Shown here piece by piece: positions 1-64,000 of a DNA stretch of 64,000 bases; position 1 is the stretch's first letter; every line of letters starts with the position of its first letter. The position numbers were made by a program, and so were the translations under genes. The notes below the pieces were generated by a model. It ran no database searches. It was not told the origin of the DNA and saw only the letters and a program-made list of their open reading frames with translations. The stretch is from Psychrobium sp. MM17-31 (GTDB taxonomy: Bacteria > Pseudomonadota > Gammaproteobacteria > Enterobacterales > Psychrobiaceae). The stretch spans positions 434,001-498,000 of the forward strand of contig NZ_JAKRGA010000002.1 of NCBI RefSeq assembly GCF_022347785.1. The letters are read 5' to 3'.

Positions 1-307
1 ATTTAAATATCTTTACGACCAAACGGGCCACTTAAAATACCTACATCAACTTGCAGGCGCCCAAGCTAATATCAGTAAAACAGCCGCCTTAGATTCTTAT
101 CACAAGGCCGCTAAGCTGGGATACAACCGTTCACAACTTTGGCTAGGAACTTATTATGGCTGTCAGAAAAAACCATTAAAAGCGAAATACTGGCTCAACA
201 AAGCGAAAAGCGGAGCACCAGAAGACGCCAACGATATTTCGATGGAAATTAAAGAATTAGGAGAACCAGTTAATTGCAGTAATACAGGTTGGACTCTTGA
301 TTATTAA
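1..307 (+). CDS. Sel1/TPR-repeat protein, C-terminal fragment
   Basis: The reading frame is open from base 2 to the TAA at 305-307, so the window holds only the last 101 residues and the start lies upstream. The segment around residues 29-78 has the Sel1-like pattern: paired helices with Ala, Gly, Leu and Tyr spacing, such as SYHKAAKLGY and LWLGTYYG. Such repeats usually mediate protein-protein contacts in periplasmic or cytoplasmic scaffolds; the partner here cannot be told. A Cys occurs near the C-terminus (PVNCSNTG). Family assignment rests on the repeat pattern alone. Confidence 0.7.
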   Translation, partial: FKYLYDQTGHLKYLHQLAGAQANISKTAALDSYHKAAKLGYNRSQLWLGTYYGCQKKPLKAKYWLNKAKSGAPEDANDISMEIKELGEPVNCSNTGWTLDY

Positions 308-343
308 AACCGTTCTTTTCAATAAACTCGTAAAAATAACATT

Positions 344-895
344 ATGAAAATAAAACAAGTCACGCCTTCCATTAAAATCTTCTTCGTCAGTTTAGTTGCA
401 CTGTCATTAGGTGGCTGGCAATTTGGTTTCTACCTAGGTGCTTACGATACGATTTTTTTTCACTACGTGTTTAGTGTCTGGTTTATATCACTGGCATTCG
501 TACTCGCCTATTTCTTTTTACCCAAAGCGCAACGTCCTTTTAATGCGTCCGCCCTCTTTCCGCTTATTATGCCTACGGTGTGGTTACTACTAGAGATAAC
601 CAAGGCAGTAATGCCAGATAACACATTGATCTATTTCACCTCGACGATATTCGGCGTGGTCACTCTATGTTTTTGTGTGCCTTATATTGTCTATTTACTT
701 ATCTCGATCACTCAATCGGAAGCGCTGAACCTACAACCTAAAAACCTGTTGTGGTATCTGGTTCTCACAGTATTTTTAATCTTTGCGATTGCTTATTTCG
801 TCGGTAAAAATCACCACATTTTTCTGACCTGCCACGATTTTCAAATCAGCGGAGAAGCCATTCCAGAAAACTGCTGGAAGAACACTATGGAATAA
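344..895 (+). CDS. Unknown inner-membrane protein, about five TM segments
   Basis: This 183-residue protein is mostly hydrophobic, with likely membrane segments near residues 11-32, 37-59, 69-88, 96-121 and 134-153. The C-terminal tail is polar and carries two Cys (163 and 177), which could form a disulfide if it faces the periplasm. I do not recognise a family and assign no function. It starts 36 bases after the Sel1-repeat gene on the same strand, so the two may be co-transcribed. The ATG at 344 is the only plausible start, but no strong Shine-Dalgarno sequence is visible. Confidence 0.7.
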   Translation: MKIKQVTPSIKIFFVSLVALSLGGWQFGFYLGAYDTIFFHYVFSVWFISLAFVLAYFFLPKAQRPFNASALFPLIMPTVWLLLEITKAVMPDNTLIYFTSTIFGVVTLCFCVPYIVYLLISITQSEALNLQPKNLLWYLVLTVFLIFAIAYFVGKNHHIFLTCHDFQISGEAIPENCWKNTME

Positions 896-1067
896 TTCCC
901 CAAGTAAAATTCGATACTTCACAAAACAGCATAAAGTTGTATAAAAAACCTACGCCACCCCACAATTTATTGCATCAGTACTATCGAGTTTTACTTATTA
1001 CTTGTAGTATGCCTTTCCAGTGTCTGGATTTAAAAATCTATTGGGCGGCACTTTGTAAAAGAACAGC

Positions 1068-1598
1068 GTGGTAGCAATTAACGTGAATCGTAATTTAGGT
1101 TTTACTCTTATTGAATTAATTATCGTCATTATCATTTTGTCGATACTGGCGATTACAGCGCTGCCCAGATTTATTGACTTTTCTAAAGATGCACGCATTG
1201 CAGCGGTGACAGCAGAGGCTAGAGCGTTAGAATCGGGAGTTAACCTCGCTCGTCAGAAATGGCGACTATTAGGCTCACCACGCGCTAAAGACGCCCGTGA
1301 TGATGTGCAACTCTGGGGCAACAGCAGCGCGGGGCAAATTGATTTTAATATTCAAGGTTGGCCCGCACAAAGTTACGCTTTTGGTGATAGTGTCCTCACC
1401 AATGATGGTCCAGATGACTGCCTGTCGCTCTATCAAGCACTCGTAGAAAACGGTGATGAAAAAGCAGCTCTCAATCAAGACGCAACATTCCAAGTCACTA
1501 AAAGCAGTGGCAACTGTACCTACACTTTAGTTGCCGATTCGAGTTTAGGTATTTATTACGACCCGTTAACTGGACAAGTTAGCGTTTTTGGCAACTGA
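1068..1598 (+). CDS. Type IV pilin-like / MSHA-like prepilin (orphan)
   Basis: The N-terminus is a class III prepilin signal: a short polar leader ending in Gly11, then Phe12 and a hydrophobic helix with the conserved Glu16 (GFTLIELIIVIIILSILAI). PilD/MshO-type prepilin peptidase would cut after Gly11. The C-terminal half has Cys118 and Cys150, the usual pilin disulfide loop, and ends with a YYDPLTGQVSVFGN strand. Size and the Cys loop resemble MshB/MshA-type MSHA pilins, but no MSHA assembly genes are in the window, so the pilus system it belongs to is unproven. The start is GTG; another in-frame GTG at 1083 gives a shorter leader and is equally possible. Confidence 0.8.
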   Translation: MVAINVNRNLGFTLIELIIVIIILSILAITALPRFIDFSKDARIAAVTAEARALESGVNLARQKWRLLGSPRAKDARDDVQLWGNSSAGQIDFNIQGWPAQSYAFGDSVLTNDGPDDCLSLYQALVENGDEKAALNQDATFQVTKSSGNCTYTLVADSSLGIYYDPLTGQVSVFGN

Positions 1599-1619
1599 TT
1601 AAACCAATCAAGGAAGATA

Positions 1620-2345
1620 ATGCGCTTAATTAAATTTGCAATCCTCAGCAGTATTATCACTATTATTGCCTGTTTTATTCAGCGTAATACACTTCCAAGC
1701 CAAATGGACTTTTCTTCAAAATTACAACTTGAGCCCATTCAATATCGGTCTTACGCAGAACCATTTAATGTAGCGATGAGCGGTATTAATTATAAAGTTG
1801 AGCCTCTTTATGATTACACCCTCTACGGTATGGTAGTTTCTTTAAAACAACACAACGGCGATAGCGGCCTTCATCGCGCATGGGGCGATCACTTAAACAT
1901 TGCGGATTTATGTGTAGTTTGGAGCGATACGGCATTTAGCCCATTGCTTCACAAAATAGAATTTTGGAACGGTCAATTTACATGTTTTACCCGCACCAGC
2001 AATATGAATGCTTGGGCACTGTTCAAAGGACATCAGTTGTCCAACAATCATTTGATTACCGAAAGTAGTTACCTGCGTAATAAAATCAAAGACATTCAAA
2101 TCGGCGATCAGATTCAAATCAAAGGATGGTTAGCAAATTATCAAAATGATCGTGGTAACAAGCGCGGCACCAGTATAACCAGGACAGATACAGGTAACGG
2201 CGCTTGCGAAACAATTTATGTCAATGAAATAAAGATATTAAAGCCGTACCATAGCCCATGGCGGATAGGACTCTACGCGGCAATTACAGCTCTTATCTTG
2301 TCGATAATAGCGTTCTTTAAAGCGCCTTTAGCGCGCCATATTTAA
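1620..2345 (+). CDS. Conserved bitopic membrane protein of unknown function
   Basis: The 241-residue product has one membrane helix at the N-terminus (about 4-21) and one near the C-terminus (about 216-235), with a polar domain of roughly 190 residues between them that should lie in the periplasm. Distinctive stretches such as DLCVVWSD, SNNHLIT and DTGNGACETIYV look conserved rather than random, and a shared ancestral domain seems likely, but I know of no assigned function. It follows the pilin gene by 21 bases with a good AAGGA site just before the ATG, suggesting co-expression. Its last four bases overlap the convergent rhlE gene. Confidence 0.75.
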   Translation: MRLIKFAILSSIITIIACFIQRNTLPSQMDFSSKLQLEPIQYRSYAEPFNVAMSGINYKVEPLYDYTLYGMVVSLKQHNGDSGLHRAWGDHLNIADLCVVWSDTAFSPLLHKIEFWNGQFTCFTRTSNMNAWALFKGHQLSNNHLITESSYLRNKIKDIQIGDQIQIKGWLANYQNDRGNKRGTSITRTDTGNGACETIYVNEIKILKPYHSPWRIGLYAAITALILSIIAFFKAPLARHI

Positions 2346-3604
2346 CGCCTGCGGCCGCCACTGCGATTGCGGTGCTTATTAGAACCCGATTGACGTTTAC
2401 CACTGGCGCGTTCGCGCGTGCGGCGTTTCTGCGCTGATTTGCTGTTCTTTTTCACGCTGCTGGTTTTAGTAAGATCAGGCTCATAACCCGGATACCAAGC
2501 TTGTGGCAGTTTATCGCCAATAATTGCTTCGATTTCTTCCAGTAACCACTCTTCATCAATACTCATCAACGACACCGCGTGTCCTGCATTGCCAGCTCTG
2601 CCAGTCCGGCCAATGCGATGAATATAATCTTCGGCAATGTATGGCAGCTCATAATTAATCACATAATTAAGCTGAGCAATATCCAGCCCGCGCGCCGCTA
2701 CATCAGTAGCAACTAAAGCTCTTGTCTTGCCCGATTTAAACTCTTCCAACACCTTATCGCGAGCACCTTGGGATTTATCGCCATGGATCGCCGCCGTCTT
2801 CACGCCGTCTTTACACATTTCTTTAGCAAGGACGTCCGCCCCTTGACGAGTTCGCACGAAAATCAGCACCTGTTGCCAATTTTTCGAGCCAATCATAAAG
2901 GAGGTTAATTCACGCTTTTTGTCTTCATCGACGTTATAAACAATCTGCTCAATCTGCGAAGCTGTCGCATTGCGCTGCGCTACTTCAATCAGTTCAGGCT
3001 TGTTGAGTAAGCGTTTAGATAGATCGATGATGGCATCATCAAAGGTCGCTGAAAATAGCATGGTTTGGCGTGAATCTGGCACGCGTTTTAGAATGCGTTT
3101 GATATCGACAATAAAGCCCATGTCCAGCATGCGATCTGCTTCATCGAACACTAAAAACTGCAGCGCGTCTAAATCGAAAGTACCTTTAAAAAGCAAATCA
3201 AGCAAACGTCCCGGCGTAGCCACCAACACGTCACAACCGTTTTTAAGCGCGTCAATTTGCGGGTTTAAGCTCACACCACCATAGGCAAGTTCGATAAATA
3301 AATCAGTGCCTTTACTGTAGCGTTTAAAACTTTTCTTAACCTGCTGTGCAAGCTCACGCGTCGGGGTAAGCACTAACGCACGAACAGCTTTGTCAGCACG
3401 GGGAGCCTTAACCAGCTGTTCGATAATCGGCAGCGCAAAGGCACCAGTTTTACCAGTTCCTGTTTGCGCCCCAGCCATCACATCACGACCTTGCAAAATA
3501 AGCGGAATCGCTTTCTCTTGCACCGGCGTTGGTTTTTCATATTCCAAAGCAGTGAGATTATCTTGAAGTTGTTGATTAAGGCCTAATTGAATAAAAGTCA
3601 TCAT
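2342..3604 (-). CDS. rhlE: DEAD-box ATP-dependent RNA helicase RhlE-type
   Basis: This cytoplasmic helicase unwinds short RNA duplexes, with family roles in ribosome assembly and RNA decay. The order of motifs is complete: Q motif (EKPTPVQ, about 23-29), Walker A AQTGTGKT (46-53), DEAD (154-157), SAT (185-187) and the C-domain HRIGRTGR (339-346). The last 40 residues are strongly basic (RRTRERASGKR, SGGRRR), a typical RhlE RNA-binding tail. The start ATGATG is preceded by a GAGAAAG-like site; either Met could be used. It is convergent with the upstream membrane-protein gene, overlapping it by four bases. RhlE rather than SrmB or DbpA is inferred from the motif context and length. Confidence 0.93.
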   Translation of the reverse strand: MMTFIQLGLNQQLQDNLTALEYEKPTPVQEKAIPLILQGRDVMAGAQTGTGKTGAFALPIIEQLVKAPRADKAVRALVLTPTRELAQQVKKSFKRYSKGTDLFIELAYGGVSLNPQIDALKNGCDVLVATPGRLLDLLFKGTFDLDALQFLVFDEADRMLDMGFIVDIKRILKRVPDSRQTMLFSATFDDAIIDLSKRLLNKPELIEVAQRNATASQIEQIVYNVDEDKKRELTSFMIGSKNWQQVLIFVRTRQGADVLAKEMCKDGVKTAAIHGDKSQGARDKVLEEFKSGKTRALVATDVAARGLDIAQLNYVINYELPYIAEDYIHRIGRTGRAGNAGHAVSLMSIDEEWLLEEIEAIIGDKLPQAWYPGYEPDLTKTSSVKKNSKSAQKRRTRERASGKRQSGSNKHRNRSGGRRR

Positions 3605-3694
3605 CTTTCTCTAGCTGAGGCTATTATTGAGTGTAGAATTATTTGGTGTGCTAATGATTCAAGAGTTCCAATTGGCATAATCGTTAGCACACCA

Positions 3695-3728
3695 GTTACT
3701 TTTCTTTGCGTCGCCAAAGAAAAGTAAC
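3695..3728. repeat. Perfect 14-bp inverted repeat (GTTACTTTTCTTTG)
   Basis: The left arm at 3695-3708 (GTTACTTTTCTTTG) is exactly complementary to the right arm at 3715-3728, with a six-base loop CGTCGC. The following AAAAGAAAGGCGACCCGCAG continues a purine-rich string. From memory, this sequence type recurs between genes in many marine gammaproteobacteria, so I read it as one copy of a dispersed intergenic repeat. No T-run follows on either strand, which argues against a simple terminator. Confidence 0.75.
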
Positions 3729-3749
3729 CAAAAGAAAGGCGACCCGCAG

Positions 3750-3876
3750 ATTTATCGCTGATCTAAAATGATAAATTGCCTATTCAATACCGTATTTGAT
3801 CCGCATCCCTGCGGCAAATACTCAAAAATCATCCCTGATTTTTGCATTGGTCAATTTCTAATTTAAGGCGATAAAT
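3750..3876. repeat. Nested multi-hairpin element
   Basis: An outer 9-bp stem pairs 3750-3758 (ATTTATCGC) with 3868-3876. Inside it 3773-3778 (AAATTG) pairs with 3852-3857. Inside that lie two hairpins. One spans 3794-3819, has a 10-bp stem with a two-base bulge, and closes with A-TCCC-T. The other spans 3823-3844, has a perfect 9-bp stem, and has the same TCCC loop. The shared loops and nested layout suggest a folded RNA or a cruciform repeat. No coding capacity is seen. Confidence 0.55.
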
Positions 3877-3911
3877 AGCGGTAACTATGCCCTCTCAGGT
3901 AATGAGATTGT

Positions 3912-5366
3912 CTATTTTCTATAAACCTTAATATTACTAAACCCTTGTTCGATTAAGAACAGTGCTTGTAGCTTACTCATTACACCGCGCTCACAGTAGA
4001 ATAAGTACTGCTTCGATTGATCTAAGTCGCCAAACTGCGTTGCCAGTTTGTAGAACGGTAAGTGCTTAACCTCTACATCGTCAATTTCTAATGGATTTTC
4101 GTCTTCTTCATCAGGTGAGCGAATATCTAAAATCACATCGTTAGCACCAAACTCAGAAACAGTTTCTACTTCAGCAACTACTTCGTTAGTTTCATTAGCG
4201 ATATCGCGAATATCCATCACTACTGATTCTTCAAGCGCTTTGTCTAATACCGCAAAGTCAAAGTTCGCTTCTTCTGCTTCAATCTTTGACATTACCGCTT
4301 TAACAGTTGGGCTCTTAGAGATTACGCCGCAATACTCTGGCATCACTTCCGCAAATGGCTTAGTACCAATCTTATCAGCGATGTTAATAATATCTTGCTT
4401 ATCGTAAGCCGTTAGGGGGCGAAGAATTAAGGTATCAACACTTTTATCGATAACACCAAGATTAGTTAGTGTTTGGCTAGATACTTGGCCTAATGATTCA
4501 CCAGTTACCAGTGCGTTAACCTTCATTTTCTTAGCAACACGTTCGGCAGCACGCATCATCATACGCTTTAAGATAACGCCCATTTGACCGTTTTCTACTT
4601 TCTCTAAGATTTCGCCAACGACGCCTTCAAAAGGAACTGTCACAAACTTAACTTTGTGTGATGCACTAAAGCGATCCCATAGGTAGTAAGACACTTGCTT
4701 TACGCCAATCTCGTGCTCACGACCACCTAAGTTAAAGAAACAGAAATGAGTACGAGCGCCTTTTTTGATCATCATGTAGCTAGAAACGCCTGAATCAAAA
4801 CCGCCAGACATTAGTGACAACACATCTTCTTGCGCAGGCAGTGGGAAACCACCGATACCTTCGTAACGGGCCGAGATTACAAATAAATCGTTATTACGGA
4901 TCTCAAGTTTCACTGTGTGATCAGGATTTTTTAGCTTAACGCCATTTGATGGGTAGTGCTGATTTAAGCCACCGCCAACATAGCGCTCGACTTCGTTTGA
5001 GGTAAAGTCGTGTTTACCAGCGCGTTTAACGCGAACACAGAAGCTCTTGCCTTCGATTTCATGGGCTACAAGTGGCGCTACCGCTTGATAAATGGATTCA
5101 ACATCACTAAAGCTGTGCTGACTCACTTGCAAAATATGCGCAATGCCAGGAATACATTGCATTGCATCGATAAGACGCTCAATGTTCTCTTTACTGTCAT
5201 TACTAGTGGCAACGTTTAATTTATCCCAGTCCAGTTGCACCGCTACAGTCTCGTCAAAACGACGTAGTACATTACGTACATTGGAGCTCAGCAATTTACA
5301 GTAACGCTTGCGAACTGACTTACTTTTGATGGTAATTTCAGGGTAAAACTTAAGGATAAATTTCAT
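3912..5366 (-). CDS. thiI: tRNA 4-thiouridine synthase / thiamine sulfur carrier enzyme ThiI
   Basis: ThiI adenylates U8 of tRNA and transfers sulfur to make 4-thiouridine, and it feeds sulfur to thiamine thiazole synthesis. The protein has the N-terminal ferredoxin-like and THUMP region, a PP-loop ATP-binding motif [10 protein letters not shown] (about 187-196), and a C-terminal rhodanese domain. Both catalytic cysteines are present: the one in MPEYCGV (346) and the persulfide Cys in YCERGVMSK (458), matching E. coli C344 and C456. I place the start at the ATG at 5366 because [15 protein letters not shown] aligns with the E. coli N-terminus; a GTG four codons upstream lengthens it without support. 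Length 484 is typical of the rhodanese-bearing form. Confidence 0.95.
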
Positions 5367-5460
5367 TAGAGTGGCCACTTGAAAAAATAATGGCGCGCAT
5401 TATACATAAAGAGGCTATATAGAAGAAGTTATAAGCAATGAAATGTGAAGCGAAACAGCA

Positions 5461-5488
5461 ATAAAAAAGGGAAGCTCTAGCTTCCCTT
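5461..5488 (-). terminator. Rho-independent terminator after pomB
   Basis: Arms 5467-5476 and 5479-5488 (AAGGGAAGCT / AGCTTCCCTT) form a perfect 10-bp stem. Read on the minus strand, it is followed by TTTTTTAT, so it should end the pomAB transcript just upstream of thiI. Confidence 0.85.
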
Positions 5489-5516
5489 GTCAAGTTTTTC
5501 AAATCGATTAGGTTGA

Positions 5517-6437
5517 TTACTCGGTTAAACCAATCTTCTTCGATTCCTTGGCTTTACCTTGCATTATCGATATCTCAACTCGGCGATTGCGACGCTGCGA
5601 TAACACATCAGTACCATCGGTGAGTGGCTTCATATCTGCCAAACCAACCACTTGCAGGCGAGACGGGTTGAAGTTCCTTACCTTCACCAGCTCATGTGCC
5701 ACAGCTACTGCACGCAAACTTGATAGCTCCCAATTCGACTTATAAAGTTCGGTGTGAAGCTGATCGCTGTCTGTGTGACCAGATACCGTAATTTCCCCTG
5801 GGATATCAGCAAGTAACTCACCAACTTTGGTAATCACCGGCACAAAACGCGGCTGTAAATTTGCTGAGCCTGATGGGAATGATCCTTTCTCGCGAATTCG
5901 AATAATAATTTGCTGACCTAATGATTCAATCTCAATCGCACCATCTTCAATCTGCTCTTCCAGCTTCTCAGCCATTTTCTTTAGCTCTTGGTTAGTCTCT
6001 TCTTGCGCTGCCGATTTTTCTGCATCAGATGGACTGTCAGCTGCTGCTGCAGCGCCGCGTTGATCACCGCGTTGCTGCTCCTTACCACCAGAATTGGCAT
6101 CTTCACCCGACTGATAATCGAGCTCGCGCTGCGTTACTTCCGCAGTTTGCTGATTAATAATTTCAATAGGTGTTGGATCGGGACGTCCCGGACGGAACTC
6201 CTGCGCGATAACACTGGTACCTTTAGGAATGTCTTTGACTTCAATCTTATTTTGAACACCAAAAGCGTATTTCATCGAACCAGCGATTTGCTTAAATTTA
6301 AGCACATCCATTTCTGACATTGCCAGCAGCAATACGAAGAAACACATCAATAACGACATCAAGTCAGCGAATGTTCCCATCCATGCGGGGAGACCTTCGG
6401 GAGGACAGTCGGGACATTTAGGACAATCGTCACTCAT
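5517..6437 (-). CDS. pomB: Na+-driven flagellar stator protein PomB (MotB family)
   Basis: PomB pairs with PomA in the inner membrane and anchors the stator to peptidoglycan. The single membrane helix (about 18-40, WMGTFADLMSLLMCFF) carries Asp25, the ion-binding residue equivalent to PomB Asp24 / MotB Asp32. The plug/linker region is rich in Ala, Glu and Ser (about 100-165). An OmpA-like peptidoglycan-binding domain follows (about 170-295) with SGHTDSDQLHT and RRNRRVEI. The N-terminal tail has a CPKCPDC cluster. Sequence similarity to Vibrio-type PomB favours Na+ over H+ coupling; this is inference. It lies two bases behind pomA, forming a two-gene operon ended by the hairpin at 5461-5488. 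Confidence 0.92.
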   Translation of the reverse strand: MSDDCPKCPDCPPEGLPAWMGTFADLMSLLMCFFVLLLAMSEMDVLKFKQIAGSMKYAFGVQNKIEVKDIPKGTSVIAQEFRPGRPDPTPIEIINQQTAEVTQRELDYQSGEDANSGGKEQQRGDQRGAAAAADSPSDAEKSAAQEETNQELKKMAEKLEEQIEDGAIEIESLGQQIIIRIREKGSFPSGSANLQPRFVPVITKVGELLADIPGEITVSGHTDSDQLHTELYKSNWELSSLRAVAVAHELVKVRNFNPSRLQVVGLADMKPLTDGTDVLSQRRNRRVEISIMQGKAKESKKIGLTE

Positions 6438-6439
6438 GC

Positions 6440-7198
6440 TTACTCCTCAGGCGCCGGACGTTTACCTTCAGCAATGTAGTTTTGCAGCATGCCTTCGATA
6501 ACACGAGGATTCTGACCGTCTTGAATAGCAAGAACAGCATCTAAGATGAGTGTTTGGTTCAGAGCTTCTTCACCGCCGCGCAGGCTTAGCTTTTCACTAA
6601 TTGGCAGTGCAATAAGATTAGCAAGCATCGCCCCGTACATGGTGGTTAACAAGGCTACCGCCATCGCAGGACCGATAGCTTTTGGATCGTCCATGTTTTG
6701 TAGCATCGCTACCAGACCGATTAGTGTACCGATCATCCCCATCGCAGGACCAACATCACCAAGCGATTTAAAGAAACCAGCACCCGCTTTGTGACGTTCT
6801 AACGTTAAATCGATATCTTTACCTAGCGTTGCTTTTACAACATCCGCTTCGTGGCCATCCACTAACATATCGATGCCCTTTTGCATGAACGGACTTGGAA
6901 TTTCAGCTTCTTCTAAGGCAAGGAAGCCACCTTTACGGGCAGCATCGGCAAGTTCGACAGCTTTAGCAATTAAATCTTGTGGATCATCGAGCTTAAGCAT
7001 GAAGGCTTTACCAAACACCTTACCTGCACCGACAAACTGCCCCATCGAATACATCATCATTACTACGAACGGCGAGCCACAGAATACGATAAGAACGGAA
7101 GGTACATCGACGAACATCCCGATATCACCACCTTGAACCATCGCCATGACGATCATACCAAATGCACCAAGCATGCCGATTAATGTTGCTAAATCCAC
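6440..7198 (-). CDS. pomA: Na+-driven flagellar stator protein PomA (MotA family)
   Basis: PomA is the four-TM torque-generating partner of PomB. The N-terminal helix pair (MDLATLIGMLGAFGMIV, then SVLIVFCGSPFVVMMMYSM) and the C-terminal pair (FKSLGDVGPAMGMIGTLIGL, then AVALLTTMYGAMLANLIALP) flank a charged cytoplasmic loop that contacts the rotor protein FliG. Length 252 fits the 250-255-residue PomA family. The start is GTG, supported by a strong AGGAGAG site seven bases upstream. Divergent from xseB across about 220 bases. Confidence 0.93.
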   Translation of the reverse strand: MDLATLIGMLGAFGMIVMAMVQGGDIGMFVDVPSVLIVFCGSPFVVMMMYSMGQFVGAGKVFGKAFMLKLDDPQDLIAKAVELADAARKGGFLALEEAEIPSPFMQKGIDMLVDGHEADVVKATLGKDIDLTLERHKAGAGFFKSLGDVGPAMGMIGTLIGLVAMLQNMDDPKAIGPAMAVALLTTMYGAMLANLIALPISEKLSLRGGEEALNQTLILDAVLAIQDGQNPRVIEGMLQNYIAEGKRPAPEE

Positions 7199-7422
7199 TG
7201 AGTCTCTCCTGTGCCCAATTTTTTACGCGACTTTGATTTTCGAAAGGAAAAAAGTGCTAAAAGATAACAATTTAGAATTTCTTAACATCATATCGGAACA
7301 AGGCGTCATTTGTTTAGTGTTTTTATCAATTTTTATGGAAAAAACACCAAGCAGGCGTAAAAAATTGAAAACATCGGTGAAGTGGGCTAAGGTGGCGCGA
7401 AATAGTCAGTTAGAGCGTCGAA

Positions 7423-7668
7423 ATGGCCACTAAAAAAATTGAAAATATGAGTTTTGAAGCCAGCGTTGAAGAGCTAGAAACCATCGTAAATCAACTGGAA
7501 CAAGGTGATTTACCACTCGATAAAGCCCTAGCGCAATTTGAACGCGGCATTGGCTTGGCTCGCAACGGTCAGCAAAAACTGCAAGGCGCGCAGCAAAAAG
7601 TTGACATTCTAATGAACAACAACGGCGAAGCTACTTTAACTCCTTTTGATAATACGCCGGAAAGCTAG
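7423..7668 (+). CDS. xseB: Exodeoxyribonuclease VII small subunit
   Basis: XseB assembles with XseA into exonuclease VII, which degrades single-stranded DNA in the cytoplasm. The 81-residue protein has the family's helical hairpin: [19 protein letters not shown], then [22 protein letters not shown] and a polar tail. It heads the xseB-ispA-dxs gene block common in gammaproteobacteria, and its TAG overlaps the GTG start of ispA by one base, implying translational coupling. xseA is not in the window. Confidence 0.95.
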
Positions 7669-8543
7669 TGCCAGTAGTAAAAATTCAACAAAACCAGCAG
7701 CGTGTTAATGACTTTTTAGAAAGCGCATTAGCACAAGTTACTGTTAATGAGCCACGCTTGCATCAAGCGATGAATCACGGTTTACTGCTTGGCGGTAAAC
7801 GCATTCGTCCATTTTTAGTTTACGCCGTTGGCGAAATGTTTGGGCTTGAAAAATCACAGCTCGATCATATTGCAGGCGCTATCGAAGCGATTCACGCTTA
7901 TTCGCTAATTCACGACGATTTACCCGCAATGGATGACGACGAACTACGTCGCGGCCAGCCGACATGTCATATTGCCTTTGATGAAGCCACCGCTATTTTA
8001 GCGGGTGACGCACTGCAAACATTCGCCTTTGAATTACTTTGTCAAGCACCTCAAAGTGATGCCCAAAAAGTTCAGCTAATGCAGTGCCTTACCAAAGCCA
8101 GTGGTTATCGTGGAATGTGTGGTGGACAAGCCCTAGATTTAGCGGCGACAGATCGCAGTGTAACACTTGAGCAGCTTGAGCAGATTCATCGCCTAAAAAC
8201 TGGGGCACTAATTTGTGCAGCAGTTGAGTTGGGCGCCATTGCCGCAAACGCTTCTAGCGCACATCGCGAGCTACTTAGCACTTTTGCACAAAACATTGGC
8301 CTTGCCTTCCAAGTTCATGATGACATTTTAGATGTCATCGGCGATACTGAGACCTTAGGCAAGCCACAAGGCTCCGATGAAGCGGCCAATAAGAGTACCT
8401 ACCCCGCTTTACTCGGTCTTGAACAAGCTCAAGACAAAGCTAAACAGCTGATTGAGCAAGCTATTTCATCATTACAAGCCTTGCCATTTGATAGCACATT
8501 ATTACAAGCGTTCGCGCGCTATATTATTGCGCGCAACCAATAA
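7668..8543 (+). CDS. ispA: Farnesyl diphosphate synthase (geranyltranstransferase)
   Basis: IspA condenses isopentenyl diphosphate with DMAPP and GPP to give farnesyl diphosphate for quinone, undecaprenol and haem O synthesis. The first Asp-rich motif is DDLPAMDDD (83-91) and the second is HDDILD (217-222). The GGKRIRP motif near residue 42 binds IPP. The spacing DDxxxxD with LPAM matches bacterial FPP synthases. GTG start shared with the xseB stop. The next gene, dxs, makes the precursor for the same pathway, so the trio is metabolically coherent. Confidence 0.95.
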   Translation: MPVVKIQQNQQRVNDFLESALAQVTVNEPRLHQAMNHGLLLGGKRIRPFLVYAVGEMFGLEKSQLDHIAGAIEAIHAYSLIHDDLPAMDDDELRRGQPTCHIAFDEATAILAGDALQTFAFELLCQAPQSDAQKVQLMQCLTKASGYRGMCGGQALDLAATDRSVTLEQLEQIHRLKTGALICAAVELGAIAANASSAHRELLSTFAQNIGLAFQVHDDILDVIGDTETLGKPQGSDEAANKSTYPALLGLEQAQDKAKQLIEQAISSLQALPFDSTLLQAFARYIIARNQ

Positions 8544-8564
8544 AAAAGAATTATAAGCAAGTTT

Positions 8565-10445
8565 ATGAGCGTAGATATTTCACAATTTCCGTTACTCGCG
8601 TTAGCCAATACGCCGCAGGAGCTTCGTCAACTGCCGCAAACCAATTTGTCGCAACTGAGCGACGAATTGCGTAGCTATTTATTAAAAACCGTGAGTAAAT
8701 CCAGTGGTCACCTAGCATCGGGCTTGGGGACGGTCGAGTTAACTGTCGCGCTGCATTACGTGTTTAACACTCCTAAAGATCGCATCGTCTGGGATGTTGG
8801 CCATCAGGCATATCCACATAAAATATTGACTGATCGCCGCGACCGCATGCACACCATTCGTCAAAAAGATGGTTTGCATCCATTTCCGAATCGCAAAGAA
8901 AGTGAATACGATACCTTTACCGTAGGCCATTCAGGCACCTCTATCAGTGCTGCACTGGGTATGGCAATTGCCGCCGAGAAAGAAGGCTTAGATCGCAAAG
9001 TTGTTGCCGTTATTGGCGATGGCGCATTAACTGGCGGTATGGCTTTTGAAGCAATGAATCACGGTGGTTCAATCGACAAAGATATGCTGATTATCCTTAA
9101 CGATAATGAGATGTCGATTTCAGAGAACGTTGGAGCACTGAACAACCATCTAGCCAAGTTACTTACCGGCCAAATGTACACCTCAATCCGCGAAGGTGGT
9201 AAGAAGTTACTTTCTGGCGTCCCTAGCATTAAAGAGCTGGCCCGCCGCTCAGAAGAACATCTTAAAGGCATGGTAGTGCCAGGCACCTTGTTTGAAGAAT
9301 TTGGCTTTAACTATATTGGCCCACTCGATGGCCACGATGTTAATGGCTTAGTGGAAACACTGAAAAATATGCGTAACCTTAAAGGGCCGCAAATTCTTCA
9401 CGTGATGACTAAAAAAGGTAAGGGCTACGAGCCTGCCGAACAAGATCCTATTGGCTATCACGGCGTACCTAAGTTCGATCCTAAGACTACCTCACTGCCA
9501 GCTGGCTCAGGCGCCATGACGTTCTCAAAAGTCTTTGGCAACTGGCTATGTGATATGGCGGCGCAAGACGACAAGTTAATGGGTATTACCCCTGCCATGC
9601 GCGAAGGTTCTGGCATGGTAGAGTTCTCACAGCGCTTTCCTCAGCAGTATTTCGATGCAGCAATCGCCGAACAGCACGCCGTTACTCTAGGTGCAGGTAT
9701 GGCTTGTGAAAAGTTAAAACCTGTCGTCGCTATTTACTCGACGTTCTTACAGCGTGGTTATGATCAGCTTATTCACGATGTTGCTATTCCAAATCTCGAT
9801 GTACTGTTTGCTATTGACCGTGGCGGCCTTGTTGGTGCTGACGGAGAGACTCACCAAGGCGCGTTCGATTTAAGTTACCTGAACTGCATTCCGAATATGC
9901 TAGTGATGGCACCAAGCGATGAAAACGAATGTCGCCAAATGCTTTACACCGGTTATGTCCATCAAGGCCCAGCAGCGGTTCGCTACCCTCGTGGCGGCGC
10001 AACTAATGCTGAAATAAACTCGGAGATGACAGCACTAGAAATCGGTAAAGCAGTAGTTAAACGCGAATCAACCAAAACACAAGATGGCAATAAAGTGGCT
10101 ATTTTAAGTTACGGTACGCTGCTTAATCACGCATTGGTAGCGGGCGAAAGCCTAGATGCTACAGTCGTTGATATGCGCTTTGTTAAGCCATTCGATGAAG
10201 CTTTAGTACGCGAATTATCACAAAGTCATGATGTGATTGTTACTGTAGAAGAAAATGCCATTATCGGCGGCGCAGGCAGTGTTATCAGCCAATTTGTCAT
10301 GAACAACCGTCTCAATGTGCCAGTATTAAACCTAGGTTTACCAGATCAGTTCGTGTGCCAAGGCACTCAAGCCGAGCAGCAAGCGATGCTAGAACTTGAT
10401 GGTGATGGTTTAATTAAGCAGATTAACCGCTATCTAGCTCAATAA
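8565..10445 (+). CDS. dxs: 1-deoxy-D-xylulose-5-phosphate synthase
   Basis: Dxs joins pyruvate and glyceraldehyde 3-phosphate with thiamine diphosphate, the first step of the MEP isoprenoid pathway. The product is 626 residues, close to the usual 620. Visible features are His49 ([10 protein letters not shown]), His80 (GHQAYPHK), the ThDP/Mg motif [15 protein letters not shown] starting at 151, the catalytic-Glu segment [15 protein letters not shown], and the C-terminal transketolase-type domain. It is separated from ispA by 21 bases and ends at a strong terminator. Confidence 0.97.
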
Positions 10446-10460
10446 CTAGAAATGAATTTG

Positions 10461-10490
10461 AAAAAGGGGCGATTAATTTGCCCCTTTTTT
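10461..10490. terminator. Bidirectional terminator between dxs and xerD
   Basis: A perfect 10-bp stem (AAAAAGGGGC at 10461-10470 with GCCCCTTTTT at 10480-10489) encloses a nine-base loop and has A/T runs on both sides, so it can stop transcription from both convergent genes. Confidence 0.88.
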
Positions 10491-10515
10491 TATACCTGTA
10501 ATACTGTAATATTAG

Positions 10516-11463
10516 TTAAGCCCTCGGATGATGCTGACTGTGTAGTTCCTGTAACCTTGCTTTTGCCACATGGGTATAAATCTGTGTTGTCGATAAATCA
10601 CTATGCCCTAGTAACAGCTGTACAACCCGTAAATCAGCACCGTGATTCACCAAATGGGTAGCAAAGGCATGACGCAGCGTATGCGGTGATAAATCGACGT
10701 TGATATTGGCGCGCACAGCATAAGCTTTAATACGGTGCCAGAACGTTTGCCTTGTCATTTGCGTGCCGCGTTTAGAAGGAAATAACACATCACTGGCGTT
10801 TTTAAGTAATTCGTTACGAGCTGTTTTTAAATAGTTTTCGATGGCATCAATCGCCATTTCCCCCATAGGTACTAAACGCTCTTTATTGCCCTTACCCACC
10901 ACGCGAATAACGCCTTGCTGCAAACTAATTTGCGACATTTGTAAACTCACTAATTCAGTTACCCGCATCCCTGTTGCGTACAGCAGCTCTAACATGGCGC
11001 TATCGCGACATTCGATGGCATCTTCTAAATCTGGTGCAGCGAGTAATGCCTCAACCTGCTGTTGTGACAGTGTTTTGGGTAACTTCTTATCAGCCTTTGG
11101 CATCACGATTTTTGCCATCGGATTACTGCTAATGAGCTCACTTGTTTGCAAAAAATTATAGAAACGGCGCAGCGCGCTAATCATTCGAGTAACACTGGTT
11201 TTAGCGCGGTTTAAGCTCACTAAATGATGCTGAAATGACTGAATATCTTCAAAACTCGCGCTATCGACATCGCTATTATTAGCTAAAAGAAATTGGCGAA
11301 AGGATTTTAAGTCACTGCGATAACTGCTTAAGGTGTTGTCGCTTAGCCCCTGCTCTAGCCATAACATATCGATAAATTGCGCCACTAACGGATGCTCATC
11401 GTGCGCTTTGTCATTTCGCGCCTTATTTGTGACTTTTTGCTGTTGTGGTGAATTGCCTTGCAC
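10516..11463 (-). CDS. xerD: Site-specific tyrosine recombinase XerD
   Basis: XerD acts with XerC at dif to resolve chromosome dimers under FtsK control. All catalytic residues are visible: Arg167 (ATGMRVTEL), Lys191 (GKGNKERLVP), His261 and Arg264 (SPHTLRHAFATH), His287 (LLGHSDLS) and the nucleophile Tyr296 (TQIYTHVA). The tail LHSQHHPRA is the hallmark XerD C-terminus. About 18 extra N-terminal residues precede the usual start, so an internal start cannot be excluded. The divergent fldB gene beside it copies the enterobacterial xerD/fldB layout, supporting a housekeeping role and not a mobile-element integrase. Confidence 0.94.
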   Translation of the reverse strand: MQGNSPQQQKVTNKARNDKAHDEHPLVAQFIDMLWLEQGLSDNTLSSYRSDLKSFRQFLLANNSDVDSASFEDIQSFQHHLVSLNRAKTSVTRMISALRRFYNFLQTSELISSNPMAKIVMPKADKKLPKTLSQQQVEALLAAPDLEDAIECRDSAMLELLYATGMRVTELVSLQMSQISLQQGVIRVVGKGNKERLVPMGEMAIDAIENYLKTARNELLKNASDVLFPSKRGTQMTRQTFWHRIKAYAVRANINVDLSPHTLRHAFATHLVNHGADLRVVQLLLGHSDLSTTQIYTHVAKARLQELHSQHHPRA

Positions 11464-11555
11464 AATCTCTCCCAGATTTTGATAAACTAGCGCCCAATTT
11501 GTTGTCTCTTGGCGTTAATGCTAGCGTCATCTTGTAAAATTTAGTGAGTAACTAC

Positions 11556-12074
11556 ATGAAAATAGGTCTGTTTTACGGTTCAACCACCTGCTTTACAGAA
11601 ATGACCGCTGAAAAAATGCAAGCCTTCCTAGGTGAAGATCTCGTTGATATTTATAACATTAAAGACAGTGGACTCACGCCAATCAAAGATTATGACATCT
11701 TAATATTGGGCATTTCAACGTGGGATTACGGCGAATTACAAGAAGACTGGGAAGCGCTGTGGGACGAGTTAGACAACTTCGATTTAAAAAACAAAACCGT
11801 TGCTCTATTCGGTCAAGGTGACCAGCTGGGTTATACCGATTGGTTTGTTGATGCCATGGGCTTGCTGCACGATAAGTTATTGCCATTAGGGCCACAAATC
11901 GTAGGCTACTGGCCAAATCAAGGTTATGACTTTGCCGAATCTAAGGCGCTGACCGAAGATAAAAGCCACTTTGTCGGCTTGGCACTCGATGATGAAGATC
12001 AATTCGATCTCAGCGAAGAGCGTATCGCCACTTGGTTAACGCAGGTGATGGAAGAAATCGCCGAGTTGTCTTAA
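11556..12074 (+). CDS. fldB: Flavodoxin FldB-type
   Basis: Flavodoxins carry low-potential electrons on FMN in the cytoplasm. The N-terminal phosphate-binding loop is FYGSTTCFTE (about 6-15). The flavin-contact segments GISTWDYGELQEDW and FGQGDQLGYTDWF match long-chain flavodoxins of the FldB branch. I choose the ATG at 11556 (MKIGLFYGS) because it aligns with known N-termini; the GTG at 11544 has no ribosome binding site, and its GTGAG sequence could itself serve as the site for the ATG. Divergent from xerD across about 90 bases, as in E. coli. Confidence 0.92.
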   Translation: MKIGLFYGSTTCFTEMTAEKMQAFLGEDLVDIYNIKDSGLTPIKDYDILILGISTWDYGELQEDWEALWDELDNFDLKNKTVALFGQGDQLGYTDWFVDAMGLLHDKLLPLGPQIVGYWPNQGYDFAESKALTEDKSHFVGLALDDEDQFDLSEERIATWLTQVMEEIAELS

Positions 12075-12190
12075 TCTCGACAAGAAATAAAACAAAGTGA
12101 GGCGCAGTCCCCACTCTCAGTAGAAATCAAAGCACGATGTGCACGGCGACGTTATAATGGCGCCAATTAATTTTAGGAACTATTTTCATC

Positions 12191-13432
12191 ATGAGTTTTG
12201 CAGAGTTAGATCTCGATCCATCATTGGAACAAGCCTTAGCAAAAATGGGCTACGACGCGCCAACCACTATTCAGCGCGAAGCTGTGCCTGCGGCGATGGA
12301 TCAGCGCGACATCCTTGGCTGTGCCCCTACGGGTACGGGTAAAACCGCTGCGTTCTTACTCCCTGCAATTCAGCATTTGTTGGATTTCCCACGTAACAAA
12401 CCCGGCGCACCACGCATTCTAGTTGTTACGCCAACGCGTGAGTTAGCTAACCAAGTTTTCGAATACGCCGAGCAGCTGACTGAATTCACAGCACTTAAGC
12501 CAATTTGTATTACTGGCGGTGTCACCTATGAATTGCACGAAGATATGCTGCAGAAAAATGCTGACATTCTAGTAGCAACTCCGGGTCGTTTAATCGAGTT
12601 TATCGATACCGAAGAATTAGACATGCGCTCGATTGAGTTTTTGATTATGGACGAAGCCGATCGCATGCTAGATATGGGCTTTATCAAAGACATGGAGCGC
12701 GTAGCCGATGAAGCGCGCTGGCGACTACAGACTATGTTGTTCTCTGCGACATTAGAAGGTAAAGGCCTTGAGAAATTCAGTGCAACAGTTCTAAAAGATC
12801 CAATCCGCGTAGATGCTAATCCATCGCGTAAAGAATCAGCCAAGATCAATCAATGGGTTCATTTAGCTGATACCCTTGAGCATAAACAAGCAATCTTAGC
12901 GCGTTTATTGGTTCAACCAGAATTTGAACGCACTATCGTATTCGTTAAAACTCGCGAGCGTTTGGCCGAGCTAGTTTCAACATTACAAAGCCTCGATATT
13001 CCTGTTGTTTATCTGCAAGGTAAGATGGCACAAGACAAGCGCAATATGGCACTAGAGCGCTTTAAAAGCGGTGAGCTAAACATTCTTATTGCCACCGATG
13101 TTGCAGCGCGCGGCTTAGATATTGATGATATTACTCACGTGATTAACTACGACTTACCGTACACCAGTGATGTTTATCTACACCGTATCGGTCGTACTGG
13201 CCGTGCTGGCAAAAAAGGCACCGCGATTTCGATTACCGAAGGTCACGAAATGAAGATCTTAGGGAAAATTGAGCGCTACACAGACCAAAAGCTACGTCGT
13301 CGTAAGCTAGAAGGTTTAGAGCCAAAGCACAAAGAATCACGTGTTGTTTCGAAGAAAAAGAAAGTGAAACTCACCACAGCACAAAAGAAAGCCAAGGCTA
13401 AGAAACAAGCTAAAAAACAGAAGAAAAAATAG
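12191..13432 (+). CDS. srmB: DEAD-box RNA helicase SrmB
   Basis: SrmB is an ATP-dependent RNA helicase that helps early 50S ribosomal subunit assembly, especially in the cold. Motifs are complete: Walker A APTGTGKT (45-52), DEAD (154-157), FSAT, and HRIGRTGRAG near residue 336. The region around QHLLDFPRNK and ANPSRKESAKINQW is characteristic of SrmB. The C-terminus is a Lys-rich tail (KKKVKLTTAQKKAKAKKQ). A TATAAT at 12153-12158 is a possible -10 box. The gene ends at a clear terminator, so it appears monocistronic. Confidence 0.93.
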   Translation: MSFAELDLDPSLEQALAKMGYDAPTTIQREAVPAAMDQRDILGCAPTGTGKTAAFLLPAIQHLLDFPRNKPGAPRILVVTPTRELANQVFEYAEQLTEFTALKPICITGGVTYELHEDMLQKNADILVATPGRLIEFIDTEELDMRSIEFLIMDEADRMLDMGFIKDMERVADEARWRLQTMLFSATLEGKGLEKFSATVLKDPIRVDANPSRKESAKINQWVHLADTLEHKQAILARLLVQPEFERTIVFVKTRERLAELVSTLQSLDIPVVYLQGKMAQDKRNMALERFKSGELNILIATDVAARGLDIDDITHVINYDLPYTSDVYLHRIGRTGRAGKKGTAISITEGHEMKILGKIERYTDQKLRRRKLEGLEPKHKESRVVSKKKKVKLTTAQKKAKAKKQAKKQKKK

Positions 13433-13466
13433 GCTAACTGTTCGTTAGTTAAATACTTTTAATACT

Positions 13467-13491
13467 AAGCCGCGGATTTCGCGGCTTTTTT
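13467..13491 (+). terminator. Terminator after srmB
   Basis: Stem AAGCCGCG (13467-13474) / CGCGGCTT (13480-13487) with a five-base loop is followed directly by a T-run. Confidence 0.88.
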
Positions 13492-13624
13492 ATGCACAGT
13501 GCAAATTTAAACGTACATTTTTATACATACTTTCATACATATTTTTACATTATTAACATAGTGTTAATGACGGCGATCTGCTATTTTAGCGACCATCAAA
13601 ATTTCTCTTCAATTCGGAACAGGT

Positions 13625-14812
13625 ATGTCGACGTCAGCGAAAAAAATAATGCGGGTATTATTGCCGTTTTTGTTATTAGTGTTTTGCGGCTTGATCGCTA
13701 TTGTGATTATGAGCAGCGCACAAAAACCAGAAAAGAAGGAAGAGGTCATCAAAGCACCTCTTATCTCAACTTATGAAGTTGAGCTTTCTGATCAGCCTCT
13801 CCTAATGAGTTCATACGGCGTCGTCCGCCCGAAACACAAAACCTCGATTGTTGCTCAAGTCAGTGGTGAAGTTATTGAGATTTCTCCTGTATTTGCTAGC
13901 GGTGGCATTGTAGAAAAGGGAACAGTTTTAGCTCAAATTGATCCTAGTGATTACAAGGCTGCATTAATTGAAGCTCAAGCAAATCTTCAGCGCGCTAAAG
14001 CTGCATTGCAAGAAGAAGAAGCGCGCGGCATCGTTGCCAAAGAAGAGTGGCGCGGTGCAACATCAAAACTGCCACCAGCTTTAGGCCTGCGTAAACCACA
14101 ACTTGCGCGTGAGCAAGCAAACTTACGCTCGGCAGAAGCCTCTTTAGCGCGTGCAGAGCGCAACTTAGCCCGCACGAAAATAGTCGCACCATATAATGCG
14201 ATTATTAACAGCCGCGACATCGATTTAGGCCAGTTTGCCGGTACAGGTTCAACGCTTGGTGTTTTATCTTCGATTGATACTGCTGAAGTGCGCTTACCAA
14301 TTTCGAGCACTGATTACAGTTACCTAACAGATACCCAAAGCGGAACAGTGTCATTAGCGCGTGAAGAAGGTAACGGTGATGTGCAATGGCAAGGTACTAT
14401 TATCCGTGACGAAGGCGTTATCGATGAAAACTCACGCATGATTTACATCGTTGCGCAAATCGAACAGCCATATGCGCAATCTCCGAGTTTAAAATTCGGT
14501 ACCTTTGTTAATGCGCAAATCAAAAGCAAGGTACATAACAACATTGCAGTAATTCCAAATCATTTGTATCAAGATGGTCATGTCACTATGGTGACCAACA
14601 CACGCCAGCTTCACCAACAACCTGTGACATTGTTAAAGCGCGACAAAAAGAACGTTTACATTCTAGATGGCTTGCAAAACGGTGACTTACTGTTAGACAG
14701 TAAACTTGAAAACCTTTACGAAGGTATGAAAGTTCGTGTCGACGGTGACAAAGAACCAGAAGTAGAAACTAAAACTGGCGACGTAGAATTAGCCTCAGGA
14801 GATATTAAATAA
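13625..14812 (+). CDS. RND efflux periplasmic adaptor (membrane fusion protein)
   Basis: The protein links an inner-membrane RND pump to an outer-membrane channel. Residues about 8-30 form a signal anchor. A barrel-sandwich (lipoyl-like) half follows (HKTSIVAQVSGEVIEI), then a helical hairpin rich in Ala, Glu and Arg (about 115-185), the second lipoyl half (RTKIVAPYNAIINS) and beta-barrel domains. Its TAA overlaps the ATG of the pump gene by one base (TAATG), so the two are translationally coupled. No outer-membrane factor is adjacent; a TolC encoded elsewhere is presumably used. Substrate unknown. The C-terminal tail is acidic. Confidence 0.9.
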   Translation: MSTSAKKIMRVLLPFLLLVFCGLIAIVIMSSAQKPEKKEEVIKAPLISTYEVELSDQPLLMSSYGVVRPKHKTSIVAQVSGEVIEISPVFASGGIVEKGTVLAQIDPSDYKAALIEAQANLQRAKAALQEEEARGIVAKEEWRGATSKLPPALGLRKPQLAREQANLRSAEASLARAERNLARTKIVAPYNAIINSRDIDLGQFAGTGSTLGVLSSIDTAEVRLPISSTDYSYLTDTQSGTVSLAREEGNGDVQWQGTIIRDEGVIDENSRMIYIVAQIEQPYAQSPSLKFGTFVNAQIKSKVHNNIAVIPNHLYQDGHVTMVTNTRQLHQQPVTLLKRDKKNVYILDGLQNGDLLLDSKLENLYEGMKVRVDGDKEPEVETKTGDVELASGDIK

Positions 14813-17800
14813 TGGATCCTAAAAAAGGCATCATCGCCTGGTTTGCCCGCAATAGCGTTGCGGCAAACCTCTTGATGATATGTATTATCGTTGGTGGTTT
14901 CTTGACGGCAATGTCCATCAATAAGAAATTCATGCCGAAAATAGAAGTCAATGTCATTGCCATTAGTGTCGCCTATCCAGGTGCTGCACCGCAAGAGATT
15001 GAAGAAGGCATCAATATCAAGATCGAAGAAGCCATTAAAGAAGTCGAAGGCATTGAAAAAGTTACCTCTACGGCTTCCGAAGGCTCAGGTCATGTCTCAA
15101 TTACCGTTGAAACATCTTACGATCCTGACAAGGTTTTAGATGAAGTAAAACTGCTAGTCGACGCGATCTCTACCTTCCCGACGAGTATCGAAAAACCGAA
15201 TATTTATCGGATAAAACCAAAAGAAACCGTACTTTATATTTCTGTCTATGGCGATATCGCTCTTAAAGAAATGAAAGAGCTAGCGAAAACAATTCGCGAA
15301 GAAGTAACTGCCCTACCAGGCATAACTCGTGCAGATATTGGCGCAGTTCCAAACTATGAAATAAGTATCGAAGTCACCGAGTTTAAACTGCAAGAATACA
15401 ACTTAAGCTTTGCGCAAGTTGCTCAAGCGGTGCAGCGCTCGTCAATTGATTTACCCGGCGGCTCAATTAAAGCCCACAATGGTAACATCTTACTGCGTAC
15501 CAAAGGCCAAGCATACGTCGGTGACGATTTTGAAAACATCGTGGTCAAAACTAATCTTGACGGCTCACGTGTTTATTTAAAAGATATTGCGACGATCAAA
15601 GATGGTTTCACCGAAGACGCCAGCTACGTTAAGTTCGACAAACAAGATACAGTTCTTGTTGAAGTATTTAGTGTTGGTGATCAAAGCTCACTTAATATTT
15701 CAGAGCAAGTAAACAACTACATTGCAAAGAAAAAAGAAACACTACCTGAACAAGTAAAAATCGATGTTTGGGGTGATACTTCATTCTATTTAGAAGATCG
15801 CTTAAACCTGATGCTTAACAATATGATGTCGGGTGCGGCATTAGTATTCATAGTACTAGCACTCTTTATGCGTGTTCGCCTTGCGTTCTGGGTAATGATG
15901 GGTTTACCTGTTTGTTTCTTAGGTACCTTGTTATTAATGCCGATGGAATATTTCGATATCTCCATCAACATGATTTCTCTATTCGCCTTTATCATGGTAC
16001 TAGGTATTGTGGTGGATGACGCCATAGTTATTGGGGAAAGCTCCTATAGTGAAATCGAAAAATACGGTCAGTCTCTCGATAACGTGGTTCGTGGCGCACA
16101 GCGCGTGGCCATGCCAGCGACCTTTGGTGTTTTAACCACCATAGCCGCATTCGTGCCTTTAATTATGACTGAAGGGCCAATGAGCGCCTTTACCAAGTCA
16201 ATTGGTTTTGTGGTCATCTTGTGTCTAGTGTTCTCTCTAGTCGAGTCTAAGCTCATTCTCCCTGCGCATTTAGCCCGCATGAAAATGGCAAAACCGAAAG
16301 AAAAAGCCAATCGCTTCGAGCGTATGCGCAATAAGTTTGATAACGGATTGAAGCACTTTATTCAAAACATATACCGCCCTTCAATCGAGAAAGCGGTAGA
16401 GTTTAGATACAGCGTTTTAGCCTTATTCTTTGGCTTACTAATCATTTGTTCGTCACTAATTGGCGGCGGTTTCGTTCGCACAGTATTCTTCCCGAATATC
16501 ACCAGTGATTTTATTCAAGTGAATATTGAAATGAGTGAAGCAACGGCTGAAGAAACAACAATGCGTACCGCACAAATTGTTGAAAACGCGTTGTTTGATG
16601 CCAATGAAAAACTGCGTCAAGAATACGGTCAAGACGCCGTTAAGCACAGTTTTGTAGCCATGAATTCGCAATCGAGTATCTTCTTATTCGTTGAGCTTGC
16701 CAGCACCGAGTCACGCGATATTAATGGTGAAGCTGTCGCACAAGCATGGCGCGACGAGATCCCAGAGCTACCAAGTGTTAAGAAAATTTCGATGAATGCG
16801 TCACTTGGCTTTGGCGGCGGTGCACCTATTGCGTTCCAACTTAGCGGCAAGGACTTGGATTCTCTTAATGCGGCCACCAAAGAGCTCAAAACTAAACTTG
16901 GCGAATATGAAGGTTTAGTTGATATTGCCGACTCTTCAACCTCTGGTCGTCAAGAAATCAAACTCAATGTCAAACCAGCAGCTGAAGCCATGGGTATTTC
17001 GCTATCAGATCTTGCCCAGCAAGTTCGTTGGAGTTTCTACGGTTATGAAGCACAGCGTATTCTGCGTGGCAAAGAAGAAATCAAAGTTATGATCCGCTAT
17101 CCGCTTGAAGAGCGCCGCACTATCGGTCAACTTGAGCAAATGCGTATTCGTACCAATACTGGTATGGAAGTACCATTCTCTGCCGTAGCTGACATTGAAA
17201 TTGGCGAAGGTTTAGCGAGTATTGTGCGTGTTGATGGTCAGCGCTCGGTAACAGTATCTGCCAACATCAATAAAGACAAAGTAGAGCCAGGCAAAATCAT
17301 GCAAGATATTCAGCGTGACTATATACCAGATCTACTAAGCCGCTACCCAAGTGTTAGTTCAAAAGTGGATGGTGAAGCCAAGCAAGAGGAAGAAGCGAAG
17401 TGGGATATGCTGCGCGGCGCATTCTTCGCCCTATTTGCTATTTATGCGCTAATTGCAATTCCACTGCGTTCATACGGTCAGCCGCTGATTATTATGTCGG
17501 TGATTCCATTTGGTATTATTGGCGCGATCTTCGGTCACTTTATAATGGGATTATCACTGAGCATGATGTCAATGTTTGGTATGGTTGCCCTGATTGGAGT
17601 TGTAGTTAACGATTCACTAGTGATGGTGGATTACGTTAACAAAGCCCGCGAAGAAGGCATACGTATTAAAGACGCCGCAATTAACGGCGGTTGCGCTCGC
17701 TTTAGAGCGATAATCCTAACCTCACTCACCACTTTCTTTGGCCTAGTTCCAATTTTAAGTGAAACCAGTATGCAGGCACAAATATTGATTCCGATGGCGG

Positions 17801-17949
17801 CATCTATCGCCTTTGGTATCTTATTCTCAACGGTAATCACCTTATATCTAATTCCGGTGTTATACGTGATTGGTACCGATGTTAAAAATGGTTTCCGCGG
17901 TTTAAGAAACTTGTATCGCTCAGAGCCAAGTCCTCTAGAAAATCAGTAA
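14812..17949 (+). CDS. RND-family efflux permease (HAE-type)
   Basis: This 1045-residue inner-membrane protein has the RND plan: one N-terminal helix, a large periplasmic domain, a cluster of helices (about 340-490), a second periplasmic domain and a final helix cluster. The proton-relay segment in TM4 reads GIVVDDAIVIGE, with the paired Asp of hydrophobic/amphiphilic exporters rather than the metal type. It sits directly behind its adaptor gene and is closed by a terminator. Substrates are likely drugs, detergents or metabolites, but cannot be specified. Confidence 0.92.
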   Translation: MDPKKGIIAWFARNSVAANLLMICIIVGGFLTAMSINKKFMPKIEVNVIAISVAYPGAAPQEIEEGINIKIEEAIKEVEGIEKVTSTASEGSGHVSITVETSYDPDKVLDEVKLLVDAISTFPTSIEKPNIYRIKPKETVLYISVYGDIALKEMKELAKTIREEVTALPGITRADIGAVPNYEISIEVTEFKLQEYNLSFAQVAQAVQRSSIDLPGGSIKAHNGNILLRTKGQAYVGDDFENIVVKTNLDGSRVYLKDIATIKDGFTEDASYVKFDKQDTVLVEVFSVGDQSSLNISEQVNNYIAKKKETLPEQVKIDVWGDTSFYLEDRLNLMLNNMMSGAALVFIVLALFMRVRLAFWVMMGLPVCFLGTLLLMPMEYFDISINMISLFAFIMVLGIVVDDAIVIGESSYSEIEKYGQSLDNVVRGAQRVAMPATFGVLTTIAAFVPLIMTEGPMSAFTKSIGFVVILCLVFSLVESKLILPAHLARMKMAKPKEKANRFERMRNKFDNGLKHFIQNIYRPSIEKAVEFRYSVLALFFGLLIICSSLIGGGFVRTVFFPNITSDFIQVNIEMSEATAEETTMRTAQIVENALFDANEKLRQEYGQDAVKHSFVAMNSQSSIFLFVELASTESRDINGEAVAQAWRDEIPELPSVKKISMNASLGFGGGAPIAFQLSGKDLDSLNAATKELKTKLGEYEGLVDIADSSTSGRQEIKLNVKPAAEAMGISLSDLAQQVRWSFYGYEAQRILRGKEEIKVMIRYPLEERRTIGQLEQMRIRTNTGMEVPFSAVADIEIGEGLASIVRVDGQRSVTVSANINKDKVEPGKIMQDIQRDYIPDLLSRYPSVSSKVDGEAKQEEEAKWDMLRGAFFALFAIYALIAIPLRSYGQPLIIMSVIPFGIIGAIFGHFIMGLSLSMMSMFGMVALIGVVVNDSLVMVDYVNKAREEGIRIKDAAINGGCARFRAIILTSLTTFFGLVPILSETSMQAQILIPMAASIAFGILFSTVITLYLIPVLYVIGTDVKNGFRGLRNLYRSEPSPLENQ

Positions 17950-17971
17950 GTTTCTAATCCGACATCAGCGA

Positions 17972-18005
17972 AAAAGCCAAACCAATATCGGTTTGGCTTT
18001 TTTTA
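17972..18005 (+). terminator. Terminator after the RND pump
   Basis: A 12-bp perfect stem (AAAAGCCAAACC at 17972-17983, partner at 17990-18001) with loop AATATC runs into a T-stretch. Confidence 0.88.
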
Positions 18006-18049
18006 TGCACAGCGTTATAGTGAAATCAAAAACATTGGAGTTGATATAT

Positions 18050-18937
18050 ATGTCTTTAGCACAAGTCGAAACAGCCCATCAACAAACCCAAATCATTACC
18101 GCCGATTGTCCTAGCCAACCAGGGACTGTTGACGTATTAACCCGCTATCTTTATGTCAGCGGTTTTTACATTAACGAAATCCATTCATTTGACGATGTTG
18201 ATAAACAGCGATTCTTTATTCGCATCGAGTTTAGGCCACAACAAGATAATACCTTTGATCGTGAGAAGTTTATCGAAGAGTTCAGCCCCAAGGCAGAAGG
18301 CTTTAAGATGAATTGGCAACTGCACGCCAAAACGCAAAAATCACGTGTTTTAATCATGGTATCTAAACACGACCACTGTCTTAACGATCTACTCTATCGC
18401 TATCGAACCAATGATCTTAATATCGAAATACCAGCGATTATTTCCAATCACCCAGATTTAGAAGATCTCGCTAAATGGCACGGTATTCCCTACTATCACC
18501 TACCAATAAGCAGCGATACCAAGCCACAGCAAGAAGCACAGGTTTGGAAGATAATTGAAGAAACACAAGCGGATTTGGTGGTATTAGCGCGTTACATGCA
18601 AGTGTTATCGAGTGAAATGTGTCAAAAGCTTGCAGGGCGAGCCATTAATATTCACCATTCATTATTGCCGGGTTTCAAAGGAGCTAAACCATATTTCCAA
18701 GCGTATGACAGAGGCGTCAAGCTGGTGGGTGCTACAGCACACTATGTGAGTGATGACCTCGATGAAGGACCAATTATTAGCCAAGGTGTTGAACCTGTTG
18801 ATCACACCTATTACCCCGCAGACTTAACCGCCAAAGGACGTGATATTGAATGTTTAACCTTAGCGCGTGCAGTGCGTTATCACATCGAACATCGGGTATT
18901 TTTACACGGCGATAAAACTGTGGTTTTTTCTGACTAA
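18050..18937 (+). CDS. purU: Formyltetrahydrofolate deformylase
   Basis: PurU hydrolyses 10-formyl-THF to THF and formate, supplying formate for PurT and balancing one-carbon pools. An N-terminal ACT domain (ITADCPSQPGTVDVLTRYL) precedes the formyltransferase fold. The active-site segment INIHHSLLPGFKGAKPY contains the family His, and DEGPIISQ near the C-terminus holds the catalytic Asp region. I place the start at the ATG at 18050, which has a TTGGAG site nine bases upstream. An upstream ATG in the same frame lies inside the preceding terminator and is unlikely to be used. Confidence 0.95.
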   Translation: MSLAQVETAHQQTQIITADCPSQPGTVDVLTRYLYVSGFYINEIHSFDDVDKQRFFIRIEFRPQQDNTFDREKFIEEFSPKAEGFKMNWQLHAKTQKSRVLIMVSKHDHCLNDLLYRYRTNDLNIEIPAIISNHPDLEDLAKWHGIPYYHLPISSDTKPQQEAQVWKIIEETQADLVVLARYMQVLSSEMCQKLAGRAINIHHSLLPGFKGAKPYFQAYDRGVKLVGATAHYVSDDLDEGPIISQGVEPVDHTYYPADLTAKGRDIECLTLARAVRYHIEHRVFLHGDKTVVFSD

Positions 18938-18955
18938 ACCGTTACTCAGCGCAAT

Positions 18956-18985
18956 AAAAATGCCAGTCGATTGACTGGCATTTTT
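18956..18985. terminator. Bidirectional terminator between purU and the PBP-like gene
   Basis: A 13-bp perfect stem (AAAAATGCCAGTC / GACTGGCATTTTT) with a four-base GATT loop has A/T runs on both flanks and sits between convergent genes. Confidence 0.9.
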
Positions 18986-19007
18986 TATATTGATGCAACA
19001 GAGCCTA

Positions 19008-19409
19008 TTAAAGTGTGATAGCTGCTTTAACTGTACCATCTAGGTTAGCGCTATCAATGTACCCGATAGCATTCGGATTACTCGCCACGAACGCTTTTAT
19101 TTCAGCGTCAGATGCAAATTCTTTCGGCGGTGTTCCTTTGCCAGAAAATACGAGCTTTGACCAATAAGCCTTAACTTGACTAGAGCTCTTATTGAGTGCC
19201 TTCTTATTAAATTCAGCTCGCAATGCATTACCACTACTGGCATTTACAGGCGTATACTTTTTCATTTTACCGAGGAAAATACGAGAAACGTCACTCTTGG
19301 TCAGTGTTGCTCCATTCCCCTTGTTTACGACAACTACAATTTCAGCTTGCGCCACAGAGGTTATTAATAGCCCCGCCATAATTACTACAATGCTTAGTAT
19401 TTTATTCAT
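19008..19409 (-). CDS. Small periplasmic PstS-like substrate-binding protein
   Basis: A Sec signal peptide (residues 1-22, ending AQA) is followed by about 110 residues. They resemble a truncated phosphate-binding PstS fold: the NGATLTKSDVSRIFLGK and NPNAIGYIDSANLDG segments are typical of the PBP-like domain family. At 133 residues it has only one lobe's worth of sequence, so it may bind a ligand differently from full PstS or serve as a sensor partner. It is the last gene of a chemoreceptor-porin-PBP operon, 13 bases after the porin gene. Whether phosphate is the ligand is not shown. Confidence 0.8.
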   Translation of the reverse strand: MNKILSIVVIMAGLLITSVAQAEIVVVVNKGNGATLTKSDVSRIFLGKMKKYTPVNASSGNALRAEFNKKALNKSSSQVKAYWSKLVFSGKGTPPKEFASDAEIKAFVASNPNAIGYIDSANLDGTVKAAITL

Positions 19410-19422
19410 GATAGAGACTCCC

Positions 19423-20571
19423 TTAGAATACGGTAACTAACGCAGCTTTAACAAGTGTTGAATCTTGTTGGCTGTTAAGATCATTTTCAAATTGAGTAAC
19501 TTCAAATTTAAACGAAGCAGTTGGATGGAAGTCATACTTCAAACCTACCGTTAAGTAACTCTCATCACGCATTTCATTCGCTATAATTCCCTGCGTAGCA
19601 GTGTATAACGGCGCAATAGCAGCGACATTATTAGGTACACCTGCAAGTAGGTTTTCTAGCTCGTCATCATCTTTGCCGTAAGTTACATGTAACGTAAATT
19701 CGTCGAAGCGTTTACCCACTGATACATAATATGAATCATCATTTGAGAAAGCAGCTCCCTCAATGTCAACGCGGGTAAATTCACCAACGACAAAAATATC
19801 GTTGTAGTCAATTTGAAAACCTAGCTCTGCGAACCATACATCGTCTTCTTTAGTTTCAATACTGTTGGCAACATCTTCAAAGCCAGCCGCTTTCCATCCG
19901 TCAATAACTGGTGAAATAGCATTAACTGGAATCGTCATTTCTGCTTGGAAATATGCAGTACGCAGCGTCAACCAATCGCGATTCACTGTCCAAGCAGCGC
20001 CAACTAAGTTCTTAAAATCAGGATTTACCTCTTCGCCAGTTGAAATGGTTAATTCGTCGCGATTACGACCGAATACAGCGTGGAAAGTACTATCAAACTC
20101 TCCTAATTGAGACGTATAAATTGAACCGACTCCATCAAAGCTATCAAAAGCAAGGTTATAAGCTCCTGCTGGCGGTGCTATCCAGTGATAAGCAAAAGAT
20201 ACATCTAAAAAGTCTGAGTACATAAAAAACGGAGCGCGCTGGCGACCAGCTAGAATCTTCCAGTTATCATTAACCTCATAACCTAAGAAGGCCCATTCAA
20301 AGGATGGCGACCAATCATCTCTACCGCGTGCAATCAGCTGCGCCGTAACGCTAAAGCCATTTTCTAAATCACTCGACGTTTGTAATGCAAATAGAGAGTC
20401 TTGGTTGAAATCAATATCGTTAGTGTAACCGAGATATTTCTCATTCGATGACGTTGTTGTACCCGCTGCTATGGTTGCAAACCCCGAAAAATCAATATCG
20501 GCGCCGTAGCTTGATGTAGCCACTAGCAACGGAATGCTCGCGCATAGCGATTTTAATGTAGTAGGTTTCAT
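19423..20571 (-). CDS. Outer-membrane porin
   Basis: The 382-residue product has a signal peptide (about 1-23) followed by alternating amphipathic strands, with Trp/Tyr girdles and a C-terminal Phe (AALVTVF), the signal for BAM insertion. Segments such as WAFLGYEVNDNWKILAGRQR and the many acidic loops fit a 16-stranded general or anion porin. I cannot define selectivity. It lies between a chemoreceptor gene (20 bases upstream) and a PstS-like gene (13 bases downstream), so uptake and sensing of the same solute are plausible. Confidence 0.85.
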   Translation of the reverse strand: MKPTTLKSLCASIPLLVATSSYGADIDFSGFATIAAGTTTSSNEKYLGYTNDIDFNQDSLFALQTSSDLENGFSVTAQLIARGRDDWSPSFEWAFLGYEVNDNWKILAGRQRAPFFMYSDFLDVSFAYHWIAPPAGAYNLAFDSFDGVGSIYTSQLGEFDSTFHAVFGRNRDELTISTGEEVNPDFKNLVGAAWTVNRDWLTLRTAYFQAEMTIPVNAISPVIDGWKAAGFEDVANSIETKEDDVWFAELGFQIDYNDIFVVGEFTRVDIEGAAFSNDDSYYVSVGKRFDEFTLHVTYGKDDDELENLLAGVPNNVAAIAPLYTATQGIIANEMRDESYLTVGLKYDFHPTASFKFEVTQFENDLNSQQDSTLVKAALVTVF

Positions 20572-20591
20572 AGTTAGTCCTATTGGTTAAG

Positions 20592-22202
20592 TTATACTTT
20601 GAATTGACGTGCAATGGTTTCTAAGTCACTTGCAAGATCAGATAATTGTTCACTAACTTTGGCAATTTCCGTCGATGCGCCGACAGCTTCATCTGTACAA
20701 GACTGAATGTTGTCAACGTGGCTTACCATAAGTTGGGAAGTGTTCTGTTGTGCTTCGGTTTCAGATGCAATAGCGCTATTCATATCGGCGATAGTGTTCA
20801 CCGTATCGTTAATCACGACTAGGCTTTCACCAGCGATATTGGCACTCTCGACACTGGTATCTACTTTCTTCTTAGATTGCTCCATAGTCGATACAGCAGC
20901 TTGTGCTGCCGATTGAAGCTGCTCTAGCATTTGGTTGATTTCTTCGGTGGATTCTTGAGTACGCGATGCCAAACTTCTGACTTCATCTGCCACTACAGCA
21001 AAGCCTCGTCCCTGCTCTCCTGCACGTGCTGCTTCAATAGCGGCATTAAGCGCCAACAGATTGGTTTGTTCAGCAATTCCCTTGATGACATCGAGTACAA
21101 CATTGACACGATTGGTATCTTGTTCGAGCTTTAAAATGGTGTCAGCCGACTCATTGATATTAACGGCAAGCTCTCGAATATCCTCAACGGTACTTTCCAC
21201 AACTTCCTTACCACGTACCGCTTCAGTATTTGCGTTCAGAGCAGCATCTGCTGCGTTAGCGGCATTAGCAGTGATAGAACTTACGCTGCTAGTCATGTCC
21301 TCTACTGAACGTTGTGACTCTTCAACACTTTGCTTTTGGTTATCAAAAGTTTGCATCGATTGATTAGACAGTTCGCTAATTTTTGATGCGGTATTAGCCA
21401 GCGGTAAAGCAGTTTGCACCACATCGCTAATAACGCCTTGCAACTTTTCAATAAAATTATTGAACCAATAAACCAAATCACCGAAATCATCTGTAGAGTT
21501 CGTTTTTAAACGAACGGTAAGATCGCCATTGTCCTGCGCTATATTCTGCATCGACTCAATAATGTCTCGCAGGTTTGAGCGAATAGCGTTGGCAATTGGA
21601 ATAGCCACAGCAAACAAGATCCCAACGGTGATTACCGCGAGAATTAATCCGATATTTGATGCTTGCTTTGACGATGAAATAACATCATTTAAGGCAGTAT
21701 CAAAGGCAATGCTGCGTTGCTGTTGAAAGGCGTTGAGCAGTGCCTGCAGAGCAGCTAAATCCTTGTTCATGGTTTCACTTTTCGCACCAATTTTAGAAAA
21801 GTCAGCACTGCCATCAACCAGCTGCTTAGACAGTTCAAAAGCATTATCGTAATACTTATCAAATGCGATCAATATTGCTGATAACTTGTTGGCATTATTT
21901 CCGCTCAACGCTTTTACCTGATTTAATTCGTCACGAAACAGATTCGCCAACTCTTGTGCATTAGACAGTAACTCAGCTTCTCCCGTAGTTACGGCGCTAC
22001 CAAGCGTTTCTTTAATTTTATCAAGAGTCACTAAGCTCTTGTCTGCGGCCTGCAAGAGCGGAAACTCAACGTTTTTAGCGCTGCCTAAGAGTTGTTCAGT
22101 GGTATTCATGTTTGAAAAGGTGACGGCTAGATAGCTCAAAAAGCCAATTACGCCGACGATGGGGATCAGGAGGATCTTGTATTGCACCGATAGAGATTTC
22201 AT
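20592..22202 (-). CDS. Methyl-accepting chemotaxis protein, four-helix sensor
   Basis: This chemoreceptor signals to CheA/CheW. TM1 spans about 9-28. The periplasmic segment (about 29-171) is predicted all-helical, like four-helix-bundle or CHASE3-like sensors. TM2 is about 172-196, a HAMP domain about 197-250, and the long cytoplasmic coiled coil contains the highly conserved tip [19 protein letters not shown]. The C-terminus lacks a CheR-docking NWETF pentapeptide. It is the first gene of a three-gene operon with a porin and a PstS-like protein. A CRP-like sequence lies about 160 bases upstream. Confidence 0.92.
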
Positions 22203-22671
22203 TTACGCACCGTTTTGATTAGTTATCTAATTTAAAGAGTCATTAGAGGCTTCGTCCTTAAGCAATAAAAGTTGCGAATTCACAACCGATGTCTGTCCAA
22301 TCATTCGACTAAAGTATAGATGGCAAATAATTAATCAGGCGCGGTGCTAACTTTTAACGTGACAAAAATCACGCGTAATCTCATGATTACATTAAGTTTT
22401 GCGGTAACCCATCGCAGAACTGATACAAACTAATGTTGTTGACTTAAAAGCCATACCAATGGTGTATTGTCGACCTTAAAACGTGATAAATAGCCCTATA
22501 AATCGCAGCACTTAATTACCAAATTTATCCAAGTGGAATACAAAAATATTAAATTTAACTATTTTTCGAAAAATTCGTCGCGAGACGCCGATAGTAAGTA
22601 AATGAGCTATTTTGAAATAAATTAGGGTTGAGATAGGTCTGATTGGATAACTAAAACTAGGAAGATTACAA
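22203..22671. other. Divergent intergenic region, MCP / glutaredoxin-like gene
   Basis: These 469 bases contain no convincing reading frame. They hold the promoter side of the minus-strand MCP operon and of the plus-strand glutaredoxin-like gene. The one clear motif is a GTGA-N6-TCAC palindrome at 22359-22372. The stretch is A+T-rich. Confidence 0.6.
22359..22372. promoter_or_regulatory. CRP/Vfr-like operator candidate
   Basis: GTGA (22359-22362), six bases CAAAAA, then TCAC (22369-22372) match the core of the CRP consensus TGTGA-N6-TCACA with the exact spacing. The outer bases are C and G rather than T and A. It lies about 160 bases upstream of the MCP-porin-PBP operon. Confidence 0.45.
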
Positions 22672-22914
22672 ATGACATATACGCTTTATCACATGGGACA
22701 CTGCCCCTACTGCAAGAAAGTTATCAAGCAAATAAAACAGCAACAATTATCCGTCAATTACAAAGATTTGGATATTCATCAAAAACTGCGCAACGAGCTA
22801 AAAAACGGGGGAGGTAAAATTCAAGTGCCTTGCTTGTTGATTGAAAAGAAAGGCCAAAGCGCACAGTGGATGTACGAATCACAAGATATTATTGATTATT
22901 TACAGCAGCTGTAA
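22672..22914 (+). CDS. Glutaredoxin-like protein (GST N-terminal fold)
   Basis: An 80-residue thioredoxin-fold protein with the redox motif CPYC at 11-14, directly after the first strand. A cis-Pro segment (QVPCLLIE) and a C-terminal helix (ESQDIIDYLQQL) follow. The pattern fits glutaredoxins, or the N-terminal domain of glutathione S-transferases, that reduce disulfides with glutathione. An AGGAAG site precedes the ATG. It stands alone between the MCP operon and the convergent Entner-Doudoroff operon. Confidence 0.88.
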   Translation: MTYTLYHMGHCPYCKKVIKQIKQQQLSVNYKDLDIHQKLRNELKNGGGKIQVPCLLIEKKGQSAQWMYESQDIIDYLQQL

Positions 22915-22962
22915 AAACCAAAAAACCACAACAAACGTGACCTTGCTGTGGCAAAAACGGAT

Positions 22963-22990
22963 AGCTCGCCGTCATTTTTAACGACGAGCT
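22963..22990. terminator. Terminator at the end of the Entner-Doudoroff operon
   Basis: AGCTCGCCG (22963-22971) pairs with CGACGAGCT (22982-22990), with one G-U wobble. A T-run follows on the plus strand, and a TTTTT lies slightly farther away on the minus strand. It sits between the convergent glutaredoxin-like gene and eda. Confidence 0.65.
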
Positions 22991-23003
22991 AAATTTTTAA
23001 AGG

Positions 23004-23648
23004 TTATGATAAGGCTGCGACAGCTTCTTTACATAACTGGGTAATTTTATCCCACTCACCTGCTTCAACCAGATCGACCGGTACTATCCAACTACCGCCA
23101 ATACAATCAACAATATCTAACGCCAAATAGTCCGGAGCATTAGTTAGTGAAATTCCACCGGTCGGGCAGATTTTAATACCTTGGAAAGGTGCGCCTAAAG
23201 CTTTTAGCGCTTTCACACCACCGTTAGCTTCAGCTGGGAAAAATTTAAAATGATCATAACCATGATCTTTTGCATTCATTAGTTCTGACGGACTCACTAC
23301 GCCTGGAATAAATGCCATATTGCCTTGCTGTCCTGCCGAAAGTAATGCGTCGGTTGCACCTGGGCTAATGGCAAATTTACCGCCAGCCGCAGCAACGTCA
23401 GCCAGCTGCTGTGTGTTTATTACAGTACCAGCGCCAATGAGTGATTCAGGGAACTCGGCAGCGATTTGTCTAATTGCTTCCAATCCATGTTCGGTACGCA
23501 AAGTAACTTCCATCACATTAATACCGCCGTCTAATAATGCTTTGGCGAGTGGTAAAGCCTGCTCAATCTCAGTGATAACAATAACAGGAACCACTGGACC
23601 CGCACTAAAAAGTTCACTTGGCTGAAGTGTCCATTGATTACTGCTCAT
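23004..23648 (-). CDS. eda: KDPG/KHG aldolase
   Basis: Eda cleaves 2-keto-3-deoxy-6-phosphogluconate to pyruvate and glyceraldehyde 3-phosphate, the last Entner-Doudoroff step. Catalytic residues line up with the E. coli enzyme: Glu47 (VMEVTLRT) and the Schiff-base Lys135 (HFKFFPAE). GAGTV and CPTGGIS complete the (beta/alpha)8 barrel signature. Length 214 is standard. Its start codon overlaps the glk stop by one base, marking it as the last gene of the operon. Confidence 0.96.
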   Translation of the reverse strand: MSSNQWTLQPSELFSAGPVVPVIVITEIEQALPLAKALLDGGINVMEVTLRTEHGLEAIRQIAAEFPESLIGAGTVINTQQLADVAAAGGKFAISPGATDALLSAGQQGNMAFIPGVVSPSELMNAKDHGYDHFKFFPAEANGGVKALKALGAPFQGIKICPTGGISLTNAPDYLALDIVDCIGGSWIVPVDLVEAGEWDKITQLCKEAVAALS

Positions 23649-24604
23649 TATAAATTTCCTTGTTGTTGAGTGAGATAAACCTGTGCGCCAATAAGGCCTG
23701 GTTGTGGCTCAGTAATTAGATGAATTGGCGCCTTTAGCGCGTAATCGCTAAAGCGTCCTTTGCAGCTAAATGCGTTAACAAAAGCTTTTTTATCAAGTAC
23801 ATCGATGATGCGAGGCATAATGCCACCAGCAATGTAAACGCCGCCGAAAGCGCCACTAGTTAGCACCATATTTCCGAGATACTGCGCAAGCACATCACAG
23901 AAGATTTCCATGGTTTCTACGCACAATAGATCACTCTTTTTGATATAGGCTTGGCTAATTTGGCTGGCATCAAATGCTTGCGCATCAATGCCATCGATAA
24001 AGGCTAATGACTGGTAAATATTGACGATACCTTGACCTGACAACAGTCGCTCAATAGACACGTGTTCAAACTTCGCCATTAAATTTTCAAGCAATTTAAG
24101 CTGGCGAGGATTAGTCGGCGCAAAATCAGCATGACCACCTTCGCCACTAACGCAGTGGTAATAACCATTAACGTTTATCAGTTGCGCGACACCTAAGCCC
24201 GTGCCCGGACCACAAACAATACGCGGTGCAGTTTCTTGATAATCGCCTTTGTGAATCGTCGTCAACTGCTGCTCGTTTAATGAGGCAAGCGACATCGCAA
24301 TGGCGGTGTAATCATTAATGAAGTGAACCTGATTAAAGCCAAGCGCCTTTTTCACAGACTGTTTTGAAAATGACCAACCAAGATTAGTCATAGTAAGAAC
24401 TTCACCAACGACTGGGCCAGCGATGCCAAAACAAGCATCGTTGACTGTTAAGCTATTTTTTTCTACGTAATGCGCAACTACTGATTCAAGAGAGTCAAAC
24501 TCAGCACATTTAAAACACTCTAACTGAGTGATTTCGCCATTATCTATGGCGGCCAAACGAATATTAGTTCCGCCAACATCGGCAATTAAATTCACCATTT
24601 CCAT
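23648..24604 (-). CDS. glk: Glucokinase
   Basis: Glk phosphorylates free glucose with ATP in the cytoplasm. The N-terminal ATP-binding loop is ADVGGTNIRLA, the central motif is GPGTGLGVAQL, and the GEGGHADFAPTN segment corresponds to the sugar-binding GEGGHxDFAP of the E. coli-type (ROK-distinct) glucokinases. Length 318 is typical. The ATG directly follows the edd stop codon. Its presence in the operon implies that internal glucose is phosphorylated here and not only via a PTS. Confidence 0.94.
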   Translation of the reverse strand: MEMVNLIADVGGTNIRLAAIDNGEITQLECFKCAEFDSLESVVAHYVEKNSLTVNDACFGIAGPVVGEVLTMTNLGWSFSKQSVKKALGFNQVHFINDYTAIAMSLASLNEQQLTTIHKGDYQETAPRIVCGPGTGLGVAQLINVNGYYHCVSGEGGHADFAPTNPRQLKLLENLMAKFEHVSIERLLSGQGIVNIYQSLAFIDGIDAQAFDASQISQAYIKKSDLLCVETMEIFCDVLAQYLGNMVLTSGAFGGVYIAGGIMPRIIDVLDKKAFVNAFSCKGRFSDYALKAPIHLITEPQPGLIGAQVYLTQQQGNL

Positions 24605-26422
24605 TTATCCTTCGGCAAATAAACAACAAGCACCTTGCTCGGCACCTGATAATTGACTACGCATTGCGCCAAACATTTCACGTCCCATACCAATGCGGCT
24701 TTCAGCCAACTTCGGCTCGGCGTTTTCGCGTTTAGCCAGCTCCTCTTCGCTCACTAACAGCGTTAATTCACCACTATTGGCGTCAAGGCGAATTAAGTCA
24801 CCTTCGATAACTTTAGCCAATAAAGAGCCATCGATAGCTTCTGGAGTAAGATGAATAGCAGCAGGTACGTTACCCGATGCACCAGACATACGACCATCAG
24901 TCACTAACGCAACCTTATAACCTTGACCTTGGAGTACTGATAATGGCGGCGTTAATTTGTGTAATTCCGGCATGCCGATAGCACGCGGACCTTGGAAACG
25001 AACTACAACCACACAGTCTTTATTTAGCTCACCCGCTTTAAAGGCTTTATCTAAATCGTGTTGCGATTCGAAAATTACCGCAGGCGCTTCAACAACCATC
25101 TGCTCAGGATTTAGCGATGATGTCTTAATCACACCACGGCCTAAGTTACCCGCCATTAACTGCAAACCACCGTTAGTTTGGAATGGCTTATCGATACTGG
25201 TTAATACCGTTTCGTCGCCACTTTTCTCAGGCGCGTCAACCCAATCGAGTTCACCATCAACCAGAGTAGGCATTAGGGTGTAACGCTCTAGGCCTTCACC
25301 AACGATAGTTTTAACGTCATTGTGCAGGTAGCCACCGCGTAGTAATTCACGGGTTAAAATAGCCATACCACCAGCTTGCTGGAAGTGATTTACGTCCGCC
25401 TGACCGTTTGGATAAATACGCGTGAGCAATGGCACTGCTGTTGATAGCTCAGCCATATCAGACCAATCGATAATAATGCCCGCGGCACGTGCAACAGCCA
25501 CAAGGTGCATGGTTAAGTTAGTAGAGCCACCTGTCGCTAACAAGCCAACAATGCCGTTGATCATCGATTTCTCATCGACGATTTCGCCAATCGGCAGATA
25601 TGAACCACCTTGGTCGGTAATACGGCTTACTTGTTTGCCAGCAAAGTCTGTCAACGCATGACGCAACTTGCTGTTTGGTGCAACAAACGATGAACCTGGT
25701 AATTGTAAACCCATCATTTCAATGACTAATTGATTCGAGTTTGCGGTGCCATAGAAAGTACAAGTACCAGGCGAATGATATGACGCCATTTCAGCATCGA
25801 GTAATTCAGACTCGTCCGCTTCGCCTTTGGCATAAGCCTGACGCACCGCTGCCTTTTGTTTGTTCGGGATACCAGACGGCATAGGACCTGCTGGTACAAA
25901 TACTGTTGGCAAGTGACCAAAGCTTAACGAACCCAGTAATAATCCAGGTACGATTTTGTCACAGATACCCAGCATTAATGCGCCATCAAACATGTTGTGA
26001 GATAAACCAACTGCAGTTGTCATCGCAATTACATCACGACTAAGTAGGCTCAACTCCATGCCCGGTTGACCTTGGGTCACACCGTCACACATTGCAGGCA
26101 CACCAGAAACAAACTGAGCAACAGAGCCTTCACGTGCGATAGCCTCTTTAAGCTGACGCGGATAGGTTTCATAAGGCTGATGCGCCGACAACATATCGTT
26201 GTATGATGAAACAATACCAATATTCGCCTTAGTTAAAGATTTCAAATCGTCTTTAACTTCTTTACCACAAGCTGCTACGCCATGGGCTAGGTTGCCACAA
26301 GACAGTGCGCCGCGCATTGGACCTTCACTACGCGCTGCACCAATTTTGGCTAAATATGCCTGACGCGTCTCGCGACTTCGCTCGATAACGCGCTGGGTAA
26401 CACGTGAAATAATCGGATTCAT
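24605..26422 (-). CDS. edd: 6-phosphogluconate dehydratase
   Basis: Edd dehydrates 6-phosphogluconate to KDPG and needs a [4Fe-4S] cluster. Family cysteine-containing motifs are visible: [27 protein letters not shown] and [27 protein letters not shown] near the C-terminus is the IlvD/Edd signature. The ATG at 26422 ([20 protein letters not shown]) aligns with the E. coli start and gives 605 residues; an upstream TTG would add eight residues. It follows pgl closely and abuts glk. Confidence 0.96.
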
Positions 26423-26450
26423 ACTATTACTCTTTGCTTTGCTCAAAGCC

Positions 26451-27137
26451 TTACTGGCTAATTAATACAGCTAAATTTTCGTGTTGTTTTATTACCGCTG
26501 CAATTGGCATTTTCTTTACATCGTCAAGTTGCTTAGCTTGCTCAAATACCGTTACTTTGTTTACACCGCTAAGTGGTAAATACACCTGCTTAGCTTTTAA
26601 AATTTCATTTAACGTGAGGCTAATGCGCTCAAATGGTGCCGTTGTCGGCTGTGTTGCAATGAGGCGTCCGTTATTATCTTTCGCTATTGCTGCATCTACC
26701 TGCTCACTACATGGGAAAATAGACGCTGTGTGACCATCTTCACCCATGCCTAAAATCAGCACATCGATTTCATTAATATCTCGGATTTTAGCAACGGCGC
26801 TATCGACGCCATCGAAAGCACTTTCTTCATTGCCAACTAAACCAATAAAGTTCGCTTTAGCCGCAAAGCCATTTAGAAGGTGAGTGTTAACTAATAACTC
26901 GTTGCTGCTTTCGTGCTTGCTATCAACCCAGCGATCGTCAACTAGGCTAATGGTCACCTTATCCCACGCCAATTCTGTTTGGCTAAGTTGCTCAAATAAC
27001 GCGATTGGCGAACGACCACCTGAAACGAAAAAGCTTGCTTGCCCTTTTGATTCAATAGCTGCACTCAATTTAGCAGCGATATCACCTGCTAAAAATTCCG
27101 TAATTTCAGCGCTATTGTTAAATTCTGTAAGTTGCAT
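26451..27137 (-). CDS. pgl: 6-phosphogluconolactonase
   Basis: Pgl hydrolyses 6-phosphogluconolactone, the Zwf product, to 6-phosphogluconate. The DevB/SOL-type fold is marked by [21 protein letters not shown] and [15 protein letters not shown] place the start at the ATG at 27137 (MQLTEF), which has GGGA about nine bases upstream. An ATG three codons earlier overlaps the zwf stop. Longer starts would run deep into zwf and are unlikely. Catalytically and genomically it bridges zwf and edd. Confidence 0.92.
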
Positions 27138-27138
27138 A

Positions 27139-28608
27139 TTATTCATCCCACGCACGGCCATCGCGTGCAATTAAACCGATTGAAGCTACTGGGCCTGAGC
27201 TACCTGCTGGATAGGTGGTAAGTGGCTGACCTGTTGATTTCCACGCCGATAAAATGCCATCACACCACTTCCACGAGGCTTCAACTTCATCGCGGCGTAC
27301 GAATAGTGCTTGATTACCTTGCACTACTTCTAACAGTAAACGCTCGTAAGCATCAGCAATACGTTGGCCTTCAAAGGCTTGTGAGAAACTTAAATCGAGT
27401 TTAGTTGTTTGCAGACGCTGTGATTGAGTCAATCCAGGTACCTTATTAAGCATCTGAATTTCAACACCTTCTGATGGTTGCAGGCGGATGGTCAGTTTGT
27501 TTGGCGGTAAATCTTTGTAATGCTCACTAAACAGGTTATGAGCTGGATTTTTAAAGTAAACCACGATCTCAGAAACCTTAGATGCCATACGCTTACCCGT
27601 TCTTAAGTAGAAAGGTACGCCAGCCCAACGCCAGTTATCGATTTCCGCTTTAATAGCGACAAAAGATTCAGTGCTACTTTGAGTGTTAGCACCTTCTTCC
27701 TCTAAATAACCTGGTACAGCTTTGCCTTGAAGGAACCCTTTGGCGTATTGGCCACGGACAGTGTTATCAAAAACATTGTCAACATTAATGCTTTTAAGTG
27801 CTTTTAATACTTTTACTTTTTCATCGCGAATATCATCGGCATCAAGACTAAGTGGAGGATCCATAGCCACCAAGGTTAAGATTTGAATCAAGTGATTTTG
27901 TAACATATCGCGCATTTGACCAGCTTGGTCGAAGTAACCCCAGCGGCCTTCGATACCTACCTCTTCAGCAACGGTAATTTGCACGTGATCGATATTGCTA
28001 TTATCCCACTTCGACGAAAACAGCGAGTTAGCAAAACGTAAATCCAAAAGATTTAGAACAGTTTCTTTACCCAAGTAATGGTCGATGCGGTAGGTTTGTG
28101 ATTCTTTAAAATACTGAGCTACTAAATCGTTTACTTCATTTGAAGATAGTAAATCATGACCAATGGGTTTTTCGAGTACAACGCGAGAGTTGTCATGATT
28201 TAAACCCGCTTGCGATAGACCTTCACAGATGTTGCCGTAAATAGAAGCAGGCACAGCGAAGTAATTGATTAACGCATTATCGGTACCGGCAACCAGCGCC
28301 GCTAATGATTGATAGCTGCCAGCGTCTAACAAATCTAATTGCAGATAACTCACTTTGCTAATAAAGCGCTCAACAACAGCTTCATCAAGAGGTTCACTAA
28401 TAAATTCTCTAAGACAAGCTTTTACATTCTCTAAATATTCGGCTTGGTCAAATTCATTACGCGCAACACCGATAATGCGGCTACCGGCAGCTAGTAAATC
28501 AGCTTTTTCTAATTGATAGAGCGATGGAAGAAGTTTGCGTCTCGTTAAATCCCCCTGACAGCCGAATAACACGATGTCAGAAGGGTGAAGGGTATTATCT
28601 TTACTCAT
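27139..28608 (-). CDS. zwf: Glucose-6-phosphate 1-dehydrogenase
   Basis: Zwf oxidises glucose 6-phosphate to the lactone and makes NADPH. The N-terminal nucleotide-binding loop is FGCQGDLTRRKLLPSL, a slight variant of the usual GASGDL. The active-site segment RIDHYLGKE is intact, and the C-terminal half has the EAYERLLL-like segment as DAYERLLLEV. Length 489 is typical. It leads directly into pgl with the reading frames touching. Confidence 0.96.
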   Translation of the reverse strand: MSKDNTLHPSDIVLFGCQGDLTRRKLLPSLYQLEKADLLAAGSRIIGVARNEFDQAEYLENVKACLREFISEPLDEAVVERFISKVSYLQLDLLDAGSYQSLAALVAGTDNALINYFAVPASIYGNICEGLSQAGLNHDNSRVVLEKPIGHDLLSSNEVNDLVAQYFKESQTYRIDHYLGKETVLNLLDLRFANSLFSSKWDNSNIDHVQITVAEEVGIEGRWGYFDQAGQMRDMLQNHLIQILTLVAMDPPLSLDADDIRDEKVKVLKALKSINVDNVFDNTVRGQYAKGFLQGKAVPGYLEEEGANTQSSTESFVAIKAEIDNWRWAGVPFYLRTGKRMASKVSEIVVYFKNPAHNLFSEHYKDLPPNKLTIRLQPSEGVEIQMLNKVPGLTQSQRLQTTKLDLSFSQAFEGQRIADAYERLLLEVVQGNQALFVRRDEVEASWKWCDGILSAWKSTGQPLTTYPAGSSGPVASIGLIARDGRAWDE

Positions 28609-28630
28609 GGTAGGAGCCCTTGAAAACTCT

Positions 28631-28966
28631 TTAAAAACTTAGTTCAAACAACAGAGTATCTAAACTCGGTTGCCATTGATGTTTCGCTAAATTGACTTTA
28701 CTGCCCTTTAACTCAACACCTTCTTCCCGCAACAAACTCAGTTGCAGTCGATGGCTAGGTTCACCTACTGGAATAGAAATCTTGCCTTGACTATTAACTA
28801 CTCTATGCCAAGGAACACTGTTATCTCTATTCGCTTTAAGCGCTTTACTAACCATGCGAGCTCCCCTTGGAAGCCCTGCTAAATCGGCTACTTGGCCATA
28901 GCTCGCGACGTAAGACGGTGGAATTAATGACACCACAGACAATATTTTTCGATATGATTTGTTCAT
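28631..28966 (-). CDS. Alkyltransferase-like (ATL) protein, MGMT fold without the catalytic Cys
   Basis: The 111-residue protein is the DNA-binding C-terminal domain of O6-alkylguanine transferases. The helix-turn-helix part (SYGQVADLAGLPRGARMVSKAL) is clear, but the PCHR active site is PWHR (52-55), with Trp replacing the nucleophilic Cys. Such ATL proteins bind alkylated bases and hand them to nucleotide-excision repair, as for E. coli YbaZ. It lies between gap and zwf with short gaps (51 and 22 bases), an unexpected place for a repair gene. Confidence 0.9.
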   Translation of the reverse strand: MNKSYRKILSVVSLIPPSYVASYGQVADLAGLPRGARMVSKALKANRDNSVPWHRVVNSQGKISIPVGEPSHRLQLSLLREEGVELKGSKVNLAKHQWQPSLDTLLFELSF

Positions 28967-29017
28967 CCACAGATCATATCCTACTTGCTGTCATTAATCC
29001 CCTAAAACCGTGCTAGC

Positions 29018-30052
29018 TTATGCAACCTCAGCTGTATTAACAGCTGGTGCATTATGCAGTGCAACAGCGTTATCCAACATACGATTACTAAAGCCCCACT
29101 CGTTGTCATACCAAGACATCACTTTTACTAAGCGGCCAGCAACACGAGTTTGCGTTGCATCGAAAATCGAGCTGTGTGAGTTGTGATTAAAGTCGATAGA
29201 CACTAGTGGTAACTCGTTAACATCAAGCACGCCTTTTAGCATTTCGCTTTGCGCTGCTTTTGCTACCAATTCATTGATTTCTTCAACGCTAGTATCACGT
29301 TGAGCGATAAATGATAAATCTACTAATGAAACATTTGAGGTAGGAACGCGAACAGCCATGCCGTCGAATTTACCTTTTAGCTCAGGAACTACTAAACCTA
29401 CTGCCGCAGCAGCACCAGTGTTTGTTGGGATCATTGACATTGCTGCTGCACGAGCACGACGTAAATCGCTGTGTGCTACATCTGATAACACCTGATCATT
29501 AGTGTAAGCGTGAATCGTCGTCATTAAGCCAGATTCGATACCGATAGCATCATTTAAAACTTTAGCGAACGGCGCTAAACAGTTAGTTGTACAAGATGCG
29601 TTAGAAATTACCGTCATATCGCTGGTTAATTCGTGATGATTTACACCGTGAACCACTGTCGCATCAACATTCTTAGCTGGCGCTGAGATAATTACTTTCT
29701 TCGCGCCAGCTGCTAGATGCGGTTGCACAGCTTCTTTAGACGTAAAAATACCAGTACATTCAAACACGATATCGATATCTAGTTCATTCCATGGAAGCTG
29801 ACCCGGATCGCGCTCGCTAAACATCTTAATATCATCGTTATTTACCGTCATCACACCATCGTTGTAGCTCACATCACAATTAAAGCGGCCGTGCACCGAG
29901 TCGTATTGCGTTAAGTGAGCGCTTGACGCGCCATCACCTAAATCGTTGATGGCAACGATTTTTACTGGTGAGTCTTTTTTCTCTTCGTATAAAGCACGCA
30001 AGATATTGCGACCAATACGACCATAACCGTTAATAGCAACTTTAATTGTCAT
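29018..30052 (-). CDS. gap: Glyceraldehyde-3-phosphate dehydrogenase
   Basis: Gap oxidises glyceraldehyde 3-phosphate to 1,3-bisphosphoglycerate. The Rossmann start reads [14 protein letters not shown], with Asp37 in VAINDL favouring NAD+. The catalytic segment is SNASCTTNC with Cys154, and the C-terminal [12 protein letters not shown] is standard. It heads the same-strand cluster with the Entner-Doudoroff genes, directly behind a HexR-type palindrome. This fits the role of metabolising the glyceraldehyde 3-phosphate produced by Eda. Length 344 is a little above average because of a short C-terminal tail. Confidence 0.96.
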
Positions 30053-30413
30053 TTTATTTCACCTTTTACACTGAGGTAATTCAATTTCATGTAATTTAAT
30101 TACAAAAATACACAATCAAGGACTGAAAAACAACTTTAATAGCAGGTTATTTTGGTTTTATTACAAACAAAAATAGTTAACTTAAAGATGAGTAGCAAAA
30201 ATTCGTTATTTAATAACCAAGTAGGTCATTAACTATTATTAGCAAGCGAAAATGTCATATGTTGAGGTGAGTGTTTTTATACGGTAGCTTTAGTATTACT
30301 AGGCTAATTAAGCTAGTGACTTCAGAAGTTTTTTCAAATTAATAAAAATTATGTGAAAGATAAAATCGTCTCGGCGGTCTTAATACTCGATAATTAAATA
30401 AAGGAAAATTTCC
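30053..30413. other. Divergent intergenic region, gap / bufA
   Basis: These 361 A+T-rich bases have no gene. Near gap lies the palindrome at 30090-30104. Toward bufA there is an imperfect hairpin around 30297-30316 (ACTAGgCT / AGCTAGT) and an AAAGGAAA ribosome-binding stretch before the ATG. I could not assign a metal-responsive operator here. Confidence 0.55.
30090..30104. promoter_or_regulatory. HexR-type operator upstream of gap
   Basis: TGTAAT-TTA-ATTACA is a perfect palindrome with six-base half-sites. It matches the HexR consensus known from Shewanella-type gammaproteobacteria (TGTAAT-N3-ATTACA). It lies about 38 bases upstream of the gap ATG. HexR senses KDPG, the Edd product, which closes a feedback loop with this operon. 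No hexR gene is in the window. Confidence 0.8.
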
Positions 30414-30899
30414 ATGAGTTCACAATTAAAATCAAAAATCGGTGGCGCTTCATTAGCAATGGCAGCAGCAGGTCTAATGGGTTGTGCAGCAACAGCTGAT
30501 TCAAACACTGCAGCAGCTTCTTCATCAGCGAAAGCTGAAGTAGCGGCAAACACAGTTGAACTAGTTCACTGTTACGGCGTTAACAAATGTAACGGTCACA
30601 ACGACTGTAAAACCGCTGAAAATGCGTGTAAAGGTCAAGCAGTATGTAAAGGCCACGGCTTCGTTGCTATGCCAGCTAAAGCATGTTCTGATGTTGGCGG
30701 CGAACAAAAAGACGACTGGGTTGGTAAAACAACTAAAGTTGACCTAGTACACTGTTACGGCGTAAACGTATGTAAAGGTCACAACGACTGTAAAACTGCA
30801 AACAACGCTTGTAAAGGTCACGCATCTTGTCAAGGTCAAGGTTTTGTTGCGACAGGCGCAAAGTCATGTGAAGCCATCGGCGGTAAAGTTGGTGCTTAA
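30414..30899 (+). CDS. bufA: Bufferin-type RiPP precursor (BufA2-like), two Cys modules
   Basis: The 161-residue product is an N-terminally exported, Cys-rich precursor peptide. The signal region spans about 1-28. Two near-identical modules follow (about 47-96 and 108-157), each with six Cys at identical spacing (53, 59, 65, 72, 78, 91 and 114, 120, 126, 133, 139, 152). The shared core is HCYGVN-K/V-C, GHNDCKTA and NACKG. In the bufferin family an MNIO enzyme converts Cys to thiooxazole-type groups that buffer copper in the periplasm. The next two genes are the expected maturation pair. LMGC (21-24) could be a lipobox. Metal identity is inferred. Confidence 0.88.
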   Translation: MSSQLKSKIGGASLAMAAAGLMGCAATADSNTAAASSSAKAEVAANTVELVHCYGVNKCNGHNDCKTAENACKGQAVCKGHGFVAMPAKACSDVGGEQKDDWVGKTTKVDLVHCYGVNVCKGHNDCKTANNACKGHASCQGQGFVATGAKSCEAIGGKVGA

Positions 30900-30925
30900 T
30901 TGATACTTCAGATCAATTAATCTTT

Positions 30926-30955
30926 AAAAGGGAGACTTTATGTCTCCTTTTTTAT
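30926..30955 (+). terminator. Hairpin terminator/attenuator between bufA and bufB
   Basis: AAAAGGGAGAC (30926-30936) pairs with GTCTCCTTTTT (30942-30952) through one G-U wobble, with a five-base loop and a T-run. Placed inside an otherwise coherent operon, it should favour precursor mRNA over the downstream enzymes. Confidence 0.75.
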
Positions 30956-31012
30956 CCCCAAATTGAGCTGAGATTGGTTATAGTCACAGCAAAGTAATAC
31001 TGAGTAGCGTCC

Positions 31013-31873
31013 ATGATTAACAATCACTTTTTAGGTTTTGGCCTCGGCCTGCGTATTCCGCATTTCGAAGATGTTCTAAACGGTAATCACAATATCGATT
31101 GGTTTGAAATTCTGTCAGAAAATTACATGGTAGACGGTGGCAAGCCTCGTTATTACCTAGAACAAGTAGCCGAGCGCTACCCAGTAGTGATGCACGGTGT
31201 TTCCATGTCGATTGGCAGTACCACGCCTTTGGACACCACTTATTTAAAACAACTTAAACAATTAATGAATGATGTGAAACCACGCTGGATTTCAGATCAT
31301 TTGTGCTTTACCCAAGCTAACGGGGTAAATAGTCACGATCTTCTGCCGCTACCTTACACCGAAGAAGCAATAAATCACGTTGCTAACCGCATCATGCAGG
31401 CACAAGATTATATTGGCGAACAAATGCTAATAGAAAATGTCTCTAGCTATCTCACTTACAAAGAATCTGGCATGACCGAATGGGAGTTCTACAACGAAGT
31501 CTGTCAACGCGCCGACTGTTTAATGCTATTAGACATCAACAATATCTACGTTAGCGCTCGCAATCATCAATTTGATGCGATGGATTACGTCAACGCCATC
31601 GACGGCAAGCGCGTACGCCAAATTCACTTAGCAGGTCATACTGACTATGGCGATTACGTCATCGATACTCATGATCACGACGTATGCGATCCTGTGTGGG
31701 ATTTGTATCGCGCTGCGGTGAAAAAATTTGGCGCGGTAAGTACCATGATCGAGCGTGACGATAACATTCCACCATTTGCAGATTTAGTGGCAGAACTAGA
31801 CATTGCCAAAAAAATTGCTCATCAAGAATTGCCGGATTTAAGCAGTTGGAACAAGGAAACAGCCAATGTCTGA
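31013..31873 (+). CDS. bufB: MNIO-family (DUF692) RiPP-modifying oxidase BufB
   Basis: This is a TIM-barrel multinuclear non-haem iron oxygenase, which modifies Cys side chains of its peptide substrate in the cytoplasm. Likely iron ligands are visible in conserved positions: His61 (VMHGVSMSIG), His96 (SDHLCF), Glu141 (IENVSSY), Asp174 and the Asn pair (LDINNIYVSARNH), His205 and His209 (IHLAGH), the DTHDH segment (218-222), and Glu247 (IERDD). Length 286 fits DUF692. It follows the precursor gene after a hairpin, and its last eight bases overlap bufC. Confidence 0.92.
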   Translation: MINNHFLGFGLGLRIPHFEDVLNGNHNIDWFEILSENYMVDGGKPRYYLEQVAERYPVVMHGVSMSIGSTTPLDTTYLKQLKQLMNDVKPRWISDHLCFTQANGVNSHDLLPLPYTEEAINHVANRIMQAQDYIGEQMLIENVSSYLTYKESGMTEWEFYNEVCQRADCLMLLDINNIYVSARNHQFDAMDYVNAIDGKRVRQIHLAGHTDYGDYVIDTHDHDVCDPVWDLYRAAVKKFGAVSTMIERDDNIPPFADLVAELDIAKKIAHQELPDLSSWNKETANV

Positions 31874-32642
31874 TCTCGCGCGTCTACAACAACAATTCGT
31901 CGCCTTTTTACAAGGACAAGAATCAGCGTTTCCTGAACTTATTGGCGATCAACCACCGGTACCTACCGATGTTAGGCTTAATATTTATCACAATGCCTAT
32001 CGCATGCGACTGCGAGAAACCATCGATAATGACCATCCTATTCTAGGCACGTATCTTGGTGATGAACTCTATGACTTGATGGTGGCTAACTATATCGACA
32101 GCTATCCATCAAAAGTAAAATCACTGCGCTATTTTTGCGACGCTATTCCGCAGCTGTTAGCTGAGCAAGCGCCTTTTAATCAGCATCCTATTTTATCGCC
32201 ACTAGCAGCATTCGAACGTATCTTGCTTAGCGGTTTCGACGCTAAAGATGCCGCTGTTATTGGTATTAACGAATTAGCGACTCTGCCAGCAGAGCAATGG
32301 CCGGAGCTAACCATTGCCTTTCATCCAAGCGTACGCATTTTTGAAGAATCAATAAATGCCGTTGAAACCTGGCAAGCACTAAAATCAGAAGTTCATCCGC
32401 CGCAGCCAACTCCGCACCCGCTGCCTATCTACTGGTTAGTGTGGCGCAACCAAGAGCGATTAACCGAGTTTAGACATCTGCCACCAGCCGAAATGGTGCT
32501 CTTAAAACACTTTATCGAGGGTGGTAACTTCGCCGATGGTTGTGAACTACTCACTGAATACTTCCCTGTTGATGAAGTCCCTGCCCACGCAGTACAAATG
32601 CTGCAAAACTGGCTCAATAGCGAATTAATCACCAGTTTCTAA
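31866..32642 (+). CDS. bufC: DUF2063 partner protein BufC
   Basis: DUF2063 proteins are obligate neighbours of MNIO enzymes and are thought to bind the leader or present the precursor to BufB. The N-terminal domain (about 5-95) has the family signature VRLNIYHNAYRMRLRETI and DHPILGTYLGDE. A second domain of about 130 residues follows, with a Pro-rich linker (QPTPHPLPIYW). The start overlaps the end of bufB by eight bases, implying coupled translation. No DoxX-type bufD gene follows; the operon ends at the hairpin at 32652-32680. Confidence 0.9.
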   Translation: MSDLARLQQQFVAFLQGQESAFPELIGDQPPVPTDVRLNIYHNAYRMRLRETIDNDHPILGTYLGDELYDLMVANYIDSYPSKVKSLRYFCDAIPQLLAEQAPFNQHPILSPLAAFERILLSGFDAKDAAVIGINELATLPAEQWPELTIAFHPSVRIFEESINAVETWQALKSEVHPPQPTPHPLPIYWLVWRNQERLTEFRHLPPAEMVLLKHFIEGGNFADGCELLTEYFPVDEVPAHAVQMLQNWLNSELITSF

Positions 32643-32651
32643 CTGTATTTA

Positions 32652-32680
32652 ATAGGTGTTACACGCTTTGTAACACCTAT
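32652..32680 (+). terminator. Hairpin after the buf operon
   Basis: A perfect 12-bp stem (ATAGGTGTTACA / TGTAACACCTAT) has a five-base loop. No T-run follows, so termination strength is uncertain; it may also act as an mRNA 3' stabiliser. Confidence 0.6.
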
Positions 32681-32748
32681 CATTCACTTCTTGAGTCAGA
32701 TTGATATAAAATAAGCGCATTTTTGTAGCCAGTGAATATCAATTCCCT

Positions 32749-33534
32749 ATGTATGAATCGTTAAAATTCAATTTAAATCGACTGAAAAACAACAAAATTT
32801 TTGAATTATCTGTTGTTACCGTCATCATTATTTCCGCGCTTGAAATCGGCGCCAAAACCTTCGAGTTACCAGACAGTGCCATCTCTATCACCGATATTCT
32901 CGATATTTTTATTACCGTTTTCTTCCTGTTTGAACTCACTATTCGTTTTATCGCAGATGAAGATAAAAAGAACTTCTTTAAAAAAGGTTGGAATGTCTTC
33001 GATACCCTAGTTGTGGTGATCAGCCTGATTCCAATTAACGATTCCGAAATGGCCCTCCTCGCCCGTCTAGTGCGCGTATTCAGGGTGCTGCGAATGGTGT
33101 CGGTTGTGCCTGAATTACGTGTTCTAATCAACTCGCTAATCAAAGCACTTCCACAACTAGGTTATGTTATCTTATTGATGTTTATCATCTTCTACATCTA
33201 TGCTGCTATCGGTAGTTTCGTATTTGCGCAAATTAATCCAAAGCTGTGGGGCGACATCGCGATCTCGATGCTAACCCTGTTTAGAATCATGACCTTTGAA
33301 GATTGGACAGATATCCAATACGAAACCATGGAAGTTTATCCAATGTCTTGGGTGTTCTATCTATCGTTTATCTTCTTTACCGCTTTTGCTTTCCTCAACA
33401 TGGTAATAGGTATCGTGGTTAATGTGATGGAAGAAGAACACGCGCTTGCCCGCAGTGCCAAAGAGCCATCGATGACCGAGTTACAAGACGAAATTCGCGA
33501 ACTCAAAGCCATGATTGGCGAGCTTAAAAAATAG
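32749..33534 (+). CDS. Voltage-gated cation channel (NaChBac/NavAb family), Ca-like filter
   Basis: The protein has one 6-TM channel unit that should assemble as a tetramer. S4 carries Arg106, 109, 112 and 115 at every third position, a classic voltage sensor. The pore loop reads RIMTFEDWTD, with filter residues Thr182, Phe183, Glu184, Asp185, Trp186, Thr187 and Asp188. NavAb has TLESWSM, whereas the engineered Ca-selective CavAb has TLDDWSD, so two extra Asp here suggest Ca2+ permeation. S6 (about 203-226) is followed by an acidic neck and a coiled-coil tail (241-261). It is monocistronic with its own terminator. Confidence 0.92.
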   Translation: MYESLKFNLNRLKNNKIFELSVVTVIIISALEIGAKTFELPDSAISITDILDIFITVFFLFELTIRFIADEDKKNFFKKGWNVFDTLVVVISLIPINDSEMALLARLVRVFRVLRMVSVVPELRVLINSLIKALPQLGYVILLMFIIFYIYAAIGSFVFAQINPKLWGDIAISMLTLFRIMTFEDWTDIQYETMEVYPMSWVFYLSFIFFTAFAFLNMVIGIVVNVMEEEHALARSAKEPSMTELQDEIRELKAMIGELKK

Positions 33535-33564
33535 CTTCAAAAGTAACTTAATAAGCAAAATAAC

Positions 33565-33594
33565 AAACGCCGCGAATTACTGCGGCGTTTTTAT
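33565..33594 (+). terminator. Terminator after the cation channel gene
   Basis: AAACGCCGC (33565-33573) pairs perfectly with GCGGCGTTT (33582-33590) and is followed by TTATTT. Confidence 0.85.
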
Positions 33595-33633
33595 TTCCAT
33601 CGCAATTAATTCCTTTGTTTTCACTAAAGCATA

Positions 33634-33658
33634 AAAAACCTATTGACGATAGGTTTTT
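33634..33658. promoter_or_regulatory. BlaI-type operator, site 1
   Basis: AAAAACCTAT (33634-33643), five bases TGACG, then ATAGGTTTTT (33649-33658): a perfect 10-bp inverted repeat. It shares the core AAACCnAT-N5-ATnGGTTT with three other sites nearby and lies about 55 bases before the blaI-like start. Confidence 0.82.
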
Positions 33659-33670
33659 AATCTCTACAAT

Positions 33671-33691
33671 AAACCCATCAACAATCGGTTT
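33671..33691. promoter_or_regulatory. BlaI-type operator, site 2
   Basis: AAACCCAT-CAACA-ATCGGTTT has the same geometry as site 1, with one mismatch between arms. Its centre is 35 bases from that of site 1, just upstream of the blaI-like ATG at 33714. Confidence 0.78.
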
Positions 33692-33713
33692 TTAATTACA
33701 TTAGGTCACAACC

Positions 33714-34097
33714 ATGAAACTCGGTGAATTAGAAAAACTCGTACTTCACTATTTATGGAACCATGATTCACGGGATGTGAAACAAGTTTTTACCCACTTC
33801 GAACGCATTCGCGGTGGTAGTCTTAATACCTATCAAAGCACCTTAGATCGTCTGTATAAGAAAGATTTACTGGCGCGCGAGAAGGTCGGGCATGCATTTC
33901 AGTACCGTGCTAAAGTCGAACGTCATGAGCTAATTGGTCAGCTAATTAAATCGGTGACGAGTGACTTTATGGCGGAAGATGATTCGAGTCTAGTCGCGGC
34001 ATTCTCATCACTTTCCAAAGACTTTAACGTCGAGCAATTAGATAAGCTAGAACAGCTTATTGACGCCCAACGTCAGAAGCTCAAGCAGGAAGGCTAA
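33714..34097 (+). CDS. BlaI/MecI/CopY-family winged-helix repressor
   Basis: The 127-residue protein has the Penicillinase_R fold: LGELEKLVLHYLWNHD, then a helix-turn-helix (SLNTYQSTLDRLYKKDLL) and wing (REKVGHAFQYRAKV). The C-terminal helices (about 80-125) serve for dimerisation. In the family, an M56 protease inactivates the repressor on signal. Here the M56 gene follows with a one-base overlap (TAATG), two palindromic sites precede the gene and two more precede the czc operon. No beta-lactamase or mec gene is present, so the likely regulon is metal efflux plus autoregulation. Confidence 0.9.
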   Translation: MKLGELEKLVLHYLWNHDSRDVKQVFTHFERIRGGSLNTYQSTLDRLYKKDLLAREKVGHAFQYRAKVERHELIGQLIKSVTSDFMAEDDSSLVAAFSSLSKDFNVEQLDKLEQLIDAQRQKLKQEG

Positions 34098-35059
34098 TGT
34101 TGCAAGACAACCCGTCAGTCATTCTCAATATGCTTACCATCGCCGTGTTAACCTTCGCGCTGGCTAACAGTGCTGTGTCAGCAGTGGTTAGCTTATTGGC
34201 GCAGCGTTTTCTCACAACTGAAGTCAAATCACGCCGCACCATGCTGTGGTTGCTGGCCGGCCTCCCTTGGTTTGCCAGCCTGTGTGTTACGGGTTGCTTT
34301 CTCTATAAATACTACGCTAGCAATCCCTTTGAGCAACCATTCCAGTTTGCTCACTGGCATCACATGGCGAGCTTTAATTGGCTAAGCTGGCACGGCGTAA
34401 CATTGGTTATTGCTCTTTCATTAATTAGCTATGTGCTAATAAGTAAGCTGTGGCAACTGCTTAAGCACCACCGCCAATTGGCATTACTGACGCAGTTTTC
34501 TCAGCCGATTGAAGACAATCTCTATCGTCTCGAAGCGCCTTATGCCAGTGCCTTTACCAGTGGATTTATCAATAAGCGCTGTTTTGTAACAGATAATCTA
34601 ATGGCTAATACCACGGCGCAAGAGCAGGCGATTATTATTGGCCATGAGCAGGCTCATGCAAAGAATAACGATCCCTTTAAAAAGTGGTTATTTAGCCTAC
34701 TGTGCGCCTTTTTTATTCCGGCGATTGGTAAACGTTTAAAGCTACACATGACGCTCGCCATGGAGCAAGATGCCGACAACGCAGTCATTAATCATCAGCA
34801 AGATTCTACAATGGTTGCCAGTACGCTAGTGAAAATAGCTCGTTTAAACGCGCAACAAGTCCCCATTTGCGATAACGATTTAGTGGCCAGCTTTGGCGCT
34901 CAAGTATTAGAGCAACGGGTGTATTTCTTACTGGGACAATTAACACTCAAACCGGCAAATAAAGTCATTACCACTCTATTTATCGGCGCAACATTATTGC
35001 TGTGTTTAGGCTCTATCGATGCCTTGCACCATTTTATAGAAACCATTTTTAATCACTAA
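34097..35059 (+). CDS. M56 (BlaR1-like) membrane metalloprotease, sensor-less
   Basis: The protein has likely TM segments near 10-31, 48-70, 99-117, 195-212 and 288-307. The gluzincin motif HEQAH (183-187) with EQDAD (223-227) is intact in the loop that is cytoplasmic in BlaR1. The C-terminal penicillin-binding sensor of BlaR1/MecR1 is absent. The loop between TM2 and TM3, expected to be periplasmic, is rich in His (HWHH at 86-89, His99) and might bind metal. It probably cleaves or destabilises the repressor encoded one base upstream. Confidence 0.87.
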   Translation: MLQDNPSVILNMLTIAVLTFALANSAVSAVVSLLAQRFLTTEVKSRRTMLWLLAGLPWFASLCVTGCFLYKYYASNPFEQPFQFAHWHHMASFNWLSWHGVTLVIALSLISYVLISKLWQLLKHHRQLALLTQFSQPIEDNLYRLEAPYASAFTSGFINKRCFVTDNLMANTTAQEQAIIIGHEQAHAKNNDPFKKWLFSLLCAFFIPAIGKRLKLHMTLAMEQDADNAVINHQQDSTMVASTLVKIARLNAQQVPICDNDLVASFGAQVLEQRVYFLLGQLTLKPANKVITTLFIGATLLLCLGSIDALHHFIETIFNH

Positions 35060-35087
35060 ACGCACAACGTATCCGTGCGTTTTTTAT
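35058..35087 (+). terminator. Terminator after the repressor-protease pair
   Basis: AAACGCAC (35058-35065) pairs with GTGCGTTT (35075-35082), followed by TTTTATT. The stem starts in the stop codon of the M56 gene. It separates the regulatory pair from the czc operon. Confidence 0.8.
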
Positions 35088-35095
35088 TAAGCATA

Positions 35096-35116
35096 AAACC
35101 GATTAACAATAGGTTT
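35096..35116. promoter_or_regulatory. BlaI-type operator, site 3
   Basis: AAACCGAT-TAACA-ATAGGTTT has the same core as sites 1 and 2 and sits right after the terminator, about 25 bases before the czcC-like start codon. That is the position expected for repression of the efflux operon. Confidence 0.82.
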
Positions 35117-35138
35117 TATGCTAGTAAACGAGGACACC

Positions 35139-36479
35139 ATGTTATTAAACAAACTGTTATCTTGCACAAGGTCATCAACTAGCCGTTGCTGTAGATTTCA
35201 TTTACACAAAAAACCGATTGGCAATAGGTTTAAACAGTGGCCGCTATTATCATTAACGGCCCTTTCACTCCTTAGCGCGCCAGCGTGGAGCCAAGACATT
35301 ACCGCTGATGCAGACTTAAGCCTCAATCAAGCAATTAGTAAAACCCTGGCGCAGCACCCACAACTGCGCAGCTATCAATATGCCAAGCAAGTTGCCGATG
35401 GCCGGTTGCAGCAGGCCGCCACAACTACTCCCTACTCCATTAATGCGCGTGTGGAAGATGTGTTAGGCAGCGGTGAATACCGCGGTTTATCGGGCATGCA
35501 AACTAATCTAAGTATTTCATGGCTATTAGAAAATGACGTGATTGATTCGCGTATTGTTGTGGCTAAGAGCCAAGCGCAGCTTAGTCAGTTTGAGCGCCAA
35601 CTGACCGCGCTTGATGTCGCCGCCGATACCGCGACTCATTTCATCACCCTGCTATCACAGCAAGAACAGCTATCTCTCGCCAAACTAGCCCAACGCACAG
35701 CGAGCGATATGCTCACCCAAATTAGTCGCCGCGTAGCCGTTGGACAACTCACCGCAATTGATGAGTTGCGCGCTAAGGCTAATTTATCGATAAAAGCATT
35801 GGTGGTAGAAGATCTTACTCATGAAATCGAGGCTACCAAGGCACAGCTGGCAGCGCAGTGGCAAGGCAATACCGAATTTAATGTCGCAGGAAATCTGCAA
35901 GTTATTCCAACGAGTAAGCAACTCGATGGATTAATTAAGCAACTAAAAAACAGCCCACAGTTTTTACACTTTGCAGCGCAGCGCCAAATCATGCAATCGC
36001 AGATGGCGTTAGCTAAAACGACGGCGCAACCAAGTTGGAAATTCGATGTGGGTATTAAGCGCAACGAAGCTATCGATGACACGGGATTCACGGCAGGCAT
36101 TAGCATTCCTTTTGGTGGAAAAAACCGTAATCAAGGCAGGATTCGAACGCTCAATGCCCAGCAGCTACAAAACGAAGCGCAAGCCGATGCTTGGTATAGG
36201 CAGGTGAGCAAAGAGTTACTGCTAATTAGCCACAAGATCAGACACAACAGCCATGTCATAGAAACGTTATCTAATGAGACTATCCCAACGTTAGAGCAAG
36301 CTAGTAATCAAGCGAAGAAAGCTTATCAAATCGGTAGTTTGCGTTATAGCGAATGGAACGATGTCCAGCAGGAGCTTATCACCACACAAGGCGAGCTTAT
36401 CGAGGCATACACCAATATTGCCTTACTCAATATCGAGTTAGAACGCCTCGCTGGTGTATCGCTTTCCGCCAGCGAATAA
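35139..36479 (+). CDS. czcC: Outer-membrane factor of metal RND pump (CzcC/CusC type)
   Basis: TolC-fold trimeric outer-membrane channel. The mature part has two OEP repeats with long helices (SLNQAISKTLAQHPQ, LTAIDELRAKANLSIK) and a LLNIELERLAGVSLS C-terminus. I choose the ATG at 35139 because GAGGA lies just upstream; the ATG at 35118 has no such site. The N-terminal leader is unusually long: about 30 polar residues precede the hydrophobic core LLSLTALSLLSAPAWS, and an operator palindrome lies within this coding stretch. It is the first gene of the efflux operon. Confidence 0.87.
   Translation: MLLNKLLSCTRSSTSRCCRFHLHKKPIGNRFKQWPLLSLTALSLLSAPAWSQDITADADLSLNQAISKTLAQHPQLRSYQYAKQVADGRLQQAATTTPYSINARVEDVLGSGEYRGLSGMQTNLSISWLLENDVIDSRIVVAKSQAQLSQFERQLTALDVAADTATHFITLLSQQEQLSLAKLAQRTASDMLTQISRRVAVGQLTAIDELRAKANLSIKALVVEDLTHEIEATKAQLAAQWQGNTEFNVAGNLQVIPTSKQLDGLIKQLKNSPQFLHFAAQRQIMQSQMALAKTTAQPSWKFDVGIKRNEAIDDTGFTAGISIPFGGKNRNQGRIRTLNAQQLQNEAQADAWYRQVSKELLLISHKIRHNSHVIETLSNETIPTLEQASNQAKKAYQIGSLRYSEWNDVQQELITTQGELIEAYTNIALLNIELERLAGVSLSASE
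35211..35231. promoter_or_regulatory. BlaI-type operator, site 4 (inside the czcC leader region)
   Basis: AAACCGAT-TGGCA-ATAGGTTT repeats the shared core exactly, but falls within the 5' coding part of the channel gene, 115 bases beyond site 3. It could act as a downstream roadblock or support looping. Confidence 0.75.
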
Positions 36480-36516
36480 AACAAATTTTAAGAAGATTAT
36501 TTATAAAGAAACCATT

Positions 36517-37755
36517 ATGAAAAAGAATCCAATTATTAGCGCCCTACTGCTCGGCCACATCGCCCTCGTTGGTATCACAAGCAGTCAATCCGTCTTTGCT
36601 GGCGGCAGTCACGCTCATCAGCCAGCCTTGACTGACGAAGTAGAGAAAGGCCCCAACAACGGCCGTATGCTTCGTGATGGCGACTTAGCCATTGAACTAG
36701 CTATCTTTGAGACAGGTGTGCCGCCAGAATTTCGCATCTACGCTACCAATAATGAGACCGCAATATCACCGTCTGATATCGACATCAACGTTAAACTTAC
36801 TCGTTTAGGCGATGTGGTGGATGATATTAGTTTTTTCCGTGAAAACGATTACTTACGCGGTGATATGGAAATTTACGAACCGCATTCATTCGCCGTGACT
36901 CTAACAGCTACTTACCAAGGTAAGGACTATCACTGGCACTACGATAACTTCGAAGGTCGCGTCACCATTGCCGATGATCTTGCCAAAAGCATGGATATTC
37001 AAACCAGCATAATAGGTCCCAAGGCACTGCATCAGCGCCATCAAGCTTATGGCAAGTTAGTACTAGCTCCTAATGCTATACGCAATATAAGTGCGCGTTT
37101 TGCTGGCGAAGTGAAAAAGCTTCACATCACTCAAGGGCAATGGGTAACCAAGGGACAAAAATTACTGACGGTTGAGAGTAATAACAACCTGAGTAATTAC
37201 GACATCAAGGCACCGATGGCGGGATATATTAGCGCTCAGATGACAGGAGTCGGTGAACAAACTGGTGATAAAACACTATTAACTATTGCCGACACTCGCC
37301 AGCTAATTGCCGAAGTTGCGGTCTATGGCGAGATGAAAAAAGTCGTCCCTAGCGCTCCCGTTGCGCTAACCATTGGCGATACCACAGTTAATACCAACTT
37401 TTTCGATGCGCTGCCGCAGCTGACAGATAATCAGGCAAAAATTTACCGTGCTTATGTCGATAACAGCGACGGTAAATTCAGCCTAGGTCAGTTTGCTAAA
37501 GCCAGTATTTCACTCGGTACCTTTAACGCAGTCATGGCTGTTAACAAAGACGCGCTGCAAGCCTTTCGCGATTTCACCGTGGTGTACACCAAAATCGGCG
37601 AGCAATACGAAGTGCGTATGCTAGAGCTTGGTCGCGAGTCCGATGGTTGGGTTGAAATTCTCAGTGGTATCAATTCCGGTGATAGCTACGTCTCTAAAAA
37701 CAGTTACATCATTAAAGCCGATATCGAAAAATCTGGCGCATCACACGATCACTAA
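36517..37755 (+). CDS. czcB: Metal RND pump periplasmic adaptor (CzcB/CusB type)
   Basis: This membrane fusion protein joins CzcA to the outer channel. The ATG at 36517 gives a normal signal peptide (to about Ala28); the reading frame is open farther upstream but that part overlaps czcC. After cleavage the mature N-terminus has GGSHAHQ and the C-terminus SGASHDH, putative metal-binding His. The barrel-sandwich parts are ISARFAGEVKKLHITQGQW and YDIKAPMAGYISAQ. An extra N-terminal domain (about 40-150) precedes it, as in CzcB-like adaptors. It lies 10 bases before czcA. Confidence 0.9.
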   Translation: MKKNPIISALLLGHIALVGITSSQSVFAGGSHAHQPALTDEVEKGPNNGRMLRDGDLAIELAIFETGVPPEFRIYATNNETAISPSDIDINVKLTRLGDVVDDISFFRENDYLRGDMEIYEPHSFAVTLTATYQGKDYHWHYDNFEGRVTIADDLAKSMDIQTSIIGPKALHQRHQAYGKLVLAPNAIRNISARFAGEVKKLHITQGQWVTKGQKLLTVESNNNLSNYDIKAPMAGYISAQMTGVGEQTGDKTLLTIADTRQLIAEVAVYGEMKKVVPSAPVALTIGDTTVNTNFFDALPQLTDNQAKIYRAYVDNSDGKFSLGQFAKASISLGTFNAVMAVNKDALQAFRDFTVVYTKIGEQYEVRMLELGRESDGWVEILSGINSGDSYVSKNSYIIKADIEKSGASHDH

Positions 37756-37764
37756 GGACATCGC

Positions 37765-40700
37765 ATGTTAGAAGCTATTCTCAAGTTTGCGATCCAGCGT
37801 AGCAAACTCATCATGATACTGGTGCTCGCCGTTGCAGCACTCGGTATTTACAACTTTACTAAGCTGCCAATAGACGCAGTGCCTGACATCACCAATGTAC
37901 AGGTGGTGATTAACACCGAAGTAGCAGGTTACACGCCGCTTGAAGTCGAGCAGCGTATCACCTATCCACTAGAAACGGCGCTAGCAGGTGTGCCCAATCT
38001 TGAATACACCCGCTCGGTATCCCGATACGGCTTATCGCAAGTTATTGCGATTTTTAAAGACGATACCGATATTTACTTTGCCCGCCAGCTCGTTAACGAG
38101 CGCCTAAGCGCGGCAAAGTCTGAACTGCCAGCGAATGCAGAGCCAGAGCTTGGTCCTATCGCAACAGGGCTTGGCGAAATATTTATGTTTACCGTCGATG
38201 CCATCGACGGCGCCACCAATAGTGACGGTAGTGCCATTACGGCAACACAGCTGCGCACTGTTCACGACTGGATTATTCGCCCTCAGCTAATGCAAGTTGA
38301 AGGTGTGGTAGAGGTTAATCCGATTGGCGGCTTTGAGCGTGAAATTCTCGTTGCCATCAAGCCAGAGAAACTGATGGAATATGGCTTGTCTCAGCAAGAT
38401 GTGATTAGCGCCATTGGCAGCCACAATCAAAATCGCGGCGCGGGATTTATCGAGCGTAACGGCGCTCAATGGCTGATTCGCCTGCCGGGACAAATCGAAG
38501 ATATTCAGGCTCTTAACAACGTGCCAGTTTCAGGACGTGGTACACAGATCATTACCATCGGCGATGTAGCTACCGTTGGCGAAGGCAAAGAATTACGCTC
38601 TGGTGCCGCTACTCAAAATGGCCGCGAAGTGGTGTTAAGCACAGTATTTATGTTGATTGGCGAAAATAGCCAACAAGTTGCCAAAGACGTGGGTGAGCGC
38701 CTTGCTATCATCAACCAAAATCTGCCTGACGGTGTAGTCGCCAATGCGGTTTACGATCGCACAACCTTGGTCAATAAAACCCTAGACACGGTGAAGATGA
38801 ACCTCACCGAAGGCGCTATCTTAGTCATCGTTATCTTATTCATCGTGTTGGGAAATTTTCGCGCCGCGCTACTTACCGCAGCAGTGATCCCATTTGCCAT
38901 GCTAATGACAGTAACAGGCATGGTGCAAACCAAAACCAGTGCCAACTTAATGAGCTTGGGCGCGCTAGATTTCGGCCTCTTAGTAGATGGCGCCATTATC
39001 ATTGTTGAGAACTGCATGCGCCGTCTATCTCAGGCATCTCACAACGCTGTACTGCCACTAAAAGAGCGCTTGGCCTTGGTGTTTGATGCAACGCGAGAAG
39101 TGATTCGTCCCGCGCTATTTGGCGTCTTTATTATCACCGCTGTTTATCTGCCAATCTTTGCCTTATCTGGCGTTGAAGGCAAGATGTTCCACCCAATGGC
39201 GATTACCGTAGTCATTGCACTGGTTAGCGCGATGATCTTATCCGTTACCTTTGTGCCAGCCGCTATTGCCCTATTATTCAAAAAACCGGTGGTTGAAAAG
39301 CACAATATAGTGATGAGCAGCGCCGAGAAGCTCTATCGTCCACTACTTAACATCGTCATCAAAGCCCGTTGGTTAGTGATTATTATTGCCGTAGGCTTAG
39401 TAAGCAGCGCAGGATTTGTAGCCAGTAAGCTTGGCAGCGAGTTTGTGCCTAACCTTGATGAGGGCGATATCGCGATGCACGCCCTGCGTATTCCCGGCAC
39501 CTCCCTTAGCCAATCTATTGAGCTACAACGTGAGCTTGAAGCCCGTATTGCTCAGATGCCCGAAGTCGAACGCGTATTTACCAAAATTGGTACGCCAGAT
39601 GTCGCCACAGATCCTATGCCGCCAAGCGTTGCCGATACCTTCGTCATCTTAAAACCACGCGAGCTATGGCCAAATCCTGACAAGTTAAAGACAGAGGTAG
39701 TGAGTGAACTCGAAGCCATAGTTACACCAATACCTGGCAACAGGTATGAATTTCTACAGCCTATTCAAATGCGCTTTAACGAGCTGCTTGCTGGCGTGCG
39801 CTCAGAGTTGGCCGTTAAAGTATTCGGCGATGATTTCGAGACGCTAGCCGCTACTGGTAAAGCCATCGAAAAAGCCATCGCTAAGGTAGAAGGTATTCGT
39901 GATGTATCACTAGAGCAAACCAAAGGTTTGCCGATGCTCACTATTGTCGCTAACGACCAGCAACTCGCCTTTTATGGCCTTAGCAAGCAAGCGTTGCAAG
40001 AGCAGCTAGCCGTTGCCATGGGTGGCATCAATGTTGGTAAGTTTTACGAAGGTGACAAGCGCTTTGATATCGTGGTGCGCCTTGGTGAGAACGATCGCAA
40101 CAATGTCGATCAACTGCTTAATTTCCCTATCACCTTAACGGATAACCAGACTGTACCGTTAAGCCAGCTGGCAACTATTGAGATGGTTAACGGCGCTAAT
40201 CAAATCAATCGCGAAAACGGTAAACGCCGTGTGGTGGTGACCGCCAACGTACGCGGCCGCGACCTTGGCAGTTTCGTCAAAGACGTGCAGCAAGCCATTA
40301 ACGCGCAAGTGGAATTACCCGCAGGTTATTGGATTGAATACGGTGGCACCTACCAAAAACTGCAATCAGCTTCAGAGCGTTTGAGTATTGTAGTCCCTGT
40401 TACCCTGATCTTAATTATCGGCTTACTATTACTAGCAATGGGCTCATTTAAAGACTCGATGATTATCTTTAGCGGCGTACCTCTGGCGCTAACTGGCGGT
40501 ATCTTTGCCCTAGTGTTGCGAGATATTCCATTCTCAATATCAGCTGCTATCGGATTTATCGCATTATCAGGCATCGCCATCTTAAATGGCTTGGTCATGG
40601 TGTCCTTTATTCGCGATTTACGCGTAAAAGTCAGTCTTGAAGCGGCGATTATCACAGGTGCTGTGACACGTTTACGCCCAGTACTCACCACAGCACTAGT

Positions 40701-40902
40701 GGCCTCATTGGGCTTTATCCCTATGGCGCTTAACACTGGCATAGGCTCAGAAGTACAACGCCCACTAGCCACCGTAGTGATTGGCGGCGTTATTTCATCG
40801 ACGCTATTGACACTTTTTGTACTACCAGCACTTTATCGTCTGCTACACAAAGACACTTTTAGTTCAACCGATTCAACCGACTCAACACAGGAAACAATTT
40901 AG
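37765..40902 (+). CDS. czcA: Heavy-metal RND efflux pump CzcA type
   Basis: A 1045-residue proton-driven inner-membrane exporter of the HME subfamily. The TM4 relay has Asp402, Asp408 and Glu415 (LDFGLLVDGA, IIIVEN), with the same numbering as the residues essential in Cupriavidus CzcA for Co/Zn/Cd efflux. CusA-type copper pumps lack this DFG pattern. The N-terminus (LPIDAVPDITNVQVVINTE) is the HME signature. The substrate class is therefore most likely divalent Zn, Co or Cd. Its TAG overlaps the GTG of the next gene. Confidence 0.94.
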   Translation: MLEAILKFAIQRSKLIMILVLAVAALGIYNFTKLPIDAVPDITNVQVVINTEVAGYTPLEVEQRITYPLETALAGVPNLEYTRSVSRYGLSQVIAIFKDDTDIYFARQLVNERLSAAKSELPANAEPELGPIATGLGEIFMFTVDAIDGATNSDGSAITATQLRTVHDWIIRPQLMQVEGVVEVNPIGGFEREILVAIKPEKLMEYGLSQQDVISAIGSHNQNRGAGFIERNGAQWLIRLPGQIEDIQALNNVPVSGRGTQIITIGDVATVGEGKELRSGAATQNGREVVLSTVFMLIGENSQQVAKDVGERLAIINQNLPDGVVANAVYDRTTLVNKTLDTVKMNLTEGAILVIVILFIVLGNFRAALLTAAVIPFAMLMTVTGMVQTKTSANLMSLGALDFGLLVDGAIIIVENCMRRLSQASHNAVLPLKERLALVFDATREVIRPALFGVFIITAVYLPIFALSGVEGKMFHPMAITVVIALVSAMILSVTFVPAAIALLFKKPVVEKHNIVMSSAEKLYRPLLNIVIKARWLVIIIAVGLVSSAGFVASKLGSEFVPNLDEGDIAMHALRIPGTSLSQSIELQRELEARIAQMPEVERVFTKIGTPDVATDPMPPSVADTFVILKPRELWPNPDKLKTEVVSELEAIVTPIPGNRYEFLQPIQMRFNELLAGVRSELAVKVFGDDFETLAATGKAIEKAIAKVEGIRDVSLEQTKGLPMLTIVANDQQLAFYGLSKQALQEQLAVAMGGINVGKFYEGDKRFDIVVRLGENDRNNVDQLLNFPITLTDNQTVPLSQLATIEMVNGANQINRENGKRRVVVTANVRGRDLGSFVKDVQQAINAQVELPAGYWIEYGGTYQKLQSASERLSIVVPVTLILIIGLLLLAMGSFKDSMIIFSGVPLALTGGIFALVLRDIPFSISAAIGFIALSGIAILNGLVMVSFIRDLRVKVSLEAAIITGAVTRLRPVLTTALVASLGFIPMALNTGIGSEVQRPLATVVIGGVISSTLLTLFVLPALYRLLHKDTFSSTDSTDSTQETI

Positions 40903-41597
40903 TGAATAAAGCAAAAATACTCCTGTTACTGCTTATTTCGACGCTGCTAATGGCACTGACATCATTCGATGTCCTTGCCCATGGCGTTGATGATAAGACC
41001 CGTAACTTTTTAGAAAACAACAGTGGCGTGCACATTCTGCCATTTATCTATATTGGCGCTAAGCACATGGTGACAGGCTATGATCACCTGCTATTTTTAG
41101 TGGGCGTATTGTTCTTTATCCGCCGCGCTAAAGAGGTATTAATTTACGTTACCATGTTTACCGTTGGCCACTGTATTACCCTGATGAGCGGTGTATTGGC
41201 AGATATTCAAGTCAATGCGTATCTTATCGATGCCATTATCGGTTTCTCAGTTATCTACAAGGGATTTGACAACCTTGGCGGCTTTAAACGCATCTTTGGA
41301 GTGCAGCCTGATCCGAAAAAAGCCGTGCTTATTTTCGGCCTCTTTCACGGCTTTGGCCTTGCCACCAAAATCCAAGAGTTTGGGCTGCCAAGCGATGGTC
41401 TAGTACCCAACCTTATCGCCTTTAACGTTGGGGTAGAACTTGGACAAGTACTGGCGCTGATCTTTATCTTACTCGCCATCAATATTTGGCGTCGCCACCC
41501 AAGCTTTATGCGTTTTTCAGACTGGACCAATACCGCACTCATGAGCGGCGGCATTATGCTGGTTGGCATGCAGCTAACTGGCTATTTCATCAACTAA
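40902..41597 (+). CDS. HupE/UreJ-family membrane protein
   Basis: A 231-residue protein with a signal-like N-terminal helix and about six further membrane helices. HupE/UreJ hallmarks are GYDHLLFLVGVLFF, TVGHCITL and FGLFHGFGLATK, with conserved His at each. The family is linked to nickel or cobalt transport in hydrogenase/urease clusters; here it is part of a metal efflux operon, so it may handle the same divalent cation. GTG start overlapping the czcA stop (TAGTG). Confidence 0.88.
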   Translation: MNKAKILLLLLISTLLMALTSFDVLAHGVDDKTRNFLENNSGVHILPFIYIGAKHMVTGYDHLLFLVGVLFFIRRAKEVLIYVTMFTVGHCITLMSGVLADIQVNAYLIDAIIGFSVIYKGFDNLGGFKRIFGVQPDPKKAVLIFGLFHGFGLATKIQEFGLPSDGLVPNLIAFNVGVELGQVLALIFILLAINIWRRHPSFMRFSDWTNTALMSGGIMLVGMQLTGYFIN

Positions 41598-41619
41598 TTC
41601 AATTTATAGAGAAGTCACA

Positions 41620-42147
41620 ATGGAACAACATCAATCAACAATTTCACTCGTAAAAGCGAGCTTACTCGCCAGCGTTGTCGCGATTATTACGCTAGTGCTA
41701 TTTATCTTACCGGCAGAATACAACATAGATCCGACGGGCGTTGGTCAAAAGCTTGGCCTAACTGTATTTAACGAAGAAGCCTCAGATAGTGCAGGTTTAA
41801 CAAGTAAGGCGGGCAAAGCGAGCAGCGGTGAGCAAGAAAGCGTTATCGTTACCGTACCAGCGGGACGCGGCGTAGAGTACAAACTTGCGATGCAACAATA
41901 TCAAAAAGTGGCCTACGAGTGGATGACCGACAACGGCGCGCTTTATGTCGACTTACACGGCGAGCCGCAAGGTGATACGACTGGCTATTTCGAGTCTTAC
42001 ACCATTGCCACCAGCGACAGCATGAAAGGCAGCTTTACCGCCCCATTTTCAGGCTCTCACGGCTGGTACTGGAAAAACACCAGCGACCAAGACATTCAAG
42101 TACAACTTATCTTCAGTGGCGACTACGTCATCGAAGGCCTTAAATAA
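41620..42147 (+). CDS. Periplasmic domain protein with N-terminal membrane anchor
   Basis: A single helix (about 13-31) anchors a periplasmic domain of about 140 residues. The domain has a run of beta strands (SVIVTVPAGRGVEYKL, YVDLHGEPQGD, GSHGWYWKNTS) resembling a small jelly-roll or cupredoxin-like fold, with no obvious metal-binding cluster apart from scattered His. Similar anchor proteins occur beside Czc-type pumps in my recollection. Function unknown; the operon position suggests an accessory role in efflux. Confidence 0.75.
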   Translation: MEQHQSTISLVKASLLASVVAIITLVLFILPAEYNIDPTGVGQKLGLTVFNEEASDSAGLTSKAGKASSGEQESVIVTVPAGRGVEYKLAMQQYQKVAYEWMTDNGALYVDLHGEPQGDTTGYFESYTIATSDSMKGSFTAPFSGSHGWYWKNTSDQDIQVQLIFSGDYVIEGLK

Positions 42148-42174
42148 TAATTTATTAATAAATAGGAAAACATC

Positions 42175-42534
42175 ATGAAATTAATCAAAGCATTCTTACT
42201 ACTAGCCACTGTTGTAACATCAAGCGGCGCAATGGCCCACGGCGGTGGTCACGGCGCTATTGAAGGCGATAAAGCTGTCGCCTTAGCCCAAACCTCAGCC
42301 AAGATGCTAACCTTTAAATCTTATGAAATGTCGGTAGGAAAATTAGATAAGTCATGGAATCAAGTCACCAAAGAGCAGTTTATCTTAGTGGAAGAAGGCA
42401 AAGAAAACTTCATCGTAAAAGCCACCAACAAAGCCAACAACCAAACCTTATACTTCAACGTCAGCAAAGAAGGCCGCATGACTGAAGTATCTGAATCAGC
42501 AAGCTTTGAAAAAGCCCATGGTCATCAACATTAA
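42175..42534 (+). CDS. Small His-rich periplasmic protein (DUF6488-like)
   Basis: A 119-residue protein with a signal peptide ending at Ala21. The mature protein begins HGGGHG (His22, His26) and ends HGHQH (His115, 117, 119), so both termini can bind metal. The middle (about 40-108) looks like a small alpha/beta domain. It is last in the czc operon; a periplasmic metal chaperone or buffer is inferred, without direct proof. Assignment to DUF6488 is from memory of operon context. Confidence 0.75.
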   Translation: MKLIKAFLLLATVVTSSGAMAHGGGHGAIEGDKAVALAQTSAKMLTFKSYEMSVGKLDKSWNQVTKEQFILVEEGKENFIVKATNKANNQTLYFNVSKEGRMTEVSESASFEKAHGHQH

Positions 42535-42559
42535 CAAAAGCGATAATTTCAGCTAAGTT

Positions 42560-43072
42560 TTATTTGGTAGGTGCTTTACGGTACATCCCATCAAAAACCT
42601 GTTGCCAAGTTTTTCCCTTATCATTAGACACCATCCACTGCTGGCGCACTGTGCCATCGGTATTTGGTGTCCAGATAATTTTATTGAGGACTTCTTTGCC
42701 ATCAGCATTATAAGTTAAGCCGCTGAGTGTCATTTTTCCTTGCTCAAACTTACCATCGAGTTGCAAAAGCGTGCCACTATTATCAATCCACGTCTGATGC
42801 CATTGTTGCGTCGTCGCATCATAGATATTAAGGCTTTTTCCCTGATAACCCGTTGCCGTGGTGTATTCTTCTAAAATACCGCAACCGTCATTAATTGAAG
42901 TGATGTTACTCTGACTCACATTAGTATTTTTCGAATTGGTGACTTGCCATTTACCGAGCCAAAAATCAAATTGACGATACTCTGGCACAGTGCACTTTGT
43001 TTCAGCATTAACCGATAACGATGTCCCGAATAAAACAACTACAGCAGCTAATATTAGGAGTTTAATGTTCAT
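42560..43072 (-). CDS. Secreted DUF1579-like protein
   Basis: A signal peptide (1-23, ending VNA) precedes a lipocalin-like domain. The opening FDFWLGKWQVTNS is typical of DUF1579-type proteins; strands such as WHQTWIDNSGTLLQLDG and WTPNTDGTVRQQWMVS follow. Two Cys (early KCTVPE and NDGCGI) could form a disulfide after export. No enzymatic motif is seen. It is oriented against the czc operon with only 25 bases between, and no terminator is visible there. Confidence 0.7.
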   Translation of the reverse strand: MNIKLLILAAVVVLFGTSLSVNAETKCTVPEYRQFDFWLGKWQVTNSKNTNVSQSNITSINDGCGILEEYTTATGYQGKSLNIYDATTQQWHQTWIDNSGTLLQLDGKFEQGKMTLSGLTYNADGKEVLNKIIWTPNTDGTVRQQWMVSNDKGKTWQQVFDGMYRKAPTK

Positions 43073-43143
43073 TTTAGTGTATCCTCGATGTTATTTTTCA
43101 ACTACTTACGAATGCAAATGGGCTTCAATGAGGTCAAGTTACC

Positions 43144-43524
43144 ATGAAATTACCTAATACAATTGCTTTATTGGCAACTCTTCTTTTATTACCTACATTG
43201 TCTGAGTTCATTAGTACCTTAACGAGTGCGGCCGGACTTACCGCTTTTTTTCAGTCAGCGTCAATAAACGGCGTCGCAGATCCCAAGTTACTTTCTGGCT
43301 TCCTTGCCAGTCATATCGTTTCCCAAATCCTGTCGATAGCTATTTTGCTCCCAGGGTTAATATTCAGTTTTATAGCGATAATCAGGCTCAAGTACACCGC
43401 TGCTTGGTTTAGGCGAGTACTAACCGTCTATCAGTGGTTACTTATCCTCTCTTTGCCAATAGTCTCATTCATTGGGTTATTGATTTGGTGGCTAAAAAGA
43501 AAAATACCCCAAAAATCACCTTAA
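43144..43524 (+). CDS. Small unknown membrane protein, three TM
   Basis: A 126-residue hydrophobic protein with helices near 8-26, 55-80 and 92-115 and a basic tail (WWLKRKIPQKSP), which suggests the C-terminus is cytoplasmic. I recognise no family. It is divergent from the DUF1579-like gene, and its last four bases overlap the convergent ABC transporter gene. Confidence 0.6.
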   Translation: MKLPNTIALLATLLLLPTLSEFISTLTSAAGLTAFFQSASINGVADPKLLSGFLASHIVSQILSIAILLPGLIFSFIAIIRLKYTAAWFRRVLTVYQWLLILSLPIVSFIGLLIWWLKRKIPQKSP

Positions 43525-45293
43525 CCTTCAGATTGCTGCAACTCCCACAACGCTGCATACTCACCGTTTTTCGCCAATAACTGCTGATGGGGACCTTGCT
43601 CGGCAATGACGCCGTCTTTCATGACGATGATATTGTCGGCATCGACAATGGTGGATAGGCGATGAGCGATTACCAAGCTGGTATTATTGGCGGTGACCTC
43701 ATTAATTGCCGCCATGATTTGCTGCTCACTGTAACTATCAAGTGATGATGTTGCTTCGTCAAATACCAGCACATGAGGGTTCTTTAAAATGGTACGGGCA
43801 ATGGCAACTCGCTGCTTTTCGCCGCCAGAAAGCTTAAGGCCACGCTCACCAACCGTGGTTTGCGCTTTGTCGGGTAGGCTTTCAATAAACTGCTCTAAAT
43901 GCGCCAGCTTAATGGCTTGTGCAACGTCATCATCACTTGCATCTGGTCTGCCGTAACGAATATTTTCTTCGAGCGTGGTGTTAAACAGTACGGTATCTTG
44001 CGGCACTATGCCGATGGCTGCTCGCAAAGATTCTTGGGTAACGTCTTTTATATCTTGACCGTCAAGCGTAATTGCGCCGTCGTTAACATCGTAAAAGCGA
44101 TATAGCAGTTTGACCAAGGTAGATTTTCCGCTGCCACTTGCACCAACGACAGCAACCTTTTGACCGCGCTCAATGGCAAAGTTAATCCCCTTGATGATGG
44201 GGCGTTTTTCGTCATAGGAAAAATAAATATCGTTAAATTGCACTCTGCCCTTTTCAACGATTAATTCACCCGCATCTTTTGCATCGACAATAGCTGGCTT
44301 TTTATCGAGCAGTGAAAACATCTGCTCAATGTTTGCTAACGATCCTTTAATTTCGCGATACACAAAGCCCAAGAAATTCAGCGGCATAAAAATTTGCATG
44401 GTAAAGGCGTTGATTAGTACAAAATCACCGATGGTCATGGTTCCTTCACTAACCCGATAAGCCGCTAATCCCATCATCGATGTCATAGCAATAGCGATAA
44501 TAAATGCTTGGCCGCCATTTAGTGCAAACAGTGATAATCGATTTTTTCGGCGCGCTTGTTCCCATACCGCAAGTTGCTCGTCATAAGCATTGGCTTCATA
44601 GCGCTCGTTGCCAAAATATTTTACCGTTTCATAGTTAATTAAACTGTCGATGGCACGAGTATTGGAAGTCGAATCCGCCGCATTAGCCTCGCGAATAAAC
44701 TTGGTACGCCAATGAGTTGCTTTTACCGAATAGCTCACATAAGTCACCACCGCCAAGCCGATAATCAGTGCAAAGCTATAACCATAATTAAATAGCAATA
44801 CGCCAATAACAAAGCACAGCTCTATAAAGATGGGAACGATGTTAAACACCATAAAACGCATCACGAAACTAATGCCAGTGATCCCGCGCTCCATATCACG
44901 GGCTACGCCACCTGTTTGGCGATTGAGGTGATAATTTAAGTCGAGCTTGTGTAGATGATTAAAGACTTCAAGACCAATGCGGCGCATCGCTCGTTCAGTC
45001 ACTCGCCCAAACAAGGTATCGCGCAACTCCCCAAATAACACCGAACTCAATCGCAAGGCGCCATAAGCAACAACTAGAGCGATGGGTGCAGCCAGTAGCT
45101 GCTTGGCACTGTCGAGATCATCAACGATATATTTGAGAACAAAGGGTAAATAAACCGTAGCCACCTTCGCCATAATCAAACAGCCAACAGCGATAGCCAC
45201 CCGCCATTTATATTCAGTTAAATAAGGCGCGATACTTTTAAAAACTGCCCAGTTTACTGTATCAGGCACATCCACTTGCTTCATTGAACGCAT
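43521..45293 (-). CDS. ATM1-type ABC exporter (fused permease-ATPase)
   Basis: A 590-residue half-transporter that should work as a homodimer. The N-terminal six-TM domain contains the ATM1-like segment FALNGGQAFIIAIAMTSMMG. The nucleotide-binding domain has Walker A GASGSGKST, signature LSGGEKQRV, Walker B VLVFDEATSSLD and switch His in IAHRLST. ATM1/ABCB7 relatives export glutathione-linked sulfur or metal conjugates. This gives a link to heavy-metal tolerance in bacteria, consistent with nearby metal genes. The start at 45293 has GGAA eight bases upstream. Confidence 0.92.
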   Translation of the reverse strand: MRSMKQVDVPDTVNWAVFKSIAPYLTEYKWRVAIAVGCLIMAKVATVYLPFVLKYIVDDLDSAKQLLAAPIALVVAYGALRLSSVLFGELRDTLFGRVTERAMRRIGLEVFNHLHKLDLNYHLNRQTGGVARDMERGITGISFVMRFMVFNIVPIFIELCFVIGVLLFNYGYSFALIIGLAVVTYVSYSVKATHWRTKFIREANAADSTSNTRAIDSLINYETVKYFGNERYEANAYDEQLAVWEQARRKNRLSLFALNGGQAFIIAIAMTSMMGLAAYRVSEGTMTIGDFVLINAFTMQIFMPLNFLGFVYREIKGSLANIEQMFSLLDKKPAIVDAKDAGELIVEKGRVQFNDIYFSYDEKRPIIKGINFAIERGQKVAVVGASGSGKSTLVKLLYRFYDVNDGAITLDGQDIKDVTQESLRAAIGIVPQDTVLFNTTLEENIRYGRPDASDDDVAQAIKLAHLEQFIESLPDKAQTTVGERGLKLSGGEKQRVAIARTILKNPHVLVFDEATSSLDSYSEQQIMAAINEVTANNTSLVIAHRLSTIVDADNIIVMKDGVIAEQGPHQQLLAKNGEYAALWELQQSEG

Positions 45294-45508
45294 TAAACAA
45301 TTCCAGTTTTAGTTATTACGGCTAGTTTACGCAGCCCCTCACCTAGTGTCAGTATGATTTTTAGGCAGTGTTCATTTATTTTCACACTCTTTAACAAAAA
45401 GTCTACAAATCAGCGGTTCAAAGGTGAGACATTCGCTAAAATCCCTGCTAGCATCGAGACAGATAAATTGGTAGTTATAAACCATAATAAAAACAAAAAG
45501 GTTTAAGT

Positions 45509-46933
45509 ATGAACGATAACAGAGAGCAGTTTGGATCTCGTCTTGGGTTTATCCTAGCTGCGGCAGGAAGCGCAGTAGGTATTGGTAACCTCGTTGGTTT
45601 CCCAGTTAATGCGGCAAAAAATGGTGGCGGTGCATTCCTCGTAATGTACGCACTTTTCGTTGTTGCCTTGTGTTTACCAGTAATGATGGCTGAATTGGCT
45701 ATGGGCCGCGCCACACAAAAAGGGCCTGTTGGCGCTTATGGTGGGCTGTCTTCATCAACGAGTAAATGGCGCATCGCCGGACTCATGGGGGTCCTGACCC
45801 CGTTTATGATTGGTATTTTCTACACCGTTATCAGTGTTTGGATCTTAGGTTACCTATTTATGGCAGCCACTGGCGATCTCGCTCATTTAGCCACCGATGG
45901 CACCTTTGGCGGCTTTGTCAGTAGTAATTATATCTTTGCCGCTATGGTTGGGGTTGTTGCCATCATCTACCTAATTCTAAAAATGGGTGTACAAGACGGT
46001 ATCGAGAAAGTATCTAAAATTCTCATGCCTGCACTATTCATTATGCTAATTGGTTTGGTAATTTTCGTACTAACTCTAGACAATGCCAGTGCTGGGGTTG
46101 AATTTTACGTAATTCCAGAGTTTTCAAAAATTACCGCATCGGTAGTTAATGGCGCGCTATCGCAAGCGTTTTTCTCATTGTCATTAGGTATGGGTATCTT
46201 GATTACCTACGGCTCTTACCTAAGTCGTAAAACTAACATTGCTAGTTCGGCAAAAATGGTAGCAATTGCAGATACTTCAGTGGCTTTCATCGCCGGTCTA
46301 ATGGTAATGCCTGCAATTTTCTCGTTTAACCCATCGGTTGATCCAACTGAGTTAAGCGATTCATCGGTGAGCTTAATTTTCGTATTGCTACCTAAAATCT
46401 TCTTAGCGCTTCAAGCCTCAATCGGTTTTATTGGCGCAAGTATCGTTGCAACGCTATTCTTCTTGCTCGTATTCTTTGCTGCAATTACTTCGTTAGTATC
46501 TATTATCGAAGTACCAGTTGCCTACCTAATGGATGAGAAGAAACAGACTCGTCAAAAAGCACTTACCACTATCGGTATTTTCGGTGGCGTGTTAACTATT
46601 GTGGCGAGTATGTCGCTGGGCATGGTTGGCTTCTTAACAGAAATGGTAACCTATGGCGGTAAAGTTAAGTCGTTCTTCGATATCATTATCGACATTTTCT
46701 ACGATACCATCTTGCCATTAAACGGTTTATTGGTGTGTTTATTTGTTAGCTATCGCTGGAAGAAACACAACTTGAATCAAGAGATGAGTGATGGCGATGC
46801 CAGCTACGAAGGTTCGTTAATGCAAAAATACGTTAACTTCTCGCTAGGCACTTTCATCCCAGTTATTCTGCTAGTGATTTTCCTAAACACCGTAGCAGAT
46901 AAGTTCTTTGCTTATTCGTTATTTGGGCTCTAA
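45509..46933 (+). CDS. Sodium-dependent transporter (NSS/SNF family)
   Basis: A symporter of the LeuT-like neurotransmitter:sodium symporter family with about 11-12 helices. The N-terminal signature is SRLGFILAAAGSAVGIGNLVGFP, with the unwound TM1 site (AVGIGN) and the following NGGGAFLVMY. The substrate, probably an amino acid, cannot be deduced. It is monocistronic, with a strong terminator, and divergent from the ABC exporter. Confidence 0.92.
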   Translation: MNDNREQFGSRLGFILAAAGSAVGIGNLVGFPVNAAKNGGGAFLVMYALFVVALCLPVMMAELAMGRATQKGPVGAYGGLSSSTSKWRIAGLMGVLTPFMIGIFYTVISVWILGYLFMAATGDLAHLATDGTFGGFVSSNYIFAAMVGVVAIIYLILKMGVQDGIEKVSKILMPALFIMLIGLVIFVLTLDNASAGVEFYVIPEFSKITASVVNGALSQAFFSLSLGMGILITYGSYLSRKTNIASSAKMVAIADTSVAFIAGLMVMPAIFSFNPSVDPTELSDSSVSLIFVLLPKIFLALQASIGFIGASIVATLFFLLVFFAAITSLVSIIEVPVAYLMDEKKQTRQKALTTIGIFGGVLTIVASMSLGMVGFLTEMVTYGGKVKSFFDIIIDIFYDTILPLNGLLVCLFVSYRWKKHNLNQEMSDGDASYEGSLMQKYVNFSLGTFIPVILLVIFLNTVADKFFAYSLFGL

Positions 46934-46950
46934 TACTTCCGTAGAAATGA

Positions 46951-46979
46951 AAAAAGGCTGCAACTAGCAGCCTTTTTTA
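46951..46979 (+). terminator. Terminator after the NSS transporter
   Basis: AAAAAGGCTGC (46951-46961) pairs perfectly with GCAGCCTTTTT (46967-46977) and is followed by T residues. Confidence 0.9.
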
Positions 46980-47067
46980 TTGCCTATACGTAAACTCATA
47001 CCTTAAGCACAATGTCACATTTTTATCACACTGGCCTTTTTAAACTATTCCGTGATAAAACTACCCA

Positions 47068-47748
47068 ATGCCTGCAATGAAATTACTATTAATTGAAGAT
47101 CACGCCGAGATCTCCAAAGTCATCTTTGAATACTTTGAACTTAAAGGTCATGAGATGGATTACGCCAGCGATGGCAAACACGGCATTGAGCTCGCCACAA
47201 CCAACCACTACGACATGATTATTCTCGATATTATGCTACCGCAAATAGATGGTCTGTCAGTGTGTCGTCAGCTGCGCCAACAAGGCAATAACACACCAGT
47301 GATTATGCTCACTGCCTGTGATGAAAAAGAAGATATTCTCAGTGGTTTCGAACAAGGCGCCGATGATTATTTAGTAAAACCCTTCGATCTCAATATTCTT
47401 GAAGCTCGCATTAACGCTATTTATCAACGTTTTGCCGGAAAAAGAGCGGTTAACGAACTCTCGTTCAATGACTTAGTGCTCGACCTCACCAATCATCAAG
47501 CGCTCCGCGGTGAATGTCACTTCACGCTTAACAATGCGCAGTTTAAATTACTTAAACTGCTCATGTTAAAAAGCCCCGGTATTGCAACAAGAGAAGAAAT
47601 AAGTCGCGAATTATGGCAAGACGACGAGCCAGATGAAGATTTGATCCGCAATCACGTCTACCGCTTACGCACACTCATCGATAAACCTTTTAAAAAAGGC
47701 TACATTAAAACTATACCCAAGGTGGGATACCAACTGTCTATCGGATAA
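47068..47748 (+). CDS. OmpR-family response regulator
   Basis: The receiver domain (1-120) has the acidic pair in IEDHAE, phosphoacceptor Asp54 (LDIMLP), Thr in LTACD and Lys in VKPFD. A winged-helix DNA-binding domain follows (about 130-226, ending IKTIPKVGYQL). The start may be 47068 or the ATG at 47077 (MKLLLIED), which fits the family better; neither has a clear ribosome site. The partner kinase follows three bases later. Confidence 0.93.
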   Translation: MPAMKLLLIEDHAEISKVIFEYFELKGHEMDYASDGKHGIELATTNHYDMIILDIMLPQIDGLSVCRQLRQQGNNTPVIMLTACDEKEDILSGFEQGADDYLVKPFDLNILEARINAIYQRFAGKRAVNELSFNDLVLDLTNHQALRGECHFTLNNAQFKLLKLLMLKSPGIATREEISRELWQDDEPDEDLIRNHVYRLRTLIDKPFKKGYIKTIPKVGYQLSIG

Positions 47749-47751
47749 TTT

Positions 47752-49056
47752 ATGAAAAAACTTTATACGGCCAAGCGGTTAACCATCATCTATTTTTCGT
47801 TAATCGCCATTGCCCTCGCCTCACTGCACCTATCCGTTTATCAGCTTACCACCAGCGATTTAGAGCAGCTTTACGCCAACAATAGACTCACGCATATCAA
47901 ACGCTATACCACCGAATTATTCGCTAATAAATCGGTAAAACAACAAGAAAAAATCGAAGTCAAAACGCATCAACACCAAGAACTCGATCGCGGTTTTACC
48001 ATCTACATCGACCTAACGAAATTGCCCTCTGATGTTCCTAGTGCCAACGAAATTCCTTACGATGAAGCAATAGAAATCATTGCCGAGAATTCACCAGCAC
48101 TTGAGCGAGGCAAAGATTACTTTGTGCAAAAGAGTAAAATCAACTCTCTCGATGGCTGGATTGATGTTTACTTTGTCGTAGATAATAGCCTTTATGAGTT
48201 AAGTGAGCGCCAACTACTCGCATTACACAGCAAGCAAATAATAATTTCGTTAGCGCTCTTATTCGTCAGTCTAATTGCCGTGATTAAAATATCTGACAAG
48301 CTTACTAGGCCAACATCAGATCTCGCCAAAGCGCTGTCTAATCGTCCCGCCGACGATTTGTCGCCACTACCCAAGGGCAATAATCTAACAACCATTGAAC
48401 ACGCCAAGCTCATCGATACCTTTAACCATTATCAAACTCGAATTGGCGAGTCTATTGAGCGTGAGCGATCGTTTAACCGCTTTGCCAGTCATGAATTGCG
48501 CTCTCCTTTAATGGTGATGACGGGGGCGTTGAACATTCTCGAAGTATCAGATAATCCACAAGTCGTCGCCAAACAACACCTAAGGCTGAAAAACGCTACC
48601 TCCACCATGACAGAATTCGTCGATATCTTACTCAGTCTGACTAAATCAATTGCCACTCAACAAAACCAAACACTAACTATCGACCGTGCCGCAATCGGCG
48701 AAATTATCGAGCATCATCACTATCTATTAGAAAACAAAGCAATTGAGATAGTGATAGACATTGAGCAACCAACACAAGTTAATTTACCCAAGGCGGCATT
48801 TCAAATACTGCTAGGTAATGTAATAAAAAACGCTTTCGCTTATACAGTTGAAGGCGAAATAAAGATAAAGGTGCAGCACGATAAAATTACGGTGGTCGAC
48901 AGCGGCAAAGGACTCAATAGTGCAGATTCAACCGCAGATGGCTACGGGTTAGGATTACTAATCGTCAAAGAGTTATGTCAAAGATATAACTATCAATTTT
49001 CACTTACCGACAATCAAAATAACGGTTGCAGCGCAGAGATTTTATTCAAACCTTAA
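47752..49056 (+). CDS. Sensor histidine kinase partner
   Basis: The kinase has TM1 (about 10-30), a periplasmic domain (about 31-160) and TM2 (about 161-180), then a short HAMP-like linker. The HisKA dimerisation domain has His247 (FASHELRSPL). The HATPase domain (about 340-434) has an N-box (LGNVIKNAFAY) and G boxes (DSGKGL, GYGLGLLIVKEL). The stimulus is unknown; the periplasmic part has no recognised sensor fold. Downstream genes include a monohaem cytochrome and ChrA, but linkage to them is speculative. Confidence 0.92.
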   Translation: MKKLYTAKRLTIIYFSLIAIALASLHLSVYQLTTSDLEQLYANNRLTHIKRYTTELFANKSVKQQEKIEVKTHQHQELDRGFTIYIDLTKLPSDVPSANEIPYDEAIEIIAENSPALERGKDYFVQKSKINSLDGWIDVYFVVDNSLYELSERQLLALHSKQIIISLALLFVSLIAVIKISDKLTRPTSDLAKALSNRPADDLSPLPKGNNLTTIEHAKLIDTFNHYQTRIGESIERERSFNRFASHELRSPLMVMTGALNILEVSDNPQVVAKQHLRLKNATSTMTEFVDILLSLTKSIATQQNQTLTIDRAAIGEIIEHHHYLLENKAIEIVIDIEQPTQVNLPKAAFQILLGNVIKNAFAYTVEGEIKIKVQHDKITVVDSGKGLNSADSTADGYGLGLLIVKELCQRYNYQFSLTDNQNNGCSAEILFKP

Positions 49057-49088
49057 ATAATAGTGTTTAAGCGAACACATTTTGGTGA

Positions 49089-49117
49089 CGTGATTGCTAT
49101 TACAGTAGCAATTCACA
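49089..49117. promoter_or_regulatory. Imperfect palindrome before the monohaem protein gene
   Basis: ATTGCTA (49093-49099), six bases, TAGCAAT (49106-49112) form an exact 7-bp inverted repeat, extended on both sides by GTG and TCAC with one base offset. It ends 20 bases before the ATG at 49137 and could be an operator or a hairpin in the leader. Confidence 0.45.
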
Positions 49118-49136
49118 ACAACCAAAATACAACGCT

Positions 49137-49652
49137 ATGAAAACCATAATTACCGCAGTCTGCATCGCATGCATTCTAGTGTCGAACAATGTCGCAATAA
49201 GTAAAGAGCGATCCACTCATCCCACCAAAAGCAATCACTGGCTTCTTGACGAAAAAGATCCGCAAAAGCGCTTACAAAAACTTGAGAAATACCTTCGAGG
49301 CTTTGATCAACCGATGCTTGAAGTTGGTCAGCGATTTAAACGTTTGCATCAAGCCCTCGTCGACAACAATCATGAGTTAGCGGTATATCAGTGGAAGAAG
49401 ATCAAGAAAACCATCGAAAACGGTTACATGAAGCGCCCTAAGCGGGAAAAGAATGCCAAATTGATTTTTCTAAACGAACATTGGAAAGAAATATTAAAAG
49501 ACTTTGAAAACCCCAACTCTGCAGTGTCGTGGCAAGGATTTCAAAAAGCGCAAGCAGCATGTATGGCCTGTCATGCTGCCGAAGGCGTGGCTTTTATGAA
49601 TAATCAGCCCGTATTTAGATTAAAGATTTATGACAATAGCGCTAAACCATAG
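49137..49652 (+). CDS. Periplasmic monohaem c-type cytochrome-like protein
   Basis: A signal peptide (about 1-22) precedes 150 residues, mostly helical and basic. One haem-binding motif CMACH (142-146) lies near the C-terminus, and Met154 could be the distal ligand. The helical middle with the C-terminal CxxCH resembles cytochrome c' or its relatives, in which the haem is bound near the end of a four-helix bundle. Electron partner unknown. It stands alone between the kinase and chrA. Confidence 0.82.
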   Translation: MKTIITAVCIACILVSNNVAISKERSTHPTKSNHWLLDEKDPQKRLQKLEKYLRGFDQPMLEVGQRFKRLHQALVDNNHELAVYQWKKIKKTIENGYMKRPKREKNAKLIFLNEHWKEILKDFENPNSAVSWQGFQKAQAACMACHAAEGVAFMNNQPVFRLKIYDNSAKP

Positions 49653-49710
49653 TGCTCTCGTCACAACTCCTTTATCATGAACTAGTTCCACACTTATCAA
49701 TTAACCCACT

Positions 49711-50862
49711 ATGTTTGACGTTATTAAACAATTTTTTATCTTAGGCTTAATGAGTTTTGGCGGCCCTGCTGCCCACATAGGCTACTTTCACAAACAATTT
49801 GTAATCGACCAAAAGTGGCTTAGCGAAGAAGAATTCGCAAGTATTGTTGCTATCAGCCACTTGCTACCAGGCCCCGGCTCAAGCCAAGTTGGCTTTGCCA
49901 TTGGCTATCACCGTGCAGGCCTCATTGGTGCAATTAGCGCCTTTGTTGGCTTTACACTGCCATCATTTGTTTTGATGATAGCACTGGCTTATTTCGGTAA
50001 TGCCTTTAACGATAACGCTATCTTGAACGGCGTTATTCACGGCTTAAAACTGCTGGCGGTAATTGTCGTAGCTGATGCAATTTGGGGCATGTTTAACAAT
50101 TTCTGTAAAAACAAACTTACCCAAGCACTGTGTATTGCTACTGCAATAGCTATTTTATTATTCCAATCAATTAGCGTGCAAATGCTAGCGATTGTCGCTA
50201 CTGGCATTATTGGCTATCGCTATTTGTCAGAATCAAAAAACACAACTCAAAACCAATATAAACTCGCGTTAAACCTACCTGTGCTAGCAGTGACCACAGT
50301 GCTATTTGGTGCAAGTTTCCTCGTTTATCAGCAAGAATTGCTGAGCGTGTTTTTCAGCTATTTTCAAGCGGGAAGCTTAGTGTATGGTGGCGGCCATGTG
50401 GTGTTGCCATTGCTGCAAAACCTTACCCAAGATGTGCTAGATAGTGATACCTTCTTAACTGGCTACGCCCTTGCCCAAGGTGTTCCGGGGCCTATGTTCA
50501 CCTTAGCGACATTCCTAGGCTATAACACAACAAATGAAATGCCTTTGCTTGGCGCAACCTTGGCAACTTTAGGCATATTTCTACCAGGCTTTTTATTACT
50601 GTGCTGCTTTAAGTCGAGTTGGAGCGCTGTTTCTAGTAATCCAACCCTCAAAGGAATTACCGCAGGTATCAACGCTAGTGTTGTTGGCTTACTCATCGCC
50701 GCGTTTTATCAGCCAATATTCACCAGCGCTGTTAGCAACGCCTCAGATTTTGCAGTGATATTAGTTGGCTTACTCGCGCTAAAATCTCAAAAACTCTCAA
50801 TCTTAAAATTGATTGTAGTGGTGCTCATCTCCAACTTTTTGCTAATGCAATTACCTGTTTAA
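49711..50862 (+). CDS. chrA: Chromate efflux transporter ChrA
   Basis: A 383-residue CHR-family protein of the long, two-domain type. Each half has the repeated motif: FGGPAAHIGYFHKQFV and SHLLPGPGSSQVGFAIG in the first, VYGGGHVVLPLLQ and AQGVPGPMFTLATFLGY in the second. About ten membrane helices are expected. ChrA exports chromate, driven by the proton gradient. No chrB regulator is adjacent. Confidence 0.93.
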   Translation: MFDVIKQFFILGLMSFGGPAAHIGYFHKQFVIDQKWLSEEEFASIVAISHLLPGPGSSQVGFAIGYHRAGLIGAISAFVGFTLPSFVLMIALAYFGNAFNDNAILNGVIHGLKLLAVIVVADAIWGMFNNFCKNKLTQALCIATAIAILLFQSISVQMLAIVATGIIGYRYLSESKNTTQNQYKLALNLPVLAVTTVLFGASFLVYQQELLSVFFSYFQAGSLVYGGGHVVLPLLQNLTQDVLDSDTFLTGYALAQGVPGPMFTLATFLGYNTTNEMPLLGATLATLGIFLPGFLLLCCFKSSWSAVSSNPTLKGITAGINASVVGLLIAAFYQPIFTSAVSNASDFAVILVGLLALKSQKLSILKLIVVVLISNFLLMQLPV

Positions 50863-50935
50863 GCCGTTCATAACTTGCTATGATTGTCGGGCGTACTAGA
50901 CTGCGCCCGCCGTAGATATTAATTGAGTAATCCCG

Positions 50936-51244
50936 ATGACTAGCACTATTGAAGATACAGCCAAAGCACTCAAAGAACTTGGCCACCCTATTCGACTAAC
51001 TATTTTTAAACGCTTAGTTAAATCGGGAATGCAGGGATTAGCTGTTGGTCAACTACAAAAAGAACTTAAAATCCCTAACTCGACGTTATCTCATCATATC
51101 TCAAGCCTTGCATCGGCATCTTTAATAAAACAACGCCGCGAAGGAACCACTCTTTATTGCGTCGTCGAATACGATCGTTTTCTACAAGTGATTGGCTTCT
51201 TACAAGACGAATGTTGTATCGAGTCTCCTTCTCCGGTCAACTAA
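50936..51244 (+). CDS. ArsR-family metal-type transcriptional regulator
   Basis: A 102-residue winged-helix protein. The recognition helix region is LKIPNSTLSHHISSLASASLIKQ (about 44-66) and the wing RREGTTLYCVV. Cys75 and the C-terminal pair Cys93-Cys94 (DECCIES) could form a metal or thiol sensing site; the classic alpha3 ELCVCDL motif of ArsR/CadC is missing. It lies before the Cys-containing permease and after ChrA, so either could be its target; no operator was clearly recognised. Confidence 0.9.
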   Translation: MTSTIEDTAKALKELGHPIRLTIFKRLVKSGMQGLAVGQLQKELKIPNSTLSHHISSLASASLIKQRREGTTLYCVVEYDRFLQVIGFLQDECCIESPSPVN

Positions 51245-51439
51245 TTTTCGTTAACACTCCTGAGCGCGAGTTCAATAATCAATAACTTAGCATTGAGTTT
51301 CTAATCGCGCTCACAAATCAGCCAGCTTATTTCCATAAAACACGAAATAAAAATTGATCTTTAATTCGATCCTTATTATATTTCCCACTACTTATTTCGA
51401 TATTTTTAGAAATACAAATTTTAAAGCGAGAAACAAACC

Positions 51440-52351
51440 ATGAATATCACCTCTGAAATGATAGAAAATACCCTCGGGATGTTTGCATTCCTAGCCGTAG
51501 AGCTCACCCTCTTATTCCTACTCATTAGCTATATTGTTGGCGTATTACAGCTATACATTCCACCGCAAAAAATCCAACAGATCCTCAGTGATAAAAAGGG
51601 GAAGGGATACATCATCGCCGGATTCTTAGGTGCCATTACCCCGTTTTGCTCATGCTCAACAATTCCATTTTTAAAAGGGCTTTTACGGGCAAAAGCAGGC
51701 TTTGGCACCATGATGGTATTCCTGTTTGCTAGCCCGCTTCTAAATCCGATTATTATTGGCTTATTCGCCGTTACCTTTGGTGTTGAAGTCACTGTATTTT
51801 ATTTTGTGATGGCGATGGGCGTATCGATCATTGCAGGATTTGTATTGGAGAAATTAGGATTTGAAAAATACGTTAAAGCCGATGCCTATGCACAGCCGCA
51901 AATTTCAGGCTGTGGCACAGGCTGTGGCCAAGCTGCTCCAGTCAACAAATGGCTTAAGATTTGGCACAGTACCTGGAAAGACTTCTTAAAAGTATTGCCA
52001 TACCTATTAGGCGGTATTGCCCTTGGTTCGATGATTTACGGCTTTATGCCAACAGAGTTTGTGGCCAATGTCGCCAGCGAAGACAATCCATTTGCAATCC
52101 CTGTTGCAGCGGTTATCGGTATTCCACTCTACATTCGTGCTGAAGCGGTGATCCCGCTAAGTGCCGCCTTAGCAGCGAAAGGTATGGGGTTAGGGGCAGT
52201 CATGGCATTAATCATCGGTAGTGCTGGTGCCAGCTTAACGGAAGTTATTTTATTAAAATCAATTTTCAAAAACAAAATGATCGCCGCGTTCTTATTTGTG
52301 ATTCTATCGATGGCGGTTAGTGCTGGCTTTATCTATAGCTGGTTGTTCTAG
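51440..52351 (+). CDS. Metal permease, SO_0444/ArsP-like (DUF318)
   Basis: A 303-residue protein with eight or so TM helices. The key motif TPFCSCSTIPFLKG (Cys70, Cys72) is at the end of TM2, and a cytoplasmic linker has a CGTGCGQ motif (Cys158, Cys162). This class of permease includes ArsP, which exports organoarsenicals, and the SO_0444 group linked to Cu/Zn efflux. The CSC pair favours a thiophilic metal substrate, but which one is open. The ArsR-type gene lies 195 bases upstream. Confidence 0.87.
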   Translation: MNITSEMIENTLGMFAFLAVELTLLFLLISYIVGVLQLYIPPQKIQQILSDKKGKGYIIAGFLGAITPFCSCSTIPFLKGLLRAKAGFGTMMVFLFASPLLNPIIIGLFAVTFGVEVTVFYFVMAMGVSIIAGFVLEKLGFEKYVKADAYAQPQISGCGTGCGQAAPVNKWLKIWHSTWKDFLKVLPYLLGGIALGSMIYGFMPTEFVANVASEDNPFAIPVAAVIGIPLYIRAEAVIPLSAALAAKGMGLGAVMALIIGSAGASLTEVILLKSIFKNKMIAAFLFVILSMAVSAGFIYSWLF

Positions 52352-52375
52352 CCATCCATTGGCAAAATGAAACGT

Positions 52376-52413
52376 AAAAAGCGGCTGCTAATTTAATTAG
52401 TTAGCCGCTTAAT
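52376..52413. terminator. Bidirectional terminator between permease and SIMPL gene
   Basis: AAGCGGCT (52379-52386) pairs with AGCCGCTT (52403-52410), with further pairing in the TAATT/AATTA centre. An A-run on the left gives a T-run on the minus strand. It lies between convergent genes. Confidence 0.7.
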
Positions 52414-52423
52414 CAGGTGTTTA

Positions 52424-53173
52424 TTATTTTAGTTTATAAACCACGTGAATTGATTTATTGAGTTCAATGGTTTCAGGGGTAAACATGTTCATCCCTGGTG
52501 ACTGCAAAATAGAGCCAGAAACTGCCATCCGCTCGATTCTTCCACTATAGCTGCTTTCAGATACCCCAAAACGTGCAAAGAAGTTGTTATAACTACTATC
52601 TTGCGTTGCGGCATAAACACTGCCTAGCTCGGCACCTAGGCCAGAAGCCAAATCACTTGCTTTCAGTTTTGCGTCATTTGCTGCTTTCTTCACCAACGCC
52701 TGCACGAGTTGCTTACGATTGGAAACATCGAACGAAATATTAACGTCATTTAAATTTTTCATGCCGATTAGTTGGTCCATGATTTCAGAGTAGTCGGCTA
52801 AATTTCTCAACGTTATATCAAAACTTTGACTAACTTCGTAGCCAATTATTTTTCCCTCTTCATAATCTTTATTACGTTGGCGTCTGATTTCTTTGTATAA
52901 TGCAAACGACTGAATATCTGATAATTTAACATCGTATTTTTTGAGTAAAGTTACCACTTCTACTCCTCGGACATTAACTACATCCATCGCTTTGTTGGCT
53001 TCTTTTTCATACGCTATTAATTCAAAAGTTATCGTAGCCATATCCGGCGCAACCTTCGATGTAGCCTCACCTTTCACCAACACAAAAGGAAAATCAGGTA
53101 AGTTAGTCGCATTAGCCACCGTACAACAGATAGCCATTAAAGGTGCGGCTAACCATTTTAATTTAATCATCAT
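52424..53173 (-). CDS. SIMPL-domain (DUF541) periplasmic protein
   Basis: A signal peptide (MMIKLKWLAAPLMAICC to about residue 22) leads a SIMPL/DUF541 domain with the strand FVLVKGEATSKVAPDMATI and many amphipathic helices. Family members such as E. coli YggE form oligomers and are connected with oxidative stress, but the activity is unclear. The ATG at 53173 has AGGA four bases upstream; an in-frame ATG farther out gives an implausible leader. Divergent from the XdhC-like gene. Confidence 0.85.
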   Translation of the reverse strand: MMIKLKWLAAPLMAICCTVANATNLPDFPFVLVKGEATSKVAPDMATITFELIAYEKEANKAMDVVNVRGVEVVTLLKKYDVKLSDIQSFALYKEIRRQRNKDYEEGKIIGYEVSQSFDITLRNLADYSEIMDQLIGMKNLNDVNISFDVSNRKQLVQALVKKAANDAKLKASDLASGLGAELGSVYAATQDSSYNNFFARFGVSESSYSGRIERMAVSGSILQSPGMNMFTPETIELNKSIHVVYKLK

Positions 53174-53364
53174 AAGATCCTGTTTTTGAATATGAATACT
53201 GCACACCCTACCTGTATTAAAACGCAAAATAAACAAAGATTACATTTAGCTACAATTGTGAACGCAGACTAAATTGCAATTACCGACGATGACTTTTATA
53301 GTTGTGTTTGCAATGTGATCTACCAATCAGCTACCCACAACAAAACCAATTACAAGGGACTGTG

Positions 53365-54387
53365 ATGAGTAATAGATTTCAAGATATTTTAAGCCAATGG
53401 CATCCCGCCAAAGATGAGACCGATTGGGCACTAGCCACTATAGTACAAACCAAGGGCTCCTCATATCGCAAAGCTGGTGCACATATGATGATCAACAGCT
53501 TGGGTCAAAGCTTTGGCATGTTATCTGGTGGTTGTTTAGAAGCTGATCTCAAACGCCAAGCTCGAAAGTGCTGGGACTCGAATCAACCACATATTGTGTG
53601 CTATGACATGAGCGATGAAAGTGATATTTCATGGCAACTCGGCATCGGTTGTGGCGGCATGGTGCGGGTACTCATTCAGCCGGTCACTAAAGACAATAAC
53701 TACCACAATTTGGCTGAGGTTTATCAAGCACTAACCAATCATCAGCCAGTTAGCTATTCACTCGATATCAATAACCCAAGCTCGATAAATGCGCTGAGCC
53801 TAGAACCAACAACAACAGTGAGAAGTAGCTCGTTTAATCACCACAGTCAGCAATTTACTAGCATCATCAGCTCAAAGCCCCAATTGGTTATTTTTGGCGC
53901 AGGCATAGATACCCTACCACTGATTTCATTAGCGAAAACAATGGCATGGAATATCACTCTAATTGACGAGCGCAGTAACTATGCTCGACCATCAGAATTT
54001 AAAAGCATCAACATGATGATTAATCAATCATATCAATCGCTTACAAATCACGCAGCGATAAAAAATGCCGATGCTATTGTTATCATGCATCACAATATAG
54101 AGCTCGATGCCAAAGCCATAAATTTAGCCCAACACAGCAACGCAAATTACCTTGGATTGCTAGGCCCTACTCATCGCACCGAACGCGTTTTTGAACATAC
54201 AAATCACAAAGCTGATCAATTGCGATGTCCATTAACCAATCCCATCGGACTCGATTTGGGCGGCGACTTACCAGAGACCATTGCTTTGTCGATCGTTAGC
54301 CAAATTCAGGCGCATCTTGCACAGCGTTCGGCTAAATCATTAAATCAGTATAACAACACGATTGCAGAGGTGACCGATGCCTCTTAA
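53365..54387 (+). CDS. XdhC/CoxI-family Mo-hydroxylase maturation protein
   Basis: XdhC-like proteins bind the molybdenum cofactor, help its sulfuration and insert it into Mo hydroxylases. The N-terminal part has QTKGSSYRKAGAHMMI and LSGGCLEADLKRQA, typical of the XdhC_CoxI domain; the C-terminal part is a Rossmann domain (VIFGAGIDTLPLI). I use the ATG at 53365, preceded by AAGGGA. Its end overlaps the MobA-like gene by 11 bases, and the Mo-enzyme genes follow. Confidence 0.9.
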   Translation: MSNRFQDILSQWHPAKDETDWALATIVQTKGSSYRKAGAHMMINSLGQSFGMLSGGCLEADLKRQARKCWDSNQPHIVCYDMSDESDISWQLGIGCGGMVRVLIQPVTKDNNYHNLAEVYQALTNHQPVSYSLDINNPSSINALSLEPTTTVRSSSFNHHSQQFTSIISSKPQLVIFGAGIDTLPLISLAKTMAWNITLIDERSNYARPSEFKSINMMINQSYQSLTNHAAIKNADAIVIMHHNIELDAKAINLAQHSNANYLGLLGPTHRTERVFEHTNHKADQLRCPLTNPIGLDLGGDLPETIALSIVSQIQAHLAQRSAKSLNQYNNTIAEVTDAS

Positions 54388-54958
54388 TGCAATAGTGCTA
54401 GCCGCCGGAAAAAGCACGCGTTTTAACGGCATTAAACAACTGGCTAACCTCAATGGTGAGAGTTTGGTTAATCACACTATCGCTCGCGTTGACTGCCCAA
54501 CTATAAATCGTGTTTTTGTGACTTTAGGTGCCCACAGCTGCCGCGTAATGTCACAGCTACCAACGCATGTTAGTCCGCTAATTAGTCAAAATTGGGAGTT
54601 GGGATTAGGACACAGTTTGGCAGATTCGGTAGAGCAACTCTCAGATCTCAGCGGCCGATTGTTGGTTTGTTTAGCGGATCAAGTGGCAGTTAAAAATGAG
54701 CATTATCGTCAGCTAACAGCTCTTAGCCAGCAGCAGCCAGATGCGATCATCGCCTCATCGGTTAACGATCGTGCTTGTGTGCCAGCGATCTTCCCCAAAC
54801 GCTTTTTCGATTCACTCACTCAATTGACTGGCGATCAAGGGGCTAAGGAATTATTAAAACAACACGCGGCTGATGTCGTCACCGTCGATTGCCCATGTGC
54901 GCAACAAGATATCGACACCAATGAAGATTTATATGCGTATCAACAACGCCAGACTTAA
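54377..54958 (+). CDS. MobA/MocA-like molybdenum cofactor nucleotidyltransferase
   Basis: A 193-residue NTP transferase. The nucleotide-binding N-terminus LAAGKSTRFNGIKQLA follows the family pattern LAAGxSxRxGxxK. The metal-binding Asp is in CLADQVAV. MocA makes the cytosine-dinucleotide cofactor used by bacterial xanthine-oxidase-type enzymes; the neighbours (XdhC and a Mo hydroxylase) favour MocA over MobA. The start overlaps the previous gene. Confidence 0.88.
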   Translation: MPLNAIVLAAGKSTRFNGIKQLANLNGESLVNHTIARVDCPTINRVFVTLGAHSCRVMSQLPTHVSPLISQNWELGLGHSLADSVEQLSDLSGRLLVCLADQVAVKNEHYRQLTALSQQQPDAIIASSVNDRACVPAIFPKRFFDSLTQLTGDQGAKELLKQHAADVVTVDCPCAQQDIDTNEDLYAYQQRQT

Positions 54959-55024
54959 AAATTATTAAAAACAGTAAATTATTAAAAAAGCAATAAATAG
55001 TCGTCACCAAATAAAGGTAAACCT

Positions 55025-55519
55025 ATGATCACACTCAATATCAATAATAAAGAAGTTGCTATCGACGCACCGCCAGAAATGCCGCTACTTTACGCGCTGC
55101 GGGATATTGCGCAAATGACAGGCACCAAATTTGGCTGTGGTCAAGGATTGTGCGGAGCCTGTACCGTACATTTAAACGGCCAACCAATTCGTTCTTGTGT
55201 GACACCTATTGCAGCGATTGGCGAACAAAAGGTCACCACCATCGAAGGCCTTGGCGATACCCCACAACACCACGTACAGATTGCGTGGCGCGATTATAAG
55301 GTGCCGCAATGTGGCTATTGTCAGAGCGGACAACAAATGAGCGCGGCAGCCCTACTGGCGCAAAATAGCTCGCCAAGTGACGAACAAATCGATCAGCACA
55401 TGGCTGGAAACATCTGCCGCTGCGGTACTTATAAACGAATCAAAGCTGCCATCAAACAGGCGGGTAAGGCTATCGCAAGTGATCAAACCTTACCGTCAAA
55501 TGCAGGAGGCCAATCATGA
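55025..55519 (+). CDS. [2Fe-2S] subunit of Mo hydroxylase (IorA-like)
   Basis: A two-cluster electron-transfer subunit. The plant-ferredoxin-like cluster ligands are Cys38, 43, 46 and 58 (CGQGLCGAC, RSC) and the second cluster is ligated by Cys96, 99, 131 and 133 (CGYCQSG, CRC). Length 164 matches small subunits of isoquinoline/aldehyde oxidoreductases. It pairs with the Mo subunit gene that overlaps it by four bases. Confidence 0.94.
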   Translation: MITLNINNKEVAIDAPPEMPLLYALRDIAQMTGTKFGCGQGLCGACTVHLNGQPIRSCVTPIAAIGEQKVTTIEGLGDTPQHHVQIAWRDYKVPQCGYCQSGQQMSAAALLAQNSSPSDEQIDQHMAGNICRCGTYKRIKAAIKQAGKAIASDQTLPSNAGGQS

Positions 55520-57807
55520 GTCAACATCAAGATACTCAAGCATTAACGCGTGACGAGCATAGCGTTGAAAACGTGAGTCGCCGCCGCTTTTTACAAGGAT
55601 TAGGTCTCACTTCAAGCGCCTTCGTGTTAGGAGTTTCAATTCCACTGCAGAGCATGGCAAACGCCACTACCGACGGCCAAATCCCCCTCAACTTTTTTGT
55701 TAGTCTCGATAGCAGCGGCGCTATTACCATCGTCTGTCATCGCAGCGAAATGGGCCAAGGTATTCGCACCTCGGTGCCGCAAATTATCGCCGATGAGATG
55801 TGCGCCGATTGGCATAATGTTTCTGTAGTTCAGGCCCCCGCCGATCGCGAAAAATACGGCTCGCAAGGCACTGCTGGCTCGGCGTCTATCCGCAGCCACT
55901 TCAAAACGATTCGCACCATAGGCGCCACAGCACGCCATATGTTAGAGCAAGCCGCCGCCAACGTTTGGTCGGTGGATAAATCGCAGGTCAACGCGGAAAA
56001 TGGATTTGTTATCAATAAATCCACTGGTAAAAAACTCAGTTTTGGCGAGCTCGCTAGCATTGCCGCTAAAGTAGCAGCGCCAGCAAGTGATGCCATTCAA
56101 CTCAAAGACATTAAAGATTTCTCGCTGATTGGTCGCGACGTCAAACTCAGCGATCTTGAAGACATAGTCGCAGGCAAGGCGCAATACGCTCAAGATATTC
56201 AACTACCCAACATGCTTATCGCCAGTATCACGCGGCCACCAGTACTTGGCGCAACAATCAAATCAGTGGACGATAAAGCCGCGCGCGCCGTCAAAGGTGT
56301 CGTGGATGTTATCAAACTAAAACCGCGCAGCTTTCCCGTCAACGTCAACCCGCTTGGCGGTGTCGCTGTTGTTGCAACCAACACATGGGCGGCACTCGAA
56401 GGGCGTAAAAAGCTAAAAATCGATTGGGAAATGGGTGCTAAAGCCAGTCACAATAGCGAACAATTTAAAAAAGAATTAGTAAACGCGGTACAACAAAAAG
56501 GACAAGTGGTGCGTGGCCGTGGCGATGTTTATCAGCATCAATACAACGACAATGCACTAGAAGCCACCTATACCGTTCCTTACCTTCACCACGCTTCGAT
56601 GGAAACGCCCGCTGCAACAGCCGTTGTAAATGGCGATAAATGTGAAATTTGGGCAGGAACGCAAAACCCGCAATGGGCGCAAGGGCAAGCCGCTGCTGAG
56701 CTAGGTTTAGCGCCAGATAAAATGAAAAATGTCATCCTCAATGTCACCCTGATGGGCGGCGCATTTGGTCGTAAATCAAAAGGTGATTTCGTTGTTGAGG
56801 CTGTTGAACTAGCCAAGGCGACTAAACGCCCTGTCAAAGTGGTGTGGAGCCGTGAAGACGATGTTAAACACGGTTTTTATCATTCCATTGCCGCCAATTA
56901 TCACAAGGCGCAGCTCGATGATAAGGGCAATGTCGATCATTGGATCAGCCGCAATGCCTACCCGCCGATCGGCTGGCTGTTTAACGATCAAACCAAAACA
57001 CCGAGTAGTAGCCAACTCTCGCTTGGCTTTGCAGATTTGCCATTTCAAATGAAAAATCTTAGCGTAGAAAATCACCAAGTTGAGTCTTATGTCCGTCCGG
57101 GTTGGCTGCGCTCTGTTGCCTGTATTAACAACGGATTCGCCCTTGGCTCATTTGTTGATGAACTCGCCCACAAAGCCAAAGTTTCACCGCGCCAAATGTG
57201 GCTTAACTTATCAGGTAATGATGCCTATATCGATCCCCGAGACGACGGTTTCGACAAATGGTCAAACTACGGCATGGTCAATGAAAAAGACCATCGCATT
57301 AGCACCAAGCGCATCAAGGATCTCATCAATCTAATCAGCGACAAAGCCAATGTTGACGAGAAGCTGCCTGAGAACCAAGGTTGGGGCATTAGCTTCTTGC
57401 GCAGTTTTGGTAGCTATGTTGCTGCGGCGTCGAAAGTTGAAGTTAAAAACAACAAGGTTACTGTGCTTGAAATGCATACAGCCGTGGACTGTGGCATAGC
57501 CGTGACGCCAGATCGCGTTAAGGCGCAAATGGAAGGCGCTATGGTGATGGGACTTACTATCGCGTTGATGGGTGAAATAACCACCGACAAAGGCGAAGTC
57601 GTGCAGTCCAATTTCCACGATTATCCAGTAGCGCGCATTAATCAAATACCGCCGCTTCACGTTCATATCGTAGAATCTGATCTCGCCCCCGGTGGCATCG
57701 GCGAGCCGGGATTACCGCCAGTTCCGCCTAGCATCACCAATGCAATTTTTGCAGCGACAGGTAAACGAATTCGCGACTTACCCGTTAACAAAATTTACTC
57801 AGTGTAA
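55516..57807 (+). CDS. Tat-exported molybdopterin subunit of Mo hydroxylase (IorB-like)
   Basis: A 763-residue catalytic subunit. The Tat signal (SRRRFLQGLGL, cleavage near Ala50) sends the folded complex to the periplasm. Mo-cofactor binding regions include SEMGQGIRTSVPQIIADEM, MGGAFGRKSKGDF and GGIGEPGLPPVP; Glu730 in the last is the expected base. No FAD subunit is present, as in the IorAB type, which passes electrons to a cytochrome or quinone. The substrate (aldehyde or N-heterocycle) is unknown. Start and stop overlap with neighbours fit one operon. Confidence 0.93.
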   Translation: MSQHQDTQALTRDEHSVENVSRRRFLQGLGLTSSAFVLGVSIPLQSMANATTDGQIPLNFFVSLDSSGAITIVCHRSEMGQGIRTSVPQIIADEMCADWHNVSVVQAPADREKYGSQGTAGSASIRSHFKTIRTIGATARHMLEQAAANVWSVDKSQVNAENGFVINKSTGKKLSFGELASIAAKVAAPASDAIQLKDIKDFSLIGRDVKLSDLEDIVAGKAQYAQDIQLPNMLIASITRPPVLGATIKSVDDKAARAVKGVVDVIKLKPRSFPVNVNPLGGVAVVATNTWAALEGRKKLKIDWEMGAKASHNSEQFKKELVNAVQQKGQVVRGRGDVYQHQYNDNALEATYTVPYLHHASMETPAATAVVNGDKCEIWAGTQNPQWAQGQAAAELGLAPDKMKNVILNVTLMGGAFGRKSKGDFVVEAVELAKATKRPVKVVWSREDDVKHGFYHSIAANYHKAQLDDKGNVDHWISRNAYPPIGWLFNDQTKTPSSSQLSLGFADLPFQMKNLSVENHQVESYVRPGWLRSVACINNGFALGSFVDELAHKAKVSPRQMWLNLSGNDAYIDPRDDGFDKWSNYGMVNEKDHRISTKRIKDLINLISDKANVDEKLPENQGWGISFLRSFGSYVAAASKVEVKNNKVTVLEMHTAVDCGIAVTPDRVKAQMEGAMVMGLTIALMGEITTDKGEVVQSNFHDYPVARINQIPPLHVHIVESDLAPGGIGEPGLPPVPPSITNAIFAATGKRIRDLPVNKIYSV

Positions 57808-57829
57808 GATTAGTGATGTTGTTCAGTTA

Positions 57830-57865
57830 AATTGGTGCAGATTTGCGATACAATCTGCACCAATT
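57830..57865. repeat. Long inverted repeat after the Mo hydroxylase operon
   Basis: AATTGGTGCAGATT (57830-57843) and its exact complement (57852-57865) form a 14-bp stem with an eight-base loop. No T-run follows on the plus strand. It may be a factor-dependent terminator, a stabilising stem or an operator for the small gene 28 bases downstream. Confidence 0.7.
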
Positions 57866-57893
57866 CAGTCACATTAAATTAGACATATAAACT

Positions 57894-58112
57894 ATGAGCA
57901 TTCAAGACATCACCGTTTCAAACAACATCCGTAAGAAAATCATTAACGCCGTTCGCGATGATTCAGCCATTATCATCGAAGAAAACGGTGATGTGATTAT
58001 CAGCGTTGCCGCCTATCAAGAATTTGCAGAGCGCATAAAACGCTCACCATTAGAAGAGATTTTAGGTGAGGATACACTTGATTTTTCGGCGGAATACTTA
58101 GTCTTTAGCTAG
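57894..58112 (+). CDS. Small unknown acidic protein (72 aa)
   Basis: A 72-residue protein with a plausible ATG and a position directly after a strong hairpin. The sequence alternates short strands and helices (DDSAIIIEENGDVIISVAAYQ, FAERIKRSPLEEI), giving a weak likeness to small antitoxins, but no toxin gene lies beside it. Unknown function; coding status is moderately supported by codon use and by its lack of overlap with other genes. Confidence 0.55.
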   Translation: MSIQDITVSNNIRKKIINAVRDDSAIIIEENGDVIISVAAYQEFAERIKRSPLEEILGEDTLDFSAEYLVFS

Positions 58113-58129
58113 TCGTTAATAGTTTAAGC

Positions 58130-58612
58130 CTAATCAATAGCCAGTATCTCAAAGTGCTGGCTTTTGTTATTAATATTCAAACAAACTTCGCCATCAACAC
58201 TCTTGCCCATTAACGCACTACCCAGTGGCGATTGCGGCGTGATAACCAACACTTCAATCTCATCACAAACCAATTTAATACCACCGGCACTTGGACCAAT
58301 AAGTACATAACGCAAACCTTCATCTGACTCTAGAGTGACAATAGCACCGAGCGTAACTTCATCGCCAATTTGTTTAGTGCGATAAAGCTCATCAAATAAT
58401 GCATTATCTTCAATGCATTGCGCCATGCGCTCTTGCTGGCCATGAGCAAGGTAGGATGCTTCTAAGCCACGGGTGTCGTATTTATTTTCGGCAATGGCTT
58501 CTTTATCGGTCGCCGCAGCGTGTGCCCGATCGGCGCCGTCTTTAGCAACGCCAATCAGCCGAGTTAGCTCGACAAATAGGCTTTGCCAAATCAACTCAGG
58601 ATTTACTGTCAT
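58130..58612 (-). CDS. GreA/GreB-family transcription elongation factor-like protein
   Basis: I take the ATG at 58612 (MTVNPELIWQSL), giving 160 residues; the longer frame overlaps the upstream gene heavily. The N-terminal helical hairpin carries acidic residues (KYDTRGLEASYLAHGQ) and the C-terminal half is the FKBP-like GreA/B domain (GAIVTLES, TPQSPLGSALMGKSVDGEV). Canonical Gre factors reactivate backtracked RNA polymerase through the acidic tip; this divergent relative may have another effect. Its start overlaps the phosphoesterase gene by 17 bases. Confidence 0.82.
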   Translation of the reverse strand: MTVNPELIWQSLFVELTRLIGVAKDGADRAHAAATDKEAIAENKYDTRGLEASYLAHGQQERMAQCIEDNALFDELYRTKQIGDEVTLGAIVTLESDEGLRYVLIGPSAGGIKLVCDEIEVLVITPQSPLGSALMGKSVDGEVCLNINNKSQHFEILAID

Positions 58613-59633
58613 ACTCACACTCAACAGGTAATTCTTGCTGACCCAATAATGATTTGACTGTAAATGGCTGTTGTTGATTATTTGGATCAAACACAACTTG
58701 CGCCGCATCGCTAATTCTAAAATCGCCCAAGCCATTTAACCGCCAGAAATTAGGCGTCGCATCTTGCATTTGATGCAAGCAATAGGCATTAGTGTCTCCA
58801 TGAATCACTAACACTGGCTTATCTGTTTGCGCCGCTTTATGGACTAAATGCTGGCGAATTTTATAATAACCATCGCATTTAACAGGATTATCATCACTGC
58901 AAGCCACTGGATATTGCTTAGTGGACGGCTGATAAATATCCGCTTGGAACGCAATGACATAACCTTTGCTATCCGCATCTTTGGCAAACAAATCATCTAG
59001 CCAAGCAATATCATTAGCTTCTCGGCGTTTAGCTTCGTCCCAGACCTTTTGCTTATCGCCCATCACGATATTGTCACGACCAAAATTTGTGCCCGGTACG
59101 TTGATGGTGGCAAAGTGCAAGCCATTGATTTGCCATTGTGCGTTTTCAATATACTCTGGCTGGCGGGTTAAATTGCTAAGCTTAGACGTTAGCTTGTTGC
59201 CGCCATGACTAAAGAAATGTTGACGCAAAAAGTCCAAACGCTCTAACTCAAAAAAGCGCGGTGACATGCTCTCTCTGTCACAGTCTGTCCAATCGTTATC
59301 ACCAGGTGTAAACACAGCTCGGTTTGGCCACAAGCTATAAAGTTGTTCACGGCGCTCGATTAGTAGCTCATTAGTACAAGCCGTCCCGCCAGATTTAATG
59401 TCACCAAAATGAATAACCACTTCTGGAGAAAACGCCTTTACCGCTTTTACGATCTTGCCGTTAGGCGCTGTTAGCATTTCATTTTCTTGTGGTAAATAAG
59501 GCATATCCCCTACGGCAATAAACGCTACTTGTTCATTAGCACTCTTTGCTGTGACCTGTAGCTGCCCTTTCTCACTACAACCAAACATCAATAACGATGT
59601 TAGGCTGGCAAGCAATACTGCTCCCTTGTTCAT
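58596..59633 (-). CDS. Lipoprotein metallophosphoesterase (calcineurin-like)
   Basis: A lipobox-like MFGC (Cys19) after a hydrophobic signal suggests a lipoprotein. The calcineurin-type metal site is spread over AVGDMPYLP, VIHFGDIKSGG, FTPGDNDWTDC and VIHGDTNAY, the order expected for metal ligands Asp, Asp, Asn and His. Periplasmic phosphodiesterase or phosphatase action is likely; the substrate is unknown. The gene is upstream of the GreA/B-like gene in the same transcript. Confidence 0.85.
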   Translation of the reverse strand: MNKGAVLLASLTSLLMFGCSEKGQLQVTAKSANEQVAFIAVGDMPYLPQENEMLTAPNGKIVKAVKAFSPEVVIHFGDIKSGGTACTNELLIERREQLYSLWPNRAVFTPGDNDWTDCDRESMSPRFFELERLDFLRQHFFSHGGNKLTSKLSNLTRQPEYIENAQWQINGLHFATINVPGTNFGRDNIVMGDKQKVWDEAKRREANDIAWLDDLFAKDADSKGYVIAFQADIYQPSTKQYPVACSDDNPVKCDGYYKIRQHLVHKAAQTDKPVLVIHGDTNAYCLHQMQDATPNFWRLNGLGDFRISDAAQVVFDPNNQQQPFTVKSLLGQQELPVECEYDSKS

Positions 59634-59823
59634 ACCCTTTTCTCTTTAACCTTTTCGAGGGCTAAACATACCCTATTGAGCGTCAATTGGCTCTACTTTA
59701 TGGTCGATTGACGATAAAAAATACACACAAAGTTTGATCTGAATTAGGATTTGAAGCATGATTTTGTTATATCGTCTTAAATCTTTGAATTTTAAATTCA
59801 TCTTGAAAATTTTTGGGATCACT

Positions 59824-61422
59824 ATGCTAACTTTGGCTCGCAAAATACAGCTAGCACTAGCCTTTATTGGCTTCTCGTTATTATTAACAACCGTGCTCTA
59901 TTTTTATAACGACGAAAAAAACATGGCTGAAGACTACGTCGCCATCAATCTCGAAAGCATCGCGCAAAACTATTTCGATTCCGTCAACACCATGATGCTC
60001 ACAGGCACCATGGCCAATCGAAAAATTTTCCAAGAAAAAATACTCTCCCACCACGACATCGTCGAAGCAAAAATTATCCGTACCGACATCGTAAATAAGC
60101 TATACGGCAAAGGCTTTAGCGACCAAGTAGCGGTCGATGACTTTGAACGCTCAGGATTAGCGGGCAATGAAGGCACCCAAATAGTTACCAAAGACGGTAA
60201 GCGCATCATGCAATACATTTTGCCGATTTACGCCCATGCCGACTATCGTGGCACCAATTGTTTAGCCTGTCATCAAGCCAAAGAAAACGATATCTTGGGT
60301 GCGGTAAAAGTCAGTTACGATTTGTCAAAAAGCGATAGCAATATTCACACCTCGATTGTCAAAGCAGGCTTGTTGCAACTATTCGTGACCTTGGTTTGTT
60401 TTGGTGTCTTAGGATTCATTCTTTACAAACTTATCTTTATGCGCATCAACCGCTTAAAGGGTCATTTAAATAATATTGAACGCGACCTAGATTTGAGCAA
60501 AGAATTAGTGATTCATCACGACGATGAGCTAAGCGACTTAAGCCGCGCCATTAACTCATTAATGCGCAAGTTTAGAGAAAGCTTACTCAATGTTTCGCAA
60601 GCAACACATGATCTAACTAGCGCCGCCAAAGACGTTAACGACATATCGATGCTCACCAAAGAAGCTGTGCTAACGCAAAAAACCGCAACCGAATCTGTGG
60701 CGGCGGCGATAAATGAATTAGATGCTTCAGCCAAAGAAGTCGAAAATCACACTCAGTTCGCCGCACAAAAATCGATTGAAGCAAACCAAGGTGCAAGCAA
60801 AGGCTTAACCATTGCCGAAGACGCTCATCAAGGCATCAATGTGCTGCGTGATGAAGTGCAGGTTAACAGTAAAAAAATCGAAGAACTTGGCGCGAAAACC
60901 AGCGAAGTTGGTACTGTGTTAGAAGTCATCACCCAAATTGCCGAACAAACCAACCTACTCGCGCTAAACGCCGCTATCGAGGCTGCGCGTGCTGGCGAAC
61001 AAGGCCGTGGCTTTGCGGTAGTAGCAGATGAAGTTCGTAGCCTAGCAACGCGAACAGGTGAATCTATTGTCGAGATTCAAGAAACCATCAACAGCTTACA
61101 GCAAACCGCTGGAGAGGCCGTTGAGTCAATGGTTAACGTAAGTCACGAAGCCAATGAAAAGGCCGATAACGTGGCTAATGTAGCTAACTTATTGACTGAC
61201 ATTGCAGCGCAAATCCAAGAGCTAGATGAACTAAACTCACAAATTAGTACCGCTGCTCATCAGCAAAATCTCGCTGCCGATGAAATTAACGAAAATGTCA
61301 TCAACATCAGCGATGTTGCTGAGAAATCAGCAGAAGATGCAATAAAAGGCGAAGAAATTAGTTTGTCCTTGTTAGAGCTTGCTAACGGCCTAACGGCTCA
61401 AGTGGATAAATTTAAGCTGTAA
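59824..61422 (+). CDS. Methyl-accepting chemotaxis protein with c-type haem motif
   Basis: A chemoreceptor of 532 residues using the ATG at 59824 (MLTLARKIQLALAFIGF); upstream in-frame codons add an implausible leader. TM1 is about 8-27 and TM2 about 181-202. The periplasmic sensor resembles the Tll0287-like/DUF3365 type and contains GTNCLACHQAKE (Cys146, Cys149, His150), a covalent haem motif. The cytoplasmic part has the conserved tip [19 protein letters not shown]. Redox, oxygen or NO sensing is inferred. Confidence 0.9.
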   Translation: MLTLARKIQLALAFIGFSLLLTTVLYFYNDEKNMAEDYVAINLESIAQNYFDSVNTMMLTGTMANRKIFQEKILSHHDIVEAKIIRTDIVNKLYGKGFSDQVAVDDFERSGLAGNEGTQIVTKDGKRIMQYILPIYAHADYRGTNCLACHQAKENDILGAVKVSYDLSKSDSNIHTSIVKAGLLQLFVTLVCFGVLGFILYKLIFMRINRLKGHLNNIERDLDLSKELVIHHDDELSDLSRAINSLMRKFRESLLNVSQATHDLTSAAKDVNDISMLTKEAVLTQKTATESVAAAINELDASAKEVENHTQFAAQKSIEANQGASKGLTIAEDAHQGINVLRDEVQVNSKKIEELGAKTSEVGTVLEVITQIAEQTNLLALNAAIEAARAGEQGRGFAVVADEVRSLATRTGESIVEIQETINSLQQTAGEAVESMVNVSHEANEKADNVANVANLLTDIAAQIQELDELNSQISTAAHQQNLAADEINENVINISDVAEKSAEDAIKGEEISLSLLELANGLTAQVDKFKL

Positions 61423-61438
61423 AATCACCTCCCCTCTT

Positions 61439-61473
61439 CACGTATCAGATGCTTTAGTTGTATCTGATACGTG
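61439..61473. repeat. 12-bp inverted repeat between MCP and next gene
   Basis: CACGTATCAGAT (61439-61450) pairs exactly with ATCTGATACGTG (61462-61473). A TATAAT follows at 61476-61481, so the palindrome may be an operator as well as a hairpin ending the MCP mRNA. Confidence 0.6.
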
Positions 61474-61514
61474 GTTATAATGCTCACCAAATTCAATAAT
61501 AATTAAGAAATATC

Positions 61515-61733
61515 ATGAGCAATCAACTAACTGACGAACAATCACAAGAATTAATGGACGCCATTGCCAATATCTGTGGCGAAATGGAATTAGAGCCTGA
61601 GCAAATTTTAGATGGTATTGCTCGCTCATTAATGGGTGCCTGTAGCGCATTAGGCACAGCTAATTTAACGGTATCTGTCGATAACTTCGGCCAATGTGAA
61701 GTTAAATTACTCGAACACGCTATTGCAGAATAA
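61515..61733 (+). CDS. Small unknown cytoplasmic protein (72 aa)
   Basis: A 72-residue acidic protein with two helices (DEQSQELMDAIANICGEME, PEQILDGIARSLMGACS) and a short C-terminal strand region. Three Cys are scattered without a metal motif. I do not recognise a family. It lies three bases before the CYTH gene, and a TATAAT promoter-like box and palindrome precede it, so the two genes probably form a small operon. Confidence 0.65.
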   Translation: MSNQLTDEQSQELMDAIANICGEMELEPEQILDGIARSLMGACSALGTANLTVSVDNFGQCEVKLLEHAIAE

Positions 61734-61736
61734 ACA

Positions 61737-62285
61737 ATGGCGCAAGATCATTTTAAAGGCCAATTCGAAGTTGAACTAAAGTATCAAATCGATAATGTTC
61801 AGCGTTTTAAAGACGCATTAGCATCAATTAAACACCAAGTCCGATTTGAAAGTAACAACGAAGTCGACTGGTATTACGATTGGCCAAATGATTCCCTCAA
61901 GGCGCAAAATAAACACCTTATTTTGCGCGATATCCAGCCGGAAAACATTCAATTATGGATAGTCAAAGGCCCCGGCGGCGATGACTGCGAAGCCAGTGAC
62001 ATCTTAGATTTGAGCGCTGCTCACAACATGCTAAAAACGCTGGGATATCACAACACACTGACTCTAGCTAAAACCCGCAGCATGTACTTTGTTGGCGACT
62101 ATCACATCACCTTCGATCACCTCGATGGCTTAGGCTATTTCGCTGAATTCGCCATTATGACCGACGATGAAGCAAGTCTTGAATATCACCGTAGCCAGTT
62201 GACTGTCCTAGCAGAAAAATTTGGATTAAGTCGCCATGAAGAAATAGCCACTTCCTACCGACAACTCGTTGAAAGACTAAGATAA
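61737..62285 (+). CDS. CYTH-domain protein (CyaB/triphosphatase-like)
   Basis: CYTH enzymes form a triphosphate tunnel; members are class IV adenylate cyclases, thiamine triphosphatases or inorganic triphosphatases. The diagnostic ExExK is at Glu11, Glu13, Lys15 (FEVELKY). Further strands (HLILRDIQ, LAKTRSMYFV, ITFDHLDGLGYFAEFAI) supply the charged tunnel residues. Length 182 fits the CyaB type. The reaction cannot be chosen from sequence. Its 3' end overlaps the convergent kinase gene by nine bases. Confidence 0.88.
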   Translation: MAQDHFKGQFEVELKYQIDNVQRFKDALASIKHQVRFESNNEVDWYYDWPNDSLKAQNKHLILRDIQPENIQLWIVKGPGGDDCEASDILDLSAAHNMLKTLGYHNTLTLAKTRSMYFVGDYHITFDHLDGLGYFAEFAIMTDDEASLEYHRSQLTVLAEKFGLSRHEEIATSYRQLVERLR

Positions 62286-64000
62286 CGCCTTTGTAAAAGC
62301 CATCCGCAACTTAGCTGGCTTAATCGGTTTATGCAGCAGTATTGCGTCACAGGCGTTAGCGCGAGTGATACAATCAGGTGCCGTATCTCCAGTAAGAATG
62401 ATTGCAGGCACAGTAACACGATAGTTCTCTCTAACAAGGTCGATTAACTTATCACCGTATAGCCCTTGCTCGAGGCGTAAATCAGAAATAATTAATTCCG
62501 GCGCAGTTAGTTTTTTCATCATTTGTTCAACTTGCTCACTCGATTGAGCACTGTATACCGTTGCGCCCCAACTCTCGAGTAAACTTGTTAGCGCATCGAG
62601 AATTAACGTATCGTCATCAACAACCCAAGCAGTAATCGTCATTGAATCAACAGCTGTTGGCATAGTGTTTTGCTGAGCAATTTGCGAGCCAAAACAGCGC
62701 TTTACCGATAACTTAAACAAGCAATAGCGATTAACCTCCGATTGATGAGAAATAGAATGCCCTAATAATGCACAGGTTTTCTTTACAATGGAAAGTCCAA
62801 GCCCTAATCCTTTATCGCGTTGTCGCCCATAATTATCCACTTGGTAAAATTCACTATAAATATCGTCGGCGAATTCGGCGGCAATACCACGTCCATTATC
62901 CATCACAAAGATACTAACTGACTTGCCGCATCGCTTAGCTCCCACCAGAATTTTAGAGCCTTTGCTGTGCTTAATGGCATTAGTGATTAAATTACTCAAA
63001 CAGCGCTTCAATAGCACCGCATTACTCTCAATCACTAACGATGTTGGTACAATACGTAACCTGATATCGTGCTGGGCGGCAACTTCATCAAAGCTGGCAA
63101 TCGTATTCTCAAAGACTCTTTGCAGTGAAACTGGTGATTTTTGATGGTCAATATCACCTGCTTCCAAGCGCGAAATATCTAACAAGGTATCTAATAACGC
63201 TTGTAAAGACTCCGCAGATTTACTGACTTTAGACAAAATCTGTCGATGGGTTTGCTGCGTCAGTTCAATGTTCAATTGGTCGAGAAACAGCATCATCGCC
63301 TGCAATGGCTGGCGTAAATCGTGGCTAGCCGCCGCCAAAAACTTGGACTTAGCACGATTATTGGCTTCGGCTATTCTGCGTTGTTTGTCATAATCTTTTG
63401 CTAACTTATGATTGCTAATTTCTAATCGAATAGACTTAATAAACTGCTGATTAATGTTAAACGCAAACAAAAATAACGCAGCAGTGTAAACCACTAAAAA
63501 GCCAGCAATACCAAGAAAATAAAAAGCGTCTTCTCGCACCATCACAAACGAAGTTACGGTGATTATCATTAGCGGGGCTATTGCGGAATAATACATAGGG
63601 AGATAGGCGGTAATAGAGCCAAGTGCCGAACTAGACATACCTATGGCCAAAATAACGACACCAATGAGGAAGAAAATATGCTCTTTGCTATCTAGGGTAA
63701 TATCAGTAATTAGCAAACTCGGCATTCCCCAGACAACACCAGTGAAAAACACTAAGCCAGCAAAATACTTTAACGCGCTATCGGCATGCTTAATCTCAGT
63801 AATTTTCTTCGTCGAGCGAGCAAAAATAGCGTTTGCTAAGGCGCAAATGAAAACAGCAGTCAACCAAGAGATAACGGTTTGAGAGTCGTCAATCACATCG
63901 AAAAACAAATAGGCAGCGGTCAAGCCCGCAGCAATTGAGCCAAACGACCCCATATACATTTGCGAGCGAATCAATTCCAACTGACGTAATTTGACATTCA
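62277..64000 (-). CDS. Hybrid sensor histidine kinase with C-terminal receiver (5' end cut)
   Basis: The frame runs without a stop to the window edge, so the N-terminus is incomplete; a TTG at 63980 is only an internal candidate. About six TM helices occupy the first 190 residues. A short coiled coil leads to the HisKA motif AAASHDLRQPLQAM. The HATPase domain has N-box (LITNAIKHSKG) and DNGRGI and GLGLGLSIV. A receiver follows with VDDD, ISDLRL, LTGDT and HKPIKP. The arrangement resembles NahK/ErcS'-type kinases of pseudomonads. Confidence 0.92.
   Translation of the reverse strand, partial: NVKLRQLELIRSQMYMGSFGSIAAGLTAAYLFFDVIDDSQTVISWLTAVFICALANAIFARSTKKITEIKHADSALKYFAGLVFFTGVVWGMPSLLITDITLDSKEHIFFLIGVVILAIGMSSSALGSITAYLPMYYSAIAPLMIITVTSFVMVREDAFYFLGIAGFLVVYTAALFLFAFNINQQFIKSIRLEISNHKLAKDYDKQRRIAEANNRAKSKFLAAASHDLRQPLQAMMLFLDQLNIELTQQTHRQILSKVSKSAESLQALLDTLLDISRLEAGDIDHQKSPVSLQRVFENTIASFDEVAAQHDIRLRIVPTSLVIESNAVLLKRCLSNLITNAIKHSKGSKILVGAKRCGKSVSIFVMDNGRGIAAEFADDIYSEFYQVDNYGRQRDKGLGLGLSIVKKTCALLGHSISHQSEVNRYCLFKLSVKRCFGSQIAQQNTMPTAVDSMTITAWVVDDDTLILDALTSLLESWGATVYSAQSSEQVEQMMKKLTAPELIISDLRLEQGLYGDKLIDLVRENYRVTVPAIILTGDTAPDCITRANACDAILLHKPIKPAKLRMAFTKALS

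Follow-up and report, generated by a model that had tools for sequence, protein, structure and literature searches.

A predicted Buf2-type bufferin operon with a two-module, 12-Cys precursor in Psychrobium sp. MM17-31

The stretch of Psychrobium sp. MM17-31 DNA analysed here (64,000 nucleotides, hereafter the window) contains a three-gene operon for a bufferin precursor, an MNIO maturase and a partner protein. It is read here, with a probability of about 0.85, as encoding a Buf2 (BufA2, 'Buf_6/12Cys') bufferin of the 12-Cys type already described in the literature, with maturation, export and a copper role proposed by analogy with its relatives. Double precursors of this kind have been published and are widespread, and novelty of the two-module architecture is not supported; the locus is one more member of a known family, in which the two-module form is usual in this order of marine Gammaproteobacteria.

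Operon and precursor architecture

The gene content, the family membership, the two modules and the fixed linker can be read directly from the DNA and its homologs (Table 1). The precursor matches the NCBIfam model NF050166 (Cu_RiPP_BufA2) in two stretches, with 139.5 bits against a curated cut-off of 60, and its two modules score nearly equally against this profile (74.8 and 73.6 bits). It has 13 Cys, namely Cys24 and two sets of six, located at positions 53, 59, 65, 72, 78 and 91 in the N-module and at 114, 120, 126, 133, 139 and 152 in the C-module, giving each module (~49 residues) the spacing 6-6-7-6-13 and the pair an offset of 61 residues. The modules have 69% of their residues and 73% of their bases in common, so their resemblance is not due to chance.

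The bufB product passed the NF050167 model for MNIO_BufB (383.3 bits, cut-off 310); its domain is named MbnB_TglH_ChrH in Pfam, and its closest solved structure is PDB 3bww. The bufC product, whose gene overlaps bufB by 8 bp, matches PF09836 with 55.5 bits (cut-off 27.2), is marginally below the cut-off for NGO1945_C (26.1 vs 27) and is under that of the NCBIfam HvfC model (34.7 vs 142). The order bufA-bufB-bufC was found in 77 of the 79 two-module loci examined. A first-pass annotation of this DNA had described a bufferin-type (BufA2) operon with two modules of about 50 residues, their spacing and offset, an MNIO (DUF692) gene and an overlapping DUF2063 gene; the coordinates, the Cys positions and the NCBIfam and Pfam matches all agree with it. 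Two features were absent from that annotation, the Cys24 of the LMGC motif and a hairpin between bufA and bufB.

Table 1. Coordinates of the bufferin genes and associated features, in window positions except for the Buf1 operons
Feature	Coordinates	Strand	Evidence
bufA2, two-module (12-Cys) bufferin precursor, 161 aa	30414..30899	+	NCBIfam NF050166 Cu_RiPP_BufA2
Predicted Sec signal peptide, ends in lipobox-like LMGC (Cys24)	30414..30485	+	sequence, pattern match
N-terminal 6-Cys module	30558..30704	+	
Linker Cys91-Cys114, fixed length, conserved DxWxG (D100, W102, G104)	30687..30752	+	
C-terminal 6-Cys module	30741..30887	+	
Terminator-like hairpin with T-run, bufA-bufB gap	30926..30952	+	11-bp stem
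bufB, MNIO (DUF692) maturase, 286 aa	31013..31873	+	PF05114 376 bits; NF050167; 3bww relative
bufC, DUF2063 partner protein (PME type 1), 258 aa	31866..32642	+	PF09836
Buf1 operons, contig C2	L002 191-2604; L003 204-2634		

The hairpin lies in the 113-base gap between bufA and bufB, and the surrounding 60 bases fold with -17.6 kcal/mol. Similar hairpins are present in 22 of 81 relatives, compared with 0.4% of mononucleotide-shuffled gaps; a stricter consensus terminator scan of the window omits it because its T-run overlaps the stem. The hairpin is likely a partial terminator, which, upstream of bufB, would favour the precursor over the enzyme in amount. No known RNA elements were found near the operon.

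Directly 3' of bufC is a gene for a voltage-gated-type ion channel (PF00520, 32749-33534), followed in 33714-41597 by genes for a BlaI/CopY-family regulator, an M48/M56-type peptidase, a CusA/CzcA-type heavy-metal efflux set and then a HupE/UreJ-like gene. These downstream genes are not counted in the operon because their order is common only to near relatives, the ion channel being kept in two of them (L067 and L069) and the regulator and peptidase in one (L067). Copper-box (TACANNTGTA) sites for a CopY-like regulator were searched for, and none were present within the window. Two more MNIO operons in this genome are Buf1 (DUF2282) systems, each with MNIO, partner and DoxX genes, which brings the bufferin systems to three; one of them (L003) has thioredoxin-like and YHS-domain genes immediately upstream.

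Occurrence and descent of the two-module form

The first-pass annotation had taken known BufA2 peptides to carry one module, which is contradicted by the literature and by the survey made here. Antoine et al. 2025 (PMC12452194) named the family Buf_6/12Cys, with 6 conserved Cys in 90% of the Buf2 precursors and 12 in the remainder (~10%), presented an AlphaFold2 model of one 12-Cys member as duplicated 6-Cys domains and gave as a 12-Cys example WP_077285100 of Cognaticolwellia aestuarii. Among BufA2 proteins over the cut-off, counted by hand from match tables, the two-module share is 4/33 across the phylum and 24/29 in the window's own order. The strict 6-6-7-6-13 spacing is also present in 107 unique relatives recovered by similarity search (from Shewanella, Colwellia, Amphritea, Marinobacterium, Marinicella, Motilimonas and others), 84 double and 23 single, a split that is not an estimate of frequency because a two-module query biases the search to two-module proteins. 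None of the 107 has a triple or longer array. The annotation had held that its reading would fall if two-module peptides were already common and characterised; common they are in this order (24/29), but no biochemical characterisation of any 12-Cys form, including modification, metal binding and copper response, was found in the accessible literature.

Two loci of the survey (L127 and L139) have two-module bufferin genes with no BufB or BufC match in the flanks examined and are possible orphan precursors. Another two-module bufferin (L128, 4001-4483) has one additional Gly per module (KGQGGF), which places it outside the strict Cys-spacing pattern.

All but one of the 84 unique double proteins (83/84) have a module offset of exactly 61, with an N-terminal region of variable length. 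The nearest neighbour in other proteins is an N-module for 79/83 N-modules and a C-module for 79/83 C-modules, and these own-kind neighbours suggest one old duplication behind the two-module form. A clean two-clade split of all N- and C-modules was sought and not obtained (13-14 label changes in a poorly resolved tree of 49 columns). Across kinds, two modules from the same protein resemble each other somewhat more than two from different proteins (0.76 vs 0.71), and with a tree lacking clean clades some exchange between the modules of one protein is possible. In the BufB tree, enzymes that accompany double precursors lie largely apart from those that accompany single ones (3 changes for the double label).

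The linker brings in a different reading of the double form, in which the fixed offset and the DxWxG motif would lock the two modules rigidly together, with a copper site that they share or bridge, so that the protein would differ in kind from two single-module bufferins. D100, W102 and G104 are near-invariant alignment columns, AlphaFold2 places a strand at 97-107 with a pLDDT of about 90, and the N- and C-modules retain separate identities, which would fit one joint metal site or bridge. However, the whole model is modest (mean pLDDT 66, pTM 0.56), and folding or common descent could also explain the fixed linker; a joint site is considered unlikely. If it did exist, the double form would offer a natural way to tell independent from joint action of bufferin modules in copper binding. 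No credible sequence match to a solved structure was found for the precursor, and Foldseek gave no PDB match at E 0.001, a negative of little weight given the modest model.

Proposed maturation, export and metal binding

In Buf1, the central Cys pair is converted to thiooxazoles and the outer pair forms a disulfide (PMC12452194). Aligned to the Buf2 modules, the Buf1 Cys of the two precursors of the same genome fall on Cys 1, 3, 4 and 6, which suggests, by analogy, that Cys 3 and 4 are modified and that Cys1-Cys6 of each module is a disulfide, hence that not every Cys is modified. The expectation of the first-pass annotation that the double form could hold twice as many modified Cys is thus plausible for the module pair, although Cys1 and Cys6 of each module would be left unmodified. 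Buf2 of Caulobacter vibrioides resembles Buf1 in its per-Cys mass loss, absorbance and copper-related function, its chemistry being unsolved.

BufB here has the motif IERDDN, with an Asp after the catalytic Asp at the position of FonB Phe250, and Asp at this position was reported for Cys-Lys-type MNIOs (PMC13097082). ERDD is present in BufB of 52/81 two-module loci, compared with 20/21 single-module loci.

The Cys-Lys motif presumably contributes to recognition by the enzyme. Lys after Cys4 occurs in 32 and 22 of 83 double forms for the two modules, being absent in many, and the window precursor lacks Lys after Cys2 in its first module and after Cys5 in its second; these missing motifs count against the proposed maturation. 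Their partial loss in one or other module would also fit a degenerate, unmodified copy, a reading that is very improbable given the near-equal BufA2 profile scores of the two modules and the 12/12 Cys invariant in 83 double proteins (where the survey pattern itself demands them) and in a 38-row alignment picked by similarity.

The N-terminal hydrophobic stretch of the precursor terminates at LMGC, and by pattern match a lipobox-like motif is present in 53/83 two-module proteins and 0/23 single-module ones; lipoprotein signals have been described in about 16% of the Buf2 precursors (Antoine et al. 2025, PMC12452194). From this motif, Cys24 is probably lipidated.

Here it is proposed that the precursor would be produced in excess, with the hairpin before bufB restricting readthrough, and would be bound in the cytosol by BufC and BufB. 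In each module, BufB would oxidise part of the Cys to 5-thiooxazoles, with Cys3 and Cys4 as the likeliest targets and Cys2 and Cys5 as possible further ones, and Cys1 and Cys6 would pair as a disulfide. The matured product would leave by Sec and, with a probable lipid on Cys24 anchoring it in an envelope membrane, would chelate excess copper in the periplasm.

With the same maturation, the peptide could instead act on a different metal (gold, mercury or zinc) or in oxidative stress. A CusA/CzcA-type efflux system (1412 bits) and a BlaI/CopY-family regulator are located 1-8 kb from the operon, and both MerC-Buf2 fusions and bufferin operons induced by gold are on record; nevertheless, this neighbourhood is common only to the nearest relatives and may be chance proximity, and copper is the sole metal tested for a Buf2, so a function other than copper is regarded as quite unlikely.

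Comparison with known bufferins

Similarly to the Psychrobium operon, Buf1 (DUF2282) systems have an MNIO and a partner protein, and their four Cys correspond to four of the six in a Buf2 module; however, Buf1 has only those four Cys in a single domain and a DoxX gene in the operon. No DoxX was found beside two-module operons in 67 full-flank loci (tblastn with two queries, a weak search as DoxX diverges fast). Lys-Cys-type enzymes such as 3bww have Phe at the position where BufB here has Asp.

The single-module BufA2 proteins, including that of Caulobacter vibrioides, share the Cys spacing, the NCBIfam model and a BufB-type MNIO, and differ in having one module, no lipobox-like motif and Lys after Cys4 (23/23 of those sampled). 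From the 12-Cys Buf2 subtype no difference in kind was found, and both have two 6-Cys domains and MNIO and DUF2063 genes, with a signal peptide predicted for the window precursor. A Cognaticolwellia aestuarii homolog (L084), from the species of the published example and not necessarily WP_077285100 itself, is 64% identical to the window precursor in the best segment and likewise has an offset of 61.
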